Positions 1-64,000 of a DNA stretch of 64,000 nt are shown in pieces. This DNA comes from Hyphomicrobiales bacterium. Its GTDB lineage: Bacteria > Pseudomonadota > Alphaproteobacteria > Rhizobiales > Rhizobiaceae. The translations under genes and the position numbers were made by a program. The first letter of the stretch is position 1; every line of letters starts with the position of its first letter. Where the stretch lies: assembly GCA_900472675.1 (NCBI GenBank), contig UCJA01000015.1:124001-188000 (forward strand). Direction: 5' to 3'. The notes beneath the pieces are model-generated. The model was not told the DNA's origin. It ran no database searches and saw only the letters and a list, made by a program, of their open reading frames with translations.

Positions 1-181
1 GGAACGCAAGGGTGCCGACCTGATCGTCGCCAACGACGTCTCGCCTGGAACGGGCGTGATGGGCGGCAGCCGCAACCGGGTGAACATCATCACGGCCGAG
101 GGCATCGACGCCTGGCCGGATCTTTCCAAGGACGAGGTGGCGGAACGGCTGGCTACGCTGATCGCGCAAAAGCTCTCGTAA
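1..181 (+). CDS. coaBC: CoaBC bifunctional protein, C-terminal fragment
   Basis: Only the last 59 codons are in the window; the gene enters from the left edge and stops at TAA 179-181. The visible peptide (ERKGADLIVANDVS near the start) matches the end of the phosphopantothenate-cysteine ligase (CoaB) half of bifunctional CoaBC. That enzyme makes 4'-phosphopantothenoyl-cysteine from CTP, phosphopantothenate and cysteine and then decarboxylates it, in coenzyme A synthesis. The motif R-KGADLIVANDV is typical of the CoaB C-terminus. The CoaC half is outside the window, so the fusion is inferred from the family. Confidence 0.85.
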   Translation, partial: ERKGADLIVANDVSPGTGVMGGSRNRVNIITAEGIDAWPDLSKDEVAERLATLIAQKLS

Positions 182-187
182 GCCGGA

Positions 188-991
188 TCAGGCCGCGCGG
201 GAGAGAGCCTGAGGCTGGAACAACAGCGTCCGGATGCCCTCTGCCGTCACCGTGACGGCACTACCATCCGGGATTTCCTCCCAGGTGTCGGTGTCGTCGT
301 TCAAAGGCTCGGAGACGAGGCAGTGACCCGTCCGCCCGCTTGAGGCGCCCATGGGTGAGGCGAAAAGGGTCGGCGGGCGGTGATCGGTGGCATAGCGCAC
401 GGCATAGAGATCGTGACCGTTCGAGAAGGCCGCCGTAAAGCGCACCAGAACCTCACCGGCCGTGGCACGGGAAAGCCGCTCCACTTCGGCGATCGCCTGT
501 TCCATGGCACCGAGCGGATCGGTATCCAGACCGAACTGCAGGGCGAGCAGAAAGAGCAGCTCGGAATCGGTCGTGCCCGTGCGGGCATGGAACAGTTCGT
601 CTGAGAGCAAGGCCTCCATGGGGCGGCGGATGCGGTCGAAGCCAGCGATCTGGCCGTTGTGCATGAAGGACCAGTGGCCGTGGACGAAGGGGTGGCAATT
701 GTCGCGACGGGTCGCGCCCGTCGTTGCCGCCCGCACATGGGCCAGGAACAGCGGCGAGCGGATCTGCCGCGCGAGGCTGCGCAGATTGCAGTCCGACCAG
801 GCGGGCAGGATGTCCCGGTAGCGGCCGGGCTCCGGGTGGTCGCCGTACCAGGCAATGCCGAAGCCATCGCCATTGGTGGCCGTCTTGGCGCGGGTGGCGC
901 AGTGGGATTGCTCGATCAGCGAATGCGCAGGAGAGGATACGAGTTCCTCCAGATAAAGCGGTTCGCCCCGATAGGCTGCCCAACGGCACAT
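188..991 (-). CDS. class II glutamine amidotransferase (YafJ/EgtC-like)
   Basis: 267-residue protein of the Ntn-hydrolase glutamine amidotransferase type 2 family. I chose the ATG at 991 rather than the upstream in-frame start at 1012 because it gives MCRWAAYRGEP, which puts the nucleophilic cysteine at position 2, exposed once Met is removed, as this family needs. Further support is the segment HVRAATTG near residue 85 and NCHPF-HG-WSFMHNG near residue 98, both typical of the glutaminase fold. No synthase domain follows, so the ammonia acceptor is unknown. The gene converges on coaBC with a 6-base gap. YafJ-type proteins are widespread and poorly characterised; an ergothioneine (EgtC) role cannot be claimed without neighbours such as egtB or egtD, which are absent. 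Confidence 0.85.
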   Translation of the reverse strand: MCRWAAYRGEPLYLEELVSSPAHSLIEQSHCATRAKTATNGDGFGIAWYGDHPEPGRYRDILPAWSDCNLRSLARQIRSPLFLAHVRAATTGATRRDNCHPFVHGHWSFMHNGQIAGFDRIRRPMEALLSDELFHARTGTTDSELLFLLALQFGLDTDPLGAMEQAIAEVERLSRATAGEVLVRFTAAFSNGHDLYAVRYATDHRPPTLFASPMGASSGRTGHCLVSEPLNDDTDTWEEIPDGSAVTVTAEGIRTLLFQPQALSRAA

Positions 992-1176
992 TGGCTGTCT
1001 GCTCCAAATCACTGCGCATGCGGCTCGGCGCTTCTCGAAGAGTCTCGAAAACCGGTTAACGAAAGCTGAATTCGCCCCATCCGCGCGGGATTTTCGGCAG
1101 AGGGCGCATCACTTTTTGAGTCACGATGTCTCCTGCCGTGGTTGCCGCCGTCGCGCTTCGGCCTACATGTCGACCC

Positions 1177-2001
1177 ATGTCCTATGAACAAACACGCCCC
1201 GAAGCCGCCGACGACACCACTCGATCGGGCAGTGCCCTCCTCTACGATCTGGCTAGCGACCCCGGCCGCTGGGCGCTGTTTCTCGATATCGACGGAACGC
1301 TGGTCGATATCGCCGACCACCCGGATGGTATCACCGTTCCCCCGGACCTGCCCGAGACGCTGGAGCAGGTGTCGCGGATGCTGGGCGGCGCGCTGGCGCT
1401 GGTGACCGGTCGGGCACTGGTCTATGCAGACGCCCTGTTCGGATCGCACCGGTTTCCGATTGCCGGTCTGCATGGCGCCGAGCGTCGCTCTGCCTCAGGG
1501 GCTGTGGAGAGGGTGGAAAAGACGCCCGACTTCGTCGACCTCAAGGAACGGATTGCCGAGGAAGCCGCGCAGTGGAAAGGCATCCTGGTCGAAGACAAGG
1601 GGCTAGCGGTTGCTGCCCACTATCGCCTCGCGCCGGAACACCAGCCGCAGGTGGAAGCCATGATGATCCGCTACGCGGCGCTCGCCGGGCCTAACTACAC
1701 CCTGCAACGCGGCAAGATGGTGCTGGAGATCCGCCCGGCCAGGGCGAGCAAGGGAGAGGCGTTGCGCGCCTTCCTGTCTGAGCCGCCCTTCCAGGGCAGG
1801 ATCCCGGTGGTCATCGGCGACGATGTCACCGACGAAGCCATGTTCAAGGTCGCCAACGAGCTTGGTGGCCATTCCATCCGCATCGAAGAAAGCCCGGCGG
1901 TGACGGTTGCGACATCCGCCCTCCCCTCCGCTGCCGGGCTGCGCGCTATCCTCGGCACCCTTGCGCAGCAGCAGAAGCAATCTGGAAAGGACGCGTCTTG
2001 A
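1177..2001 (+). CDS. otsB: trehalose-6-phosphate phosphatase
   Basis: 274-residue HAD-superfamily phosphatase that removes phosphate from trehalose-6-phosphate, the second step of trehalose synthesis. The catalytic motif FLDIDGTLVD lies at residues 35-44 (nucleophile Asp37, acid/base Asp39). The C-terminal metal-binding motif GDDVTDE is near residue 212. An upstream in-frame ATG at 1126 would add 17 residues of low-complexity sequence; the ATG at 1177 (MSYEQTRPEA) is preferred. The stop overlaps the otsA start (TTGA), so the two are translationally coupled. Trehalose made by OtsBA is a compatible solute and stress protectant in rhizobia. Confidence 0.93.
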   Translation: MSYEQTRPEAADDTTRSGSALLYDLASDPGRWALFLDIDGTLVDIADHPDGITVPPDLPETLEQVSRMLGGALALVTGRALVYADALFGSHRFPIAGLHGAERRSASGAVERVEKTPDFVDLKERIAEEAAQWKGILVEDKGLAVAAHYRLAPEHQPQVEAMMIRYAALAGPNYTLQRGKMVLEIRPARASKGEALRAFLSEPPFQGRIPVVIGDDVTDEAMFKVANELGGHSIRIEESPAVTVATSALPSAAGLRAILGTLAQQQKQSGKDAS

Positions 2002-3404
2002 GCCGTCTTGTCATCGTATCGAACCGCGTTTCCGTGCCCGAGAAAAGCGGCGCCGCCCCTGCCGGCGGGCTTGCCGTCGCCCTTCAGGCCGCCTTGGAAG
2101 AGCACGGCGGCATATGGATGGGCTGGTCCGGCAAGTCGAGCGGCAGCAAGGCGCCCGGCCCGCTTGAAATGCGCACCCATGGCAATATCACCTATGCGCT
2201 GACGGATCTGACCAAGACCGATGTGGAGGAATATTACCACGGCTTCGCCAACCGCGTTCTCTGGCCGATCTGCCACTACCGGCTGGATTTGGCGGAATAC
2301 GGCCGAAAAGAAATGGCTGGCTATTTCCGGGTCAACAAGTTCTTCGCCGAGCGGCTGGCGCCCATGCTCAAGGAAGACGACATCATCTGGGTGCACGACT
2401 ACCACCTGATCCCGCTGGCGTCCGAGCTGCGGCAGATGGGCTTCAAGAACAAGATCGGCTTCTTCCTGCACATTCCGTGGCCGCCGGCAGACGTGTTGTT
2501 TGCCATGCCGGTGCACGAGCAGATCATGCGCGGACTGTCGCAATACGACCTCGTCGGCTTCCAGACCGACTACGACCTGGACAATTTCAGCGGCAGCCTG
2601 GTGCGCGAAGGCATCGGCGAACGGCTGGACGACAAGAAGTTCTCGACTTACGGCCGGACCTTCAAGGGCGGCGCCTATTCCATCGCGATCGAGACCAAGA
2701 CATTCTCGGAATTCGCGGCCAAGGCGGCGAGCAACAGCATGGTGCGCAAGGCGCGCCAGAGTGTCGAGGGTCGCGACCTGATCATCGGCGTCGACCGGCT
2801 GGACTATTCCAAGGGCATTACCCAGCGCATCGACGCGTTTGAAACCTTCGTGACGCTGAACCCCAGCTACCAGAACAAGGTGACCTACCTTCAGATCACG
2901 CCGAAATCGCGCTCCGAAGTGCCCGAATACGAGCAGATGCAGCGCACGGTCGCCGAGCAGGCGGGCCGGGTGAACGGCGCGCTCGGCACCGTCGACTGGG
3001 TGCCGATCCGCTACGTCAACCGTTCGATTGCACGGCCGCTGCTGGCCGGCCTCTACCGTCTGGCGAAGATCGGCCTGGTGACGCCGCTGCGCGACGGCAT
3101 GAACCTGGTTGCCAAAGAATATGTCGCGGCGCAGGACCCCGAGGATCCGGGCGTGCTGGTGCTATCGCGATTTGCCGGCGCTGCCCGGGAGCTGACGGGC
3201 GCGCTGCTGGTCAACCCCTATGACATCGAGGGAACGGCGCATGCCATCGCGCGCGGTCTCACCATGTCGCTGGATGAGCGCAAGCAGCGGTGGGAGAAGA
3301 TGATGGAACATCTTCTCAAGTATGACATCAACCACTGGTGCGACGAGTTCCTGGAGGATCTGACTGCAGAAGAGGTCGAAGAGGCGCCGATCCGGGTTGG
3401 CTGA
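1998..3404 (+). CDS. otsA: trehalose-6-phosphate synthase
   Basis: 468-residue GT20 glycosyltransferase that joins UDP-glucose and glucose-6-phosphate to give trehalose-6-phosphate. Visible family motifs: SNRV and the glycine-rich GGL segment at the N-terminus (donor loop), VHDYHL near residue 132, [11 protein letters not shown] near residue 263, and [13 protein letters not shown] near residue 363. Translation starts at a TTG codon (1998-2000) that overlaps the otsB stop by four bases, so expression probably depends on otsB translation. The length is normal for the family. The order otsB then otsA in one operon is a standard arrangement. Confidence 0.95.
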
Positions 3405-3443
3405 CAGCGGCTTTTTCGCCGACATGAACGAAACCGTCTTCGA

Positions 3444-5078
3444 TCATGGCGTTCCGCCCTCTCGCGGGACGCCGGCTGCAAGCACTTTTGCCACCAGCGC
3501 TTCGGCTGCCTCGGGAGCCAGCGGCCGCCCGAACAGATAACCCTGCACCTGCTTGCACCCGTTGAGATAGATCGTCGCCAGCTGCTCCTCGGTTTCCACG
3601 CCTTCGGCGATGATCGACAGCCCGAGGCTCGACCCAAGGGCTGCGACCGCCCGGATGATGGCAATGCCATCTTTGCTGCCTGGCAGATTGCGAACGAAGG
3701 ACTGGTCGATCTTGATCTTGTCGAACGGGAACTTCTGCAAATAGCTCAAGGAGGAATAGCCGGTGCCGAAATCGTCCAAGGCGAAACGGACGCCGAGCGC
3801 CTTGATCTCTTGAAAGATGAGCATCACTGCATCGCTGTTGAGAAGCAGGGCCCCTTCTGTCACCTCCAGCTCGAGCCGCATCGGATCAAGCCCCGAAGCC
3901 GAAAGCGCCGAGACGATCGTGGCCACGATATGCGGGTCGCGAAACTGAAGCGGCGAGATGTTGACGGAAATCGACAGCGGTAGCGGCCAGGCGGCCGCCG
4001 CCTTGCAGGCTGACCTCAGCGCCCATTCGCCAAGCGGCACGATCAGCCCCAGATCCTCGGCGAGCGGAATGAACTCCGCTGGCGAGACAGCGCCGCGCTG
4101 CGGATGCTGCCAGCGCAGCAGCGCCTCAAAGCCGATGAGCCTGCGTCCCTCGATCTCGTACTGCGGCTGGAAGGCCAGCGAAAACTCCCGCAGGGCCATG
4201 GCCTGGCGCAGATCGATCTCCAGCAGCCGGCGACGCTTGAGCTCGTCGCGCATCTCGTCCGTAAAGAGCTGAATGCCACCGCCACCCTCGGGCTTTGCCT
4301 TCATGAGCGCCAGGCGGGCGTTGCGGACCAGATCTTCCGGGCCCTCACTTCCATCCGTGAAGGCAAGACCGAGGCTTGCGCCGATGTGGACGACCTGGCC
4401 TTCGACCATGAAGGGACGGGCAATCATTTCCAGAAGGCTTTGAGCCATGTCAAAGACCGCCTCGCCGCCTGCCCGGCGCAGGATCACGAACTCGTCGCTT
4501 CCCGTGCGCGCGACCACGTCCCCTTGCGCCATCAGGCCGGCGATACGCCCGGCGACTTTCTTGAGGAGATTGTCGCCGGCAAGGTGGCCAAGCATGTTGT
4601 TGACGCCGGTGAACCTGTCGAGATTGAGATAGAGAAGGGCTGCCCGCTCGCCGCTGGCGGCAACTGCGGAAATTTCCCTGATGAGCGCAGGGCGGGCCAG
4701 CATTCCGGTCAGCCCGTCCCGCTCCTGAGAGCGCAGTGCCTCCACGAAGGGCGTTACGTCAGTCCATTCGATCAGAACGCCATCCGCATCCGGGCTGGTG
4801 GCCATCAGGATTAGGCGGCCGTCCAGGAGCGTGAACCGCTCCGTTTCGCCGGCCTTGTCGGTCGCTGCGGCATCCAGAATGCGACGGGCGGTGCCGGGCA
4901 GGATCCGCCCCAGCGTTTCCGCATTTTCCAGCAGATCGTCGAAACGCGCGCCGTGCGCCTGCGCACCCAGCAGCATGTCTTTCGCGGCAGAATTGCAGTA
5001 GGCGAGCCTGCCCTCGGCAGTGACCAGCATGACTGCCGTCCTCAGCCCTGGCGGGAGGTCGTTCGTGCCCGTCGCCAT
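3444..5078 (-). CDS. PAS-GGDEF-EAL protein (cyclic-di-GMP turnover)
   Basis: 544-residue cytoplasmic signalling protein with no transmembrane segment. A PAS-like sensor region occupies roughly residues 1-130, a GGDEF domain about 135-300 and an EAL domain about 310-540. The GGDEF signature is GSDEF (near residue 192) and no RxxD inhibitory site precedes it. The EAL domain is well conserved: EALLRWQHP near 316, DDFGTGYSSLSYL near 434, and IAEGVET. On family knowledge this favours phosphodiesterase activity, with the GGDEF part either weakly active or regulatory. The start is the ATG at 5078 (MATGTNDLPPG); the in-frame extension up to 5501 runs antisense into the next gene and is not homologous to anything I recognise. 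Confidence 0.9.
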   Translation of the reverse strand: MATGTNDLPPGLRTAVMLVTAEGRLAYCNSAAKDMLLGAQAHGARFDDLLENAETLGRILPGTARRILDAAATDKAGETERFTLLDGRLILMATSPDADGVLIEWTDVTPFVEALRSQERDGLTGMLARPALIREISAVAASGERAALLYLNLDRFTGVNNMLGHLAGDNLLKKVAGRIAGLMAQGDVVARTGSDEFVILRRAGGEAVFDMAQSLLEMIARPFMVEGQVVHIGASLGLAFTDGSEGPEDLVRNARLALMKAKPEGGGGIQLFTDEMRDELKRRRLLEIDLRQAMALREFSLAFQPQYEIEGRRLIGFEALLRWQHPQRGAVSPAEFIPLAEDLGLIVPLGEWALRSACKAAAAWPLPLSISVNISPLQFRDPHIVATIVSALSASGLDPMRLELEVTEGALLLNSDAVMLIFQEIKALGVRFALDDFGTGYSSLSYLQKFPFDKIKIDQSFVRNLPGSKDGIAIIRAVAALGSSLGLSIIAEGVETEEQLATIYLNGCKQVQGYLFGRPLAPEAAEALVAKVLAAGVPREGGTP

Positions 5079-5259
5079 GCTGGCTTTACTCCCCGACCTC
5101 TTCCCGTGCGTTGCGCGAGTGAATGAGGCATGGCTAAGTATGGAGTACAAACATGAGGTTAAGCAAACCATTTCTGGTTGCGCGAAGCGGCCCCCTACTT
5201 CAACCTTGCATGCCGGCCCTGCTGCGGCTAGCCCAGGTCCATTATTTGCAGGAGCAGTC

Positions 5260-6201
5260 ATGACGCCCGACCTCATCACCCCAGAGCAGATTTCCGACAC
5301 CCACGCCCTGATCCGACAGCGGGTGCGGCATACGCCAACTCTGCGCGCAGACATGAACGACTTCGGCGGAACGGCGCTGCCGGTGGACCTGAAGCTCGAA
5401 CTCCTGCAGCATTCCGGCTCGTTCAAGGTGCGGGGCGCCTTTGCCAATCTCCTGACACGGCCGGTACCGGCCGCGGGCGTGGTGGCGGCGTCGGGCGGCA
5501 ACCATGGTGCAGCGGTTGCCTATGCCGCACGGAAGCTTGGAATTCCCGCGACGATCTTCGTTCCCAGCGTTTCGTCGGCCGCCAAGATCGACCTGATCCG
5601 ATCCTACGGAGCCGAGCTCGTGGTGGGCGGAGACCGCTATGCGGACGCGCTGGCGGCAAGTGAGGCCCATGTTGCCGACAGTGGCGCCCTGGCGGTCCAC
5701 GCCTACGACCAGATCGAGACCCTGCTTGGCCAGGGCACACTCGGCAAGGAGATCGAGGAGGACCTGCCCGGCATCACCACCCTGCTGGTGGCGGTGGGCG
5801 GCGGCGGCCTGATCGGCGGCATCACCTCCTGGTTCACCGACCGGATCAAGATCGTGGCGGTGGAATCGGACGGCGCACCGACGCTTTTCGAGGCGTTGAA
5901 AGCGGGACACCCGGTGGATGCCCCCGCCGGCGGGATCGCGGCGGACTCGCTGGCGCCCAAACGCATCGGCTCGCTGATGTTCCCCGTGGCGCAGAAGTAC
6001 CTGCAGGCGCCTGTCCTGGTCTCCGACGCAGACATTCGCCGGGCGCAGACGGCCCTCTGGGACGGCATGCGGGTGGTGGCAGAGCCCGGTGGTGCGGCAG
6101 CCTTTGCCGCCCTCTTGTGCGGTCGCTACGTGCCGGAGGCCGGGGAGCGGGTGTGCGTGCTCGTCTGCGGCGGCAATACGACCGCGGTCAAGTTCGACTG
6201 A
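5260..6201 (+). CDS. serine/threonine dehydratase, PLP-dependent
   Basis: 313-residue fold-type II PLP enzyme. The PLP-binding lysine is Lys56 in HSGSFKVRGA, followed by SGGNHGAAVAYAARKLG and the glycine-rich phosphate loop GGGGLIGG near residue 185. It has only the catalytic domain and no C-terminal ACT regulatory domain, so it resembles the catabolic or serine dehydratase/racemase branch more than biosynthetic IlvA. Start is ATG 5260 with a GGAG ribosome site nine bases upstream; the in-frame extension from 5020 overlaps the divergent PAS-GGDEF-EAL gene. Substrate (threonine, serine or a hydroxyaspartate) cannot be decided from sequence alone. Confidence 0.9.
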   Translation: MTPDLITPEQISDTHALIRQRVRHTPTLRADMNDFGGTALPVDLKLELLQHSGSFKVRGAFANLLTRPVPAAGVVAASGGNHGAAVAYAARKLGIPATIFVPSVSSAAKIDLIRSYGAELVVGGDRYADALAASEAHVADSGALAVHAYDQIETLLGQGTLGKEIEEDLPGITTLLVAVGGGGLIGGITSWFTDRIKIVAVESDGAPTLFEALKAGHPVDAPAGGIAADSLAPKRIGSLMFPVAQKYLQAPVLVSDADIRRAQTALWDGMRVVAEPGGAAAFAALLCGRYVPEAGERVCVLVCGGNTTAVKFD

Positions 6202-6248
6202 AACAGCGCCTGCTTCCCATGCAGGTTTTCCGGCGCTAGAGCTGTCAC

Positions 6249-6857
6249 ATGTTCCAGCTAGAGCAGACAGCCACTTTCGAGCAGATCGTCAAGAAGAGCC
6301 GTTTCATCGCGACGGCGCTTTTCGTTGCGACCGAGGAGGAGGCGAAGGCCGCGATTGCGGCGCATGGCCACGCCGAGGCCAGCCATAACTGCTGGGCATG
6401 GCGGATCGGAGCAGCCTACCGGTTTTCAGACGACGGAGAGCCGGGCGGCACAGCCGGCAAGCCGATCCTTGCCGCGATCGACGGACAGTCGGCAGACAAG
6501 GTGCTGGTCATCGTGACCCGCTGGTTCGGCGGCATATTGCTTGGTAGCGGCGGTCTCGTGCGGGCCTATGGCGGCACGGCTGCGGCCTGCCTGAAGGCTG
6601 CGCAGCTCGTCGAGGTCAAGCCATCGGTGCAGGGCCTCATCCGTCTCGAGTTCGCGGACCTTGCCCGGGTCAAGGGTCGGCTGCAAACCTTCGAAGACCT
6701 TGTGATCGCGGAGGAAGCCTTCCGGGAGACCGGCGCCGACCTCGTCATCCGCCTGCCCGAGACGGAGCTGGAGACCGTTGCGCAGATGGTCCGCGACCTC
6801 ACCAGCGGTCGCAGCGCGCTCTCGCTGGAGGATGATCAGGCCGCCTTGGCGACCTGA
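6249..6857 (+). CDS. YigZ/IMPACT family protein
   Basis: 202-residue member of the UPF0029/IMPACT family. It has the N-terminal IMPACT domain with the motifs SHNCWAWR, FSDDGEPGGTAGKPIL and VTRWFGGILLGSGGLVRAYGG, then the small C-terminal DUF1949 domain. Family members have been linked to translation control or to peptide hydrolysis, but no firm bacterial function is known. The last 22 bases overlap the end of convergent prfC. Confidence 0.9.
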   Translation: MFQLEQTATFEQIVKKSRFIATALFVATEEEAKAAIAAHGHAEASHNCWAWRIGAAYRFSDDGEPGGTAGKPILAAIDGQSADKVLVIVTRWFGGILLGSGGLVRAYGGTAAACLKAAQLVEVKPSVQGLIRLEFADLARVKGRLQTFEDLVIAEEAFRETGADLVIRLPETELETVAQMVRDLTSGRSALSLEDDQAALAT

Positions 6858-8419
6858 TATTCCTTGATCGCGACCATCTTGATGGTTGGATGGCGCTCTG
6901 CTTCGTAGCGCAACGAGAACCCGTCCTGGGCGAGGAACACGGGATCGCCATCCAGATCGCGGGCGATATCGCCGCGCTTGACCGTCAGGAACTTGTCTAG
7001 ATCAGCCTGGCTGTCGGACGAGATCCATCGGCAGACGGAAAAGCGCGACATTTCGAAGGAGACCGGCAGCGTATACTCGCCCTGCAGGCGCTCCTTCAGC
7101 ACGTCGAGCTGCAGTGCGCCGACGACACCGACGATGGCGGGCGATCCGTCTTCCGGCGAAAACAGCTGCACCACGCCTTCCTCGGCCATCTGCTGCAGAG
7201 CTTCCTTCAGCTTCTTTGCCTTCATGGCATCTTCCAGCCGCACGCGGCGCAGGATTTCCGGCGAGAAGTTGGGCACGCCCTGGAAGACCAGCGCCTCGCC
7301 TTCGGTCAGCGTATCGCCGATGCGCAGCGTGCCGTGGTTGGGAATACCCACCACATCGCCCGCATAGGCCGTATCGGCCAGCTGGCGCTGCGAGGCGAAG
7401 AAGAACTGCGGCGCGGTGAGGCCCAGCAGCTTGCCGGTGCGGGCAAGCTTTGCCTTCATGCCGCGCTCCAGCTTGCCCGAGCAGATGCGCGCAAAGGCGA
7501 TGCGGTCGCGGTGGTTCGGATCCATGTTGGCCTGGATCTTGAAGACGAAAGCGGTCATCTTGTCTTCTGAGGCGTGAACCTTGCGCACATCGGCCACCTG
7601 GTCGCGCGGCGGCGGGGCGAAGTCACCCAGCGCATTGATGAGATCGCGGACGCCGAAATTGCGCAGGGCCGAGCCGAAGAAGACGGGCGTCATATGGCCT
7701 TCAAGGAAGGACGCGCGGTCGAAGGGGCGGCAGGCCTCGCGCGCCAGTTCCAGCTCCTCGATAAAGGTGCTGCGCTCGTTTTCCGGAAGACGGTCGGCAA
7801 TGCTTTGCGGGCCGTTGACCGACAGGGGCTCGATCTGCTGGTCGCTGCTGCGGAAGGTATTGTCGGCCAGATTGTAGGACCCGCAGAAGCTCTTGGAGCG
7901 CCCGACCGGCCAAGTGATCGGCGCCGTATCCAGCGCCAGCTTTTCCTCCACCTCGTCGAGGATTTCGAAGGTGTCGCGCGCTTCGCGATCCATCTTGTTG
8001 ACGAAGGTGATGATGGGGATGTCGCGCATGCGGCAGACTTCGAACAGCTTCAGCGTCCGAGGCTCGATGCCCTTCGCCCCGTCGATGACCATGACGGCCG
8101 CATCCACCGCCGTCAGCGTGCGGTAGGTATCGTCGGCGAAGTCTTCGTGGCCGGGCGTATCGAGAATATTAAAGACATTCCCGTCGAACTCGAATGTCAT
8201 GACCGAGGTGACGACCGAGATGCCGCGCTCGCGTTCGATCTTCATCCAGTCGGAGCGCGTCTGGATACGATCCTTCTTGGCCTTCACCTCACCGGCAAGC
8301 TGGATCGCGCCGCCGAACAGCAGCAGCTTTTCGGTGAGCGTGGTCTTGCCCGCATCCGGGTGGGCGATAATGGCAAAGGTGCGACGGCGGGAGACCGCCT
8401 CGGCAATGGTTTCCGGCAT
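6836..8419 (-). CDS. prfC: peptide chain release factor 3
   Basis: 527-residue translational GTPase that recycles RF1/RF2 after termination. GTPase motifs are visible: G1 AHPDAGKTTLTEK at about residues 19-31, switch region RGISVVTSVMTF, G3 DTPGHEDFADD and G4 NKMDRE. The start at 8419 (MPETIAEAVSRRRTF) matches the usual RF3 N-terminus; an in-frame extension to 8536 would run past the divergent dut start. The gene converges on the yigZ homologue with a 22-base overlap and diverges from dut with an 82-base gap that must hold both promoters. Confidence 0.97.
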   Translation of the reverse strand: MPETIAEAVSRRRTFAIIAHPDAGKTTLTEKLLLFGGAIQLAGEVKAKKDRIQTRSDWMKIERERGISVVTSVMTFEFDGNVFNILDTPGHEDFADDTYRTLTAVDAAVMVIDGAKGIEPRTLKLFEVCRMRDIPIITFVNKMDREARDTFEILDEVEEKLALDTAPITWPVGRSKSFCGSYNLADNTFRSSDQQIEPLSVNGPQSIADRLPENERSTFIEELELAREACRPFDRASFLEGHMTPVFFGSALRNFGVRDLINALGDFAPPPRDQVADVRKVHASEDKMTAFVFKIQANMDPNHRDRIAFARICSGKLERGMKAKLARTGKLLGLTAPQFFFASQRQLADTAYAGDVVGIPNHGTLRIGDTLTEGEALVFQGVPNFSPEILRRVRLEDAMKAKKLKEALQQMAEEGVVQLFSPEDGSPAIVGVVGALQLDVLKERLQGEYTLPVSFEMSRFSVCRWISSDSQADLDKFLTVKRGDIARDLDGDPVFLAQDGFSLRYEAERHPTIKMVAIKEYQVAKAA

Positions 8420-8501
8420 GGACAAAGATCCTTCGAGTTGTCGCGTATCTAGCGATTTGACGGCGGATATGCAATTGACCGGAGAAACGAAGGGGTAGTT
8501 C

Positions 8502-8966
8502 ATGCGCGAGATCATCGGCCCGACGCTCAAGCTCATCCGCCTGCCGCAGGCAGAGGGCCTCGACCTGCCCGCCTACGAGACGTCAGGTGCCGCGGGAATG
8601 GACCTGCGCGCGGCGGTCGAAGAGACGGCGCCGATCGTGCTTGCGCCGGGAGAGCGGGTACTGGTTCCCACCGGCTTTATCTTCGAGATCCCCGACGGTT
8701 TCGAGGTGCAGGTGCGGCCGCGTTCGGGACTTGCCTTCAAGCATGGGCTGACCTGCCTCAATACGCCCGGCACGATCGACAGCGATTACCGCGGCGAGGT
8801 GAAGGTGCTGCTGATCAACCTCGGCCAGGAGGATTTCACCGTGACCCGCGGCATGCGGATTGCCCAGGCGGTGGTGGCGCCTGTCACGCAGGTGCGCATC
8901 CTGGAGGCGACCGATGCGACCGAGACTGCCCGCGGCGCCGGCGGGTTCGGCTCCACAGGCGTCTAG
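8502..8966 (+). CDS. dut: dUTP diphosphatase
   Basis: 154-residue trimeric dUTPase, converting dUTP to dUMP and pyrophosphate; this supplies dTMP precursors and keeps uracil out of DNA. All five family motifs are visible: I (AAGMDLRA), II (RPRSGLA), III ([14 protein letters not shown]), IV ([10 protein letters not shown]) and V ([10 protein letters not shown]) at the flexible C-terminus. Length is standard. In many relatives dut sits next to coaBC; here about 8.3 kb separates them. Confidence 0.97.
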
Positions 8967-8991
8967 CAACCGAGCTGGGGGGAGACCGTAC

Positions 8992-9603
8992 ATGACAGCC
9001 ACATCCTTGATTACCTATGCGCTGGCGCTATTCATCGCCGCCGCCATTCCCGGACCTGGCATGACGGCGATCGTCGCCCGGGCACTCGGCAGCGGCTTTC
9101 GGCCCACATTGTTCATGGGGCTCGGCCTCATTCTGGGCGATTTGGTGTATCTGACCGCTGTCGTGCTTGGCCTTGCCATCGTCGCCCAGAACTTCACGAC
9201 GCCCTTCCTGATCATCAAATATTTGGGCGCCGCCTATCTCTGCTACATCGCCTGGAAGCTCTGGACCGCCGGACTTCTGCGTCAGGACATCAGGGCGGAG
9301 GCTGGCGCCAAGGCCGGCACGGCTTTCCTGTCGGGCCTGCTCGTCACCCTCGGCAACCCGAAAACCATGCTGTTCTATGTAGCGCTGGTGCCGACCCTCA
9401 TCCCCCTCTCCGAGGTCGGACCGCGCGATTATGCCGTGCTCGTGGGAACGACCTTCGCCGTGCTGATGGCGGTGCTTTTGCCCTATATCCTGCTTGCCTC
9501 CAAGGCCCGCGAGCTTCTGAAGAAACCGAAGACGCTGCAGGCTCTCAACCGTTCGGCGGCTGCGATCCTTGCGGGAACTGCCGCCTATATCGTGGCGCGC
9601 TGA
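8992..9603 (+). CDS. LysE/RhtB family amino acid exporter
   Basis: 203-residue integral membrane protein with about six hydrophobic segments and the family N-terminal signature ([24 protein letters not shown]). LysE/RhtB proteins export amino acids such as lysine, threonine or homoserine lactones by proton exchange; the substrate here is not predictable. The ATG at 8992 is preceded by GGGGAGA. It lies 25 bases after dut on the same strand, so co-transcription is possible. Confidence 0.9.
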
Positions 9604-9697
9604 GGCACGACGGCCAGGCCGATACCAGTGTGCGGGCTTTCATCGTCACGGCTTTCACCCTATCTTCGTTCAACACTCTTCATCCTGGGGGAAGCAC

Positions 9698-10660
9698 ATG
9701 TCGAAAACGCCCGGCCGCGGCCGCATCTACGCCTCGATCACCGAAACCATCGGCGATACGCCCATCGTGCGGCTCGACAAGCTGGCCCGGGAGAAGGGCG
9801 TGAAGGCAAACCTGCTTGCCAAGCTGGAATTCTTCAACCCGATCGCTTCGGTCAAGGACAGGATCGGGGTCGCCATGATCGAGAGCCTCGAGGCCCAGGG
9901 CAAGATCGTGCCGGGCAAGACCACGCTGGTCGAGCCCACCTCCGGCAATACCGGTATCGCACTTGCCTTCGCGGCCGCCGCCAAGGGCTACAGACTGATC
10001 CTCACCATGCCGGAGACCATGTCGATCGAGCGCCGGAAGATGCTGGCGCTTTTGGGCGCAGAGCTCGTGCTGACCGAAGGCCCTAAGGGCATGAAGGGTG
10101 CGATCGCCAAGGCCGAGGAACTGGCCGCATCGCTGCCTGACGCCGTCATCCCGCAGCAGTTCGAAAACCCCGCCAACCCAGAAATCCACCGCAAGACGAC
10201 GGCCGAGGAAATCTGGAACGACATGGAGGGCAAGGTCGACATCCTGGTTGCCGGTATCGGCACCGGCGGCACGATCACCGGCGTCGGCCAGGTGCTGAAG
10301 AGCCGCAACCCCTCGATCAAGATCGTCGCCGTCGAGCCGGAGGAATCGCCCGTGCTGTCCGGCGGCCAGCCCGGCCCGCACAAGATCCAGGGCATCGGGG
10401 CCGGTTTTGCACCCAAAATCCTCGACACGCATGTCTACGACGAAGTGATCACCGTCGGCAGCGCAGAAGCGCTGGACATGGCCCGCCTGGTGGCGCGGCT
10501 CGAAGGCGTACCTGTCGGCATCTCCTCGGGTGCGGCGCTGACGGCCGCCATCGAGATCGGCAGCCGCGAGGAAAATGCCGGCAAGAACCTCGTGGTGATC
10601 ATCCCCTCGTTTGCGGAACGCTATCTCTCGACAGCGCTGTTCGACGGCCTCGGCGGCTAA
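9698..10660 (+). CDS. cysK: cysteine synthase A
   Basis: 320-residue O-acetylserine sulfhydrylase, a fold-type II PLP enzyme forming cysteine from O-acetylserine and sulfide. The PLP lysine is Lys53 in [21 protein letters not shown] (near residue 90) is the asparagine loop and [10 protein letters not shown] near residue 187 is the phosphate loop. The ATG at 9698 follows a GGGGGAAG ribosome site and gives [14 protein letters not shown], the usual N-terminus; an in-frame ORF extends upstream to 9569 but overlaps the LysE gene. No serine acetyltransferase gene is next to it. Confidence 0.95.
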
Positions 10661-10738
10661 GCCTTTAACAGCGGGAGGGACTTTTTGCGGGGTACCCTCC
10701 CCCTCATCCTGCCGCACCGGCTTGCGATCGCTTAGGCT

Positions 10739-12268
10739 CTACGCCGTCACCAGGCGCTCGCCGGCCATGCGGTATGAGATCGCCTCGGCCAGATGGATGC
10801 GGCTCACGCGATCCTTGGCGTCGAGATCGGCCAGGGTGCGGGCCACTTTCAGAACCCGATGGTAGCCGCGGGCGGAAAACTTCAGCTTCTCGGCCGCATC
10901 GCGCAGCAGTTGGAGCCCGCCCGGGTCGGGCTCCGCCATGGTCTCGATCAGCGCGGTGGCGCAGCGGGCATTGGTGACGGTCGCGCCCATGCCGGCCCGC
11001 TCGAAACGCTCCCGCTGCCGTTCCCGCGCCGCCGCAACACGCTTTGCGATCACAGCACTGGCTTCAGCCGGCACCGGCCGGATCAGGTCCATGGCGGATA
11101 CCGCCGGCACGTCGATGCGAATATCGATCCGGTCCATCAATGGTCCGGAAATACGGGACTGGTAATCGGCCGCGCAACGGGGACCCCTTGCGCAGGCGTG
11201 GCCGGGCTCTCCCGCCATGCCGCAGCGGCAGGGGTTCATGGCGGCGACGAGCTGCATGCTGGCCGGGTAGGAGATCCGGTGATTAGCGCGGGCGATCACG
11301 CATTCGCCGCTTTCCAGAGGCTGGCGGAGCGCATCCAGCACCTGCGGCGAAAACTCGGGAAACTCGTCCAGAAAGAGGACGCCGTGATGCGCGAGTGACG
11401 CCTCTCCGGGCTTTGCCCGAAGGCCGCCGCCGATCAGCGCTGCCATGGTGGCGGAATGGTGCGGGGCGCGGTAGGGCCGGCGGTCGGACAGCTTGCCACC
11501 GGAAAGCTGGCCGGCAATCGAATGGATCATCGAGACTTCCAGAAGCTCGGCTGCCCCCAGCGGCGGCAGGATGGAGGGAAGCCGTGCCGCCAGCATGGAT
11601 TTGCCGGAGCCGGGAGGCCCGACCATCAAAAGGTTATGCCCGCCGGCAGCCGCCACTTCCAGCGCCCGCTTGGCGCTTTCCTGTCCCTTGATGTCTATGA
11701 GGTCCGGCAGGTTGCCCGCCGCGGTTCGGATGGCCGGCAGGGGGCGCGAGATCACCTGGGTGCCGCGGAAATGGTTGGCAAGCGCGATCAGGCTGCGCGG
11801 CGCGATGATGTCCATCTCGGCACCTGCCCAGGCAGCCTCCGCACCGCTATCCGCCGGGCAGATGAGGCCCTTCCCCAAGGCATTGGCGCCGATGGCTGCA
11901 GGAAGCGCACCCGCGACTGCCGCAAGCGTTCCATCCAGATTGAGTTCGCCGAGCACGACGTAATCGGTGAGCGCATCTGCGGGAATGGCGCCGAGTGCTG
12001 CCATCAGCCCCAGCGCGATCGGCAGGTCGAAGTGCGATCCTTCTTTCGGAAGATCGGCAGGTGCGAGGTTGATGGTCACCTTCTTCGACGGCATGGCGAG
12101 GCCGGAGGCATGCAGGGCCGCCTGGACCCGTTCGCGGCTTTCAGCCACGGCCTTGTCCGGCAGGCCGACGATATGCACGTTGATCTTGCCAGGCCCAATC
12201 ATGACCTGAACGTCGACGGGGACGCCCTCTATCCCCTGAAACGCAACCGTGCTGACACGCGCAACCAT
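10739..12268 (-). CDS. comM: YifB/ComM family Mg-chelatase-like AAA+ ATPase
   Basis: 510-residue protein with an N-terminal Lon-protease-like/ChlI domain (MVARVSTVAFQGIEGVPV), a central AAA+ domain with Walker A VGPPGSGKSMLA and Walker B LFLDEF, and a C-terminal MgsA-like region. A four-cysteine zinc-binding loop (CRCG, then two further cysteines) is visible. In naturally competent bacteria ComM is a hexameric helicase that promotes branch migration during integration of incoming DNA; in others its role is unproven. The start was placed at 12268, since the extension to 12367 has no family similarity. Confidence 0.92.
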   Translation of the reverse strand: MVARVSTVAFQGIEGVPVDVQVMIGPGKINVHIVGLPDKAVAESRERVQAALHASGLAMPSKKVTINLAPADLPKEGSHFDLPIALGLMAALGAIPADALTDYVVLGELNLDGTLAAVAGALPAAIGANALGKGLICPADSGAEAAWAGAEMDIIAPRSLIALANHFRGTQVISRPLPAIRTAAGNLPDLIDIKGQESAKRALEVAAAGGHNLLMVGPPGSGKSMLAARLPSILPPLGAAELLEVSMIHSIAGQLSGGKLSDRRPYRAPHHSATMAALIGGGLRAKPGEASLAHHGVLFLDEFPEFSPQVLDALRQPLESGECVIARANHRISYPASMQLVAAMNPCRCGMAGEPGHACARGPRCAADYQSRISGPLMDRIDIRIDVPAVSAMDLIRPVPAEASAVIAKRVAAARERQRERFERAGMGATVTNARCATALIETMAEPDPGGLQLLRDAAEKLKFSARGYHRVLKVARTLADLDAKDRVSRIHLAEAISYRMAGERLVTA

Positions 12269-12435
12269 GACCAACCGCCCCCAAACATCATGTTTAGAAC
12301 GTTCGCATCCGCGCGTCCGTGTCCCTGCCCACAATCTGGCATGGCAAAAGGAATAAAACAAGAACATTTGAAGGCGCAGCGTGGAGACGGCATGCCGCCC
12401 CTCGCTTTGCTGCGCGTTTCAGCCGTGGGCTTAGA

Positions 12436-13386
12436 TCAGCGGCGCTTGGCGTCGATCGCGTCCCACAGCAGGCTCGCGACGTCGGCGCCGCCGAACTTCT
12501 TGACTTCGCGGATGCCGGTCGGCGACGTCACGTTGATTTCGGTCATGTAATCGCCGATCACGTCGATGCCGACGAAGATGAAGCCACGCTCGCGCAGGGC
12601 CGGGCCGATGCGGGCGCAGATTTCCTTTTCGCGGGTGGTGATCTCAGTTGCTTCGGCGCGGCCGCCGACATGCATGTTGGAGCGGCTGTCGGTTTCCGCA
12701 GGCACGCGGTTGATGGCACCGACGGGTTCGCCATCCACCAAAAGGATGCGCTTGTCGCCCTTGCGGACGGCCGGGAGATAGGCCTGGGCTATATAGGGCT
12801 CGCCGCGATACATCTGGCCGAACATTTCCAGCAGCGAAGTGAAGTTGCGGTCATCGCGGGCGGAATGGAAGACGCCGGCGCCGCCATTGCCGTAGAGCGG
12901 CTTCAGGATAATGTCGCCCATCTCGTCGCGGAAGCTCGCGATCTCCGTCGGGTCGCGCGAAATCAGCGTTGCCGGCATGAGGTCGGCAAATTCCGTCACG
13001 AAGATCTTTTCGGGCGAATTGCGCACCCAGGCCGGGTCGTTCACCACCAGGGTCTTCGGGTGGATGCGCTCCAGCAGGTGGGTCGAGGTGATATAGCCCA
13101 TGTCGAAGGGCGGATCCTGGCGCAGATGCACCACATCCATGCTGGAGAGATCGACGCGCTCCCGTTCGCCGAGCGAATAGTGATCTCCCTTGACGTCGCG
13201 GACCTGCATGGGCTCCACGGCAGCGAAGATCTTGCCGTCGCGCATGGTCAGCCGGTCGGGCGTATAGTGGAAGAGTTCATAGCCCCGCGACTGCGCCTCG
13301 AGCGCCATGGCGAAGGTGGAATCGCCGGCAATGCCGATGCCGGAAATGTGGTCCATCTGAAATGCGACCTTGCGGATATTGGCCAT
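12436..13386 (-). CDS. gshB: glutathione synthetase
   Basis: 316-residue ATP-grasp enzyme that adds glycine to gamma-glutamylcysteine. The N-terminal domain starts [27 protein letters not shown], as in GshB. The ATP-grasp part shows [14 protein letters not shown] and [21 protein letters not shown], and the C-terminus has [19 protein letters not shown] with metal ligands Asp and Asn. ATG at 13386 chosen over 13410. It lies 168 bases from comM on the same strand. In rhizobia gshB commonly sits in a run with rsmI and yraN, as here. Confidence 0.96.
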
Positions 13387-13485
13387 GGCGTCCGTCGTCC
13401 CCTGAAACAAGCTCGCCTGATCTAGAGCGGTTCAGGGCGAAAGGGAAGCGCTGCGTCGCGCCTGCGCGATCGGACGAGGTCGGCG

Positions 13486-13989
13486 TCAGCCCGAAAGGCC
13501 ACTCGCCGGTGCGCGGCGCAGCCGGTTGCGCATGCGGTAGACGAAGGCGAGCGGTGCCGGTGCCGGCCGGCGCAGGAAGGCGACTTTCCGGACATAGGTT
13601 TCGACCTTCCAGGTGGCCCAGGTGCCGCCTTTGAAATAGCCGATATCACCGGTGCGCAGGAGACGCTCGATGCCGTCGTCGGACTTCACCAGGACATCGC
13701 CTTCGAGGATCACCACAGTTTCGTCCCAGGCGAAGAACCAGCGGAAGGTTCCCGCGGTGCAATCCCAGACGCCGGTCAGGCCGGATTCGTCCTCAGCCCT
13801 GGAATGATGCGCGATGCGCGCCTGCGGATTGCCTTCCAACACCCAGGAGGGCTCGATTGGCGCCGGCTGAAGATCCAGCGCATGGGCGGATCCCGCTATG
13901 AAGGCCGGCGCCTGCGGCTTCACGTCGTCCGTCATTCGGTAGCGAACCGCCAGGGCGGATGCCATTGTCGCAAGAATATGCCAGCTCAT
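13486..13989 (-). CDS. cupin-fold protein (Cupin_3/DUF861-like)
   Basis: 167-residue protein with a single beta-barrel cupin domain: WDCTAGTFRWFFAWDETVVILEGDVLVKSDDG and DIGYFKGGTWATWKVETYVRK are typical of the Cupin_3 (DUF861) group, which includes ureidoglycine aminohydrolase-like proteins. The usual cupin metal histidines are not obvious. A hydrophobic stretch near the N-terminus (MSWHILATMASALAV) could be a short membrane segment. The ATG at 13989 follows GGGGA seven bases upstream; MTDD at 13935 is an alternative start. Substrate unknown. Confidence 0.75.
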   Translation of the reverse strand: MSWHILATMASALAVRYRMTDDVKPQAPAFIAGSAHALDLQPAPIEPSWVLEGNPQARIAHHSRAEDESGLTGVWDCTAGTFRWFFAWDETVVILEGDVLVKSDDGIERLLRTGDIGYFKGGTWATWKVETYVRKVAFLRRPAPAPLAFVYRMRNRLRRAPASGLSG

Positions 13990-14095
13990 AATGTCCCCGA
14001 AGCCTTTTCGTTGGACCGATACTAGCAGCCACCGGTAAGCGCAATCTCGTGCCGATCGAGACAATTTTAGCGATCGTCAAATTTCCAGCGAAGGC

Positions 14096-14482
14096 TTAAA
14101 AAGCGTCGGGGAAGTGTCGCGGCCAGCGGCGGGGGAGGACGACCAGAATATCGTAGCGCTGCGAGAAGCCGGCAAACTCGCTGTGCTTTGCCAGCCAGAG
14201 ATCGCTTGCTGCCCGGATGCGCCGCTGGCTGTCGTAACCGACCGCGTCGACGCCGGCCTGTTCGTGTCGCCGCGCCTTAACTTCCACGAAGGCCAGGATA
14301 TCGCCTTTTTTCGCCACGATATCCACTTCGCCCAGCCTGGTTCGGTAGCGCAGCGCCAGGATGCGGTAGCCTTTCAGGAGAAGGTAGGCGGCGGCGATAT
14401 ATTCGGAGGCGCGGCCGCGACGCTCGGCACCCCGGCGCCCGGCAGAGACTGGTTCGGGTCCGGGTTTACGCCCCTTCGCCAT
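14096..14482 (-). CDS. YraN/UPF0102 family endonuclease-like protein
   Basis: 128-residue protein with the restriction-endonuclease-like fold of YraN. The conserved catalytic-type residues are visible as RLGEVDIVAKKGDILAFVEVKAR (Glu-Asp then Glu-x-Lys). A biochemical role is not settled. The start overlaps the 3' end of rsmI by 17 bases, so the two are co-transcribed; the rsmI-yraN pairing is widely conserved. Confidence 0.92.
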   Translation of the reverse strand: MAKGRKPGPEPVSAGRRGAERRGRASEYIAAAYLLLKGYRILALRYRTRLGEVDIVAKKGDILAFVEVKARRHEQAGVDAVGYDSQRRIRAASDLWLAKHSEFAGFSQRYDILVVLPRRWPRHFPDAF

Positions 14483-15380
14483 CGGATCCTTTCAGACCCA
14501 GCAGCCGCTGATAGAGGTCCTTGCGGGAAAGACCTGTCAGCCGGGCCGCTTCGGCAGCGGCCTTGGCGGTCGGCATGGTGGCCGAAAGCTCGCGCAGGAG
14601 GACATCCACCTCTACAGCACCCGGCACATCGTCGAGATCCGGAGGCGATACGAGAAACACCACCTCGCCCTTCACCACACGGTCTCCGCCATAATACTCC
14701 GCGAGCTCCTCCAGCGTGCCGCGGCGGAACTCCTCGAAGGTCTTGGTGAGCTCGCGGGCAACGCAGGCGTGGCGGGTGCGCCCCAGGACCTCGACGGCGG
14801 AGGCCAGTGCTGCCCCGATGCGGTGCGGCGATTCAAAGAAGATCAGCGTGGCCGGGATCTTCGAAAGTTCCGCCAGGCGGTCACGACGGCCCTTTTCCTT
14901 GACGGGAAGGAAGCCGGCGAACAGGAAGGTATCAGACGGCATGCCGGAGCCCACCAGGCCGGCAAGCGGCGCGGAGGCGCCTGGAATGGGCACGACCCGG
15001 TGGCCCGCCTCGATGGCCATCTGCCCCAGCCGGTAGCCGGGGTCGGAAACCAAGGGCGTTCCCGCATCGGACACGAGGGCGACCGAACGCCCTCCATCCA
15101 GCGCCGCGATCAGCTTGGGGCCTGCCTCATTGGCATTGTGATCATGGTAGGCGTAAGGCCGGTTGATGATGCCGTAGCGGTCAAGCAGCACCCGGGTGAC
15201 GCGGGTATCCTCGCAGGCCAGCACGTCGGCGCCGGCCAGGGTTTCCAGGGCCCGAAGGGTAATGTCCTGGAGGTTGCCGATCGGCGTTGCGACCAGGTAA
15301 AGCGCCGGCTCCACAGGCCGCGCCGCCACGAAAGTGTTGCCGACGCGGTAACCGCGCTGGCTCTTCGGTTCTTCTGTCAC
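14466..15380 (-). CDS. rsmI: 16S rRNA (cytidine1402-2'-O)-methyltransferase
   Basis: 304-residue SAM-dependent methyltransferase of the tetrapyrrole-methylase fold that modifies C1402 in the ribosomal P site. Motifs: LYLVATPIGNLQDITLRALETL near residue 25, DVLACEDTRVT, VALVSDAGTPLVSDPG and GSGMPSDTFLFAGFLP. The likely start is GTG at 15380 (VTEEPKSQRG). The ORF stays open to 15554, but the added residues look random and would approach divergent dnaN. No strong ribosome site is seen at the GTG, so the start is uncertain by tens of codons. Confidence 0.92.
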   Translation of the reverse strand: MTEEPKSQRGYRVGNTFVAARPVEPALYLVATPIGNLQDITLRALETLAGADVLACEDTRVTRVLLDRYGIINRPYAYHDHNANEAGPKLIAALDGGRSVALVSDAGTPLVSDPGYRLGQMAIEAGHRVVPIPGASAPLAGLVGSGMPSDTFLFAGFLPVKEKGRRDRLAELSKIPATLIFFESPHRIGAALASAVEVLGRTRHACVARELTKTFEEFRRGTLEELAEYYGGDRVVKGEVVFLVSPPDLDDVPGAVEVDVLLRELSATMPTAKAAAEAARLTGLSRKDLYQRLLGLKGSDGEGA

Positions 15381-15630
15381 GCGTATCCGGCCATGTTGGA
15401 GATCATGCTCCCTTATGGTCGAGGCGCCCGGTTTGAGCAAGTAAAGTGGCGGCAGCTTTTCTGGCGTCTCCCCGACCCGGCAGTGGATTGCCCTTTCCTG
15501 GCGGCGTTCGCCTCTTGCTTTTGTCCGGCGAACTCTGCCATTTTGCCCGTCCATGTCATTCGGCTTGCCTCAAGCCGCAGAATATCAGTCAGCCGGCGTG
15601 CCGGTTGCGAGGTCGAAAGCGATAGCGTCC

Positions 15631-16749
15631 ATGCGTATTACTCTTGAGCGGTCCAACCTCCTGAAGTCGCTGAACCATGTCCATCGCGTGGTCGAGCGGC
15701 GGAACACCATCCCGATCCTGTCCAACGTGCTCCTGCGCGCCGCGGGCAATAATCTCGATCTGAAGGCGACCGACCTCGATCTGGAAATCACCGAGGCGGT
15801 TCCTGCCATGGTGGAAACGGCCGGCGCCACCACGGTGCCCGCGCATCTTCTCTATGAAATCGTCCGCAAGCTGCCGGACGGCTCGGAAGTCATGCTCGCC
15901 ACCAATCCGGACGGCGGGTCCATGACTGTTCAGTCCGGCCGGTCGAAGTTCTCCCTGCAGTGTTTGCCGGAAAGCGATTTCCCGGATCTCACGGCCGGCA
16001 GCTTCACCCATACCTTCAAGCTGAAGGCGACGGACCTGAAGATGCTGATCGACCGGACGCAGTTTGCGATCTCGACGGAAGAAACCCGCTACTATCTCAA
16101 CGGCATCTTCTTCCACACCATCGAAGCTGCCGGCGACCTGAAGCTGCGCGCCGTTGCAACCGACGGCCACCGCCTGGCGCGGGCCGACGTGAAGGCGCCG
16201 TCAGGCTCGGAAGGCATGCCGGGCATCATCGTGCCACGCAAGACGGTTGGCGAGCTGCAGAAGCTGGTGGACGATGCGGAGGCGATCGTCACGGTGGAGG
16301 TGTCGGACGCCAAGATCCGCCTGTCCATCGGCGGCATCGTGATGACCTCGAAGCTGATCGACGGCACCTTCCCGGATTACCAGCGGGTGATCCCGACGGG
16401 CAACGACAAAGAAATGCGTGTCGATTGCCAGAGCTTTACCAAGGCGGTCGACCGCGTCTCGACCATTTCCTCGGAGCGGGGACGCGCGGTCAAGCTGTCG
16501 CTGACCGAGGGTCAGCTGGTGCTGACGGTCAACAACCCGGATTCGGGCAGCGCGACGGAGGAAGTCGCCGTCGGTTATGACAACGACCCGATGGAAATCG
16601 GCTTTAACGCCAAATACTTGCTGGACATTACCGCGCAGCTGTCCGGCGACGACGCCATCTTCATGCTGGCCGATGCGGGCTCACCGACACTGGTGCGCGA
16701 CCTTGCCAACGAGGAAGCGCTCTACGTGCTGATGCCGATGCGCGTCTAG
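15631..16749 (+). CDS. dnaN: DNA polymerase III subunit beta (sliding clamp)
   Basis: 372-residue processivity clamp, a homodimeric ring that tethers Pol III to DNA. The N-terminus MRITLERSNLLKSLNHVHRVVERRNTIPILSNVLL and the C-terminus YVLMPMRV are diagnostic, and three clamp folds fit the length. The ATG at 15631 was preferred over the in-frame codon at 15553 because family N-termini begin here. It is not next to dnaA or recF, as is usual in rhizobia. A clear terminator follows at 16760-16783. Confidence 0.97.
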   Translation: MRITLERSNLLKSLNHVHRVVERRNTIPILSNVLLRAAGNNLDLKATDLDLEITEAVPAMVETAGATTVPAHLLYEIVRKLPDGSEVMLATNPDGGSMTVQSGRSKFSLQCLPESDFPDLTAGSFTHTFKLKATDLKMLIDRTQFAISTEETRYYLNGIFFHTIEAAGDLKLRAVATDGHRLARADVKAPSGSEGMPGIIVPRKTVGELQKLVDDAEAIVTVEVSDAKIRLSIGGIVMTSKLIDGTFPDYQRVIPTGNDKEMRVDCQSFTKAVDRVSTISSERGRAVKLSLTEGQLVLTVNNPDSGSATEEVAVGYDNDPMEIGFNAKYLLDITAQLSGDDAIFMLADAGSPTLVRDLANEEALYVLMPMRV

Positions 16750-16759
16750 CATTTTACTC

Positions 16760-16783
16760 AAGGCGGCTACGGCCGCCTTTTCT
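16760..16783 (+). terminator. rho-independent terminator of dnaN
   Basis: An 8-bp perfect stem AAGGCGGC/GCCGCCTT with a TACG loop is followed by a T-rich tract (TTTTCTTT). It starts 11 bases after the dnaN stop codon. Confidence 0.88.
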
Positions 16784-16869
16784 TTGCTGTTTTCCCGTTG
16801 CGACATTTCATCTTGTCATTGCGCCATGCGGGGTCCACATAGTTTGCAACATGGGAAGAGGATAGCATC

Positions 16870-17463
16870 ATGGAACTGCGCCTGAAGGAGCGGCTCGGCC
16901 GCAAGTTCGACGAGGAGATCCGCTTCTTCAAAGGCTGGATCGACGGACCCAAACAGGTCGGCGCCATCCTCCCCACCTCGTCCGTGACCGCCCGGCGCAT
17001 GGCAAGCGTGATCGATCCGTCCCTTGGTCTGCCGGTTCTCGAGCTTGGGCCCGGTACCGGCATCATCACCAAGGCGATCCTGAAGCGCGGCATTGCGCCC
17101 AAGGATCTGGTCTCGATCGAGTTTTCGACGGACTTCTACCAGCATCTGGTCAAGACCATTCCCGGCGTCAACTTCATCAACGGCGACGCCTTTGACCTCG
17201 ACCGGACGCTCGGCGACTGGAAGGACAAGATGTTCGACAGCGTCATCTGCGCCATCCCGCTGTTGAGCTTCCCGATGGAAAAGCGGATTGAGCTTCTCGA
17301 GAGCCTGCTGGATCGGCTGCCGCCTGGCCGGCCGGTGGTGCAGATCACCTACGGGCCGGTCTCCCCTGTTGTCGCCAACCCGGACCGCTACAAGATCAAG
17401 CATTTCGATTTCGTCGTCCGCAATATTCCGCCGGCCCAGCTCTGGACCTACACGCGCGGTTGA
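16870..17463 (+). CDS. pmtA: phospholipid N-methyltransferase
   Basis: 197-residue SAM-dependent methyltransferase that converts phosphatidylethanolamine to phosphatidylcholine by three methylations at the inner membrane surface. The sequence strongly resembles the rhizobial PmtA type: RLKERLGRKFDEEIRFFKG at the N-terminus, KQVGAILPTSS, SAM-binding VLELGPGTGIITKAIL at about residues 56-71, NGDAFDLD, and PPAQLWTYTRG at the end. Phosphatidylcholine is important for host interaction in many rhizobia and agrobacteria. It is followed one base later by a histidine phosphatase-like gene and then pyrF, probably one transcript. Confidence 0.93.
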   Translation: MELRLKERLGRKFDEEIRFFKGWIDGPKQVGAILPTSSVTARRMASVIDPSLGLPVLELGPGTGIITKAILKRGIAPKDLVSIEFSTDFYQHLVKTIPGVNFINGDAFDLDRTLGDWKDKMFDSVICAIPLLSFPMEKRIELLESLLDRLPPGRPVVQITYGPVSPVVANPDRYKIKHFDFVVRNIPPAQLWTYTRG

Positions 17464-17464
17464 C

Positions 17465-18052
17465 ATGACGTTCGGCCTCTACATTACCCATCCGCAGGTC
17501 CGGATCGATCCGGATGTGCCGGTTCCGAGATGGGGCTTGTCCGACACGGGCCGGCAGCGCGCGGAGCTTGCCGCGCGATCGCCCTGGGTCTCGTCCCTCC
17601 GCCGGATCATCTGCAGCGACGAGACGAAGGCGATCGAAACGGCCGAGATCCTCGCAATCCCGACAGGCATTGCCGTAGAGGTCGCCGAGGGCATGCACGA
17701 GAACGACCGGTCCGCGACCGGCTTCCTGCCGCCGGATGCTTTCGAGGAGGCCGCCGACTGGTTCTTTGCCCACCCCACGGAGAGCTTCAAAGGCTGGGAG
17801 CGCGCCGTGGATGCGCAGATGCGCGTGGTTTCCGCCGTGTCGCGCCTGCTCGATGACCACGATCCTGCCCTGCCGCTGGCCTTCGTCGGCCACGGCGGCG
17901 TCGGAACGCTGCTGAAGTGCCACCTGCTCGGGCGCCCGATTTCGCGCGCTGAGGACCAGCCCGGCGGAGGCGGCAATCTGTTCTGCTTCTCCCTTGCAGA
18001 TCGTGCCGTCTCGTGCGACTGGACCCCGATGGAAGCCTGGCAGGGAGTTTGA
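17465..18052 (+). CDS. histidine phosphatase-fold protein with altered motif
   Basis: 195-residue protein resembling the phosphoglycerate mutase/histidine phosphatase family. The usual RHG motif appears as LYITHPQV (His9), with Thr in place of the phosphate-binding Arg. The second Arg (SxxxRAxxTA) is Lys in [13 protein letters not shown]. The second catalytic histidine is present in [11 protein letters not shown] near residue 142. So both phosphate-clamping arginines are changed, and activity may be altered or lost. It starts one base after pmtA and ends five bases before pyrF, implying operon expression. Function unknown. Confidence 0.8.
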
Positions 18053-18057
18053 CACCG

Positions 18058-18750
18058 ATGGCACCGCGTAACCGCCTGATCGTTGGCCTGGACATTCCAA
18101 CCGTTGCCGAAGCCGAGGCCATGGTTGCCCGTCTCGGCGAGACGGTTTCCTTCTACAAGATCGGCTACCAGCTGGCCTTTGCTGGCGGACTGGAACTGGC
18201 CAGGGATCTTGCCCGGGACGGAAAGCAGGTCTTTCTTGATATGAAGCTGCTCGACATCGACAACACGGTGGCCAAGGGCGTCGAGAACATCGCCCGGATG
18301 GGCATGACCATGCTGACACTGCACGCCTATCCCAAGCCCATGCGCGCAGCCGTCAAGGCGGCAGAGGGATCGGGGCTCTGCCTGCTGGCGGTCACCGTGC
18401 TGACCTCGATGGACGAGGCCGACCTTTCGGAGGCCGGCTATGAATACGATCCGCACACGCTGGTGCTTCGCCGCGCCGAACAGGCGCTTGCCGCCGGCAT
18501 GGGCGGCATCGTGTGCTCTGCCGAAGAGGCAAGCGCCGTGCGCTCGATCGTCGGAACCGACATGGCGGTGGTCACACCGGGCATTCGCCCAAGCGGAGCC
18601 GATGCCGGCGACCAGAAGCGCGTGATGACGCCGGGCGATGCTATCCGGGCCGGTGCCAGCCATCTCGTCGTTGGCCGCCCGATCGTGAAGGCGCAGGATC
18701 CGAAGGCGTCCGCCGAGGCAATTCTCGCCGAAATGCAGGCGGCGCTCTAG
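18058..18750 (+). CDS. pyrF: orotidine 5'-phosphate decarboxylase
   Basis: 230-residue TIM-barrel enzyme forming UMP from OMP, the last step of de novo pyrimidine synthesis. The N-terminus [10 protein letters not shown] has the first ligand Asp, the catalytic Asp-Lys-x-x-Asp network is in [14 protein letters not shown] near residue 63, and the phosphate site is [21 protein letters not shown] followed by GRPI. The stop codon is a shared CTAG with the convergent beta-helix gene. Confidence 0.97.
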
Positions 18751-19826
18751 AAATTGTCCCCGACGAGATTGTCCTCGTCGTCATTGCGGATAAGCCGCGG
18801 CGTTCCTCCGGGAAGCCGGTTACCGGTCACCCGGTTGTGCTGCGCAAAATCGTCGGCGCTCAGGCTGCTACCGAGCGGAATGGGCGACGGCGCAGAGCAA
18901 TAGAAGCGCCAGCCCTGGCGGCTGCCCAACCATACGGCGGGACGCGCTGCCCAGAGCCCATCATAGTGGAAGATATTTCCGGCGATGACATTGCGCTGGG
19001 GTGCCTGGTGGCGGATCGTGCCGCCCTCGCCGCAATTGCGGTAGAGAAAAATGCCGCCGGTCAGCGGGTTTTCGAACCGGTTGTTCTCGATGCGGTTGTC
19101 GGCAGAACCGTCCACCGCAATGACCTCCCGCCACAGCGTGCGGATATCAAAGAGGTTGCCGAGGATGGTGTTGCGCGCCGATTCCGCGTCCAGATAGATG
19201 GCCGTTCCGTTGGTCCGCCCCGTGAACCTTGAGTTTTCCACCGTCATGCCGGTGACACCGGGTGCCGCGTAGAGGGGGATGGCACTCTCCCCTTGAAAGG
19301 TCAGGTTGGACAGGTGCACATCGCGCGGCGCTGCGGCCTGGGCCCGTGCGGTGTGCCCCTCGCTAAGCGACGACAAACGGACCTTTTCCGCCTCGCCGTT
19401 GCGACCCATGCCGCGGATATCGATGTTGCCGCGGATGGTGCAGTTGCGGATCTCGACCCCAACCGGCACGTCCCAGCTTCCGTCCGCTTTCTCGAGGGAG
19501 CGAATGAGGAGTGTCGGCCCGCCGCCGGATCGGCCGGAGAGGGTTGCCCCGCGGCAGTCGATGGTGATTCCCGAGGCGGCATTGCCGGACAGGACGATGG
19601 GCACTGCGATGGTCTGGCCCAGATCCAGCAGAAGATCGCAGGCGATTTCGACCGGTGGCATTGACGGTGTGGCGGGGCCTTGCAGCTGCGCAATCGTGGC
19701 TGCCGGACAGGGTGCCGCCGCCTCCGCGGTTGCCGGTGCGGCCACGATCGCCACCAAGCCACCAACCAGGGCGACGAGCAGGTTCCTGCGGCACGCTCGG
19801 GCAGACGACACCCTGAAGGTCTTCAT
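18747..19826 (-). CDS. secreted right-handed parallel beta-helix repeat protein
   Basis: 359-residue protein. It begins with a twin-Arg-containing hydrophobic leader ([26 protein letters not shown], cleavage near residue 37), so it is exported. The mature part shows the repeating pattern of pectate-lyase-like beta helices: [59 protein letters not shown] and [22 protein letters not shown]. Asn-rich turns like these occur in polysaccharide lyases, epimerases and NosD-like proteins. No catalytic signature is certain. The last four bases overlap the pyrF stop on the other strand. Confidence 0.8.
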
Positions 19827-19890
19827 ATTGACTCGCCCTCGAAATTGCCTGACACCGCATCCCGTCGAAGACCCTGAAGGAGGACAGTCG

Positions 19891-20178
19891 ATGGCTAAGG
19901 GATATTGGATCGCTCGCGTCGATGTGCGCGATACGGAACGGTATAAGGACTATCTGGCGGCCGCAAAACCGGCTTTCGAGAAATTCGGGGCGAACTTCCT
20001 TGCTCGCGGTGGAGAGTTTACCAAGCTTGAGGGCCAGGAGCGCAGCCGGAACGTGATCATCGAGTTCCCGTCGAAGCAGGCTGCCGTCGATTGCTACAAT
20101 TCGCCGGAGTACCAGATCGCCGCTGCCATCCGGCAGGAAGTGGCGGATGCCGAAATGGTCGTCGTCGAGGGCGTCTGA
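19891..20178 (+). CDS. DUF1330 family protein
   Basis: 95-residue protein with the dimeric alpha-beta barrel (ferredoxin-like) fold of DUF1330: MAKGYWIARVDVRDTERYKDYLAAAKPAFEKFGANFLARGG and RNVIIEFPSKQAAVDCYNSPEYQ are characteristic. No enzymatic role is established for the family. ATG 19891 follows an AAGGAGGACA ribosome site. It is monocistronic or nearly so, with a hairpin 14 bases downstream. Confidence 0.9.
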   Translation: MAKGYWIARVDVRDTERYKDYLAAAKPAFEKFGANFLARGGEFTKLEGQERSRNVIIEFPSKQAAVDCYNSPEYQIAAAIRQEVADAEMVVVEGV

Positions 20179-20191
20179 TCCATTGAAAAAG

Positions 20192-20232
20192 CCGGACGCC
20201 TGCGACCATGGAACTCTTCCACCGGCGTCCGG
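20192..20232. terminator. hairpin downstream of DUF1330 gene
   Basis: Perfect 9-bp stem CCGGACGCC/GGCGTCCGG with a 23-base loop. On the minus strand it is followed by GC and then five T residues; on the plus strand only ATTCGT follows, so termination of the plus-strand gene is plausible but weak. Confidence 0.45.
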
Positions 20233-20281
20233 ATTCGTCTAAACACAGTCACTCTCATCCCATAAAGCTTCGGGGCCTGCC

Positions 20282-21262
20282 ATGACCGTCAACAACCTTC
20301 CGCCTCTCGTCACCGTTTTCGGGGGATCGGGCTTCGTGGGACGGCATGTGGTGCGCACCCTTGTGCGCCAGGGCATTCGAGTGCGCGTCGCCGTGCGCCG
20401 CCCCGATCTTGCCGGCTTCCTGCTTCCTGCAGGCTATCCCGGCCAGATCTCGCTGATCCAGGCCAACCTGCGCTACCGGAAGTCGATCGACCACGCCGTC
20501 CAGGGCGCTTCGCACGTCATCAACTGCGTCGGCATCCTGTTTGAATCGGGCCGCAACACCTATGATTCCGTGCAGGACTTCGGTGCCCGCGCGGTGGCTG
20601 AAGCGGCACGCGCCGCCGGGGCCAAGCTCACCCACATCTCCGCCATCGGCGCCGACGTGAACTCGGCCTCCAGCTATGCGCGCTCCAAGGGCCGCGCCGA
20701 AGCCGCGATCCTTTCCGTCCTGCCCGATGCCGTGATCCTGCGTCCTTCTGTCATCTTCGGTGCGGAAGACAGCTTCTTCAACAAATTTGCCGATATGGCG
20801 CGCACCTTCCCGGCGCTGCCGCTGATCGGCGGCGGCCACACCCGGCTGCAGCCGGTGTTCGTGGAAGACGTTGCGGCCGTGGTGGGTCGTTCGGTGGATG
20901 GCACCCTGCCGACGGGACGGATCTACGAGCTGGGCGGCAGCGAGATCATGACCCTGCGCGACTGCATGGAAACCGTGCTGCGCTATACAAACCGCGAGCG
21001 TCCGTTCATCTCCCTGCCGTTCGGCATCGCCTCCCTGATCGGCAGCATCGCGTCGCTGGTGCCGCTCATCCAGCCTCCGATCACCGCTGATCAGGTCGAA
21101 CTGCTGAAGCAGGACAATGTGGTGTCTGATGCGGCGACCGCCGAGGGCCGGACGCTGACGGGGCTCGGGATCGAGCCGACGCTGCCGGCTTCTGTTCTTG
21201 CCTCCTACCTCGTGCGCTACCGCCCGCAGGGCCAGTTCACCAACAGCGGCAAAGCTGCCTGA
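20282..21262 (+). CDS. complex I NDUFA9-like NAD(P)-binding protein
   Basis: 326-residue atypical short-chain dehydrogenase/epimerase. The Rossmann motif is VFGGSGFVGRHVVRTL near residue 13, followed by INCVGILFESGRNTYDSVQ and THISAIGADVNSASSYARSKGRAE, where Tyr and Lys of YxxxK are present as YARSK. The overall pattern matches the bacterial relatives of the mitochondrial complex I accessory subunit NDUFA9. In rhizobia this gene is commonly found near uppP, as here. The physiological substrate is unknown. Confidence 0.88.
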   Translation: MTVNNLPPLVTVFGGSGFVGRHVVRTLVRQGIRVRVAVRRPDLAGFLLPAGYPGQISLIQANLRYRKSIDHAVQGASHVINCVGILFESGRNTYDSVQDFGARAVAEAARAAGAKLTHISAIGADVNSASSYARSKGRAEAAILSVLPDAVILRPSVIFGAEDSFFNKFADMARTFPALPLIGGGHTRLQPVFVEDVAAVVGRSVDGTLPTGRIYELGGSEIMTLRDCMETVLRYTNRERPFISLPFGIASLIGSIASLVPLIQPPITADQVELLKQDNVVSDAATAEGRTLTGLGIEPTLPASVLASYLVRYRPQGQFTNSGKAA

Positions 21263-21286
21263 CATTTACAACCCTGAGACGATGAG

Positions 21287-21308
21287 CGCGCCTTATGGGC
21301 GCGTTTTT
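21287..21308 (+). terminator. rho-independent terminator
   Basis: A 6-bp stem CGCGCC/GGCGCG with a five-base loop is followed directly by five T residues, 24 bases after the NDUFA9-like gene stop. Confidence 0.85.
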
Positions 21309-21487
21309 CGTTTGCCTGAATGGCGGTTTTTCTTTCTGTGGCACAAAGGACGCAGTTGTTTGTAGCCTTGCGTTAACCGCCAGTTTAGCAAAAAGCATTA
21401 TTGAATTTACCCAGCGCGACCCATAAACCATTGCGCGAAACCCGGTTTTCCGGTGAAGACATATTCCTCGATTGAAAGGCCAGTTCC

Positions 21488-21640
21488 ATGGGCAAGCCCA
21501 TCGCCCTCTTTTTCGCGTGCGCGGCTCTGGTGATCCTTGCCGGCTCCTTCATGGCGCCGAGAACGGACGCAGCAGGCAAGCTCAATTGCTCCCCCGCCTA
21601 TGGCGTCGACCCGTGCAGCACGGCCTCGATCCCCCACTGA
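21488..21640 (+). CDS. small exported or membrane-anchored protein, 50 residues
   Basis: Short ORF with a plausible GAAAGG ribosome site before ATG 21488, stopping at TGA 21638. The peptide begins MGKPIALFFACAALVILAG, a signal-peptide or membrane-anchor-like segment. It continues SFMAPRTDAAGKLNCSPAYGVDPCSTASIPH with two cysteines, so a small secreted, possibly disulfide-bonded product is plausible. It is flanked by its own terminator at 21649-21673. I do not recognise the family. Confidence 0.6.
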   Translation: MGKPIALFFACAALVILAGSFMAPRTDAAGKLNCSPAYGVDPCSTASIPH

Positions 21641-21648
21641 TCCTCTTG

Positions 21649-21673
21649 AAAAAGGCGGCCTGGCCGCCTTTTT
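21649..21673. terminator. bidirectional terminator between small ORF and uppP
   Basis: Perfect stem AAAAAGGCGGCC/GGCCGCCTTTTT around a single T. The poly-A on one side and poly-T on the other allow it to work in both directions. It serves the small plus-strand ORF and the convergent uppP gene. Confidence 0.88.
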
Positions 21674-21692
21674 CTTTGCCCCGTCTCTGGTG

Positions 21693-22553
21693 TTAGTCAG
21701 CCAGCGCCGGGCGCATTTCCGTTGCCGCCGGAGGTGCCTGCACCTCGTCTGAATTCTGCGGAAGATAGCCGGCTGCAACCAGCCCCAGCAGCACGAAGCC
21801 GAGCACGATGCGGTAGATCGCAAAGGCCGTGAAGCGGTTGCTCTGGATATAGGTCAGGAGCCACTTCACAGCGACGAAAGCCACCAGCGTCGAGACGACG
21901 AAGGCGATCCCCAGCACGACCCAATCCTCGTCTGCGGCGCTGCCATCGCTGATCGCCTTCATCAGCTCGTAGCCGCTTGCCGCGTACATGGTCGGAATAC
22001 CGACCAGGAAGGCGAATTCGGTCGCAGCGACACGACTGCCGGTGCCCGCCAGCATGGCGACAAAGATGGTCGTTCCGGAGCGCGAGAGGCCCGGAAAGAC
22101 GCCGGCCACCACCTGCGCGATGCCGACCAGGATCGCCACGAACCAGGTGATCGAGGTGTAGGGCGGGCGCTTGGCCGCGGCCCATTCGGCGAAAATCATC
22201 CAGATGCCGCCGATGATCAGCGCCCAGGCAATGGGCGAGGCATGTTCGGGCAGTTCGAAGCCGAGCTTCTTGACGATCAGCCCGAGAACGGCCGTAATAA
22301 GGAAGGCGACGATGAGCTTGGCGGCATAGCGCCGGTTCTTCGGATCGCGCCATCCGAGGAAAATGCTCATCAGGCGGTTCCAGTAGATGATGGTGACGGC
22401 GAGGATCGCGCCGGCCTGGATCACGATATTGAACGTGTCGGAGCGGTGCCCGAGCCACTGTTCGGCAATAATGAGGTGGCCGGTACTGGAAATGGGGAGG
22501 AACTCGGTTATCCCCTCGATAATGCCCAGGAGGACCGCATTCAGGTATTCCAT
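21693..22553 (-). CDS. uppP: undecaprenyl-diphosphatase
   Basis: 286-residue integral membrane enzyme (BacA/UppP) that recycles undecaprenyl diphosphate to the monophosphate carrier lipid for cell wall and polysaccharide synthesis. Signature motifs are GIIEGITEFLPISSTGHLII near the N-terminus (the catalytic Glu-rich and Ser-Ser-Thr-Gly-His elements) and VFPGLSRSGTTI near residue 165. About eight membrane segments. The ATG at 22553 has GGAG seven bases upstream; the ORF can be read back to 22604 but without family match. Confidence 0.96.
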   Translation of the reverse strand: MEYLNAVLLGIIEGITEFLPISSTGHLIIAEQWLGHRSDTFNIVIQAGAILAVTIIYWNRLMSIFLGWRDPKNRRYAAKLIVAFLITAVLGLIVKKLGFELPEHASPIAWALIIGGIWMIFAEWAAAKRPPYTSITWFVAILVGIAQVVAGVFPGLSRSGTTIFVAMLAGTGSRVAATEFAFLVGIPTMYAASGYELMKAISDGSAADEDWVVLGIAFVVSTLVAFVAVKWLLTYIQSNRFTAFAIYRIVLGFVLLGLVAAGYLPQNSDEVQAPPAATEMRPALAD

Positions 22554-22699
22554 ACATACTCTCCGATCTGCATGAGGGCGCAGGAATTGGTTTCGACACA
22601 GCAAAGGCTGACGGCATAATCCGCGTTCAAGGCAAGAAAACGATGCGAAAACGCCAGAAGGTCATCAAAAATCCACGTTTCGCGGGGGCTTAGTGCCGC

Positions 22700-22726
22700 C
22701 TTCGGATCAGCTTTCCCAATCCGAAG
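22700..22726. other. inverted repeat between uppP and GST gene
   Basis: An 8-bp perfect inverted repeat CTTCGGAT/ATCCGAAG with an 11-base loop lies in the 269-base divergent intergenic region (22554-22822). No T tract follows on either strand, so an operator or mRNA hairpin is more likely than a terminator. I see nothing else definite in this gap. Confidence 0.4.
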
Positions 22727-22822
22727 CGCTCGCGTAATCCTATATCTTTGTTAAACAGCGGTTGGTAGGAGTTCGATGCAGGTTCCATATCGCAAAGACG
22801 CCAGCAGGCGGACCGAAACATA

Positions 22823-23515
22823 ATGCCCACGCTTTATCACCACTCCATGTCTTCCGCTTCTCGTTTCGTCCGGCTGATCCTGGCGGAGTACGGTTTCCAC
22901 AGCGACCTCGTCGAGGAACAGCCGTGGGAGAAGCGCCGTGAGTTCCTGACGATCAATCCCGCCGCGACGCTGCCCGTCTATGTGGACGACAGCATGCGGG
23001 TGCTGTGCGGGCCGGTGGTGCTGATGGAATTCCTGGACGAGACCCACGGGGTCTTGAAACGGGACCGTCGTTTGCTCGCCGAAGATCCGTGGCAGCGGGC
23101 GGAGATCCGCCGGCTGACCGAATGGTTCCTGCAGAAGATGGAGCAGGACGTGACCCGGCCGCTGACGCGAGAGCGGGTCTACAAGCTGCAGATGACCACG
23201 GCACAGGGCGGCGGCGCGCCCGACTCCAAGGTTCTGCGGACCTCGCGCGCCAATATCCGGCAGCACATGAAGTATCTCGGGTGGCTTGCCGGTTCGCGTC
23301 CCTGGCTTGCGGGCGACCGGCTGAGCTATGCGGATCTTGCGGCGGCCGCGTCCGTTTCCGTGCTGGACTACATGGGCGAAATCGACTGGGCCGAGAACCC
23401 GATCGCCAAGGACTGGTACCAGCGGCTGAAATCCCGCCCCTCCTTCCGGCCGCTGCTTGCCGAGCGCATCCGCGGCCTTACCCCGGTATCCCATTATGCG
23501 GATCTCGACTTCTGA
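22823..23515 (+). CDS. glutathione S-transferase family protein
   Basis: 230-residue protein with a thioredoxin-like N-terminal domain (TLYHHSMSSASRFVRLILAEYGF, NPAATLPVYVDDSMRVLCGPVVLMEFLDE) and an all-alpha C-terminal domain containing WLAGDRLSYADLAAAASVSVLDYMG, the N-capping region typical of GSTs. The catalytic residue is probably Ser in HSMSSAS. Its substrate is unknown. The last 20 bases overlap the queG start, giving translational coupling. Confidence 0.9.
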   Translation: MPTLYHHSMSSASRFVRLILAEYGFHSDLVEEQPWEKRREFLTINPAATLPVYVDDSMRVLCGPVVLMEFLDETHGVLKRDRRLLAEDPWQRAEIRRLTEWFLQKMEQDVTRPLTRERVYKLQMTTAQGGGAPDSKVLRTSRANIRQHMKYLGWLAGSRPWLAGDRLSYADLAAAASVSVLDYMGEIDWAENPIAKDWYQRLKSRPSFRPLLAERIRGLTPVSHYADLDF

Positions 23516-24674
23516 GGCCTTGCCTCCGCACGAGGACAAGGCGCTTCGCCGGCGGCAAAAGCTGACGGCCTTCATCCGGGACGAAGCCGCTGCACTGGGG
23601 TTCGACCTCTGCCGGGTGACGGGTCCGGACAGCATTCCCAAGGCGCCGGAGCGGCTTCAGAGCTTTCTTGAGGACGGGCATCACGGCACCATGGCGTGGA
23701 TGGCGGAAACGCAGGCGCGGCGGTCTTCGCCCAAGGCGCTATGGTCCGAAGTCCGCTCGATCGTGATGTTCGGGTTCAACTACGGGCCGGACGAGGATCC
23801 GCGGTCGATCCTGCAAAAGCCGGACAAGGGTGCCATCTCCGTTTATGCCCGCAACCGGGATTATCACGACGTCATCAAGGGAAAGCTGAAAGAGATCGCC
23901 ACCCGCTTTGCCGCGCGCGCCGGCGAGGACGTGAAGGTGTTCGTGGATACGGCCCCGGTGATGGAAAAGCCGCTGGCGGAGGCGGCCGGCCTGGGCTGGC
24001 AGGGAAAGCACACTAATCTCCTCAGCCGCAGCCATGGCTCCTGGCTTTTCCTCGGCAGCCTCTTCACCACGGCGGACCTTATTCAAGACGAGCCCGAGAC
24101 CGACCACTGCGGCTCGTGCCGGGCCTGTCTGGAAGCCTGTCCGACCGCCGCCTTTCCAGCCCCCTACCGGCTCGACGCGCGGCGCTGCATCTCCTACCTG
24201 ACGATCGAGCACAAGGGCACGATCGACCCGGCGATCCGGCCGCTGATCGGCAACCGGATCTACGGGTGCGACGATTGTCTCGCCGCCTGTCCTTGGAACA
24301 AATTTGCGGCCAGTGCGTCCGACATGAAGCTGAAGGCGCGGGAGGACCTGAAGGAGCCTGCGATCGACTTCCTTCTGACGCTTGACGACACGGGCTTCCG
24401 GAGCTTCTTCAGCGGATCGCCCATCAAGCGGATCGGCCGGGATAGGTTCGTGCGAAACGTGCTGATCGCTGCGGGCAATTCCGGCGATGCCAGGCTGATC
24501 GCAGCGTGTCTCACACTGGCGGCGGACATGTCTCCCACGGTGCGGGGAATGGCGGTCTGGGCGCTGAAGCGGCTGATGCTGCCCGATGCGTTTGCGCAGT
24601 TTGCGGCAAGCCGGCCGGCGGAAGAGGATCCAGAGGTGAACGAGGAATGGCGAATGGCGGGAGTGGCCGAATGA
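23496..24674 (+). CDS. queG: epoxyqueuosine reductase
   Basis: 392-residue cobalamin- and iron-sulfur-dependent enzyme that reduces epoxyqueuosine to queuosine in tRNA, the last step of Q synthesis. Two 4Fe-4S clusters are encoded: CGSCRACLEACP near residue 207 and CDDCLAACPWN near residue 257. The N-terminal domain has GFDLCRVTGPD and KVFVDTAPVMEKPLAEAAGLGWQGKHTNLL with the catalytic Asp. A HEAT-like C-terminal region follows (SPTVRGMAVWALKRL). ATG 23496 is chosen; the frame is open from 23457. Confidence 0.95.
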   Translation: MRISTSEALPPHEDKALRRRQKLTAFIRDEAAALGFDLCRVTGPDSIPKAPERLQSFLEDGHHGTMAWMAETQARRSSPKALWSEVRSIVMFGFNYGPDEDPRSILQKPDKGAISVYARNRDYHDVIKGKLKEIATRFAARAGEDVKVFVDTAPVMEKPLAEAAGLGWQGKHTNLLSRSHGSWLFLGSLFTTADLIQDEPETDHCGSCRACLEACPTAAFPAPYRLDARRCISYLTIEHKGTIDPAIRPLIGNRIYGCDDCLAACPWNKFAASASDMKLKAREDLKEPAIDFLLTLDDTGFRSFFSGSPIKRIGRDRFVRNVLIAAGNSGDARLIAACLTLAADMSPTVRGMAVWALKRLMLPDAFAQFAASRPAEEDPEVNEEWRMAGVAE

Positions 24675-25543
24675 ACGTGATGATCTTTGGCTGCGGCTAT
24701 TCCGGCAGCGCCATCGCCAGAGCCTTCCTGGACCAGGGCGACCTGGTCGCGGGCACCGTCCGGTCGCCGCAAAAGGCGCTGGATCTTGCTGTTCACCAGA
24801 TCAAGGCCTTCGTGTTCGACGGCAGCCCGTTCAGCGACGATCTGCTGAAGCAATTGCGGGACGTTACCCATCTCGTCCAATCCATCCCGCCGGGACGCGA
24901 GGGCGACCCGCTGCTGCCGCTCCTCTCCGGTCGCCTGCGTACGCTTTGTCCGGCACTCGAATGGATCGGATACCTCTCCACCGTTGGCGTCTATGGGGAT
25001 CACGGCGGCGACTGGGTCACGGAGGAAACACCCGGAAGCCCGATCCAGGGCCGCTCCATCGAGCGGGTCGACACGGAACAGGCCTGGGAGGCGGAGGCGA
25101 CCGCTGCAGGCGTACCCTGCGCCGTGCTGCGGCTCTCGGGGATCTACGGGCCGGGTCGCAATGCCTTCGTCAACCTTGCCCAGGGCAAGTCGCGGCGGAT
25201 CATCAAGAAGGACCAGGTCTTCAACCGCATCCGCGTGGAGGATATCGGTGCGGCGACCCTCTTCCTCGGCCGGCTAGGGCTCGGCGGCATCTACAATGTG
25301 ACGGACGACGAACCTGCTCCGCCCCAGGACGTGATTGCCGAAGCTGCCCGCCTGATGGGGATCGCCCCTCCTCCCGAACAGGATTTCGACAGCGCCGACA
25401 TGAGCCCCATGGCACGCTCCTTCTATGGCGCGAACAAGCGGGTCTCGAATGACAAGATGAAGGCTGCGGGCTTCCAGTTTCGCTTTCCGGAGTACCGCGC
25501 GTCACTCAGCCAATTGTGGGTCGATGACATGTGGAGAGGATAA
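24671..25543 (+). CDS. SDR family NAD(P)-dependent oxidoreductase (YeeZ-like)
   Basis: 290-residue extended short-chain dehydrogenase. Rossmann motif MIFGCGYSGSAIARAF at the N-terminus, then YLSTVGVYGDHGGDWVTE, the substrate-loop GIYGPGRNAF and YNVTDDEPAPPQDVI, as in YeeZ/epimerase-like proteins. The ATG overlaps the queG stop (ATGA), so GST, queG and this gene form a tight operon from 22823 to 25543. Substrate unknown. Confidence 0.88.
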   Translation: MNVMIFGCGYSGSAIARAFLDQGDLVAGTVRSPQKALDLAVHQIKAFVFDGSPFSDDLLKQLRDVTHLVQSIPPGREGDPLLPLLSGRLRTLCPALEWIGYLSTVGVYGDHGGDWVTEETPGSPIQGRSIERVDTEQAWEAEATAAGVPCAVLRLSGIYGPGRNAFVNLAQGKSRRIIKKDQVFNRIRVEDIGAATLFLGRLGLGGIYNVTDDEPAPPQDVIAEAARLMGIAPPPEQDFDSADMSPMARSFYGANKRVSNDKMKAAGFQFRFPEYRASLSQLWVDDMWRG

Positions 25544-25922
25544 TTTTCCCATCCGCGTAAGTTGGATATTCCATTCCAACAACCTCTGTTGGTAATTCTT
25601 TCTTAATTCATACGGCAGTGAATCCCATAATTTGCGCGATTAGGGCAAGTCTGCTGCATTTTAAGAAATTTTTTTCACAGATTTTCGTGAACGACTCACG
25701 CCATCGAGGCCACCGCAAAACGATTCCTGTTTCGGACTGATTCTTAAGGATTTCTTCCCGAATCTCTTAGCCGGCTTCCCAGAAACATCGACAGCAATCT
25801 AATCACGAATATTACAGACTGTAACGTTCCGTGATCACGAGTCCCACTTTTCTGCCATTTTTGCCCCGGCTTTACGCTCTTGCACCACTTGTGCAGGGAC
25901 AAAACGAACGGGGACGACCGAC
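25544..25922 (+). promoter_or_regulatory. AT-rich 379-base regulatory region upstream of RlpA-like gene
   Basis: The longest gene-free stretch in the window, clearly more AT-rich than its surroundings. It contains a perfect 13-base palindrome TTACAGACTGTAA (25812-25824) nested inside a second repeat pair ATCACG (25802-25807) and CGTGAT (25830-25835). A further inverted pair, TTGCACC/TTGTGCA, lies close to the gene start. I see no ORF or tRNA here. Function as an operator or small RNA is inference. Confidence 0.5.
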
Positions 25923-26330
25923 TTGACACCAATTCGACGCTCGACTTTCGCCGCGGCCTCATTTGCTGCTTTTTCACTTCTGGCATCGGCTCAAGCCAAT
26001 GCTGCGGGCTGCGGCGGCGCTTCCTGGTACGCGCTCGGCTCAAAGACTGCATCCGGCGAACGGATGAACGCCGCCAAGCTGACAGCCGCTCACCGCACAC
26101 TGCCTTTCGGTACCAAGGTGATGGTCACCAACAAGCGCAACGGACGCAGCGTCATCGTTCGCATCAACGATCGGGGCCCCTTCATCCGCGGTCGCGTGCT
26201 CGACGTTTCAAAGGCTGCCGCGCAGAACATCGGCATGGTTTCCAGCGGCACGGCCAATGTCTGTTTCCAGGTGGTCGATGCCTCCGTCCAGAAGATTGCA
26301 GGCCGCGGCCTCAAAGACAGCGACGGCTGA
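25923..26330 (+). CDS. RlpA-like double-psi beta-barrel septal protein
   Basis: 135-residue exported protein. Signal peptide MTPIRRSTFAAASFAAFSLLASAQANA (cleavage near residue 27), then one RlpA double-psi beta-barrel domain: GGASWYALGSKTASGERMNAAKLTAAHRTLPFGTKVMVTNKRNGRSVIVRINDRGPFIRGRVLDVSKAAA. RlpA proteins are lytic transglycosylases or peptidoglycan-binding proteins acting at septa. The SPOR domain of full-length RlpA is absent. The initiation codon appears to be TTG (25923) preceded by GGGGA. Confidence 0.88.
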   Translation: MTPIRRSTFAAASFAAFSLLASAQANAAGCGGASWYALGSKTASGERMNAAKLTAAHRTLPFGTKVMVTNKRNGRSVIVRINDRGPFIRGRVLDVSKAAAQNIGMVSSGTANVCFQVVDASVQKIAGRGLKDSDG

Positions 26331-26409
26331 GCCTGACGCTGGGTCTTGCCCTAAAACCCGATCACGGCTACGACCCGATCATACGGGTTCAACCGAGACG
26401 GAGATTAAG

Positions 26410-27699
26410 ATGCGACTGGGCGGACGTGTAGCCGGAGCCATTGACGTACTGGCAGATATCGAGGCGCGCAAACGCCCTGTTGCCGATGCCCTGAAAGACT
26501 GGGGCCTCGCCCACCGGTTCGCCGGTTCCGGAGATCGCGCTGCCATCGGCAATATTGTCTACGACGCGTTGCGCATGCGTCTCAGCCACGCCTGGGTCAT
26601 GGACGACGACAGCCCCACCGCCTTGGCCTATGCCGTCCTTATCCGCCAATGGGGCTATTCCCCCGAGGCGCTTTCCGCCGATTTCACCGACGACCGATTT
26701 GCACCGCCTGCGCCGTCCGAGATGAACCTGCTGGCGCTTGCGTCGCGCGACATCGATGACGCGCCGCTTCATATCCAGGGCGATATCCCGGAATGGATAC
26801 TTCCATCTTTCGAAGCCAATTTCCGCGAGGACTGGCTGTTTGAAGCCAAGGCACTTGCCTCACGACCGACGCTCGACCTTCGCGCCAACACCCTCAAATC
26901 CACCCGGGACAAAGTGGTCAAGGCGCTGGACCGCGCGGGAGCGAAGGCTTCGACCCTTGCCCGCAACGGCATCCGGATTGCCGCAGGCGAAGGTGCTTCC
27001 CGCCTTCCCAACGTGACCGCCGAGCTTTCGTTCCAGAAGGGCTGGTTCGAAGTTCAGGACGAAGGATCGCAGATCGTTGCCGATCTCGTCGATCCGGGCG
27101 AACAGGACCAGGTGCTGGATTATTGCGCCGGCGGTGGTGGCAAGACGCTCGCCATGGCGGCCGCCATGCACAACAAGGGGCAGATCCATGCCTTCGATGC
27201 GGACCGCAAGCGGTTGGCACCGATCATCGAACGGCTGCGGCGTGCGGGTACCCGCAACGTCCAGGTTCATGATGATGCGCGGCAGCTGGAACAGCTGCGC
27301 AACAAGCTCGACGCCGTACTGGTCGATGCGCCCTGCACCGGCACAGGCACCTGGCGTCGCCGGCCCGACACCAAGTGGCGGCTGACGCAGAAGAACCTGG
27401 ACGAGCGGATTGCGCAGCAGCAGGCGGCGCTGGGAGAAGCATCTGCCTTCGTAAAGCCCGGCGGTTCGCTGCTTTATGTCACCTGCTCCATCCTTCCGGA
27501 AGAAAACGACCAGCAGGCGGCGCGCTTCTGCGACGAGCATCCGGACTTCTCCATCACCTCGGTGGAGGATCGCTGGAACAAGCATGTGGGCAAGGACGCG
27601 CCGCGTCCGCGCATCAGCGCTGCCGGAACGGTGACGCTGACGCCTGCCACCACGGATACGGACGGGTTCTTCTTCTGCCGCATGCAGCGCCGCGCCTGA
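26410..27699 (+). CDS. RsmB/NOP2/Sun family RNA (cytosine-5)-methyltransferase
   Basis: 429-residue SAM-dependent m5C methyltransferase. The catalytic core shows VQDEGSQIVADLV, the SAM loop VLDYCAGGGGKTLAMAA near residue 238, HAFDADRKRLAPI, VDAPCTGTGTWRRRPD (catalytic Pro-Cys near residue 311) and YVTCSILPEENDQQ (second Cys). The N-terminal part resembles a NusB-like helical region. It may be the C967 16S rRNA methyltransferase RsmB, but target identity is not certain from sequence. ATG 26410 follows GAGATTAAG. Confidence 0.88.
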   Translation: MRLGGRVAGAIDVLADIEARKRPVADALKDWGLAHRFAGSGDRAAIGNIVYDALRMRLSHAWVMDDDSPTALAYAVLIRQWGYSPEALSADFTDDRFAPPAPSEMNLLALASRDIDDAPLHIQGDIPEWILPSFEANFREDWLFEAKALASRPTLDLRANTLKSTRDKVVKALDRAGAKASTLARNGIRIAAGEGASRLPNVTAELSFQKGWFEVQDEGSQIVADLVDPGEQDQVLDYCAGGGGKTLAMAAAMHNKGQIHAFDADRKRLAPIIERLRRAGTRNVQVHDDARQLEQLRNKLDAVLVDAPCTGTGTWRRRPDTKWRLTQKNLDERIAQQQAALGEASAFVKPGGSLLYVTCSILPEENDQQAARFCDEHPDFSITSVEDRWNKHVGKDAPRPRISAAGTVTLTPATTDTDGFFFCRMQRRA

Positions 27700-27705
27700 T
27701 CCGGA

Positions 27706-27731
27706 CGGACGCTGCTGAGCAAGTGCGTCCG
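27706..27731 (+). terminator. hairpin after the RNA methyltransferase gene
   Basis: A 7-bp perfect stem CGGACGC/GCGTCCG with a 12-base loop, followed by CTTCTAATCCTTC, which is pyrimidine-rich but lacks a true T run. Weak terminator candidate, 7 bases after the stop. Confidence 0.5.
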
Positions 27732-27757
27732 CTTCTAATCCTTCTAAACTAGATCGT

Positions 27758-27786
27758 TTGACACCAGTTTAAATTTGCGCAATGAA
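27758..27786 (+). promoter_or_regulatory. candidate promoter of the imelysin operon
   Basis: A consensus -35 TTGACA at 27758-27763, then 17 bases, then AATGAA as a poor -10 element. Just upstream lie two TTCTAA direct repeats and an AT-rich patch, which might be an iron-responsive regulator site, but no perfect Irr or RirA box is seen. The assignment rests mainly on the -35 match and position 45 bases before the first gene. Confidence 0.4.
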
Positions 27787-27830
27787 CCGTTCCGACGATG
27801 GCTTCACGCCGTCGTGACAGGAGAGGGACG

Positions 27831-29108
27831 ATGATCGCTAAATCCATTTGCGGCGCCGCGCTGGCGCTCTGGGCGTCGGCAGCGATTCTGGTGGTTACGC
27901 CGGCGCAGGCCGCGACCACATCTGCCGCCGTGCTGAAACATTATGCCGACGTGGCCCATGCCAAGTTCGAAGATGCGCTGACGACGGCGCAGGCGCTGGA
28001 CAAAGCCGTCGATGCGCTCATCGCCAAGCCCAGCGACGAGACGCTGAAGGCAGCGCGCGCGGCCTGGATTGCGGCGCGCGTTCCCTACCAGCAGACGGAA
28101 GTCTACCGGTTTGGCAATCCTATCGTCGACGACTGGGAAGGCAAGGTAAACGCCTGGCCGCTGGACGAAGGCCTGATCGACTATGTCGACGCAGCCTACG
28201 GCACGGAAAGCGACGAGAACTCGCTCTACACAGCCAACATCATCGCCAACCCGAAGATCAAGATCAACGGCAAGACGCTCGACACAACCAAGATCACGCC
28301 GAAGACCCTGCGCAGCCTGCATGAGGCCGGCGAGATCGAGGCCAATGTGGCGACCGGCTACCACGCCATCGAATTCCTGCTCTGGGGCCAGGACCTGCAC
28401 GGCACCGGCCCTGGAGCCGGCGAACGCGCCTATACGGACTACGACAAGGCCAATTGCACGCATGGCAATTGCGACCGTCGTGCCCAATACCTGAAGACGG
28501 CGACCGACCTTCTGGTATCCGACCTCAAGGACATGGTGACGGCCTGGGCACCTGCGGGCAAGGCGACCAAGCATGTGGAAGCCAAGGCCAAGAGGGGGCT
28601 CACCGCCATCCTAACCGGCATGGGTTCGCTGTCCTATGGGGAGCTTGCGGGCGAGCGCATGAAGCTCGGCCTGCTGCTGCATGACCCCGAAGAGGAGCAT
28701 GATTGCTTCTCGGACAATACCTATGCATCGCATCTCAACGACGCGATCGGCATCAAGTCTGCCTATACCGGCGAATACACCCGCCTGGACGGCACGACGA
28801 TGACCGGCCCTTCGCTCTCGGACCTGGTGGCGGCCAAGGACGCCGCGCTCGACACGGAGATGAAGGGCAAGCTCGACACGACGCTTGTCGCCATGAATGC
28901 CATGGCCGAGCGCGCCAAGACTGTGGAAGCCTACGACCAGATGATCGGCGACGGCAATGCGGATGGCAATGCCGTCGTGCAGAAGGCGATCGACGGGCTG
29001 ATCGACCAGAGCAAGAGCGTCGAGCGGGTCATCACCGCGCTCGATCTCGGCACCGTCAAGCTGGAAGGGTCCGACAGCCTCGACAACCCGGACGCCGTTT
29101 TCCAATAG
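27831..29108 (+). CDS. imelysin family iron-regulated periplasmic protein (IrpA-like)
   Basis: 425-residue exported protein with a signal peptide (cleavage near residue 28 after PAQA). It is an imelysin/peptidase M75-fold protein: AARVPYQQTEVYRFGNPIVDDWEGKVNAWPLDEGLIDYVD is the first conserved block, and GYHAIEFLLWGQDLHGTGPGAGER carries the GxHxxE motif thought to bind metal. It lacks the protease activity first ascribed to imelysin as far as is known; relatives are iron-regulated outer or periplasmic proteins. It heads a four-gene cluster running to 32889, and an intercistronic hairpin follows. Confidence 0.88.
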   Translation: MIAKSICGAALALWASAAILVVTPAQAATTSAAVLKHYADVAHAKFEDALTTAQALDKAVDALIAKPSDETLKAARAAWIAARVPYQQTEVYRFGNPIVDDWEGKVNAWPLDEGLIDYVDAAYGTESDENSLYTANIIANPKIKINGKTLDTTKITPKTLRSLHEAGEIEANVATGYHAIEFLLWGQDLHGTGPGAGERAYTDYDKANCTHGNCDRRAQYLKTATDLLVSDLKDMVTAWAPAGKATKHVEAKAKRGLTAILTGMGSLSYGELAGERMKLGLLLHDPEEEHDCFSDNTYASHLNDAIGIKSAYTGEYTRLDGTTMTGPSLSDLVAAKDAALDTEMKGKLDTTLVAMNAMAERAKTVEAYDQMIGDGNADGNAVVQKAIDGLIDQSKSVERVITALDLGTVKLEGSDSLDNPDAVFQ

Positions 29109-29119
29109 CCAACCAAAGG

Positions 29120-29149
29120 CGGACCGCAGACACCAGTGCCTGCGGTCCG
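29120..29149 (+). other. perfect intercistronic hairpin before the di-heme oxidoreductase gene
   Basis: A 10-bp perfect stem CGGACCGCAG/CTGCGGTCCG with a 10-base loop ends seven bases before the ATG at 29157. It has no T run, so it is not a classic terminator. It may stabilise the upstream mRNA 3' end or hinder ribosome access to the second gene, giving different levels of the two proteins. Confidence 0.7.
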
Positions 29150-29156
29150 GTGCCCC

Positions 29157-30695
29157 ATGAGAACGTTCCGTTTTCTTCCCCTTCTGCTGCCGGTCGTTTC
29201 CGGCATGCTGGTGCTGGCGCCGATCGTGGCGAGCGGCGGCGATCCGCTGTTTGCGACCACGCGCACGGATCTCGACACCAAGGACCAGAAGCGGGTAGCG
29301 ACCGTGACCCGTCCGGCCAGCGATTTCAGCAAGCCTGAACAGTTCGAGACCATGTCGGCCGGGGCATCGACCAGCCGTGCCGATATCAACAGCAATGCCT
29401 TCTCCCATTTTTCCGCCAACATCACCTTTGCCGAGGAAGAGACGTTCAAGCTCGGCAATGCGCTGTTCACAAAGCTCTGGGTCTCATCGCCCTCGTCCAC
29501 GCAGGCGTCGGATGGGCTCGGGCCGCTGTTCAACGCGCGGGCCTGCCAGAGCTGTCACCTGAAGGATGGCCGCGGCCATCCACCTGAAGGATCGACTGAC
29601 GCAACCTCCATCTTCCTGCGGCTCGGCCGTCCGGCCCGCACCGAGGCGGAGCGGCAGCAGGTCGCCAACCACGATGCGCTGAACTATCCGGACGCGGTGT
29701 ACGGCGAGCAGTTGCAGGACCTGGCGGTACCGGGCCTCAAGTCCGAAGGCCGCATGAAGATTGCCTACGAGGACGTGCCCGTGACGCTTTCGGGCGGCGA
29801 AGTGGTGACGCTGCGCAAGCCAACCTATTCCGTATCCGACCTCGCCTATGGGCCGCTCGAAGCCGATGTGACGCTGTCGGCACGCGTTGCGCCACCGATG
29901 ATCGGCATGGGTCTCATCCAGGCGATCCACGACACGGACATCCTTGCCAAGGCCGATCCCGATGACAAGGATGGCGACGGCATTTCCGGCAAGGCAGCGC
30001 TGGTGCGCGACCACAGGACGGGCGAGCTCAAGCTTGGCCGGTTCGGCTTCAAGGCGCAGAACGCCAGCGTGCGCGACCAGGCGTCATCCGCCTTTGCCGG
30101 CGACATGGGGATTTCCACCCCCGACAACCCCTTCGACCACGGCGACTGCACGAAGGCCGAGAAGGATTGCATGGCCATGCCGACCGGCGTGCAGGCAAGG
30201 CTCGGTCCCGTCGAGGCGCCGGATCCGGTACTCAGTCTCGTCACCTTCTATTCCGAGAACCTTGCCGTTCCGGCACGCCGTAAGATCGCCGACAAGACGG
30301 TGCTCAGAGGCAAGGAGCTGTTCTACCAGTCCGGCTGCACGGCCTGCCATACGCCGAAATTCGTGACGAGCCGCGACGCCGGCAACAAGGCGCAGGCCTT
30401 CCAGCTGATCTGGCCCTATTCCGACTTCCTGCTGCACGACATGGGCGAGGGCCTTGCAGACGGGCAACCGGTGGGCATGGCGGACGGCCAGGAATGGCGT
30501 ACCCAGCCGCTATGGGGCGTCGGGCTGACGCAGACCGTCAACGGCCACACCTTCTTCCTTCACGACGGGCGAGCGCGTAATCTCACCGAAGCCATTCTCT
30601 GGCATGGTGGCGAGGCCGAGAAGGCGCGCAATGCCTTTGCCGCGATGCCGAAGGACGACCGCGCCGCCGTTCTCACATTTCTGGAGTCACTTTGA
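29157..30695 (+). CDS. di-heme oxidoreductase family protein (DUF1111, thiol oxidoreductase-like)
   Basis: 512-residue exported c-type cytochrome. After a signal peptide (residues 1-25), two heme-attachment motifs are visible: CQSCH near residue 130 and CTACH near residue 396, with WGVGLTQTVNGHTFFLHDGRARNLTEAILWHGGEAE at the C-terminus as in the DUF1111 family, which is related to MauG/bacterial cytochrome c peroxidase folds. A Ca-binding-like DPDDKDGDGISG loop is near residue 265. It sits between two imelysin genes. Electron donor and substrate are unknown; a role in iron redox change at the cell surface is inference from context. Confidence 0.88.
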   Translation: MRTFRFLPLLLPVVSGMLVLAPIVASGGDPLFATTRTDLDTKDQKRVATVTRPASDFSKPEQFETMSAGASTSRADINSNAFSHFSANITFAEEETFKLGNALFTKLWVSSPSSTQASDGLGPLFNARACQSCHLKDGRGHPPEGSTDATSIFLRLGRPARTEAERQQVANHDALNYPDAVYGEQLQDLAVPGLKSEGRMKIAYEDVPVTLSGGEVVTLRKPTYSVSDLAYGPLEADVTLSARVAPPMIGMGLIQAIHDTDILAKADPDDKDGDGISGKAALVRDHRTGELKLGRFGFKAQNASVRDQASSAFAGDMGISTPDNPFDHGDCTKAEKDCMAMPTGVQARLGPVEAPDPVLSLVTFYSENLAVPARRKIADKTVLRGKELFYQSGCTACHTPKFVTSRDAGNKAQAFQLIWPYSDFLLHDMGEGLADGQPVGMADGQEWRTQPLWGVGLTQTVNGHTFFLHDGRARNLTEAILWHGGEAEKARNAFAAMPKDDRAAVLTFLESL

Positions 30696-31798
30696 TGCGC
30701 AAGCTGCTGCTCGCCGGCCTCCTTTCGATGCTTCCGGCGATGGGGCATGCCCAGGAGGCGGACACCGCGCCCGCGGTGAAGCTTCCCGAGGCCGACGTCA
30801 CCAAGGTGATGACGGCGGCGGTCAACGGCTTCATCCGCCCGGGTTACGACGCCTTCCAGCAGTCGGCCGAGACGATGACCGGCGCCATGGCGAGGCTTTG
30901 CGCAGCACCCTCCCCCGCCAACCTTGACGCGGCGAGAGCTGCCTTCCGCGAGGTGACGACACGCTGGGCACGGATCGAGATCGTGCGCGTCGGGCCCGTC
31001 ATCGAGCAGAACCGCTTCGAGCGCATCCTCTTCTACCCCGACCGCAAGAGCACCGGCCTGAAGCAGGTGCAGGCAACGCTGACCAAGGCGGACGAAGGTG
31101 CGGCAGACCCTGTGGCGCTGGGAACCCGAAGTGTCGCCATGCAGGGGCTCGGTGCGCTTGAATACATCCTTGCCGGCAACGGCTCCGAGACATTGCTCGG
31201 GCCTCCGCAGAGCTTCCGCTGCCGCTACGGCGCCGCGATCTCGGCCAATGTGGGCAATGTCGCCCGCGAGGTGTCCGACATCTGGGACGCGCCGAATGGC
31301 ATCGCCGCAAGCTGGGAAAAGCCGGGAGCGGACAATCCCGCCTTCCGCACCGGCGGAGAGGCTATCACCGCCCTCCTCGGCATTCTCGTGCACGGCACCG
31401 AAGCCGTGCGGGACCAGCGGATCGAGACCTTCTACAAGGGTGCCGACAAGGTGACGTTTCCCAAGCAGGCGCTGTTCTGGCGCTCGCAGAACACCTGGCC
31501 CAGTATCAAGAGCAATCTGGAAGGGCTGTCGACGCTGCTTGAGACCTCCGGCATGGCGGCGCTGCTGCCGGAGAAGGACCGGGCAATCGTCACGCAGACC
31601 CAAAAGCAGCTCCAGTCGCTGATCGCGCTATCGGCCACCATCACACCCGATCTCGAAAAAGCGGTCGAGGACAAGGGCGAGCAGAAGAAGCTCGATGCCA
31701 TGCTGGCCGGCACCAAGGACGTGATCGCCGCGCTGAATGACGGCTATGGCGGCGCCATCGGGCTCAGCTCCGGCTTCTCCTTCGCGGACGGGGACTGA
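30695..31798 (+). CDS. second imelysin family protein
   Basis: 367-residue exported protein with a signal peptide ending near AMGHAQ (residue 20). The imelysin fold is indicated by ATTRWARIEIVRVGPVIEQNRFERILFYPD-like sequence and by MQGLGALEYILAGNG, a GxxAxE variant of the GxHxxE metal motif in which His is replaced (GLGALEYIL). It is much diverged from the first imelysin, 27831-29108, so the two are not a recent duplication. The ATG overlaps the stop of the cytochrome gene (TGATG), indicating coupled translation. Confidence 0.85.
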   Translation: MRKLLLAGLLSMLPAMGHAQEADTAPAVKLPEADVTKVMTAAVNGFIRPGYDAFQQSAETMTGAMARLCAAPSPANLDAARAAFREVTTRWARIEIVRVGPVIEQNRFERILFYPDRKSTGLKQVQATLTKADEGAADPVALGTRSVAMQGLGALEYILAGNGSETLLGPPQSFRCRYGAAISANVGNVAREVSDIWDAPNGIAASWEKPGADNPAFRTGGEAITALLGILVHGTEAVRDQRIETFYKGADKVTFPKQALFWRSQNTWPSIKSNLEGLSTLLETSGMAALLPEKDRAIVTQTQKQLQSLIALSATITPDLEKAVEDKGEQKKLDAMLAGTKDVIAALNDGYGGAIGLSSGFSFADGD

Positions 31799-31806
31799 GG
31801 CCAACT

Positions 31807-32889
31807 ATGTGGCGCGGAGACACGATCGACCGGCGCGGGTTCCTCAAGGCGGCCGGAATAGGCTTTGCCGCTGCCCTGTCACCCGGCTCGCTGATGGCGC
31901 TGGAGCGGGCCGATGCGGTCTATGCCTCGGGCTTTCGCGCAGCTGACGGATCCTTCGGCGTCGCCACGGTGACGGAGCGCGGGGAGATCGTCGACCGGAT
32001 CGCCCTGCCGGCCCGTTCCCACGGCATGGCCTGGAGCAAGGCCACCGGCCGGGGCGTCGCCTTTGCCCGCCGCCCCGGCACGTTCGCCCTGGTTTTCGAT
32101 CCGTCCCGCCAGGCTGAACCGGTGATGATCACCGCGCCGGAAGGGCGCCACTTCTACGGTCATGGGCATTTCTCCCCCGATGGCACGCTGCTCTATGCCA
32201 GCGAGAACGATTTCGAGGCCAATCGCGGCATGATCGGCATCTATGATGCGCGCGACCGGTTCCGGCGGGTGGGGGAGTTCGACGCGCATGGCATTGGCAC
32301 CCACGATATGACCGTGTCGGACGATGGTAGCCTGCTGGTGATCGCCAATGGCGGAATCGAGACGCATCCAGATTTCGGCCGCACCAAGCTCAACCTCGAT
32401 CGCATGGAGCCGTCGCTGGTGCTGCTCGACGCGCGCACGGGCGCGCTTGTGCAGCGGCATGGCCTGCCATCCTCGCTCAGCCAGCTTTCGACCCGGCACC
32501 TGGACATCGCCGAGGACGGGCGGATCTGGTTTGCCTGCCAGTGGGAAGGTCCGCGCAATGCCCTGCCGCCGCTGGCCGGCTGGTTCTCCAATGGCGAGGA
32601 TATCATGCTGCTCGACCTGCCCGAGGACACCGTGGTGCGGCTTGGCAATTACGTCGGCGCGATCGCCGTTAACCGACGGGACAGTATCGTCGGGCTCACC
32701 TCCCCCATCACCGGAGCAGCCGTAACGCTCGATGCCCGAAGCGGCCTCGTCGTCCGCGAAGAGACGGTTCGCCAGGCCGCGGGCGTCGCACCGGCCGCCC
32801 ATGGCATGGCCGTGTCTTCCTACGACGGCCGCTTCAACGAGGTCCGCAGCCCTGTCGCCTGGGACCAGCACATCGTGCGCATCAGCTGA
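31807..32889 (+). CDS. Tat-exported DUF1513 protein
   Basis: 360-residue protein starting with a twin-arginine signal (DRRGFLKAAGIGFAAALS), so it is likely exported folded. The remainder resembles a seven-bladed beta-propeller of the DUF1513 family: GHGHFSPDGTLLYASENDFEANRGMIGIYD and GIGTHDMTVSDDGSLLVIANGGIETHPDFGRTKLNLDRMEPSL are typical. It lies eight bases after the second imelysin gene and closes the four-gene cluster. Biochemical function is unknown. Confidence 0.88.
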   Translation: MWRGDTIDRRGFLKAAGIGFAAALSPGSLMALERADAVYASGFRAADGSFGVATVTERGEIVDRIALPARSHGMAWSKATGRGVAFARRPGTFALVFDPSRQAEPVMITAPEGRHFYGHGHFSPDGTLLYASENDFEANRGMIGIYDARDRFRRVGEFDAHGIGTHDMTVSDDGSLLVIANGGIETHPDFGRTKLNLDRMEPSLVLLDARTGALVQRHGLPSSLSQLSTRHLDIAEDGRIWFACQWEGPRNALPPLAGWFSNGEDIMLLDLPEDTVVRLGNYVGAIAVNRRDSIVGLTSPITGAAVTLDARSGLVVREETVRQAAGVAPAAHGMAVSSYDGRFNEVRSPVAWDQHIVRIS

Positions 32890-32928
32890 TCTCGCGAAGA
32901 CGCGCGGTCCATGCTATCGAATATCCCC

Positions 32929-33381
32929 ATGAACAAGATCCTGGTTTACATCCTCTTCGTTGTCGCCGTCGTTGCCATCGGCTCCCTGATCGGCGTCCTC
33001 AATATCCCGGGCGAATGGTACCAGTCGCTGGTCAAGCCTCCCTTCAACCCGCCGAATTGGATTTTTGGCCCGGTCTGGACGGCGCTCTACGTGCTGATCG
33101 GTATTGCCGGGGCGCGAACCTGGATCGCTGGCGCCAGATCGACCCGGATGACGCTCTGGTTCGTGCAGATGGTTCTGAACTTCCTGTGGTCGCCGGCCTT
33201 TTTCGGGTTCGAACGGCCGGCACTCGGCCTTGTGGTGATCGTGCCGCTGCTGATCGCCATCCTCGCCTTCATCCGTGCCAGCTGGCCGGTGGATCGGGTC
33301 TCTGCCTGGCTGTTCGTGCCCTATGCGCTCTGGGTCGGGTTTGCGACACTGCTCAATGCCTCGATCCTGATCCTCAACTAG
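32929..33381 (+). CDS. tspO: TspO/MBR family tryptophan-rich sensory protein
   Basis: 150-residue membrane protein with five transmembrane helices. Family motifs: WYQSLVKPPFNPPNWIFGPVWTALYVLIGIAGARTW and VLNFLWSPAFFGFERPALGLVVI. Bacterial TspO binds porphyrins and affects tetrapyrrole and stress responses. Start ATG 32929 (MNKILVYILF) or 32911 in the same frame. The four-gene iron-related operon immediately upstream makes a link to heme handling tempting, but there is no direct evidence. Confidence 0.92.
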   Translation: MNKILVYILFVVAVVAIGSLIGVLNIPGEWYQSLVKPPFNPPNWIFGPVWTALYVLIGIAGARTWIAGARSTRMTLWFVQMVLNFLWSPAFFGFERPALGLVVIVPLLIAILAFIRASWPVDRVSAWLFVPYALWVGFATLLNASILILN

Positions 33382-33447
33382 CGACCTTCCCAGGTTGCGA
33401 CCGGCGGCACGGCATGCCACTTTCCAGGCACTTGACGAGGAAACGGC

Positions 33448-33897
33448 ATGGACATGACGGACACCGGTGATTTTCGCGAACGCATCCGCCGGAGCTTTGC
33501 GAACCAGGGCGCCATGGCAATGATCGGGGCGGAACTCTCCCAGATCGGGCCCTCGATGATCGAGATCGAGATGCCCTTCGACCCGCGGCTGACGCAGCAG
33601 CACGGCTTCCTGCATGCCGGCGTGATTTCCGCCGCGCTCGAGACCACCTGCACCTATGCCGCCTATACGACCATCGCGCCCGAGGAATCCGTGCTGACCA
33701 TCGAGTTCAAGGTGAACCTGATGTCGCCCGGCCGCGGTGAGCGCTTCCTGTTTCGCGGCGAGATCACCAAGCCCGGCTCCACCATCATCGTTGCCGACGG
33801 TCGCGGCTATGCGCTGAGCGACGGGCCGGCCAAGCTGATCGCCTCGATGACCAGCACGATGATGATCATTCGCGGCAGACAGGACGTTGTGGAATGA
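33448..33897 (+). CDS. PaaI-like hotdog-fold thioesterase
   Basis: 149-residue protein with a 4HBT/PaaI hotdog domain: the active-site helix LTQQHGFLHAGVISAALETTCTYAAYT (His-Gly and downstream Glu) and the strand EESVLTIEFKVNLMSPGRGERFLFRGEITKPG. Such enzymes hydrolyse acyl-CoA thioesters, often phenylacetyl-CoA-type or short-chain substrates. Substrate unknown. It overlaps mtnN by four bases (ATGA). Confidence 0.9.
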   Translation: MDMTDTGDFRERIRRSFANQGAMAMIGAELSQIGPSMIEIEMPFDPRLTQQHGFLHAGVISAALETTCTYAAYTTIAPEESVLTIEFKVNLMSPGRGERFLFRGEITKPGSTIIVADGRGYALSDGPAKLIASMTSTMMIIRGRQDVVE

Positions 33898-34532
33898 ACT
33901 TCGAGCTGAAGCACCTCGGCGGCAAGGCCGTGCTCTTCGTGATGGCGGTCGATGCGGAATATGGTCCGGCGTTGCGCGCGCTCATTCACCCGCTGATGAC
34001 CGGCGTCGGCCCGGTGGAGGCAGCCGTGGTGCTCAGCCATACGCTGACGAAGCTGCAGCTGGAAGGACAGCGGCCCGATCTCGTGGTGTCGCTCGGTTCG
34101 GCAGGCTCGCGTGTGCTGGAACAGACCGAGATCTACCAGGTGGCATCGGTCGCCTACAGAGACATGGACGCCTCGCCGCTCGGCTTCGAGAAGGGCCGCA
34201 CGCCGTTCCTCGACCACCCGGCGGTGATCGACCTGCCGCACCGGATTCCGGGACTCCGCCAAGCCTCGCTGTCGACCGGTGGCAATATCGTGTCCGGCGC
34301 AAGTTACGGTCTGATCGAGGCAGAGATGGTCGACATGGAGACCTTTGCGGTGTTGCGTTGCTGCCAGCTGTTCGGTGTGTCGCTTGTGGGCCTGCGCGGC
34401 ATCTCCGACGGACAGGAAGAGCTGAAGCACGTCGACAACTGGACTGAATACCTGCAGGTGATCGACGGGAAGCTGGCAAAGGCCGTCGGACTTCTGGAAA
34501 AGGCCCTGGTGAGCGGCGATTTGACCCTCTGA
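33894..34532 (+). CDS. mtnN: 5'-methylthioadenosine/S-adenosylhomocysteine nucleosidase
   Basis: 212-residue nucleoside phosphorylase-fold enzyme that cleaves adenine from methylthioadenosine and SAH. Visible features: LFVMAVDAEYGPAL at the start (catalytic Glu region modified), VVSLGSAGSRVLEQTEIYQV, the MVDMETFAVLR segment (substrate Glu) and GLRGISDG with the catalytic Asp. It is about 20 residues shorter than E. coli MtnN, lacking part of the first sheet, a form common in rhizobia. Next gene downstream is guaA, separated by 40 bases. Confidence 0.85.
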   Translation: MNFELKHLGGKAVLFVMAVDAEYGPALRALIHPLMTGVGPVEAAVVLSHTLTKLQLEGQRPDLVVSLGSAGSRVLEQTEIYQVASVAYRDMDASPLGFEKGRTPFLDHPAVIDLPHRIPGLRQASLSTGGNIVSGASYGLIEAEMVDMETFAVLRCCQLFGVSLVGLRGISDGQEELKHVDNWTEYLQVIDGKLAKAVGLLEKALVSGDLTL

Positions 34533-34572
34533 CGCTGTTGCACGAAGGCCAAGTTTTCTTTAAAGGCTCGCC

Positions 34573-36150
34573 ATGACCCAGATCGCTCATCCCGACAGCA
34601 TTCTCATCATCGATTTCGGCAGCCAGGTAACGCAGCTGATTGCGCGCCGTGTGCGCGAAGCCGGCGTCTACTGCGAAATCCATCCATTCCAGAACGCAGC
34701 CGCGGCTTTCGATACGCTGAAGCCGAAGGGCGTGATTTTTTCCGGCGGTCCGGCTTCAGTGACCGCGGAGGGCAGCCCACGCGCGCCGCAGCAGGTGATC
34801 GACAGCGGCGTTCCCATCCTCGGCATATGCTACGGCCAGCAGACGCTCTGCACGCAGCTTGGCGGCGTGGTGGAAGGTGGCCATGCGGCAGAATTCGGCC
34901 GTGCCGACCTGGAAGTGAAGAAGGCAAGCGCGCTGTTCGACGGGCTTTGGGAGGTTGGCGGACGCTATCCCGTCTGGATGAGCCACGGCGACCGCGTAAC
35001 CGAGCTGCCCGATGGCTTCGAGGTGATCGCCACCTCGGAAAACGCACCGTTTGCGATCGCTGCCGACGAGAGCCGCCACTATTACACGACCATGTTCCAC
35101 CCGGAAGTGGTGCACACACCGGATGGCGCCAAGCTGCTCTCCAACTTTGTGCACAAGATCGTCGGGCTGAAGTCCGACTGGACCATGGCTGCCTACCGCG
35201 CCGAAATGATCCGCAAGATCAAGGACGAAGTGGGCAGCGAGCGGGTGATCTGCGGGCTTTCCGGCGGCGTCGATTCCTCCGTCGCGGCGGTTCTGATCCA
35301 CGAAGCAATCGGCGACCAGCTGACCTGCATCTATGTGGACCACGGCCTGATGCGCGAGGGCGAGACCGAGCAGGTGGTCGGCATGTTCCGCGACGCCTAC
35401 AACATCCCGCTGGTGCATGTGGATGCGTCCGACCTGTTCCTGACCGAGCTTGCCGGCGTTTCCGACCCGGAGGTGAAGCGCAAGACGATCGGCCGCCTGT
35501 TCATCGACGTCTTCGATGCGGAGGCGAACAAGATTGGTGAAGACGGCAAGGGTTTCCCGAAATTCCTTGCCCAGGGGACACTCTACCCCGACGTGATCGA
35601 AAGCGTGTCCTTTTCGGGCGGCCCTTCGGTCACCATCAAGAGCCACCACAATGTGGGCGGCCTGCCCGAGCGCATGAACATGAAGCTCGTCGAGCCGCTG
35701 CGCGAGCTGTTCAAGGACGAAGTGCGGGCGCTTGGCCGCGAACTCGGCCTGCCGGAAAGCTTCATCGGCCGCCACCCCTTCCCGGGTCCGGGCCTTGCGA
35801 TCCGCTGCCCCGGCGTAGTAACGCGCGAAAAGCTCGACATTCTGCGCAAGGCCGATGCCGTCTATCTGGACGAGATCCGCAAGGCCGGCCTCTACGACAC
35901 GATCTGGCAGGCGTTCGCGGTGCTTCTGCCGGTTCAGACAGTGGGCGTCATGGGCGACTACCGCACCTATGACTTCGTCTGCGCGCTGCGTGCCGTGACC
36001 TCGGTCGACGGCATGACGGCAGACTTCTTCCCCTACGACATGAACTTCCTCGGCCGCGCGGCCACCCGCATCATCAACGAAGTGCGCGGCATCAACCGCG
36101 TCGTCTACGATGTGACGTCCAAGCCGCCTGGCACGATCGAGTGGGAATGA
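34573..36150 (+). CDS. guaA: GMP synthase (glutamine-hydrolysing)
   Basis: 525-residue two-domain enzyme converting XMP to GMP. The N-terminal class I glutamine amidotransferase has [20 protein letters not shown] and the nucleophile Cys in [10 protein letters not shown] near residue 91. The ATP-pyrophosphatase domain has the PP-loop [12 protein letters not shown] near residue 230, then [12 protein letters not shown]. The GMP-synthase C-terminal domain ends with [24 protein letters not shown]. Length and order are standard. Confidence 0.98.
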
Positions 36151-36164
36151 GCCAAGCTTGAAGG

Positions 36165-36193
36165 CAAAGGTGAGATGGCTTATCTTACCTTTG
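36165..36193. other. inverted repeat between guaA and vapB
   Basis: A 12-bp near-perfect stem CAAAGGTGAGAT/ATCTTACCTTTG (one G-T wobble) with a 5-base loop, placed 15 bases after guaA and 22 bases before vapB. It may terminate guaA transcription, but it is also well positioned as the palindromic operator of the VapBC promoter; sequence alone does not decide. Confidence 0.55.
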
Positions 36194-36214
36194 TCCTACC
36201 CCTGAGGCTCTCCC

Positions 36215-36499
36215 ATGGCTGATGCTCTGAAGACGCACGTTTCCACCGAGGGACAGGTCATGCTTCCCAAGGCCGTGCGTGATCGCCGCGACTGGACGAC
36301 CGGAACAGAACTGGTCGTCGAGGAGACCCCGGAAGGCGTGCTTCTGAAGAAGGCTCCGGCCTTCGCCCCAACTGCGCAAGGTGCCGCCTTCGGCATGCTC
36401 AAGTACACGGGCAAGCCGAAGACTATTGAAGAAATGGATGCCGCACTTCTGGAAGCCGTGGCCGAAGACTTCAAGCGAAGTGTCGATCCCGATCGATGA
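36215..36499 (+). CDS. vapB: AbrB-type antitoxin (VapB)
   Basis: 94-residue antitoxin with an N-terminal SpoVT/AbrB DNA-binding swapped-hairpin: KTHVSTEGQVMLPKAVRDRRDWTTGTELVVEETPEGVLLKK. The C-terminal part (about residues 60-94) should bind and inhibit the toxin. It overlaps the following PIN toxin by four bases (ATGA), as is normal for VapBC. The pair lies between guaA and a YqaA gene. Autoregulation through the palindrome upstream is expected. Confidence 0.9.
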   Translation: MADALKTHVSTEGQVMLPKAVRDRRDWTTGTELVVEETPEGVLLKKAPAFAPTAQGAAFGMLKYTGKPKTIEEMDAALLEAVAEDFKRSVDPDR

Positions 36500-36885
36500 T
36501 CGCGATCGACACCAACATCATCATCCGTTACCTCGTCGAGGACCATCTCGAACAAACCACCCGTTCTCGCCAAATCATCGACGAGCAGGACGTTTTCGTT
36601 TCTGTCACTGTCGTACAGGAAGTGGAATGGGTGCTTCGGAGCATATACCGGTTTCGGAGGCCGAAGGTCATCAATGCATTTTTGACATTTGCGGGCATGC
36701 CGTCGGTGACAATAGAAGATAGTGATCTGGTCGCTCAGGCGCTTGACCTCTTTTCACACGGCATGGATTTTGCCGACGCGCTGCATCTTCTGAAAGCGCG
36801 GCATTGCGAAAAATTCGTCACTTTTGATCGTCAGATGATAAAGGCAGCTCAAGCTGCCGGTCACCAATTTGTACAGGACGCGTAA
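36496..36885 (+). CDS. vapC: PIN-domain toxin (VapC)
   Basis: 129-residue PIN ribonuclease. Acidic active-site residues are visible: MIAIDTNIIIRYLVEDH (Asp5), VTVVQEVEWVLRS (Glu near residue 40) and MDFADALHLLKARHCEKFVTFDRQMIKAA (two Asp). VapC toxins cleave initiator tRNA or 23S rRNA in characterised cases; the target here is unknown. No truncation, so the module appears intact. Confidence 0.92.
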   Translation: MIAIDTNIIIRYLVEDHLEQTTRSRQIIDEQDVFVSVTVVQEVEWVLRSIYRFRRPKVINAFLTFAGMPSVTIEDSDLVAQALDLFSHGMDFADALHLLKARHCEKFVTFDRQMIKAAQAAGHQFVQDA

Positions 36886-36888
36886 TCC

Positions 36889-37482
36889 ATGCTTCGCAGA
36901 CTCTATGACTGGACCATGGCGCTCAGCGCCCGCAAATCCGCTGAAGTCTGGCTGGCGGTGATCGCCTTCGTGGAAAGCTCGGTCTTCCTGGTGCCGGCCG
37001 ACGTGCTGTTCCTGCCCATGTCACTGGCAAGGCCGGAACGCGCCTGGCGCTACGCGCTGATCGCGACGGTGTTTTCGGTTCTGGGTGGGATTGCCGGATG
37101 GTGGATAGGCTATTTCGCCTTCGATGCGATCGCGGCGCCGATCCTGGAATTCTACGGCAAGCTCGATACGTTCAACGAGCTGAAGGCCGGCATTACCTTC
37201 GAGACCATCGTGCTGATGCTGGTGACCTCAGGCTTTGCACATCTACCGCCGATCAAGGTGGTGACGATCCTGTCCGGCGCCGTGCATGTGGACATCTGGC
37301 TGTTCATCGTCTCGGCGGTGATCACCCGCGGCGGGCGCTTCTTCCTGCTCGCCTGGCTGCTGCGCCGCTACGGTGAAGGTATCCGGCACTTCATTGAAAA
37401 GCGCCTCGGCCAGATCGCCATGGCGGGTGCGGCCGTGCTGATCGTGCTCTACATCGCCTACAAGCTGTTGCTGCCGCACTGA
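36889..37482 (+). CDS. YqaA/DedA-like membrane protein
   Basis: 197-residue integral membrane protein with about five hydrophobic segments, matching the YqaA group of the DedA/SNARE-associated family: [53 protein letters not shown] has the ExxxxxPxP-like region. The DedA superfamily includes lipid flippases for undecaprenyl phosphate and aminophospholipids; the YqaA role is unproven. It begins three bases after vapC. Confidence 0.87.
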
Positions 37483-37502
37483 ACGCATACTGGTGTCGAC
37501 TG

Positions 37503-38940
37503 TCAGGCCTTGATTGCCAGCCGAAGGCCACCCCAGTGGCGGCCGGCCACGACGATCGGCGCTGAAATGTCCTTCATCAGCACGAACTGGCCGCCGCCCC
37601 ATATCGCGGCGATAGGTCTGCAGCAGGAACGGTTCCTGGCTGCGCCCAGCGGCAAGGCCGACGCGATCGTTGAAGATCCGCCGGTTGCGGCAGTTTGCCG
37701 TGTTCCAGGCCACATCGCCGGGGCGCGGCCGCTGCGAGAATTTGCGGTTATGGGTCGGGAGATAGCCATTGTCATCGACGGCGGCGCAAAAAGCGATCCG
37801 ATCGTTGCCCTCGACGGCTTTCTCCTGGATGGCCGAGAGTGCCGTATCGGTAAACTCTGTAAAGGCCGCCATGTATTGCACCGGGTCGGTTCCGGAAATC
37901 GGCTGATAGCGGCGATCAAAAAGCGCGCTCAGATCTGTCCGGCCCGAGGCAATGCCGGCTTCGAAGGCGCGCGACGCTTCTGCGGCAAGCGCCATCACGG
38001 CCTCGATATAGGGTGTATCTGCGGTTTCGATCCCGGCACTCGCGGTCGCCTGGATCATGCGCTCAGAAATCGTCACGACGTCACCAACCCGGCCAGCGGT
38101 TTCCTGCAACCTGTCATTGGATTTGAGGATCGCGCTGGCAGCCGCAGCGATTGCGGTGGCGAATTCCGTGCACTGGCTGTTGACGGTTTCCGTTGTCGTG
38201 GCGAGCGACGAGGCATTGTCGAGGATCTGCGACATCACATCCTCTACCTGGACGAAAGACCCCTGCACTCGGACAGCTGTCGATTTCACATCCTGTGCCG
38301 AGCGCGTTGCACTCTCGCCGGCGACCAGCAGGCCGTGGATCCGGCTGTCGAGCCTTGCAAGCGTAGTCTGGATGGAAATGGTGGTCTGGGATGTCTGTAG
38401 CGACAGCGTCCGTACTTCTGCCGCGACAACCGCAAACCCTTTGCCGGCCTCGCCCGCACGGGCAGCCTCGATGGCAGCATTGAGGGCTAAGAGATTGGTC
38501 TGGCGAGCAATCGTTCCAATTTCGTCAGCCAGCCGCGCCACGTCGGCGAGCGCTGCCGAGAACAGCTTGATTTCCGAGCCGATCTGCTCCGAATTGCCGA
38601 CCATCTGGTCGATCGCAGTGATGGAACCGGAGAGCTGCTGACCCTGCTCGCCGAGCACCTGTCGGGCACTGCTGGCCAATGTGTCGGAGTGCTGGAGGGA
38701 TCGGGCAAGTTCGCCGTTTGCATCCGCAATTGAGCGTGCCGATCCGGTCAACCTTGTCAGGACGGCTGCGTGCTGCGTCGAATGGGCGGCCGTATCCTGG
38801 ATCGCGCCGGCGATATCCACCAGGTGCAGTCCAAGCGCCGAGGCCTCCTCGGCCAGTCGTTCAACGGACGCTCTGAGCACATGCGCGTCAGGCTCGCTGG
38901 AGCCCGCCGAATGTGCCTCGATTGATTGTGCGAATGCCAC
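37503..38940 (-). pseudogene. soluble methyl-accepting chemotaxis protein, frameshifted
   Basis: Cytoplasmic chemoreceptor without transmembrane segments. A helical N-terminal region leads to the conserved hairpin tip [37 protein letters not shown] (about residues 135-175), then a C-terminal domain with [13 protein letters not shown], also seen in other soluble receptors. Near 37597-37600 there is a run of four G on the coding strand. Reading three G restores [20 protein letters not shown], ending at TGA 37503 for a total of 478 residues with the family ending HWGGLRLA; as written, the frame runs on antisense into the YqaA gene. So this is either a real one-base insertion or a sequencing error. 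Confidence 0.8.
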
Positions 38941-39076
38941 GACCCCTGCCTCCCGTGTTGGCAGATATTAGGGGCGGCATGGTTAACCAACTATCAACAC
39001 GCGAATTGAATTCAAACCACTATACCATGAGGTGAATAGGGCTCCCGCGGATGGTCACTGGCGTCCGACGTTGGAC

Positions 39077-39241
39077 TTAGCCGATGCGGTTGAATTCCTG
39101 GGCGTCGATTCCGAGCGTATTCAGGTCGCGCGCGGCAGGACGGCGACGGCCTTCAACGGCTGCGGAGGCGGCAATGGCGGCACCGAAGATTGCAAAAGCG
39201 CGGCCGATACGGCCACCACGGATATGTTTCTGAACAGACAT
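39077..39241 (-). CDS. small conserved-looking protein, 54 residues
   Basis: ORF of 54 codons starting at ATG 39241 with a good AAAGGAAC ribosome site and ending at TAA 39077. The N-terminus MSVQKHIRGGRIGRAFAI is basic. A hydrophobic alanine-rich stretch (AFAIFGAAIAASAA) follows, then an arginine-rich segment, and the C-terminus reads DLNTLGIDAQEFNRIG. The good ribosome site and ordered composition argue for a real gene of the short basic type common in rhizobia. No function is known to me. Confidence 0.7.
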   Translation of the reverse strand: MSVQKHIRGGRIGRAFAIFGAAIAASAAVEGRRRPAARDLNTLGIDAQEFNRIG

Positions 39242-39406
39242 GACGGGTTCCTTTCCAGTTTTCTAAAATATGTGGGCGGGACCCAATTTGTGCAATGCAC
39301 AAGGAAACAGGGGAGGCATGCAGGCGGCACATGACCCGTTTGACGAAGGTCAAGGTCTTGCCAGTTCCTGCCCGCAGTTGGTATCGCTGGACAGACGGGG
39401 GATGGC

Positions 39407-39754
39407 ATGAGCATCACGATCTACGGCATCAAGAACTGTGACACGATGAAGAAGGCGCGGAGCTGGCTGGACGCCAAGGGTATCGCCTATGCCTTCCACG
39501 ACTACAAGGCCTCCGGCATCGACCGCGCACATCTGGAACGATGGGTCGAGACCGAGGGGTGGGAGGTGGTGCTCAACCGCGCCGGGACGACATTCCGAAA
39601 ACTGGACGAAGCCGACAGGACGGACCTGGATGCGGAGAAGGCCATCCGCCTGATGCTTGCCCAGCCCTCGATGGTCAAGCGGCCGGTACTGGAGGCGGAC
39701 GGCAAGATCCTGGTCGGCTTCAAACCCGAGATCTACGAAGCCGAACTGGGTTGA
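39407..39754 (+). CDS. ArsC/Spx-family reductase-like protein (YffB-like)
   Basis: 115-residue thioredoxin-fold protein of the ArsC/Spx family: MSITIYGIKNCDTMKKARSWLDAKGIAYAFHDYKASGI has a single N-terminal Cys11 (not a CxxC pair), and PSMVKRPVLEADGKILVGF is the conserved cis-proline and arginine region. Such proteins are usually called arsenate reductase-like; this YffB-type branch may be glutathione-dependent and is not shown to reduce arsenate. It lies six bases before ybaK. Confidence 0.9.
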   Translation: MSITIYGIKNCDTMKKARSWLDAKGIAYAFHDYKASGIDRAHLERWVETEGWEVVLNRAGTTFRKLDEADRTDLDAEKAIRLMLAQPSMVKRPVLEADGKILVGFKPEIYEAELG

Positions 39755-39760
39755 GGCGCC

Positions 39761-40234
39761 ATGTCGAAGACCACGCGTGCCACGCTAGCCCTGCAGAAGG
39801 CGGGGGTTGCCTTCACCAGCGTCACCTATGATTACGATCCAAGCGCAGACCGGATCGGGCTTGCCGCCGCCGAGGCAATCAGCGAGGCTCCTTGTCGCGT
39901 TCTGAAGACGCTGATGGCGGAGGTAGACGGCAAGCCGGTCTGCGTGGTGGTGCCATCGGACCGCGAGGTTTCCATGAAGAAGCTGGCGAGTGCCTTTGGC
40001 GGCAAGGCGGCGAGCATGATGAAACCGGCCGATGCCGAGCGCACAACGGGTTATCATGTCGGCGGCATCAGCCCGTTCGGCCAGAAGAAGCAGGTGCCGA
40101 CCGCAATCGAGGTTGCGGCACTCGACGAGCCGCATGTCTTCATCAACGGCGGGCAGCGCGGCCTGCAGGTGCGGCTTGCCCCTGCCGATGCGCTTCGTGC
40201 CCTGAACGCAATTGCCGCGCCCCTGATCGCCTGA
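39761..40234 (+). CDS. ybaK: Cys-tRNA(Pro) deacylase (YbaK)
   Basis: 157-residue YbaK/ProRS-like editing-domain protein that hydrolyses mischarged Cys-tRNA(Pro). Characteristic sequence: TRATLALQKAGVAFTSVTYDYDP, APCRVLKTLMAEVDGKPVCVVVPSDREVSMKKLA, GYHVGGISPFGQKKQVPTAIE and FINGGQRGLQVRLAPAD. The length is typical of stand-alone YbaK. It lies nine bases upstream of the MBL hydrolase gene, likely one transcript. Confidence 0.93.
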   Translation: MSKTTRATLALQKAGVAFTSVTYDYDPSADRIGLAAAEAISEAPCRVLKTLMAEVDGKPVCVVVPSDREVSMKKLASAFGGKAASMMKPADAERTTGYHVGGISPFGQKKQVPTAIEVAALDEPHVFINGGQRGLQVRLAPADALRALNAIAAPLIA

Positions 40235-40242
40235 GGTTTTCC

Positions 40243-41130
40243 ATGCCGTCCATGACTGAAACCCTTCGCATTCTCGAGCCCTATCCCGGCATCTTCGCCT
40301 TTTACGACGGGCGCGTAGTGGGCAAGCGCCTGCATGGTAGCCAGCGCAACTGGCTGGACGACGGCGCCTATTCGCTCGGTGTCGCCTCCTATGCGGTGGT
40401 CAGCGGCGAGGAAGCCCTGGTCTACGACACGCATATCTCGCTGGAGCACGCCCAGGCCGTGCGCGCCCACCTGCAAGGACTGGGCGTACAGCGCATGCGG
40501 GTGGTGCTCAGCCACTGGCACAAGGACCATGTGGCTGGCAACGCGGTGTTTTCCGATTGCGAGATCCTTGCCCTGTCGCTGACCGCCCAACGCCTGGACG
40601 AGAACCGCGCGAAGATCGAGGCCGCCGAACCGCCCATCCGGCCGCTGGTGCTGCCGACCAGACTGTTCGACGGGACGCTGACCCTGACGATCGGCACACG
40701 CCGGGTGGAGCTGCATCATTTCTCCATCCATAGCGCTGACGGCGCGGTGATCTGGCTGCCGGACGAACAGGTCCTTCTGGCCGGCGACACGCTGGAAGAC
40801 AGCGTCACCTATATTTCCGAGCCCGGCGAGGTTGCCACCCATATCCGCGAGCTTTCCCGCATGGCGCGCTGGCCGATCACGCGGATCCTGCCGGCCCACG
40901 GCGACGCGGCGCGGATTGCTGCCGGCGGCTATGATGCGCGGCTGATCGAGGCCAACAAAGGCTATCTGCAGCGCCTGCTCAATGCGGTCGAGGCCGGCGA
41001 GACGGTCGATCCCAGCCTGCAGAGTTTTGCGGAAGACGAGATCGGTTCCGGCGCCATCGTCTACTTCGAGCCCTACGAGACCGTCCACCGGGAGAATCTC
41101 GCCGCGCTGATCTCCTTGCGCGACACGTAA
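40243..41130 (+). CDS. MBL-fold metallo-hydrolase
   Basis: 295-residue metallo-beta-lactamase superfamily protein. The metal-binding motif is VVLSHWHKDHVAGNAVF near residue 88 (HxHxDH in the form HWHKDH), with the later ligands in LLAGDTLEDSVTYI (Asp) and ILPAHGDAARI (His). Substrate not predictable: the superfamily spans lactonases, glyoxalase II, ribonucleases and others. No signal peptide, so it is probably cytoplasmic. ATG 40243. Confidence 0.88.
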   Translation: MPSMTETLRILEPYPGIFAFYDGRVVGKRLHGSQRNWLDDGAYSLGVASYAVVSGEEALVYDTHISLEHAQAVRAHLQGLGVQRMRVVLSHWHKDHVAGNAVFSDCEILALSLTAQRLDENRAKIEAAEPPIRPLVLPTRLFDGTLTLTIGTRRVELHHFSIHSADGAVIWLPDEQVLLAGDTLEDSVTYISEPGEVATHIRELSRMARWPITRILPAHGDAARIAAGGYDARLIEANKGYLQRLLNAVEAGETVDPSLQSFAEDEIGSGAIVYFEPYETVHRENLAALISLRDT

Positions 41131-41197
41131 GCGCGCTTCAATTTCGCCCCAAACCTGCCTAAGCTTGCCCCAACCCAACAAGATGCAGAGAACACCC

Positions 41198-42451
41198 ATG
41201 ACCATCGTGCCGCATATCCAGACCGCCATCGACCCGCAGAAGCTCGACAAGCTGGCCGAAGTGGCCGTTAAGGTGGGGCTGCGACTCGAGCCGGGGCAGG
41301 ACCTGGTGATCACCGCACCGCTGGCAGCCCTCCCGCTGGTGCGGCTGGTGACCAAGCATGCCTACAAGGCCGGCGCCGGCCTGGTATCGACCTTCTATTC
41401 CGACGAAGAGGCGACGCTTGCCCGCTACCAGTATGCGTCGGATGCCAGCTTCGACAAGGCCAGCGACTGGCTCTACGAGGGCATGGCCAAGGCCTATGCG
41501 CAGGGCGCAGCACGGCTTGCCATTGCCGGCGACAATCCGATGATGCTGGCGGGTCAGGACCCGGCCAAGGTGGCCCGCGCCAACAAGGCGAACTCGATTG
41601 CCTACAAGCCGGCACTGGAAAAGATCGCCAATTTCGACATCAACTGGAACATCATCTCCTACCCCAATCCGGCCTGGGCCCGGCAGGTGTTTCCGGAGCT
41701 TCCCGAAGAGGTTGCGGTGGGCCGGCTCGCGGATGCCATCTTCGCCGCATCGCGCGTCGATGTGGCCGATCCGGTCGCCGCCTGGGCGGAGCACAATGCC
41801 AATCTCGGCAAGCGCTCCGGCTGGCTGAACGGCCAGCGCTTCTCGGCGCTGCACTTCACCGGCCCGGGAACGGATCTCACCATCGGGCTGGCGGACGATC
41901 ATGAATGGCATGGCGGCGCTTCCACCGCCAAGAACGGCATTACCTGCAACCCGAACATCCCGACGGAAGAGGTCTTCACCACGCCGCATGCGCTGAAGGT
42001 CGATGGCTATGTCTCGAGCACCAAGCCGCTTTCGCACCAGGGCACGCTGATCGAAGACATCCAGGTCAAGTTCGAGGCAGGCCGCATCGTGGAGGCCAAG
42101 GCTTCGAGGGGCGAGGAAGTGCTGAACAAGGTGCTGGACACGGACGAAGGCGCGCGGCGGCTGGGCGAAGTGGCGCTGGTGCCGCATTCCTCGCCGATCT
42201 CGGCCAGCGGCGTTCTCTTCTACAACACGCTGTTTGATGAAAACGCGTCCTGCCACATTGCGCTCGGCCAGTGCTATTCGAAATGTTTCCTCGACGGCGC
42301 CTCGCTCAGCCAGGACGAGATCAAGGCAAAGGGCGGCAATTCCAGCCTCATCCACATCGACTGGATGATCGGATCCGACAAGGTGGACATCGACGGGCTC
42401 AAGCCGGACGGCACGCGCGTGCCTGTCATGCGCAAGGGCGAATGGGCCTGA
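41198..42451 (+). CDS. M29 family aminopeptidase
   Basis: 417-residue thermophilic-aminopeptidase (M29) family metalloprotease, cytoplasmic dimer. Motifs: DLVITAPLAALPLVRLVTKHAYKAGA at the start; GTDLTIGLADDHEWHGG with metal ligands; CNPNIPTEEVFTTPHALKVDGYVSSTKPLSHQG; and ENASCHIALGQCYSKCF near residue 348. These hold two metals by Glu, His and Asp. ATG 41198 (MTIVPHIQT) was chosen; the frame is open to 41165, where the codon is TTG. Confidence 0.93.
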   Translation: MTIVPHIQTAIDPQKLDKLAEVAVKVGLRLEPGQDLVITAPLAALPLVRLVTKHAYKAGAGLVSTFYSDEEATLARYQYASDASFDKASDWLYEGMAKAYAQGAARLAIAGDNPMMLAGQDPAKVARANKANSIAYKPALEKIANFDINWNIISYPNPAWARQVFPELPEEVAVGRLADAIFAASRVDVADPVAAWAEHNANLGKRSGWLNGQRFSALHFTGPGTDLTIGLADDHEWHGGASTAKNGITCNPNIPTEEVFTTPHALKVDGYVSSTKPLSHQGTLIEDIQVKFEAGRIVEAKASRGEEVLNKVLDTDEGARRLGEVALVPHSSPISASGVLFYNTLFDENASCHIALGQCYSKCFLDGASLSQDEIKAKGGNSSLIHIDWMIGSDKVDIDGLKPDGTRVPVMRKGEWA

Positions 42452-42482
42452 CGAAGGGTCAGCTGTCTCAATTGGGAGACGC

Positions 42483-42522
42483 CGGGGCTACGAACACGGG
42501 TTCGTGCTCCGGAAAGGCCCCG
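42483..42522 (+). ncRNA. candidate structured RNA element upstream of parA-like gene
   Basis: An outer 6-bp stem CGGGGC/GCCCCG encloses an inner 6-bp hairpin ACGAAC/GTTCGT with an ACGG tetraloop (42490-42505), plus a short linker. No T run follows. It could be a leader element or the terminator of the M29 gene. Low confidence; otherwise the 203-base gap holds no ORF I can support. Confidence 0.3.
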
Positions 42523-42654
42523 TGACTTGACAGTTAGCAAGCGCGGCGCAAGCTTGCTGACAGAGCATCGGGCCATCATCACGCAAAGAAGCGAACAAGA
42601 TGGGCCTGGAAGCCTTCTTCTCTCCGTGGTGTTCCCGTTATCCCGGAGATCTCG

Positions 42655-43371
42655 ATGCCAATTCTTACATTTGCGAATACCAAGGGCGGTGCCGGTAAGA
42701 CCACCATGGCGCTGGTCGTCGCTGGCGAGCTCGCCAGCCGCGGCCACCGCGTCGTCGTGCTCGATGCGGACCCGCAGCAGTGGGTTTCCCGCTGGATGAC
42801 GCGCCTGCCCAAGTCCAAGACCTTCTCGATCATTCCCGATATCAACGCGGACAATATCGAGGCAACGATCAAGGATCTGTCGAAGCGTAGCGACTACATC
42901 ATCCTCGACTTGCCGGGCGGCCTGTCGCCGCTGCTGGCCAAGGGGCTCGGCCTGTCCAGCCACGTGTTCGTGCCCGTACAGGGCTGCGCGCTCGATGCGG
43001 CCGGCGGTGCGCAGGTGCTCGAGATTCTCAAGCAGCTGGCGGATACGGCCGGCATCCGGATCCCGCATTCGGTGGCGCTGACCCGCGTCAACTCGATCAT
43101 CACCACGCGTGCACTGCAGGCCGTGCGATCGTTGCTGGCGCGCCAGAACGTGCATGTGCTGGACACGCCGCTTGTGGAGCGCGCCGCATTCCGGGACATG
43201 TTCGATGCGGGCGGCATGCTCGCCGACCTCAACCCGGCGACCGTCAGCAATCTCGACCGCGCGCGCGACAATGCCCGGGCTCTGAGCGAAGAAATCATTC
43301 GCCTGGTTCCGGTCAAGCTTGCCCGCCCCAAGGCCGCTGCTCCCCGCAAGGTGACCAAGAAAGCCGCCTGA
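42655..43371 (+). CDS. orphan ParA-family ATPase
   Basis: 238-residue deviant Walker ATPase. MPILTFANTKGGAGKTTMALVVAGELASRGHRVVVLDADPQQW has the ParA-type Walker A with both lysines (KGGAGKTT), followed by IILDLPGGLSPLL as Walker B. The C-terminus is rich in lysine, proline and alanine (RPKAAAPRKVTKKAA), which could bind DNA. No ParB, parS or MinE partner is next to it, so partitioning of which cargo is unknown. A hairpin separates it from convergent xseA. Confidence 0.88.
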   Translation: MPILTFANTKGGAGKTTMALVVAGELASRGHRVVVLDADPQQWVSRWMTRLPKSKTFSIIPDINADNIEATIKDLSKRSDYIILDLPGGLSPLLAKGLGLSSHVFVPVQGCALDAAGGAQVLEILKQLADTAGIRIPHSVALTRVNSIITTRALQAVRSLLARQNVHVLDTPLVERAAFRDMFDAGGMLADLNPATVSNLDRARDNARALSEEIIRLVPVKLARPKAAAPRKVTKKAA

Positions 43372-43388
43372 TCTCTCGCCGCAAATGT

Positions 43389-43407
43389 CGGGGGCGCCCA
43401 GCCCCCG
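43389..43407. terminator. hairpin between parA-like gene and xseA
   Basis: A 7-bp perfect stem CGGGGGC/GCCCCCG with a GCCCA loop between two convergent genes. No T tract is present on either side, so it is a weak terminator or mRNA end stabiliser. Confidence 0.45.
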
Positions 43408-43435
43408 TGCCTGCCTCACGCGCTCTCCTGCGCGG

Positions 43436-45076
43436 CTAGAACAGGCTTCCCTGCTTTGGCGCCGGTGCATCGTCCGGCTGGGCTGCCGGCCTGGAGGCTG
43501 AAGACACCTGGTCGGGTTTCGACACCCGCTTCTTGCCGGGCACCGGAGCTGCCGACGGCACTCCCTCTCCGGCCTCTCCCGTCACCGCCGCGACGCGGCC
43601 ATCCGCCCATTCGAGCGACAGCACGCGCCCTGGTGTCAGGCCAGCGGCGCGCGTCACAGGCCTGTCGTCCTCATCACGCACCACGGCGAAACCGCGCTTC
43701 AGGACATTCTTGTAGGATAGAGACTGCAACACGCGGTCCTGCGCGGTGATCGCGGACCGGCTACGCAGCAGCGTGTGCGAGATGGCGGTATCGGCGTTGC
43801 GCCCGAGCGAGCGCAGATGCTGGCCCTCCCGCTGCAGATGACCGATCAGGCGCGCCGGAAGGGCGGCCAGCGAGGCACTCGCCCGACCCAGCCGATTGTG
43901 CTCCTTCAGCATGTGCCGTTCCAGGCACCGTTCACTTCGGGCAATCCGCTCCGCCAGTCTTTGGCGTTGCTGGACGACGCGGTTGACCAGAAGTTCGAGC
44001 CGCAGACCGGAGGCGGCCCGCTCGAAGCTACGGCGCTTGACGACGGTGGTGCGTTCAAGACCACGACCGAGGCCGGTCGCTGCCTCGTCGAAACGGCGGC
44101 GCGGCAGGGCCAGAAGCTGGTCGAGCGACGGCAGGGCGCGCACCAGAGACCTCACCATCTGCTTCCGATGGTCCATCTGGCGCGTCGAACAGCCGCGCAG
44201 GCGTGCGTGGAGGCTAGCCAGTTGCGCCTCCAGATCGGCTTTCACCGGTACGGCCATTTCGGCTGCCCCCGTCGGGGTCGGGGCGCGCACATCGGCGGCG
44301 TAGTCGATCAGCGTCGTATCCGTCTCATGGCCGACGGCAGAGATCAGCGGAATCTGGCTTTCGGCCGCAGCTCGCACTACGGCCTCGTCGTTGAAGCTCC
44401 ACAGGTCTTCCAGGCTGCCGCCGCCGCGCGCGACGATCAGCACGTCCGGGCGCCTGACGGGGGATCCCGGACCGAGCGCATTAAAGCCGCGGATGGCGGC
44501 TGCCACTTCGTCTCCCGACCCCTCGCCCTGTACCTTGACCGGCCAGACGACGACATGCACCGGAAAACGATCGGCGATGCGGTGCAGGATGTCGCGGATC
44601 ACGGCACCCGTCGGCGAGGTGACGACGCCGATCACCTGCGGCAGGAACGGCAGCGGCCGCTTGCGGGCAGGGTCGAACAGGCCTTCTGCGCCCAGCCGCC
44701 GGCGGCGCTCCTCGAGAAGCGCCATCAGCGCACCGGCTCCGGCCGGCTCCAGGTTCTCGATGACGATCTGGTACTTGGAGGAGCCCGGGAAGGTGGTGAT
44801 CTTTCCAGTGGCAATGACCTCCATGCCCTCTTCCGGGCGGAAGCGGATGCGCGGGAAGGTGCCCTTCCAGATCACGGCGTCGATGCGCGAGCGATCGTCC
44901 TTCAGGGAGAAATAGGCGTGACCCGAGGAATGCTGGCCGCGATAGCCGGAGATTTCGCCGCGAACGCGCACATGATCGAAGGCCGTTTCCACCGTCCGCT
45001 TGATGGAGCCGGACAGTTCAGAGACCGAGAACTCGGTGATGTTCGTCGAAGCCGTGTTGGCGGGCACACTGGTCAT
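43436..45076 (-). CDS. xseA: exodeoxyribonuclease VII large subunit
   Basis: 546-residue nuclease subunit degrading single-stranded DNA in both directions, with XseB (not in this window). An N-terminal OB-fold ([47 protein letters not shown]) is followed by the nuclease core [57 protein letters not shown] and [30 protein letters not shown] long helical region and a Pro/Lys-rich tail end the protein, making it about 90 residues longer than E. coli XseA, as in other rhizobia. Confidence 0.95.
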
Positions 45077-45372
45077 CCTGCTCTTCTAGCGCATCCGGAC
45101 ACCGATTTCACCCTCGCCGGCTGCACCGAGATGGGGACAATGTTCGGCCCGCTTCGGGCAATACGATCCTGTCGGCTGATATGACGATACGGTTGGCGCA
45201 GGTCCATGTCGTGCCGCAAGCCCCTCAAGGCATGTCCCTTTTCTTTTATGCGGGGCTCGCCACATACACGCGGTGCGCCTGTCGCGGCACGTCGATGCGG
45301 TGCCGGCACAGGCTGATTTTCCCCGCCCCCCGCCAATGGGCGAAGATGGATCGTCAAAAGGGAGAACCGACC

Positions 45373-45636
45373 ATGTCCGATCGCTTTGCCAATACCCAGT
45401 CCTCGCTTTCGAGCCCCGCCTCTTCGGGCTTTGCCGTGACGCCGAGTGATTCCGCGGGCTTTTCCGAGACCAGCCGCGCAATCTACGTGGGAAGCGGCGG
45501 CAATCTTTCGGTCCGCATGCTGTCCGGCGAGGTTCTCACGCTTGCCAATGTGCCGACCGGCTTGCTGTTGCCATTGCGCGCCACGGCCGTGCTTGCGACC
45601 GGCACGACGGCCAGCGCCATCACAGCGCTGGTCTGA
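45373..45636 (+). CDS. GTA-type head-spike base-like protein (RCAP_rcc01079 family)
   Basis: 87-residue protein with the pattern SLSSPASSGFAVTPSDSAGFSETSRAIYVGSGGNLSVRMLSGEVLTLANVPTGLLLPLRATAVLATGTTASAITALV. This resembles the family of Rhodobacter capsulatus rcc01079, the base of the head spike of the gene transfer agent, from my memory of that family rather than a search. It is not accompanied by capsid, portal or tail genes here. GGGAGA ribosome site nine bases upstream of ATG 45373. It may be a satellite gene acting with a GTA or prophage elsewhere. Confidence 0.65.
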   Translation: MSDRFANTQSSLSSPASSGFAVTPSDSAGFSETSRAIYVGSGGNLSVRMLSGEVLTLANVPTGLLLPLRATAVLATGTTASAITALV

Positions 45637-45646
45637 GGCTTCCGTC

Positions 45647-45970
45647 ATGGCACAAAAGTCATTTCTGCTCCGCTTCGAGAGCCGCCTTGCAGCCCGGTCC
45701 GCGCTGGAGGGCGTGGGGCTCGTGCTGGACACGGAAGAAGACCAGGATGGCTTTGAGGACGTGCAGCCGGTCACTGTCCATCTCGCTTTCGGGGACGGCA
45801 TCGTCCGGCGCGAGACCGGGGAGACGGCGTCTTTCGAAGGCGAAGCGATGCCCATCACCAGAACGGCGCCCGGATTTCACCTTCTGGTGTATGGAACCGA
45901 TAAACTCCCGCCTGCGTTGATGGACTATGTGGTGGTTGAGGGCGCACAGTCCCTCCCGTCCGATCCCTAG
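45647..45970 (+). CDS. hypothetical protein next to the spike-base-like gene
   Basis: 107-residue acidic protein beginning MAQKSFLLRFESRLAARSALEGVGLVLD, with a mixed strand-helix appearance and no signal peptide or membrane segment. Ten bases after the spike-base-like gene, so probably co-expressed with it. A phage-type structural partner is possible, but I do not recognise a family and claim no function. ATG 45647 lies within TCCGTCATGG. Confidence 0.6.
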   Translation: MAQKSFLLRFESRLAARSALEGVGLVLDTEEDQDGFEDVQPVTVHLAFGDGIVRRETGETASFEGEAMPITRTAPGFHLLVYGTDKLPPALMDYVVVEGAQSLPSDP

Positions 45971-46065
45971 TCGCATGCCAACGACGTTACTTCCGCACGT
46001 TCGACGGCAAAGGTTTGTTAGCACCTGTTTGCTAGCTTTGACCCGGAGACAGAAGGAGTAAGTTA

Positions 46066-46296
46066 GTGCTGTTCATCACCGCAAGCTTCCTTGGTATTGC
46101 AACGGGCATGATGCGGTCGGCATTCTGCGTCTCTCTGGTCGCCGTTCTCCTTGTCGCGACCTTCGCGTTGGCGGCCCTCGTGTTCCCGGGACCACCTTCC
46201 TATCTTGGCCTCCTGGTGGCCGTGCTCGGCTATAACTTCGGCATCGTGTCTCTGGTTGCCGGTGCAGCCTTTGCGCGGCGCAGCAGCGCAGCCTGA
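46066..46296 (+). CDS. small two-helix membrane protein
   Basis: 76-residue hydrophobic protein starting at GTG 46066 after a strong AAGGAG site nine bases upstream. Two membrane segments are evident: SAFCVSLVAVLLVATFALAALVF and YLGLLVAVLGYNFGIVSLVAGAAF. The Shine-Dalgarno sequence and the clean two-helix profile argue for a real gene. Function unknown. Confidence 0.65.
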   Translation: MLFITASFLGIATGMMRSAFCVSLVAVLLVATFALAALVFPGPPSYLGLLVAVLGYNFGIVSLVAGAAFARRSSAA

Positions 46297-46314
46297 AATC
46301 TAAGGCGCAGCCGC

Positions 46315-48156
46315 CTAGTCTTTTTCTCCGATCACCCGGAAGATGCGCAAGCCATCGGGCTTGCCGCCAATCGGTTCCAGGTAGTCGGGAATCTCTCCCC
46401 GCCCCAGCACCGCGTAAAGCCCGTCCTTCTTCATGCCCATCATCGTCTGGGTTTGTGGATCCGTCTTGCAATAGGCAAGGATGGTAACGCCGGCGCCAGC
46501 CATGAAAGCTTTCGCATCGGCCGGGGTGGCAAGGCCGATATGCAGTTCGGTCAGCATGCCGCCCTGGTTGCGGTGGTAGGGCGCAGACAGAGCCCGGTGC
46601 GGCGTGTAGCGCAGGATGTCTGCGCCGCTGTTGGAGGGTGCTACCACGACCCCCGTCGGCAGGGCGTTCAGTGTGGCCGCCGCCTCGGATACGGAGCATT
46701 CGCCTTCTTCATTGCCCGCCGGAGCAGAGATGGCGTCGAGCGCCAGGGCGCCCCAGCCCTGGCCGAGCAGGATTCCAACCACACCCCAGACTGCCGGCAC
46801 GGCGCATAGCACGGTTGCCGCATAGGCAAATCCGATTTTGCCGTTGCGAGGCTCCCGATGCGTCATCCGGCGGAGATCGACGATCAGCAGCGACAGAGGC
46901 AGGATGCCGAGCAGGTTGGCGAAGATGGCGCCGCGAACCTGCAGGAGGGAGACGGCCCAGACAGCGCAGATCAGCGCGAATAGCAGGAGATGGAGCTCGC
47001 GCTGGCGACCCTGGACGAGGCGGAACAGGCAGACGGCCTGCGCAAAGATGCCCACGGCATAGAAGGCACCGACGAGGTTGGGCTCGAACTTGACCTCGGC
47101 CACGACCGAGCGGGCCTCGGACACGCCATCCAGCCAGAGTTCCACTAGCAGGGGGTCGAGATTGCCAAGCGGATCGCCAAGGCACTGCGGCGCGATGACC
47201 CGGGCCGCAAGCAGAAGCACACCGCCCATCAGGGCCAGCAGCCCGAACCGCAGGGACGCGGGCGCGCTACCGGAGAGGGTGGCCACAAGGAACAGGCCAG
47301 CACCACCCATCGCCGTCAGCGAGTAGAAGCCGAGCGACAGGTTATCGCAGGTCACCACCGCATAGGCCTGCGGTGGAACAGTGAGCAGGAAGGCAGCGGT
47401 GACGGAGAGCGTCAGCGACAGGCCGAAAGCCTGGGCGGCGGGAGCAAAACTGCGGCCGTGCCAGGCCCACTGGACAGAGACGCAGGCACAGGCGACCGCC
47501 ACGAAGGGCACGGTTTCGGCGCCGATCGCGATCGCCATGGCGGCCACCACGCCGACTACGACGTAGCTGCGCGGCCGTGCCATACCATCCAACAGCATGG
47601 CCACCACCCAGATGGTGAGAACGAGCTGGACATTGTGGTGATCGATGGAGCCCGGGCGGAACTTGCTGCAGGTGAAGACGAAGAGCGAACCCAGGCCAAG
47701 GGCGATATGCATGGTCTCGGTTCCGCCGATGCGCCGCGCGGCGAGACCCAGTCCTCCGAGCAGGAGCCCGATCATCAGCAGTGGCCAGCTGGTGGCTGTC
47801 ACGCCTTCCGCAGCTTCGGTCGGGAGAAACAGGGAAAAGAACCGGATCAGCGCGGCAAGCGGCAGGTCAACGAAGCGCGACCAGTGCATCAGCGTGCCGC
47901 CATCGAGACCGAGGCGATATTGGGTGAGGTCGAACCAGCCCTGCCCTACCAGGAGATCCCTGACCTCGACCAGCCGCATGGCATCGTCATTGTCGGGGCC
48001 GATGAGATCCGTGGCGCCCGGCACCGTCAGGACCACATAGAAAAGCGAAGTCACGATCCAGTAGAGGCATACCGACGGCAGAAGTTTCGACAACAGCGGC
48101 TTGCGCTGCAGCCTGGTTACCGCACCCAGATCTCCGTCCGCCACGCCTTCAGCCAT
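46315..48156 (-). CDS. membrane GT-C-type glycosyltransferase-like protein (STT3/PglB-like N-terminus)
   Basis: About 613-residue protein with roughly 11 hydrophobic segments and a C-terminal extracytoplasmic domain. After the first helix it has LIGPDNDDAMRLVEVRDLLVGQGWFDLTQYRLG with an acidic DxD-like cluster and GGTLMHWSRFVDLPLAAL, plus SKFRPGSIDHHNVQLVLT. That pattern, an acidic motif in the first external loop and a second His/Asp loop, is seen in GT-C transferases such as oligosaccharyltransferase and Wzy-like enzymes that use polyprenyl-linked sugars. ATG 48156, or GTG 48165 in frame. It is divergent from a GT2-GtrA pair; the substrate is unknown. Confidence 0.7.
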   Translation of the reverse strand: MAEGVADGDLGAVTRLQRKPLLSKLLPSVCLYWIVTSLFYVVLTVPGATDLIGPDNDDAMRLVEVRDLLVGQGWFDLTQYRLGLDGGTLMHWSRFVDLPLAALIRFFSLFLPTEAAEGVTATSWPLLMIGLLLGGLGLAARRIGGTETMHIALGLGSLFVFTCSKFRPGSIDHHNVQLVLTIWVVAMLLDGMARPRSYVVVGVVAAMAIAIGAETVPFVAVACACVSVQWAWHGRSFAPAAQAFGLSLTLSVTAAFLLTVPPQAYAVVTCDNLSLGFYSLTAMGGAGLFLVATLSGSAPASLRFGLLALMGGVLLLAARVIAPQCLGDPLGNLDPLLVELWLDGVSEARSVVAEVKFEPNLVGAFYAVGIFAQAVCLFRLVQGRQRELHLLLFALICAVWAVSLLQVRGAIFANLLGILPLSLLIVDLRRMTHREPRNGKIGFAYAATVLCAVPAVWGVVGILLGQGWGALALDAISAPAGNEEGECSVSEAAATLNALPTGVVVAPSNSGADILRYTPHRALSAPYHRNQGGMLTELHIGLATPADAKAFMAGAGVTILAYCKTDPQTQTMMGMKKDGLYAVLGRGEIPDYLEPIGGKPDGLRIFRVIGEKD

Positions 48157-48280
48157 AGACACCAAATATTCCCGCTTCCGTCGATGCCCGGAAACCTAGC
48201 CTTAACCTCCCCAAGAAATAGTAAAGCCGACGGCGCGGGAGGTTCCCGTTCCGGATTTTCCGTGTACCGAGTGCAAATCC

Positions 48281-49318
48281 ATGACACTTGCGTCCCTGGG
48301 CCATGCGGCGATCGCCGTTCTGCTGCCCTGCTACAACGAGGCGTCCACCATCGAGGCCGTCGTGCGCGGTTTCCGCGCGGCGCTGCCGCAGGCGCGCATC
48401 TACGTTTACGACAACAATTCCACCGACGGCACGGCGCTCAAGGCGATGCTGGCCGGCGCCGAAGTGTTCCGCGAGCGGCGCCAGGGCAAGGGCCATGTGG
48501 TGCGGCGCATGTTTGCCGACATCGAAGCCGACATCTACGTGATGGCGGATGGCGACGGCACCTATTCCCCGAAGGATGCCGAGGAACTGATCCGCACGCT
48601 GTTGACGGAACGGGCCGACATGGTGGTCGGCACCCGCCGCGGCGTGCATGCGGATGCGGGTCGCCAGGGCCATGCCACCGGCAACCGGGTGTTCAACCTT
48701 CTCTACCGCAGCCTCTTCGGCCGCGACTTCACGGATATCTTCTCCGGCTACCGGGCGTTTTCGCGCCGCTTCGTCAAGAGTTTCCCCTCGGTTTCGGGCG
48801 GGTTCGAGATCGAGACGGAAATGTCCGTGCATGCCTCCCGGCTGAAATTGCCGGTGAGCGAGATCGAGTTGGACTATGGGCGCCGGCCGGAGGGCTCGCA
48901 CTCCAAGCTTTCGACCTACAAGGACGGGCTGAAGATCCTCTGGATGTTCGCCATGCTGATGAAGGAAACGCGGCCTTTCGCCTTCTTCGGCATCATCAGC
49001 GGCAGCTTCATGACGGCAAGCCTCGCCTTCATGGCGCCGGTGCTGCTTGACTATCTGGCGACTGGGCTGGTGGATCGCATGCCGACCTGGGTGCTCTCCC
49101 TGGTGCTGATGCTGATGTCCCTGTTGATCTTCACAGCCGGGCTGATCCTCGACTCGGTGTCGCGAGCCCGCAGCGAACAGTTGCGCATCCACTACATGAG
49201 CATGCCCGCCTGGCGCATCGATACGCCTAGAGTCGCAGAGCCGGCAATTTCGGAAGAGGCCGCGCCGGGTGCTGCGCGCGCCCGCTCCAGCCGCGGCAAG
49301 GCCCGGGGCGCCGCGTGA
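48281..49318 (+). CDS. GT2 family glycosyltransferase, polyprenyl-phosphate sugar synthase type
   Basis: 345-residue inverting GT2 enzyme. VLLPCYNEASTIEAVVRGFRAALPQARIYVYDNNSTDGT is the nucleotide-binding N-terminus, with DGDGTYSPKDAEELI (DxD) near residue 92 and QGHATGNRVFNLLYRSLFGRDFTDIFSGYRAFSRRFVKSFPSVSGGFEIETEMSVHA as in dolichol-phosphate/GtrB-type transferases. Two C-terminal membrane helices follow. Its product is expected to be a polyprenyl-phosphate hexose. Its stop overlaps the GtrA start (GTGA), so they are coupled. Confidence 0.87.
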   Translation: MTLASLGHAAIAVLLPCYNEASTIEAVVRGFRAALPQARIYVYDNNSTDGTALKAMLAGAEVFRERRQGKGHVVRRMFADIEADIYVMADGDGTYSPKDAEELIRTLLTERADMVVGTRRGVHADAGRQGHATGNRVFNLLYRSLFGRDFTDIFSGYRAFSRRFVKSFPSVSGGFEIETEMSVHASRLKLPVSEIELDYGRRPEGSHSKLSTYKDGLKILWMFAMLMKETRPFAFFGIISGSFMTASLAFMAPVLLDYLATGLVDRMPTWVLSLVLMLMSLLIFTAGLILDSVSRARSEQLRIHYMSMPAWRIDTPRVAEPAISEEAAPGAARARSSRGKARGAA

Positions 49319-49731
49319 GCGGGTCCGCTTCGGCACGTCGCATGCGGCGGCTGTTCTGGTTTCTGGTGGCGGGCGGCGGCGGCTTCGTGATCGATGCCGG
49401 ACTGACGCACCTGCTGGCCAACCGTGCCGGCTTCAGCCCCTTTGCAGCGCGGGTTCCGGCCATCATGGCTGCCATGGCCTTCACCTGGGTCGTCAACCGC
49501 AGCCGCACATTCGACAGGTCACCCCATTCGCTGGCAGGCGAAGGCTTCCGCTACTGGACGGTCGGCATCACCTCGGCGCTTCTGAACTACGCCCTCTTTG
49601 CGGGGCTGATGTACCGCGCCCCGTTTCTGCAGCCGATCATCGCGGTCATGGCGGCTTCGCTTGCCGCCACGCTCTACAGTTTCTTCGGCTATTCGCGGTT
49701 CGTGTTCGGGCGCTCCGCGAGCTCGTCCTAG
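49315..49731 (+). CDS. GtrA family membrane protein
   Basis: 138-residue four-helix membrane protein of the GtrA/DPMS family: [56 protein letters not shown] is typical. GtrA proteins are proposed to flip polyprenyl-linked sugars across the membrane. GTG start 49315 overlaps the GT2 stop by four bases. With the GT-C protein across the divergent promoter it completes a three-part glycosylation system. Shares its stop codon CTAG with the convergent Gfo/Idh/MocA gene. Confidence 0.9.
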
Positions 49732-50714
49732 AGGGTTTCCCAGCCTTCCTGGCCGCTGGCGCGATAGATGGCGTCGATGAACTTCTGGTTCAGGACCGAG
49801 CTTTCGAGCGTCACGACTTCGGCCGCCTCGCCTGCCGCCGCACTGGCAAAGGCTTCGACCTGCTTGCGGTACTGACGGCTATCGGGAAAACGGAAGATCT
49901 GCGAGACGCTGTGCTTCTGGTTGGTCAGTTCCACCTCTTCGGCGCCCCAGCGGTCGGCATTGAAGGGTGACTTCACCTCGATGTAGCCTTCGGTGCCGTG
50001 GAAGACCATGAGCTGCCGGGCAGCGAGCTGGGTCGCGACATAGAAGCTGAGCTCGAAGGAGGAGAACTCGGCCCTGACGCTGGCGTAGATATCGGTGCCA
50101 AATTCCGGATCGCGCTCGACCGTCGCCTGCACGCGGTGCGGTTCCTCGCCGGTCGCAAAACGGGTGGCGATCGTCGGATAGACGCCGATATCGGGCAACG
50201 CGCCGCCGCCGAGTTCGGGGATGTTGCGCATGTTGGACGGGTCGCGGTTAAAGTAGGTGAAGGCGCCCTGCACATGCTTCAGCTGGCCGATGGCGCCTTC
50301 GCGCAGCAGTTCGCGGACCTTCAGCCAGACTGGCGCGTAGGTGACCATATAGGCTTCGGCAACGACCACCTTGTTGCGGTCGCGGGCGGCAATCAGCGCC
50401 TCGATGTCGCCGGCCTGCAGCGCCAGGGGCTTTTCGACAAGCACATGCTTGCCGGCTTCCGCAGCCTTGATTGCCCACTCCACGTGCTGGCTGGTCGGCA
50501 GGGGAATATAGACGGCGTCAATCGCATCCGACTGGAGCATGTCGTCATAGGAGCCGAAGGCCTCGGCAATGCCGAAGCGCTCGGCCACGCCTTGTGCGCG
50601 CGCCAGATCGCGGCTGGCAATCCCGGTGACCACACAGTTTTCCGCATCCTGGATGGCCGGGATGACCGCTTCCCGAGCGATCTTGGCGGTCGACAAAATT
50701 CCGAAGCGCAGCAT
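49728..50714 (-). CDS. Gfo/Idh/MocA family oxidoreductase
   Basis: 328-residue NAD(P)-dependent sugar or inositol dehydrogenase-like enzyme. The Rossmann N-terminus [20 protein letters not shown], the [14 protein letters not shown] segment, the catalytic-loop [14 protein letters not shown] (Lys of EKP) and VAEAYMVTY are typical. Substrate unknown. It converges on gtrA with a 4-base overlap. Confidence 0.92.
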
Positions 50715-50904
50715 GACAATCTCCCATTACAAGCTAGGCGGCGCACCTTATGGTCCATGCCGAAAGGGTGCAACCACGGCCGGACGCGCCGCTTGAAAAA
50801 CCCATCGCCCGCGCAAGATAACCTCTTGCCGGGGCTTAAAGCACGGCGCATTCAAGAGTTCCTCCCAAGCCATCGGCTCATCTTAAAAAAAATCGGAGAT
50901 CATC

Positions 50905-52912
<2,008 letters not shown>

Positions 52913-52983
52913 TCGGCAACCCGGACGGAGGCGGGCACAAAACCGCTTCCGTCTGGTTCTGTCTTCGCACAGGAGGCAGAAGC

Positions 52984-53187
52984 ATGAACAAGGACGAGAA
53001 GATCACCGAGGGGCTGAACGACCGACCCCGCAACGACACGATCGGTCAAACCGGTCCGGGCGTTCCCGACGACAGCAGCGAGCCGATCGAAGTGAGCGAC
53101 GGCGCTGTGGAACGGGCGCGCAAAAGCCTCGACAAGCTCGGCGGCTCATCGGAAGACGCCAAGACGTCTGACCAGTCCTCTTCCTGA
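52984..53187 (+). CDS. small hydrophilic protein, 67 residues
   Basis: 67-residue protein preceded by AGGAGG seven bases before ATG 52984. Composition is strongly hydrophilic and disordered: MNKDEKITEGLNDRPRNDT and PDDSSEPIEVSDGAVERARKSLDKLGGSSEDAKTS. No recognised domain. Situated just before the stress-promoter DUF3072 gene; the two may serve similar conditions. Confidence 0.6.
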   Translation: MNKDEKITEGLNDRPRNDTIGQTGPGVPDDSSEPIEVSDGAVERARKSLDKLGGSSEDAKTSDQSSS

Positions 53188-53218
53188 ACCTCACCCCTCG
53201 ATCGCTTGAGCCCGCTTC

Positions 53219-53243
53219 GGAACGAAAGCGGGAAGAGAACGTT
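53219..53243 (+). promoter_or_regulatory. candidate EcfG/RpoE2 general stress promoter
   Basis: GGAAC at 53219-53223, then exactly 16 bases, then CGTT at 53240-53243, which matches the alphaproteobacterial EcfG sigma-factor consensus (GGAAC-N16/17-CGTT). It lies 30 bases upstream of the DUF3072 start at 53273. An overlapping CCCGCTT/AAGCGGG inverted repeat (53211-53232) also spans the -35. Confidence 0.7.
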
Positions 53244-53272
53244 TGAAGAACAGATAATCAGGAGAGACAAAC

Positions 53273-53497
53273 ATGGCCGACCAGCACAACCCGAAGACAG
53301 ACCCGGATCCGGCATCCAATACCGAAAAGAACCCGGATGACTGGGTTACCGGCGATGAGCCGATGACCGGCGCCCAGGGCTCTTACCTGAAGACGCTGAG
53401 CGAACAGGCGCATGACCCGGACGCATTCGCCGAGGATCTTTCCAAGGCCGAAGCCTCCAAGCGCATCGATGCGCTTCGCGAGAAGCTGAAGATGTAA
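53273..53497 (+). CDS. DUF3072 domain protein
   Basis: 74-residue small hydrophilic protein. MTGAQGSYLKTLSEQAHDPDAFAEDLSKAEASKRIDALREKL is typical of DUF3072. GGAGAGA ribosome site upstream. An EcfG-type promoter at 53219-53243 suggests induction by general stress or stationary phase. Molecular role unknown. Confidence 0.88.
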   Translation: MADQHNPKTDPDPASNTEKNPDDWVTGDEPMTGAQGSYLKTLSEQAHDPDAFAEDLSKAEASKRIDALREKLKM

Positions 53498-53551
53498 ATC
53501 TTGGAGCCTTCCCCGGGTTCTGCTAGTGTCGCGCCTGGGGAGGGCCTGATC

Positions 53552-53911
53552 ATGTCCGAAGAGCAATCCGTGCAGTCGGTCGTGCATCTTTACGTCGACG
53601 GGATGACCTTTGCGCACGAAGGTGCGCTTCGCAAAGCGTTTCATCCGAAAGCCTCGATCATTGGAAACTATGAGAACGCCGTCGAGTGGCTATCGGTGGA
53701 CGAGTTTGCCGCGGCTGTCATTTCGGAAGGGTCAGCGCCTGCGGGAACGCAGCCGCTAATCGAGATCCTGGCCCTGGATATCACCGGCGACGCTGCCAGC
53801 GTCAAACTGATCGACGCGTTTGCCGGGCTGAAGTTCACCGACTATCTGTCGCTGCTGAAGGTCAACGGCCGCTGGGTCATCGTCAGCAAGCTCTACCATT
53901 TGCATTCCTGA
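53552..53911 (+). CDS. nuclear transport factor 2-like protein (putative lumazine-binding)
   Basis: 119-residue protein with the NTF2-like cone fold: VQSVVHLYVDGMTFAHEGALRKAFHPKASIIGNYENAVEWLSVDEFAAAV and a C-terminal strand region ending LLKVNGRWVIVSKLYHLHS, as in putative lumazine-binding NTF2 relatives. Such proteins bind small ligands or act as enzymes; ligand unknown. ATG 53552 after GGGAGGG. Confidence 0.85.
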   Translation: MSEEQSVQSVVHLYVDGMTFAHEGALRKAFHPKASIIGNYENAVEWLSVDEFAAAVISEGSAPAGTQPLIEILALDITGDAASVKLIDAFAGLKFTDYLSLLKVNGRWVIVSKLYHLHS

Positions 53912-53920
53912 ATTCGAAGG

Positions 53921-54538
<618 letters not shown>

Positions 54539-54611
54539 GCGATCCCTCCCCTCCCAACGGCTCCTGCTGAAAGTATCGCGTCGGTTTGCCATCTGCCACC
54601 CGATTCAATTT

Positions 54612-54628
54612 TATAGTTGCATATGCAA
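54612..54628. promoter_or_regulatory. palindromic operator upstream of marR-type gene
   Basis: Perfect 12-base palindrome TTGCATATGCAA (54617-54628). The 12-base block TATAGTTGCATA at 54612-54623 is repeated identically before the tautomerase gene. Position about 23 bases before the MarR start fits autoregulation. Confidence 0.75.
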
Positions 54629-54650
54629 TTAGATGGCCTAGAATGCCTGG

Positions 54651-55067
54651 ATGTTTGATCATTGCCTCTATTTCAACACGACAGCCCTTGCCCGCCAGCT
54701 CGAACGGATCTGGTCGGAGGCTTTCAAGCCATTCGACCTGACACCTCCGCAGGCCTTTACGCTGCGGGCGGTGCTGAGCCGGCCCGGAATGCTGCACAGT
54801 GAACTGTCCGACACGCTGAAGATCGCGCGGGCGACGACGACGCGTGCGGTGGATGGCCTCTCGGCGCGTGGCCTTCTCGAGAGGCGACCGACCAAACGCG
54901 ACGGCCGGGAATGGGAGATACACCCGACAAAAGCCGCCATCGAGCTTCGGGACGCGCTGAATGCCGCAAGCGGTGCGGTCACGACGAGGTTGAAGGCGGA
55001 ACTCGGAGAGGGCTTGTTCGCAGGCTTTGTCGAGCAGGCGCGGTCGATCACCAGCCAGTTACCTTGA
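54651..55067 (+). CDS. MarR family transcriptional regulator
   Basis: 138-residue winged-helix dimer protein. LARQLERIWSEAFKPFDLTPPQAFTLRAVLSRPGMLHSELSDTLKIARATTTRAVDGLSARGLLERRPTKRDGREWEIHPTKAAIELRDAL contains the recognition helix and the beta-wing (RRPTKRDGRE). It precedes a tautomerase gene by 41 bases, and both carry the same TATAGTTGCATA upstream block, so it probably represses itself and the tautomerase. Inducer unknown. Confidence 0.92.
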   Translation: MFDHCLYFNTTALARQLERIWSEAFKPFDLTPPQAFTLRAVLSRPGMLHSELSDTLKIARATTTRAVDGLSARGLLERRPTKRDGREWEIHPTKAAIELRDALNAASGAVTTRLKAELGEGLFAGFVEQARSITSQLP

Positions 55068-55077
55068 AGTCCACTCA

Positions 55078-55094
55078 TATAGTTGCATAGCTAA
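55078..55094. promoter_or_regulatory. second MarR-like operator copy upstream of tautomerase gene
   Basis: TATAGTTGCATA (55078-55089), identical to 54612-54623, continuing as GCTAA, so TTGCATAGCTAA 55083-55094 is an imperfect form of the perfect palindrome. It lies 14 bases before the tautomerase start. Confidence 0.65.
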
Positions 55095-55108
55095 CCAAGG
55101 AGAGTGAC

Positions 55109-55504
55109 ATGCCCATCCTCAACGTCAAAGTCAGCGGCAGCCGGTCCGATGCAATGACCAGCGCGATAGCCACCATGCTGATCGACCTTACCCAGCGCAT
55201 CCTCGGCAAGGATCCCGCCGTCACCGCGATCGCCATAGACTACATCGACCCGCGCGACTGGATTGTCGGCGGTCGCACGCTTGCCGAACAGGGCAAGTCG
55301 AGCGTCTATTTCGACATTAAGATCACCGACGAAACCAATAGGAAAAGCGAAAAGGCCGCCTATATCCAGGCGGCCTTTGAGGGGTTTGCGGCCCTCCTCG
55401 GCAATCTGCATGAGGAGAGCTACATCTATGTTCAGGACGTCCGCGCCGCATCCTATGGATATGGTGGCAGGACGCAGGAATGGCGTTACCAGCGCGCCAG
55501 TTAG
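55109..55504 (+). CDS. tautomerase family protein
   Basis: 131-residue protein with the tautomerase signature: Met-Pro start ([13 protein letters not shown]), with Pro the catalytic N-terminal residue after Met removal. It resembles the 4-oxalocrotonate tautomerase/MSAD superfamily of about 120-130 residue type. Substrate unknown; co-regulation with a MarR regulator suggests response to an aromatic or halogenated compound, which is inference. AAGGAGA ribosome site. Its TAG stop overlaps the TAA of convergent pheT. Confidence 0.88.
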
Positions 55505-57936
55505 GCACGCAGGGTTCCGCCGGTGGACTTCTCGACATTGGCGACGATCTTGCCGGTCAGGGCGTCGAAGTCCTCGTCGGTCAGCGTCTTGTCGACGGGC
55601 TGGATGAGCACTTCGACCGCGACCGACTTCCTGCCCTCACCCAGCGACGGCCCTTCGAAGACGTCGAAGACATTGACGCCGGTGATGAGCTTGCGGTCGG
55701 CGCTGGTCGCGGCCTTGACGATGGCGCCTGCCTCGACGTCCGAGCCGACCACGAAGGCGAAGTCGCGCTTCACGGCCTGGAAGGGCGAGAGATCGAGCGG
55801 CGGCTTGGTGCGGGTCGCCTTCTTCTTCGGCTCCGGCATAGCATCGAGATAGACCTCGAAGCCGCAAAGCGCCCCGGAAACATCGAGGCTGCCCAGCGTC
55901 TTCGGGTGGAACTCGCCGAAATAGCCGAGCACGACCTTCGGCCCCATCTTAATGGTGCCGGAGCGGCCTGGGTGGTACCAGCCGGGTGCCCCCTTCTCGA
56001 TCTGCACGTTGCCCATGGGCAGGCCGCAGGCTTCGAGAACCGCCAACGCATCCGCCTTGGCGTCGAAGACGTCGACCGGCTTGCCGCCACCCTTGGCGGT
56101 GTTGGACCACAGGCGCCCCATGCCGTTGATGGAAGCGGTGCCGCGGCGGATGCCGCCGGCCACGCGACGCTGGCCTTCCGGCCGGTCGTTTTCATAGGTG
56201 CCGGAGACCTCGAAGATCGCCACGTCGCCAAGCCCCTTGTCGGCATTGCGCTGGGCCGCGGTCAGCAGGCCGGGCAACAGCGAAGGACGCATGTCGGACA
56301 TGTCAGACGCAATCGGGTTGGCAAGCTTCAAGGCGGTGCTGCCACCGCCGAACAGTTTTGCCTGGTCTTCCGCGATGAAGGACCAGGTGACCGCTTCCAG
56401 CATGCCGCGCGCGGCCAGCGCCCGCTTGGCGGTGCGGGTGCGGATCTGCAGCGTCGTCAGGATCTTGGCGTTGACGCTCGAGAGCTTTTCGATCGGCTCC
56501 GGCTTGATCTGATCGACGCCGTGGATGCGCATGACCTCTTCCACGAGATCCGCCTTGCCATCCACATCGGGGCGCCAGGAGGGAACGGTGACGGAGACAT
56601 GCTCACCCTCGCCCTCAACGCCGAAACCGAGCTTGGTGAGGATCTGGCGGCTCTCGTCGGTCGAGACCTCGAGACCGGTCAGGCGCTTTACTTCCGCGAA
56701 GGGGAAATCCACGACCTTCGGCTGGTGGGCCGTGTAGCCGACGACCTTGGCTTGCGCAGGGGTACCGCCGCAAAGCTCCAGCACCAGCTGCGTGTTGCGG
56801 TCGAGGCCCGGGATCATGTATTCGGGATCGACGCCGCGCTCGAAACGGTAGCGCGCATCGGTGATGATGCCGAGCGCGCGGCCGGACTTGGCGATGTTGA
56901 TCGGGTCCCACAGAGCAGACTCGATCAGCACGTCCGTCGTGTTCTCGTCGCAGCCGGAATGCTCGCCGCCCATGATGCCGCCGATCGACTCGACGCCGTT
57001 GTCATCGGCGATGACCACATTGCTCTGGGTCAGCTTGTATTCCCGCTGGTCAAGCGCCAGTACCGTCTCGCCGTCCCTGGCGCGGCGCACGGTGAGATCA
57101 CCCTTGACCTTGGCTGCGTCGAAGACGTGCATCGGCCGGCCTTGGTCGAAGGTCATGTAGTTGGTGATATCGACCAGCGCATTGATGGGGCGAAGGCCGA
57201 TCGCCTTCAGCCGCGCCTGCATCCAGGCGGGGCTCGGGCCGTTCTTGACGCCGCGCACCAGCCGCAGGGCAAAGCCCGGGCAGAGCTTTTCGTCGTCAAG
57301 CGTGATCGTCAGGCCCACCGTCGTCTCGCCCTGCAGGGCAAGTTCGGGCTTAGGCTGTGCCTTCAGGGTGCCGAGGCCGGCGGCTGCCAGATCGCGGGCA
57401 ATGCCGTAGATCGAAGTGCAATCGGGGCGGTTGGGCGTCAGGTTGATGTCGATGACCGGATCGTCGAGACCGGCATAGGATGCAAAGGGCGTACCCACCG
57501 GCGCGTCCTGCGGCAGGTCGATGATGCCGTCATGATTGTCGGACATGTCGAGTTCCTTCTCGGAACACATCATGCCGTGGCTTTCGACGCCGCGGATATT
57601 GCCGACCGCCAGCGTCACGTCGATGCCGGGCACATAGGTGCCGGGGCTGGCGAGTGCACCGACCAGACCTGCGCGGGCATTGGGCGCACCACAGACGACC
57701 TGCACCGGCTTGCCGCCGTTAACGCCCGGACCTGCATCGACCATCAGCACCTTCAGGCGGTCCGCCTGCGGGTGCTTCTCCGCCGAAAGAATTTTGGCAA
57801 TGACGAAGGGCTTGTAGGCCGCCTTGTCGTCCACATCCTCGACCTCAAGGCCGATCGCGGTCAACTGCTCGCAGATCTCACCGAGCGTCGCATCGGTCTC
57901 GAGATGATCCTTGAGCCAGGAAAGGGTGAATTTCAT
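55501..57936 (-). CDS. pheT: phenylalanyl-tRNA synthetase subunit beta
   Basis: 811-residue beta chain of the tetrameric (alpha2beta2) Phe[37 protein letters not shown] is the N-terminal coiled-coil/edit-domain start; a tRNA-binding OB fold ([25 protein letters not shown]), B3/B4 editing, B5 and the ferredoxin-fold anticodon-binding domain at the C-terminus are in order. It follows the GFA gene with a 4-base overlap and is separated from pheS by a three-gene insert. Essential. Confidence 0.97.
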
Positions 57937-58352
57937 AGGTTTTCTCCTGAAGGTCTGGGCGCGGTGTTGGTCTCCAAGCGGGGCAGACCGTCGTCAAGAT
58001 GGAAAAATGGCAATTCTTCGCGCACATATCCATGCACGCGTGGCGGATAGTTTTCCGGCGCATCCATGGCGCCGATCATAAAGAAGATCTGGTCTGCGAG
58101 ACGCTCGTCCCGATAGGCAATTGGCGCGCCGCAGGTGCTGCAAAAGCTGCGCGAGACCGGCGCCATGCCATAGGTCGCACCCGTCTCGCTTTCGAAGGAC
58201 ACGTCCTCGGCATTGAATCCGACAAAGGCCGCCACCGGCGCGCCGCTCGCCCGGCGACAATCCGAGCAATGGCAGTAGCTGGCGTAGGTCGGGTCGGAAC
58301 TGGCGGTAAAGCGGATGGCGCCGCAGCGGCAGCCTCCGGTATGGATGATCAT
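57933..58352 (-). CDS. GFA-family (glutathione-dependent formaldehyde-activating fold) zinc protein
   Basis: 139-residue CENP-V/GFA-fold protein. The cysteine motifs [24 protein letters not shown] and FCSTCGAPI match the two zinc sites. The name derives from formaldehyde chemistry that most family members are not shown to do. ATG 58352 ([11 protein letters not shown]) chosen; the frame opens at TTG 58370. It overlaps pheT by four bases so pheT translation may be coupled to it. Confidence 0.88.
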
Positions 58353-58397
58353 GTCACTCTCTTTTTCCAAAGAACGCAGTCGTACACGTTGCCGCCT

Positions 58398-58769
58398 TCA
58401 GGTGTCTTTGCCATGCGGCTTTTGACCGTCTGCCCTCACATACTCTGTCAGCACCGCGTTGATGCGGCTCTGCCAGCCTGGCCCCGTCCGGCGGAAATGA
58501 GAGACCACCTCAGCATCGAGGCGCAATCCGATCCGCTCCTTGACGGCGGCCTTCTGCGGACCGCGTTCACCGCGTGCCTTGAAGAAATTGGCCAGTTCCG
58601 GAATTTCCGATGCAGGGCGGGCTCGTGCCATCATCTCGTCGGTCAGTTCCGGAATATCCTCGCCATGGGCGATTTCATACTCGTCGAGCGTCACCTTGCC
58701 TGCATCAACGTCAGCCAGAGTCGGGAGTACGAGGCCTTGCCCTTTCGTAGACTTTGCGTTCGCGTTCAT
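58398..58769 (-). CDS. brnA: BrnA-type antitoxin
   Basis: 123-residue antitoxin with a C-terminal ribbon-helix-helix: KERIGLRLDAEVVSHFRRTGPGWQSRINAVLTEYV. The N-terminal part includes the toxin-binding segment EDIPELTDEMMARARPASEIPE. It begins inside the brnT coding sequence (59-base overlap). BrnA dimers repress the operon together with the toxin; a perfect palindrome lies just upstream of brnT at 59021-59032. Confidence 0.88.
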   Translation of the reverse strand: MNANAKSTKGQGLVLPTLADVDAGKVTLDEYEIAHGEDIPELTDEMMARARPASEIPELANFFKARGERGPQKAAVKERIGLRLDAEVVSHFRRTGPGWQSRINAVLTEYVRADGQKPHGKDT

Positions 58770-59001
58770 TGATTTTCCTCAGCGAAATGATGCGCAACTT
58801 GCCGCTTCTCTCCGTCCAGCAGAAGCTGCACAGAACGCCGTTCAGATAGCCCGTCGAGTTATAGCGTGTTTCGCCATAGTCCCGCCGTTGATCGATATGC
58901 GTCACGACACTCTCAGGGTCGAAGTCGAGCACATCAGCAAAATCCAACCCCCGTTGCCGGAGGGTCTGCTGCCGCTTCTCCTCGTCCCATTCCAGATCCA
59001 T
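58711..59001 (-). CDS. brnT: BrnT-type toxin
   Basis: 96-residue RelE/ParE-superfamily ribonuclease toxin. MDLEWDEEKRQQTLRQRGLDFADVLDFDPESVVTHIDQRRDYGETRY has the usual BrnT N-terminus, then ERSGKLRIISLRKINERERKVYERA. The start is ATG 59001; GTG 59010 is an in-frame alternative. The pair lies between pheS and pheT on the same strand, so its expression may come from its own promoter or from pheS readthrough. Confidence 0.88.
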   Translation of the reverse strand: MDLEWDEEKRQQTLRQRGLDFADVLDFDPESVVTHIDQRRDYGETRYNSTGYLNGVLCSFCWTERSGKLRIISLRKINERERKVYERARPRTPDSG

Positions 59002-59020
59002 CTCTAGCACACACAGCTAT

Positions 59021-59032
59021 TTGTGGCCACAA
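59021..59032. promoter_or_regulatory. palindromic operator of the brnTA module
   Basis: Perfect 12-base palindrome TTGTGGCCACAA directly after the pheS stop (59038) and before brnT. Ribbon-helix-helix BrnA binds inverted repeats in its own promoter in known systems, so this is the natural operator candidate. Confidence 0.65.
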
Positions 59033-59037
59033 TAAAA

Positions 59038-60120
59038 CTAGGCGCTCAAACCCCCGAACAGCGTTGGCATGTCGAGCGGGCGGAAGCCGTAGTGGTTCAT
59101 CCAGCGGACATCGGCATTGAAGAAGTCGCGCAGGTCCGGCATGCCGTATTTCAGCATGGCGATGCGATCGAGGCCCATGCCCCAGGCAAAGCCCTGGAAC
59201 TCGTCCGGATCAAGCCCGCCGGCGCGCAGCACGTTCGGGTGCACCATGCCGCAGCCGAGGATCTCCATCCAGTCGGTGCCTTCGCCGAACTTGACGATCG
59301 GGCCGGAGCGATCGCACTGGATGTCCACCTCGAAGCTTGGCTCGGTGAAGGGGAAGAAGGATGGGCGGAAGCGCATGGTGACGCTATCGACCTCGAAGAA
59401 GGCCTTGCAGAATTCTTCCAGGATCCAGCGCATGTTGCCGACATGGCTCTTGCGATCCACCACCAGGCCTTCGACCTGATGGAACATGGGCGAATGGGTG
59501 GCGTCACTATCCTGACGATAGGTCTTGCCGGGAATGATGATGCGGATCGGCGGCTTCTGCGCTTCCATGGTGCGGATCTGCACAGGAGAGGTATGGGTGC
59601 GCAGAACCTTGCGCTCGCCGTTCTCGTCCGGCTGGAAGAAGAAGGTGTCGTGCATCTCGCGGGCTGGATGGCCTTCGGGGAAATTCAGGGCCGTGAAGTT
59701 GTAGTAGTCCGTCTCGATGTCCGGACCCTCGGCGATGGCAAAGCCCATGTCGCCGAAGATGGCGGTGATCTCGTCGACGATCTGGCTGATCGGGTGAATG
59801 CGGCCCCGTTCTGCCGGCGAGGCGCGCACGGGCAGCGAGATGTCGACCGTTTCCGCCTTCAGGCGCGCCTCGATCGCTGCGTCCTTGAGCATGGCCTTGC
59901 GGCTGTTGATCGCCTCGGTGACCTCGGTCTTCAGGGCGTTGATCGCCGCTCCACGGGTCTGGCGCTCCTCGGCCGACATGGCACCGAGCGTCTTCAGGAG
60001 TTCGGAAACCGACCCCTTCTTGCCAAGTGCCGCGACACGTACGGCTTCGATCGTCGCCTCGTCGCCAGCGCTTTCGATTTCCGCCAGAAGCGAGGTTTTC
60101 AGGTTTTCCAGGTCGGACAT
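59038..60120 (-). CDS. pheS: phenylalanyl-tRNA synthetase subunit alpha
   Basis: 360-residue class II synthetase alpha chain. Motif 2 [47 protein letters not shown] and motif 3 [16 protein letters not shown]-like and [25 protein letters not shown] are visible. N-terminal coiled coil ([21 protein letters not shown]) binds tRNA. ATG 60120; the in-frame stretch to 60231 is not conserved. Terminator 60195-60226 precedes it and closes rplT. Confidence 0.97.
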
Positions 60121-60194
60121 GTTCTCTTCCGTATGATCGTTCGACGACAGCAGGCGGCAGCGGGTCTGGCAGCCAAGACCTTGCTGCAAAAGAA

Positions 60195-60226
60195 AAACCC
60201 GCGCCAGCCGAAGCCAGCGCGGGTTT
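60195..60226 (-). terminator. terminator of the rpmI-rplT operon
   Basis: Perfect 10-bp stem AAACCCGCGC/GCGCGGGTTT with a 12-base loop. On the minus strand it continues TTTTTCTTTTG, a strong T run. It lies after rplT and before pheS, so it either ends ribosomal protein transcription or partly limits readthrough into pheS. Confidence 0.87.
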
Positions 60227-60268
60227 CCCAAAACTCGATAAGCTCAATGAGCCCGGGAAGCGCTGGTC

Positions 60269-60673
60269 TTAACGAACCGCGCTTTCAAACTCGTTGGTCG
60301 TGCCGGCATCCTTGAGGTACTCGAGAGCCGTCTTTGCAGAGGCAACCAGAACACCGAAGGCTTCCGGTTCATGGATGGCCATGTCCGAGAGGATCTTGCG
60401 GTCGACTTCGATGCCAGCCTTGTTCAGGCCGTCGATGAAGCGGCCGTAGGTCAGGCCGGATTCGCGCACAGCAGCGTTGATACGCTGGATCCACAGAGCG
60501 CGGAAGTTGCGCTTCTTGACGCGACGGTCGCGGGTTGCAAACTGACGCGAACGGTCAACTGCAGCCTTTGCGGCGCGGATGGTATTCTTGCGGCGGCCAT
60601 AAAAGCCCTTGGCTGCCTTGAGGGTCTTGGTGTGCTTGGCGCGGGAAGTTACGCCACGTTTTACGCGTGCCAT
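60269..60673 (-). CDS. rplT: 50S ribosomal protein L20
   Basis: 134-residue large-subunit protein; [103 protein letters not shown] is highly conserved. It is essential for early 50S assembly and represses its own operon in known systems. It is a normal length with an extended C-terminus common in alphaproteobacteria. Confidence 0.99.
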
Positions 60674-60712
60674 GTCATGATCTCCTTAACTGATCCAAAA
60701 GTGACGAGGGTC

Positions 60713-60916
60713 TCAGAGACCGTTCGGCAGGTAGTTCTTGATAACCTTCTTGCCATCTGGTTCGGCAAGGACCATCGTTCCGCGTGCATCGCGGATGAAC
60801 TTGTTGGACCGCTTGATCATGCCGTGGCGCTTGCCGGCAGCTGCAGCGACAACTTTGCCGGTTGCAGTGATCTTGAAGCGCTTCTTGGCGGCCGATTTCG
60901 TCTTCATCTTGGGCAT
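60713..60916 (-). CDS. rpmI: 50S ribosomal protein L35
   Basis: 67-residue ribosomal protein: [48 protein letters not shown] is the family N-terminus. It is 39 bases upstream of rplT on the same strand, forming the rpmI-rplT operon. Confidence 0.98.
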
Positions 60917-61111
60917 TTTGCTACTCCGCAGTTGTATCGAGCCCAGCAGACGAAGCCAGGCTCAAGCATTTGGAACGGACACGGCATGCCCTGCCGGACC
61001 GTTCGGACGCGCGCTTATAACCGCGGACGGTCAAAAGCGCAATGGGGTAAGACAGCATGGTTGAGGACCGGCGAAACGCCGGGAAACCGCCTGAAACGGC
61101 GGGCGTGGCGC
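60917..61111 (-). promoter_or_regulatory. rpmI-rplT leader with two stem-loops
   Basis: 195-base leader between infC and rpmI. Near its upstream end are two hairpins, CCGCC/GGCGG (61087-61102, 6-base loop) and a perfect CCGGCG/CGCCGG (61068-61082, 3-base loop). In known bacteria L20 represses rpmI through a leader structure, so these may be part of an autoregulatory element; that is inference. The first may also terminate infC transcripts. Confidence 0.45.
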
Positions 61112-61648
61112 TTATCGCGGCGCCAGCACCATCATCATCTGGCGGCCTTCGAGCTTGGGCTCGGCTTCCACCTTGGCGATCTCCAGCGTGTCGTCCTTCA
61201 CCTGCAGAAGCAGTTTCATGCCGAGTTCCTGGTGGGCCATTTCACGGCCACGGAACTTCAAGGTCACTTTAACCTTGTCGCCTTCTTCAAAGAAACGGTT
61301 CATCGCCTTCATCTTCACCTCATAGTCATGAGTGTCGATGTTGGGACGCATCTTGATTTCTTTGATTTCGACGATCTTCTGCTTCTTGCGGGCTTCGGCA
61401 GCTTTTTTCTGGTTCGCATACTTAAGCTTGCCGAGATCGAGGATCTTGCAGACTGGCGGTTCGGAGTTCGGCGAAATTTCGACGAGATCGAGTCCCGCCT
61501 CTTCTGCCATCTTCATCGCCTCATCAGTCGGCACTACACCGAGATTCTGGCCTTCGGCATCAATCAGCTGGACCTTGGGGATACGGATGTCCCTGTTGGA
61601 GCGCGGCCCCTCCTTAACGGGAGCATCGGCTTTGAATGGTCTGCGAAT
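61112..61648 (-). CDS. infC: translation initiation factor IF-3, ATT start
   Basis: 178-residue IF-3 that binds the 30S subunit, blocks 50S joining and checks start-codon and initiator tRNA. The start is set at ATT 61646-61648 because a perfect AAGGAG Shine-Dalgarno (61658-61663) lies nine bases upstream, and the peptide then begins [30 protein letters not shown] as in other alphaproteobacterial IF-3. An ATG at 61669 would put the Shine-Dalgarno inside the gene. E. coli infC also starts at ATT and is autoregulated by it. N-terminal domain, helix linker ([11 protein letters not shown]) and C-terminal domain are intact. Confidence 0.9.
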
Positions 61649-61829
61649 GGTCGTATTCTCCTTGAACATTTCGGAACGCTGGCGACAGCATCTGGCCACC
61701 CGGCTCGCGGCCGAGAGCAATGTCGTAATCGCCTGCGGGAAGTCAATAGCATACTCTGACGAGAAAATCACCTGCTGTCGGTACGTCGCGAATCTGTTTT
61801 ATAGCGCGCCATAACGTCGAGGAGCCATC

Positions 61830-62645
61830 ATGACGAACACAGCACCGGGCCTGGCCGAGCAGCGGATTTCCGTGGGCGATGAAATTTCGGCTCGCGACAT
61901 CGCCATTCTCTATCGGCCCGGCAAGAGCCAGGATGCAACCGCCCTCGTGTGGCTCGGGGGCTATCGGTCGGACATGACTGGCACCAAGGCTTTGGAAATG
62001 GACGCGCTGGCTGCAGAACACGGGCTTGCCGCCATCCGTTTCGATTACTCCGGACACGGGGCATCCGGCGGCGCATTTCGCGACGGCACGATCTCGCGGT
62101 GGCTGGAAGAGACGATCGCCGTTCTGCAGCACATCAAGCCGAAGCGCATCGTGCTGGTCGGGTCCTCGATGGGCGGATGGATCGCGCTGCGGCTTGTGCA
62201 GGAGCTCTCAAAACAAAAGCGCTCGCCCAAGGTTCAGGCCATGGTCCTGATTGCACCCGCACCCGACTTTACCTTCGAGCTGATCGAACCGAAGCTGACC
62301 GAAGCCGAGCGTCAGTCGCTGGCCGAGAGAGGCTATTTCGAGGAGCCGTCGGACTACAGTCCCGAGCCGAACATCTACACGCGCGCACTGATGGAGGACG
62401 GGAGCCGAAACCGGGTGATGACCGGCATCATCGAGGCCGGATGCCCCATCCATATTCTCCAGGGCATGGCGGACCCGGATGTGCCGTTCGGTCACGCCCT
62501 GAAGCTGGTGGAATTCCTGCCGGGAGACGACGTGGTGCTGACGCTGATCCGGGACGGCGACCACCGGCTGTCGCGGCCGCAGGACCTGGAAAAGCTGAAG
62601 GCGGTTATTTCGGCATTAGTTCTTAATGATCAAAAATTGGGCTGA
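61830..62645 (+). CDS. alpha/beta hydrolase
   Basis: 271-residue serine hydrolase. The nucleophile elbow is VLVGSSMGGWIAL near residue 113, the oxyanion-hole region is LVWLGGYRSDMTGTKALEMDALA, and the catalytic Asp and His are in GMADPDVPFGHA and GDHRLSRPQDL. It resembles the AB hydrolase-1/BAAT-like group with an acyl thioesterase or esterase role. Substrate unknown. Start ATG 61830. Confidence 0.88.
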   Translation: MTNTAPGLAEQRISVGDEISARDIAILYRPGKSQDATALVWLGGYRSDMTGTKALEMDALAAEHGLAAIRFDYSGHGASGGAFRDGTISRWLEETIAVLQHIKPKRIVLVGSSMGGWIALRLVQELSKQKRSPKVQAMVLIAPAPDFTFELIEPKLTEAERQSLAERGYFEEPSDYSPEPNIYTRALMEDGSRNRVMTGIIEAGCPIHILQGMADPDVPFGHALKLVEFLPGDDVVLTLIRDGDHRLSRPQDLEKLKAVISALVLNDQKLG

Positions 62646-62730
62646 TACTGAAATGCCGCAGTCTTAACCATATTCACAAACGCCATGTCTTAACAAAAGC
62701 TGAACAATTGACTAACGGCACGTCCGGCCC

Positions 62731-62745
62731 TTAACCTTTCGTTAG
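62731..62745 (+). promoter_or_regulatory. CtrA-like box upstream of transglutaminase-like gene
   Basis: TTAA, seven bases, then TTAG (62731-62745) is close to the CtrA consensus TTAA-N7-TTAA, and TTAACCAT (62664-62671 region) resembles another half site. It is 21 bases before the start of the next gene. CtrA is the cell-cycle master regulator in rhizobia; the match is imperfect. Confidence 0.35.
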
Positions 62746-62765
62746 GATTTTAAGGGACGGGTCGA

Positions 62766-63383
62766 ATGAGAATAGCCTTTCTGGCACGGCGTCTTGCGGT
62801 GGTCCTCCTGAGCACCCTCCTACCGGTGAGCGCGGCGATGCCCGCCGCGCGAACAATAGCCCCGTCCATGGTGACCGGCGCGATTACCTCGCAGCCCATC
62901 GGCCATTATGATTTCTGCCAGCGCTATGCTGCCGAGTGCACCATCAAGAGCCGGTCGGCTCCGGCACCGCGGGTGACCGCACGAGGCTGGGAAGTGGTTC
63001 GCGAGATCAACCGCGCCGTCAACGCGCGCTATGTCGCCCGCACCGACATGGACGTCTACGGCCGGGAAGAGTTCTGGGAATATCCCACCGTCTACGCCGA
63101 TTGCGAGGACTTCGCGCTGGAGAAGCGCAAAGAACTGGCTGAAGCGGGCTTTGCCTATTCCGACCTGCTGATGACCGTGGTGCGCAAATCCGATGGTGAA
63201 GGCCATGCCGTGCTGACGCTGCGGACAGCCGAGGGCGACTTCGTTCTCGACAACCTGACGGACGAGGTGTTCGCCTGGTACGAGACGCCCTACACATTCC
63301 TGAAGCGCCAGGCGACCTTCAACACCGGCCGCTGGGTCACCATCGAAAACGGCCGCGATCTTCTGGTCGGCGCCCTGCGCTAG
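62766..63383 (+). CDS. bacterial transglutaminase-like cysteine peptidase (BTLCP)
   Basis: 205-residue exported protein. Signal peptide MRIAFLARRLAVVLLSTLLPVSAAMPA (near residue 27), then the BTLCP domain: HYDFCQRYAAECT and EYPTVYADCEDFALEKRKELAEAGF contain the catalytic Cys of the papain-like triad, GEGHAVLTLRTAEGDFVLDN carries His and Asp. Typical rhizobial periplasmic family; a role in protein maturation or exopolysaccharide attachment has been suggested for related LapG, but this stand-alone form is not established. A strong terminator follows. Confidence 0.88.
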   Translation: MRIAFLARRLAVVLLSTLLPVSAAMPAARTIAPSMVTGAITSQPIGHYDFCQRYAAECTIKSRSAPAPRVTARGWEVVREINRAVNARYVARTDMDVYGREEFWEYPTVYADCEDFALEKRKELAEAGFAYSDLLMTVVRKSDGEGHAVLTLRTAEGDFVLDNLTDEVFAWYETPYTFLKRQATFNTGRWVTIENGRDLLVGALR

Positions 63384-63410
63384 ACGTTTCGAGACGACGA
63401 TCAAAAAGCA

Positions 63411-63444
63411 AAGACCCGCCCTGCTTGCAGCGGCGGGTCTTTTC
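63411..63444 (+). terminator. rho-independent terminator after BTLCP gene
   Basis: Perfect 10-bp stem AAGACCCGCC/GGCGGGTCTT with an 11-base loop, then further T residues. Starts 28 bases after the stop. Confidence 0.88.
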
Positions 63445-63501
63445 GTTTGGGGAATTGATTGGGTGCCGGCCCTTCGCTTTAGGCTCAGGGCGTTCGAAGC
63501 T

Positions 63502-63526
63502 CAAAACGCTCCACTGGAGCGTTTTG
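63502..63526. repeat. perfect 25-base palindrome, possible dispersed repeat
   Basis: Near-perfect symmetry around a single C at 63514: AAAACGCTCCA on one side and TGGAGCGTTTT on the other, with a C-G pair outside. It lies between BTLCP and mbfA, 23 bases before the mbfA stop. The form resembles short palindromic units that recur in rhizobial genomes, and could be a bidirectional terminator. Recurrence cannot be tested in this window. Confidence 0.6.
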
Positions 63527-63548
63527 CCGGCCTGGCGGCCGTCGCTTC

Positions 63549-64000
63549 TCACCCATTGCCGATGAGGATGCCGGCTGCCAGCACCAGACAGCCGCCGACC
63601 ACGACCTGGAAGACGGCCCGAACGAAGGGCGTTTCCATGTAGCGGTTCTGGATGAAGGCGATCGCCCATAGTTCGAAGAAGACGACAATGGCGGCAACGA
63701 TGGTCGCCGTCCAGAACTCCGGAATCAGGTAGGGAAGCGCGTGACCGAGGCCGCCGACCGTCGTCATAATACCGCAGGCGAGGCCGCGCTTGATCGGCGA
63801 GCCGCGTCCGGAAATCTTGCCATCGTCATGCGCGGCTTCGGTGAAGCCCATGGAAATGCCGGCGCCCACGGAAGCCGAGAGGCCGATCAGGAATGTCGAC
63901 CAGGTGTTCTGGGTGGCAAAGGCGGCCGCAAAGATCGGCGCCAGCGTCGAGACAGATCCATCCATCAGGCCGGCCAGGCCGGGCTGCACATAGGTCAGCA
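63549..64000 (-). CDS. mbfA: membrane-bound ferritin/VIT-type iron exporter, C-terminal part
   Basis: Minus-strand gene entering from the right edge; 150 C-terminal residues are visible, ending at TGA 63549-63551. VQPGLAGLMDGSVSTLAPIFAAAFATQNTWSTFLIGLSASVGAGISMGFTEAAHDDG with GRGSPIKRGLACGIMTTVGGLGHALPYLI matches the VIT1-like membrane part of MbfA. In rhizobia MbfA has an N-terminal ferritin-like domain (outside the window), exports iron to avoid toxicity and is under Irr control. The assignment rests on the visible domain. Confidence 0.85.
   Translation of the reverse strand, partial: LTYVQPGLAGLMDGSVSTLAPIFAAAFATQNTWSTFLIGLSASVGAGISMGFTEAAHDDGKISGRGSPIKRGLACGIMTTVGGLGHALPYLIPEFWTATIVAAIVVFFELWAIAFIQNRYMETPFVRAVFQVVVGGCLVLAAGILIGNG

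Follow-up and report, generated by a model that had tools for sequence, protein, structure and literature searches.

Four genes for predicted exported proteins lie in tight order within the window, a 64,000-nucleotide stretch of a Rhizobiaceae genome, and the question they raise is what two imelysins, a di-heme protein and a DUF1513 protein would do together in the cell envelope. We consider it likely that the locus is the Rhizobiaceae version of the iron-starvation imelysin operon, acting as an envelope metal-handling module.

An imelysin/di-heme operon of a published type

All four genes are encoded on the + strand between 27831 and 32889, where the earlier note had placed them as a tightly ordered set, and both their positions and, with Pfam profiles, their families were confirmed. 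The features discussed below are as follows.

27742..27770, + strand: conserved promoter block TTCTAAACTAGATCGTTTGACACCAGTTT; its upstream half resembles an operator, and 27758-27763 hold a -35-like TTGACA
27831..29108, + strand: imelysin 1 (ICMP type, GxHxxE), predicted exported; PF09375, E 2.6e-88
29120..29149, + strand: GC-rich hairpin between genes 1 and 2; z -2.73
29157..30695, + strand: DHOR/DUF1111 di-heme protein, predicted exported; PF06537, E 3.6e-100, two CxxCH
30695..31798, + strand: imelysin 2 (IPPA type, GxxxxE), predicted exported; PF09375, E 9.5e-48
31807..32889, + strand: DUF1513 protein with a Tat-type N-terminus, predicted beta-propeller; PF07433, E 3.6e-110
32911..33381, + strand: TspO/MBR neighbour, outside the module; PF03073, E 7.8e-45

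The best start for DHOR is the ATG at 29157, with its stop at 30695, and the best start for imelysin 2 is the ATG at 30695, so that the two genes share a single base (TGATG). A profile search of the genome returned the operon genes as the only matches to their families. The four proteins are probably exported, as predicted from signal peptides assigned by eye.

The locus is an imelysin/di-heme operon of an already published type, described by Xu et al. (2011). The PA4370-4373 operon of P. aeruginosa is called Fur-regulated, as are VC1266 and VC1264 of V. cholerae (PMC3143127; PMC7600106). In the PA4370-4373 and VC1264-1267 operons, one imelysin has GxHxxE and the other GxxxxE; a DUF1111/di-heme gene (PA4371, VC1265) is numbered between them as here, and one further gene follows, as DUF1513 does here. 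Compared with the PA4370-4373-type operon, our locus contains an ICMP-type imelysin, an IPPA-type imelysin, DUF1111 between the two and DUF1513 last. The last gene of the Pseudomonas and Vibrio operons is presumably DUF1513 as well.

A further likeness is found in R. sphaeroides, whose hemP-irpA-bfd-bfr-RSP_1545-1543 operon is described as iron- and IscR-linked; its irpA precedes a 'thiol oxidoreductase with 2 cytochrome c heme-binding sites' and two more genes, as in our locus, which, unlike that operon, is without hemP, bfd and bfr (PMC4618611). From their order, RSP_1544 and RSP_1543 would be imelysin 2 and DUF1513. RSP_1545, the DHOR gene, fell below the authors' cut-off in an iscR mutant (PMC4618611).

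The EfeUOB(M) system likewise combines an M75 domain (EfeO/EfeM) with a heme protein within one iron-linked system; however, DHOR belongs to a c-type di-heme family. Membership in EfeUOB was rejected since the genome gave 0 matches to PF03239 (the FTR1/EfeU permease) and 0 to PF04261 (the DyP peroxidase EfeB). FeoB was also rejected as a partner: PF02421 had 9 matches, none above 51.5 bits, in frames taken to be other GTPases.

Co-occurrence of the four families was a check set beforehand. In a draw of 120 genomes from the phylum, 24 carried DUF1513 and all 24 (our own included) held the four genes in the same order; this order is beyond chance and argues strongly for a real gene set. Gene order was also kept in 79 of the 80 named loci, the remaining one ending at a contig edge. 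In other families of the order, 7/11 loci kept the full order, and one or two genes were missing by tblastn of the fetched stretch from the other four (L047, L070, L077, and L074, which ends at a contig edge). In G129, imelysin 1 and DHOR are present, the second imelysin is broken and DUF1513 is absent; in G109, one TAG lies within the DUF1513 frame.

That TspO follows directly was correct for this locus, its start at 32911 lying 21 bases past the DUF1513 stop. TspO was found within 600 bases downstream in 31/35 genus loci and in 43/80 named loci, and it is a local neighbour and no stable partner of the operon. Heme or tetrapyrrole handling jointly with TspO would draw on this 21-base spacing and on the hemP gene that heads the R. 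sphaeroides operon (PMC4618611). It is nevertheless very improbable, given that TspO adjoins in only 43 of the 80 and that Xu et al. (2011) report no specific binding of heme or of ferric ion by PIBO or IPPA (PMC3143127).

Two unlike imelysins and a di-heme protein

Imelysin 1 matched 7xrx at E 9.1e-116; its best NCBIfam match, LruB, reached 110 bits, far below the cut-off of 850. The residues G176, H178 and E181 of its GYHAIE motif are invariant in 37/37 aligned first imelysins (the window sequence plus 36 rows chosen from 41 diverse proteins out of 141). For imelysin 2, a profile search matched IPPA (3pf0) at 1.3e-44, and NCBIfam gave no name for this protein or for the DUF1513 protein. Second imelysins have a GxxALE motif with G, A and E each kept in 42/43 sequences (the window sequence plus 42 rows, from 53 diverse proteins out of 101). 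At the position of the motif His they contain G (19), T (10), P (7) or other residues (7), and His in 0/43. It is plausible that the two imelysins differ in metal chemistry; for PIBO and IPPA, Xu et al. (2011) report no specific binding of ferric ion or heme (PMC3143127).

The name of the Pfam family and the title of 7xrx, an insulin-cleaving metalloproteinase, would make the imelysins M75 metallopeptidases. This has next to no likelihood, as the motif His is absent from imelysin 2 throughout its alignment, and Xu et al. (2011) argue against peptidase activity from structure (PMC3143127).

The cytochrome with two CxxCH motifs, expected between the imelysins, was recovered there. Both motifs (130-134 and 394-398) are invariant in 39/39 DHOR sequences, together with H427, M429, H469 and H483 (the window sequence plus 38 rows, chosen from 57 diverse proteins out of 141). 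Y182 is likewise invariant across the 39 sequences; in MauG proper, a Tyr serves as the distal ligand to the C-terminal heme. The top 27 structures aligned with the DHOR model were cytochrome c peroxidases (CCP), MauG and the hydrazine synthase gamma subunit (Z 13.9-16.0; 221-257 residues at 3.2-4.2 A). Foldseek on its own was weak for this model: E was 0.001 or below for two matches, whose TM scores for the query were 0.22 and 0.27. With its two c-type heme sites and modelled CCP/MauG fold, DHOR fits the di-heme cytochrome c peroxidase/MauG superfamily.

This fold also allows for a maturation module, in which a MauG- or MbnH-like DHOR would oxidise a residue in an imelysin or in DUF1513 and so create a metal or redox site. 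Among the structures aligned to the model are MauG entries (Z 13.9-15.1) and 6e1c, a MauG-like copper-homeostasis protein (Z 14.8), and DHOR co-occurs near-strictly with its presumed substrates. However, several cytochrome c peroxidases score equally (Z 15.0-15.4, others 11.5-12.6), hydrazine synthase gamma lies slightly above at 16.0, and no modified residue is known. Maturation is regarded as unlikely.

A predicted propeller as candidate partner of DHOR

No mention of DUF1513 by name was found in the literature searched. The protein had been called a Tat substrate by the earlier note, which was borne out in part: DRRGFLK lies close to the N-terminus and the two Arg are kept in 39/40 and 38/40 sequences, but the Pfam TAT model gave 12.7 bits, below its cut-off of 22.7. 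Apart from one unrelated effector, a sequence-profile search returned nothing but short segments of propeller chains. The AF2 model (mean pLDDT 92.4) predicts a beta-propeller, apparently of seven blades.

In the alignment of 40 sequences (the window sequence plus 39 rows, chosen from 59 diverse proteins out of 142), H72, H119, H166, H231, Y282 and H355 are invariant. Four His and one Tyr, all 40/40, share one blade position over five consecutive blades, a putative ring read from strand order and sequence position rather than from 3D distances; its His are H72, H119, H166 and H231. Other propeller families also have His at the equivalent blade position, which weakens the reading of this ring as a metal site.

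For the DUF1513 model, chain B of hydrazine synthase (5c2v), which we take to be the beta subunit, was first in Foldseek and joint first in VIA. For the DHOR model, chain C (gamma) of the same structure was first in both. Identity in the VIA alignments is low, at 15% for DUF1513 and 19% for DHOR. The VIA list for DUF1513 consisted of generic propellers throughout, with 964/964 aligned chains at a Z of at least 8; since such propellers dominate the structure lists, the match to hydrazine synthase is no more than suggestive. The likeness lies in the fold models, and no sign of hydrazine synthase chemistry was seen in the operon.

That DHOR and DUF1513 match chains of one enzyme hints at a redox pair. 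Propeller and di-heme subunits are paired in hydrazine synthase and in quinohemoprotein amine dehydrogenase. By analogy, it was tentatively proposed that DUF1513 may be a metal- or cofactor-holding propeller which docks DHOR as a dedicated redox partner, the imelysins presenting or receiving the metal; this specific arrangement is doubtful.

Promoter block, hairpin and the link to iron

A relaxed form of the promoter pattern was found in 35/36 genus upstream regions and 93/98 distinct family regions, compared with 1/19,600 shuffled regions and 0/22 regions from other families, the pattern having been defined only after the alignment had been inspected. Misses in the family union were L068, L141, L157 and, within their groups, the sister-genus loci L083-L085. 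The block is single-copy in the genome with up to 3 mismatches allowed, and a regulon search with it recovered its own site alone. In a comparison by eye with the Irr (ICE) and RirA (IRO) motifs, it could not be assigned to any known iron-regulator site. Where Fur is reported for the PA4370-4373 and VC1264-1267 operons, a family-specific promoter block is found here.

The hairpin stops about 7 bases ahead of the ATG of gene 2 and has no U-run on the + strand. Among 125 intercistronic regions between genes 1 and 2, 114 had z < -2 (mononucleotide shuffles), and compensatory changes were present at 8/8 consensus pairs in 63 sequences (the window plus 62 of 76 distinct regions); both analyses used regions not selected for stems. 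By eye, the consensus hairpin is missing in place in L109, L116, L117, L124, L126, L127 and L128 of the 63. Rfam gave no family at gathering score over 25000-37000.

Iron capture with redox change by the cytochrome, the earlier working idea, would be one possible mechanism. The iron relation itself is supported via relatives: by the iron-linked orthologous operons in papers on other species, and by bacterioferritin and multicopper oxidase inserts. In L083, a BFD-like gene and bfr are inserted between genes 1 and 2; L086 and L087 have a multicopper oxidase gene at this point, and G150 and G067 contain one inside the operon. Since the related M75 protein EfeM showed a preference for copper, iron and zinc, the iron specificity of the module is not assured. 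Copper or another divalent metal could then be the main cargo, with an indirect link to iron. The Cu2+ site in the Algp7 structure and the oxidase genes of G150 and G067 agree with this, and the DUF1513 His ring would suit copper. On the other side stand the bacterioferritin of L083 and the published regulation by iron in P. aeruginosa, V. cholerae and R. sphaeroides, and copper as main cargo is judged improbable.

Under the preferred reading of an iron-starvation module, imelysin 1 would most likely hold a divalent metal, iron first, at a His/Glu/Asp site. DHOR would carry out electron transfer or a peroxide-driven oxidation that sets the redox state of the metal or protects it, perhaps while docked on the DUF1513 propeller. 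Imelysin 2, without the motif His, would not duplicate the imelysin 1 site but serve as a partner or carrier, and uptake across the inner membrane would depend on a transporter encoded elsewhere in the genome.

No settled biochemistry of the operon members was found in the literature searched. New here are the promoter block, the covarying hairpin, the DUF1513 propeller model and the model matches to hydrazine synthase. The residue, fold and promoter evidence narrows the questions to whether DUF1513 holds a metal via its His ring, whether it binds DHOR, and what DHOR acts on. These questions concern an operon type that recurs through the phylum, in 24 of the 120 genomes drawn, and that is iron-linked wherever papers report on it.

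The four-gene operon and its distribution

The four genes that an earlier note had described in tight order were all located on the forward strand at 27831-32889. TspO follows directly, as that note had claimed.

27831-29108, +: imelysin 1 (ICMP type), gene 1
about 29120-29149, +: GC-rich hairpin in the gap from gene 1 to gene 2, its end lying ~7 bases 5' of the DHOR ATG
ATG 29157 to 30695, +: DHOR (DUF1111 di-heme protein), gene 2
ATG 30695 to 31798, +: imelysin 2 (IPPA type), gene 3, overlapping DHOR by one base
31807-32889, +: DUF1513, gene 4
32911-33381, +: TspO, immediately 3' of the DUF1513 gene

The operon is preceded by a methyltransferase of the RsmB type and by an RlpA-like protein (PF03330), and TspO is followed downstream by a hot-dog thioesterase and GuaA (the latter read from translations). 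Every match to PF09375 (two), PF06537 (one) and PF07433 (one) in the source genome lies within this operon.

DUF1513 is present in 47 of 60 relatives, including all 36 of the genus (source genome counted). Stretches around the DUF1513 match were fetched from 46 other genomes (35 of the same genus and 11 of other families) and searched by tblastn with the window's proteins at a cut-off of 1e-5. The order imelysin 1, DHOR, imelysin 2, DUF1513 was found in 35/35 genus stretches, and all four genes in 7 of the 11 from other families; tblastn did not find the full set in L047, L070, L074 (contig end) and L077. Locus L079 (genome G016) has several split genes, DHOR and DUF1513 among them, in a manner resembling sequencing error. 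When 120 genomes were drawn evenly across the phylum, DUF1513 was present in 24 of them; the counts for DHOR and imelysin were 29 and 28. The earlier note had proposed a co-occurrence search, and here all 24 DUF1513 genomes carry imelysin, DHOR, imelysin and DUF1513 in this order within a few kilobases (coordinates checked by hand). Among the 96 drawn genomes without DUF1513, imelysin occurs in four and a DHOR match in five (G129 and G072, with weak or partial matches in G063, G118 and G161). The same gene order was found in 79 of 80 named loci, the remaining one (L148) being cut by a contig end; within the best 27 rows, the nearest DUF1513 proteins of these loci (75-88%) carry Neorhizobium, Rhizobium and 'Rhizobiales bacterium' labels, which would make the source genome a member of the Rhizobiaceae. 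The operon is genuine, strongly conserved and of a known kind. TspO is a local neighbour rather than a steady companion: it adjoins the operon in 43 of the 80 named loci and has no tblastn match in 4 of the 35 genus loci.

Published relatives and operon variants

Imelysin operons of relatives are in print and linked to iron, so that both the operon type and its connection with iron are already published. The iron relation proposed in the earlier note is supported through relatives. V. cholerae VC1264, VC1265 and VC1266-7 are tabulated among iron-uptake genes. Xu et al. (2011; PMC3143127) place EfeB in DUF1111, and the abstract of PMC3577903 calls EfeB a DyP; the source genome has DHOR, and no DyP matches were found in it. 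The literature searched, as far as its excerpts extend, yielded no settled mechanism for the operon, and no paper in it named DUF1513.

In L083, from a sister genus, genes 1 and 2 are separated by an insertion (4332-5091, +) with a gene that is BFD-like (PF04324; its E of 0.0053 falls short of the cut-off) and one for bacterioferritin (TIGR00754, E 3.7e-54). This is similar to the R. sphaeroides operon, for which bfd and bfr are reported at the equivalent place (PMC4618611). L084 has a BFD-like gene at the same position (E 0.0098). In L086 (5788-7254, -) and L087 (5920-7587, -) the gene inserted after imelysin 1 and before DHOR encodes a multicopper oxidase (PF07731, PF07732); one of the two host genomes belongs to the source genome's order, the other to its class. 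A tandem pair of DHOR genes was found in one operon (G066, L088, 4732-7938, +). These variants would fit a module concerned with metal redox state.

Promoter block and intercistronic hairpin

A promoter block, TTCTAAACTAGATCGTTTGACACCAGTTT, lies upstream of the operon at 27742-27770. A relaxed pattern, drawn up post hoc from the upstream alignment, is present in 35/36 genus regions, 77/79 named regions and 2/5 from sister genera, and in none of 22 upstream regions from other families. Across the family union, a grouping made in this analysis, it occurs in 93 of 98 distinct regions vs 1 of 19,600 shuffled. The source genome holds a single copy of the block at up to 3 mismatches, therefore in that form it is no wide regulon box.

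The window hairpin folds better than its shuffles (z -2.73), and z was below -2 in 114 of 125 intercistronic gene 1-gene 2 regions against 60 mononucleotide shuffles, the window being included and some genomes being counted twice under different ids. Compensatory changes were found at 8/8 consensus pairs in 63 aligned sequences (alignment A5); about 7 of the 63 rows are without the consensus hairpin. Of the hairpin cells, 93.2% pair; shuffling the columns lowers this to 75.5%, and sliding to 49.0% or less, although the slid control favours the consensus structure because it was derived from the same alignment. None of 500 shuffles reached the values observed. No clear Shine-Dalgarno was seen by eye before the DHOR ATG, at the hairpin end. 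Termination is less likely since the coding strand has no U-run at the hairpin; a role in mRNA stability or gene 2 translation is likelier, and the hairpin may set the gene 1 : gene 2 ratio.

Imelysins and a possible DHOR-DUF1513 pair

Imelysin 1 matches the ICMP structure 7xrx (E 9.1e-116). Its GxHxxE motif, pointed out in the earlier note, is borne out by G176, H178 and E181, identical in 37/37 aligned sequences, as are the acidic residues E103, E113, D117, E271, E275, E287 and E289. Imelysin 2 gave a profile match to IPPA 3pf0 (1.3e-44). The two imelysins are far apart in sequence, at 17% identity with a profile probability of 98.2.

DHOR keeps two CxxCH motifs and a Cys pair (C331, C338) in 39/39 sequences. 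The top structural match of its model (mean pLDDT 88.4) is hydrazine synthase gamma, 5c2v_C (Z 16.0 over 221 residues, at 3.3 A). A single MauG entry scores within 1 Z of it, as do several cytochrome c peroxidases; the remaining MauG entries are at 13.9-14.8 and MauG-like 6e1c at 14.8, and Foldseek alone gave weak matches. The DUF1513 model is a beta-propeller (mean pLDDT 92.4). Three structures tie as its best matches: 1l0q at Z 30.1, a designed propeller of seven blades at 29.9, and hydrazine synthase 5c2v_B at 29.4 (280 residues, 2.4 A). By Foldseek, 5c2v_B ranks first (3.0e-12) and the quinohemoprotein amine dehydrogenase chain 1jju_B fourth. Judged by sequence position and strand order, H72, H119, H166, H231 and Y282 occupy the equivalent point on five consecutive blades; each is kept in 40/40 sequences, and H355 is invariant too.

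The best matches of DHOR and DUF1513 include chains of one enzyme, hydrazine synthase, which in these models is the most interesting hint at a pair, tempered because propellers and the CCP fold are both common. With its fold and residue evidence, this possible pair is the part most worth pursuing.
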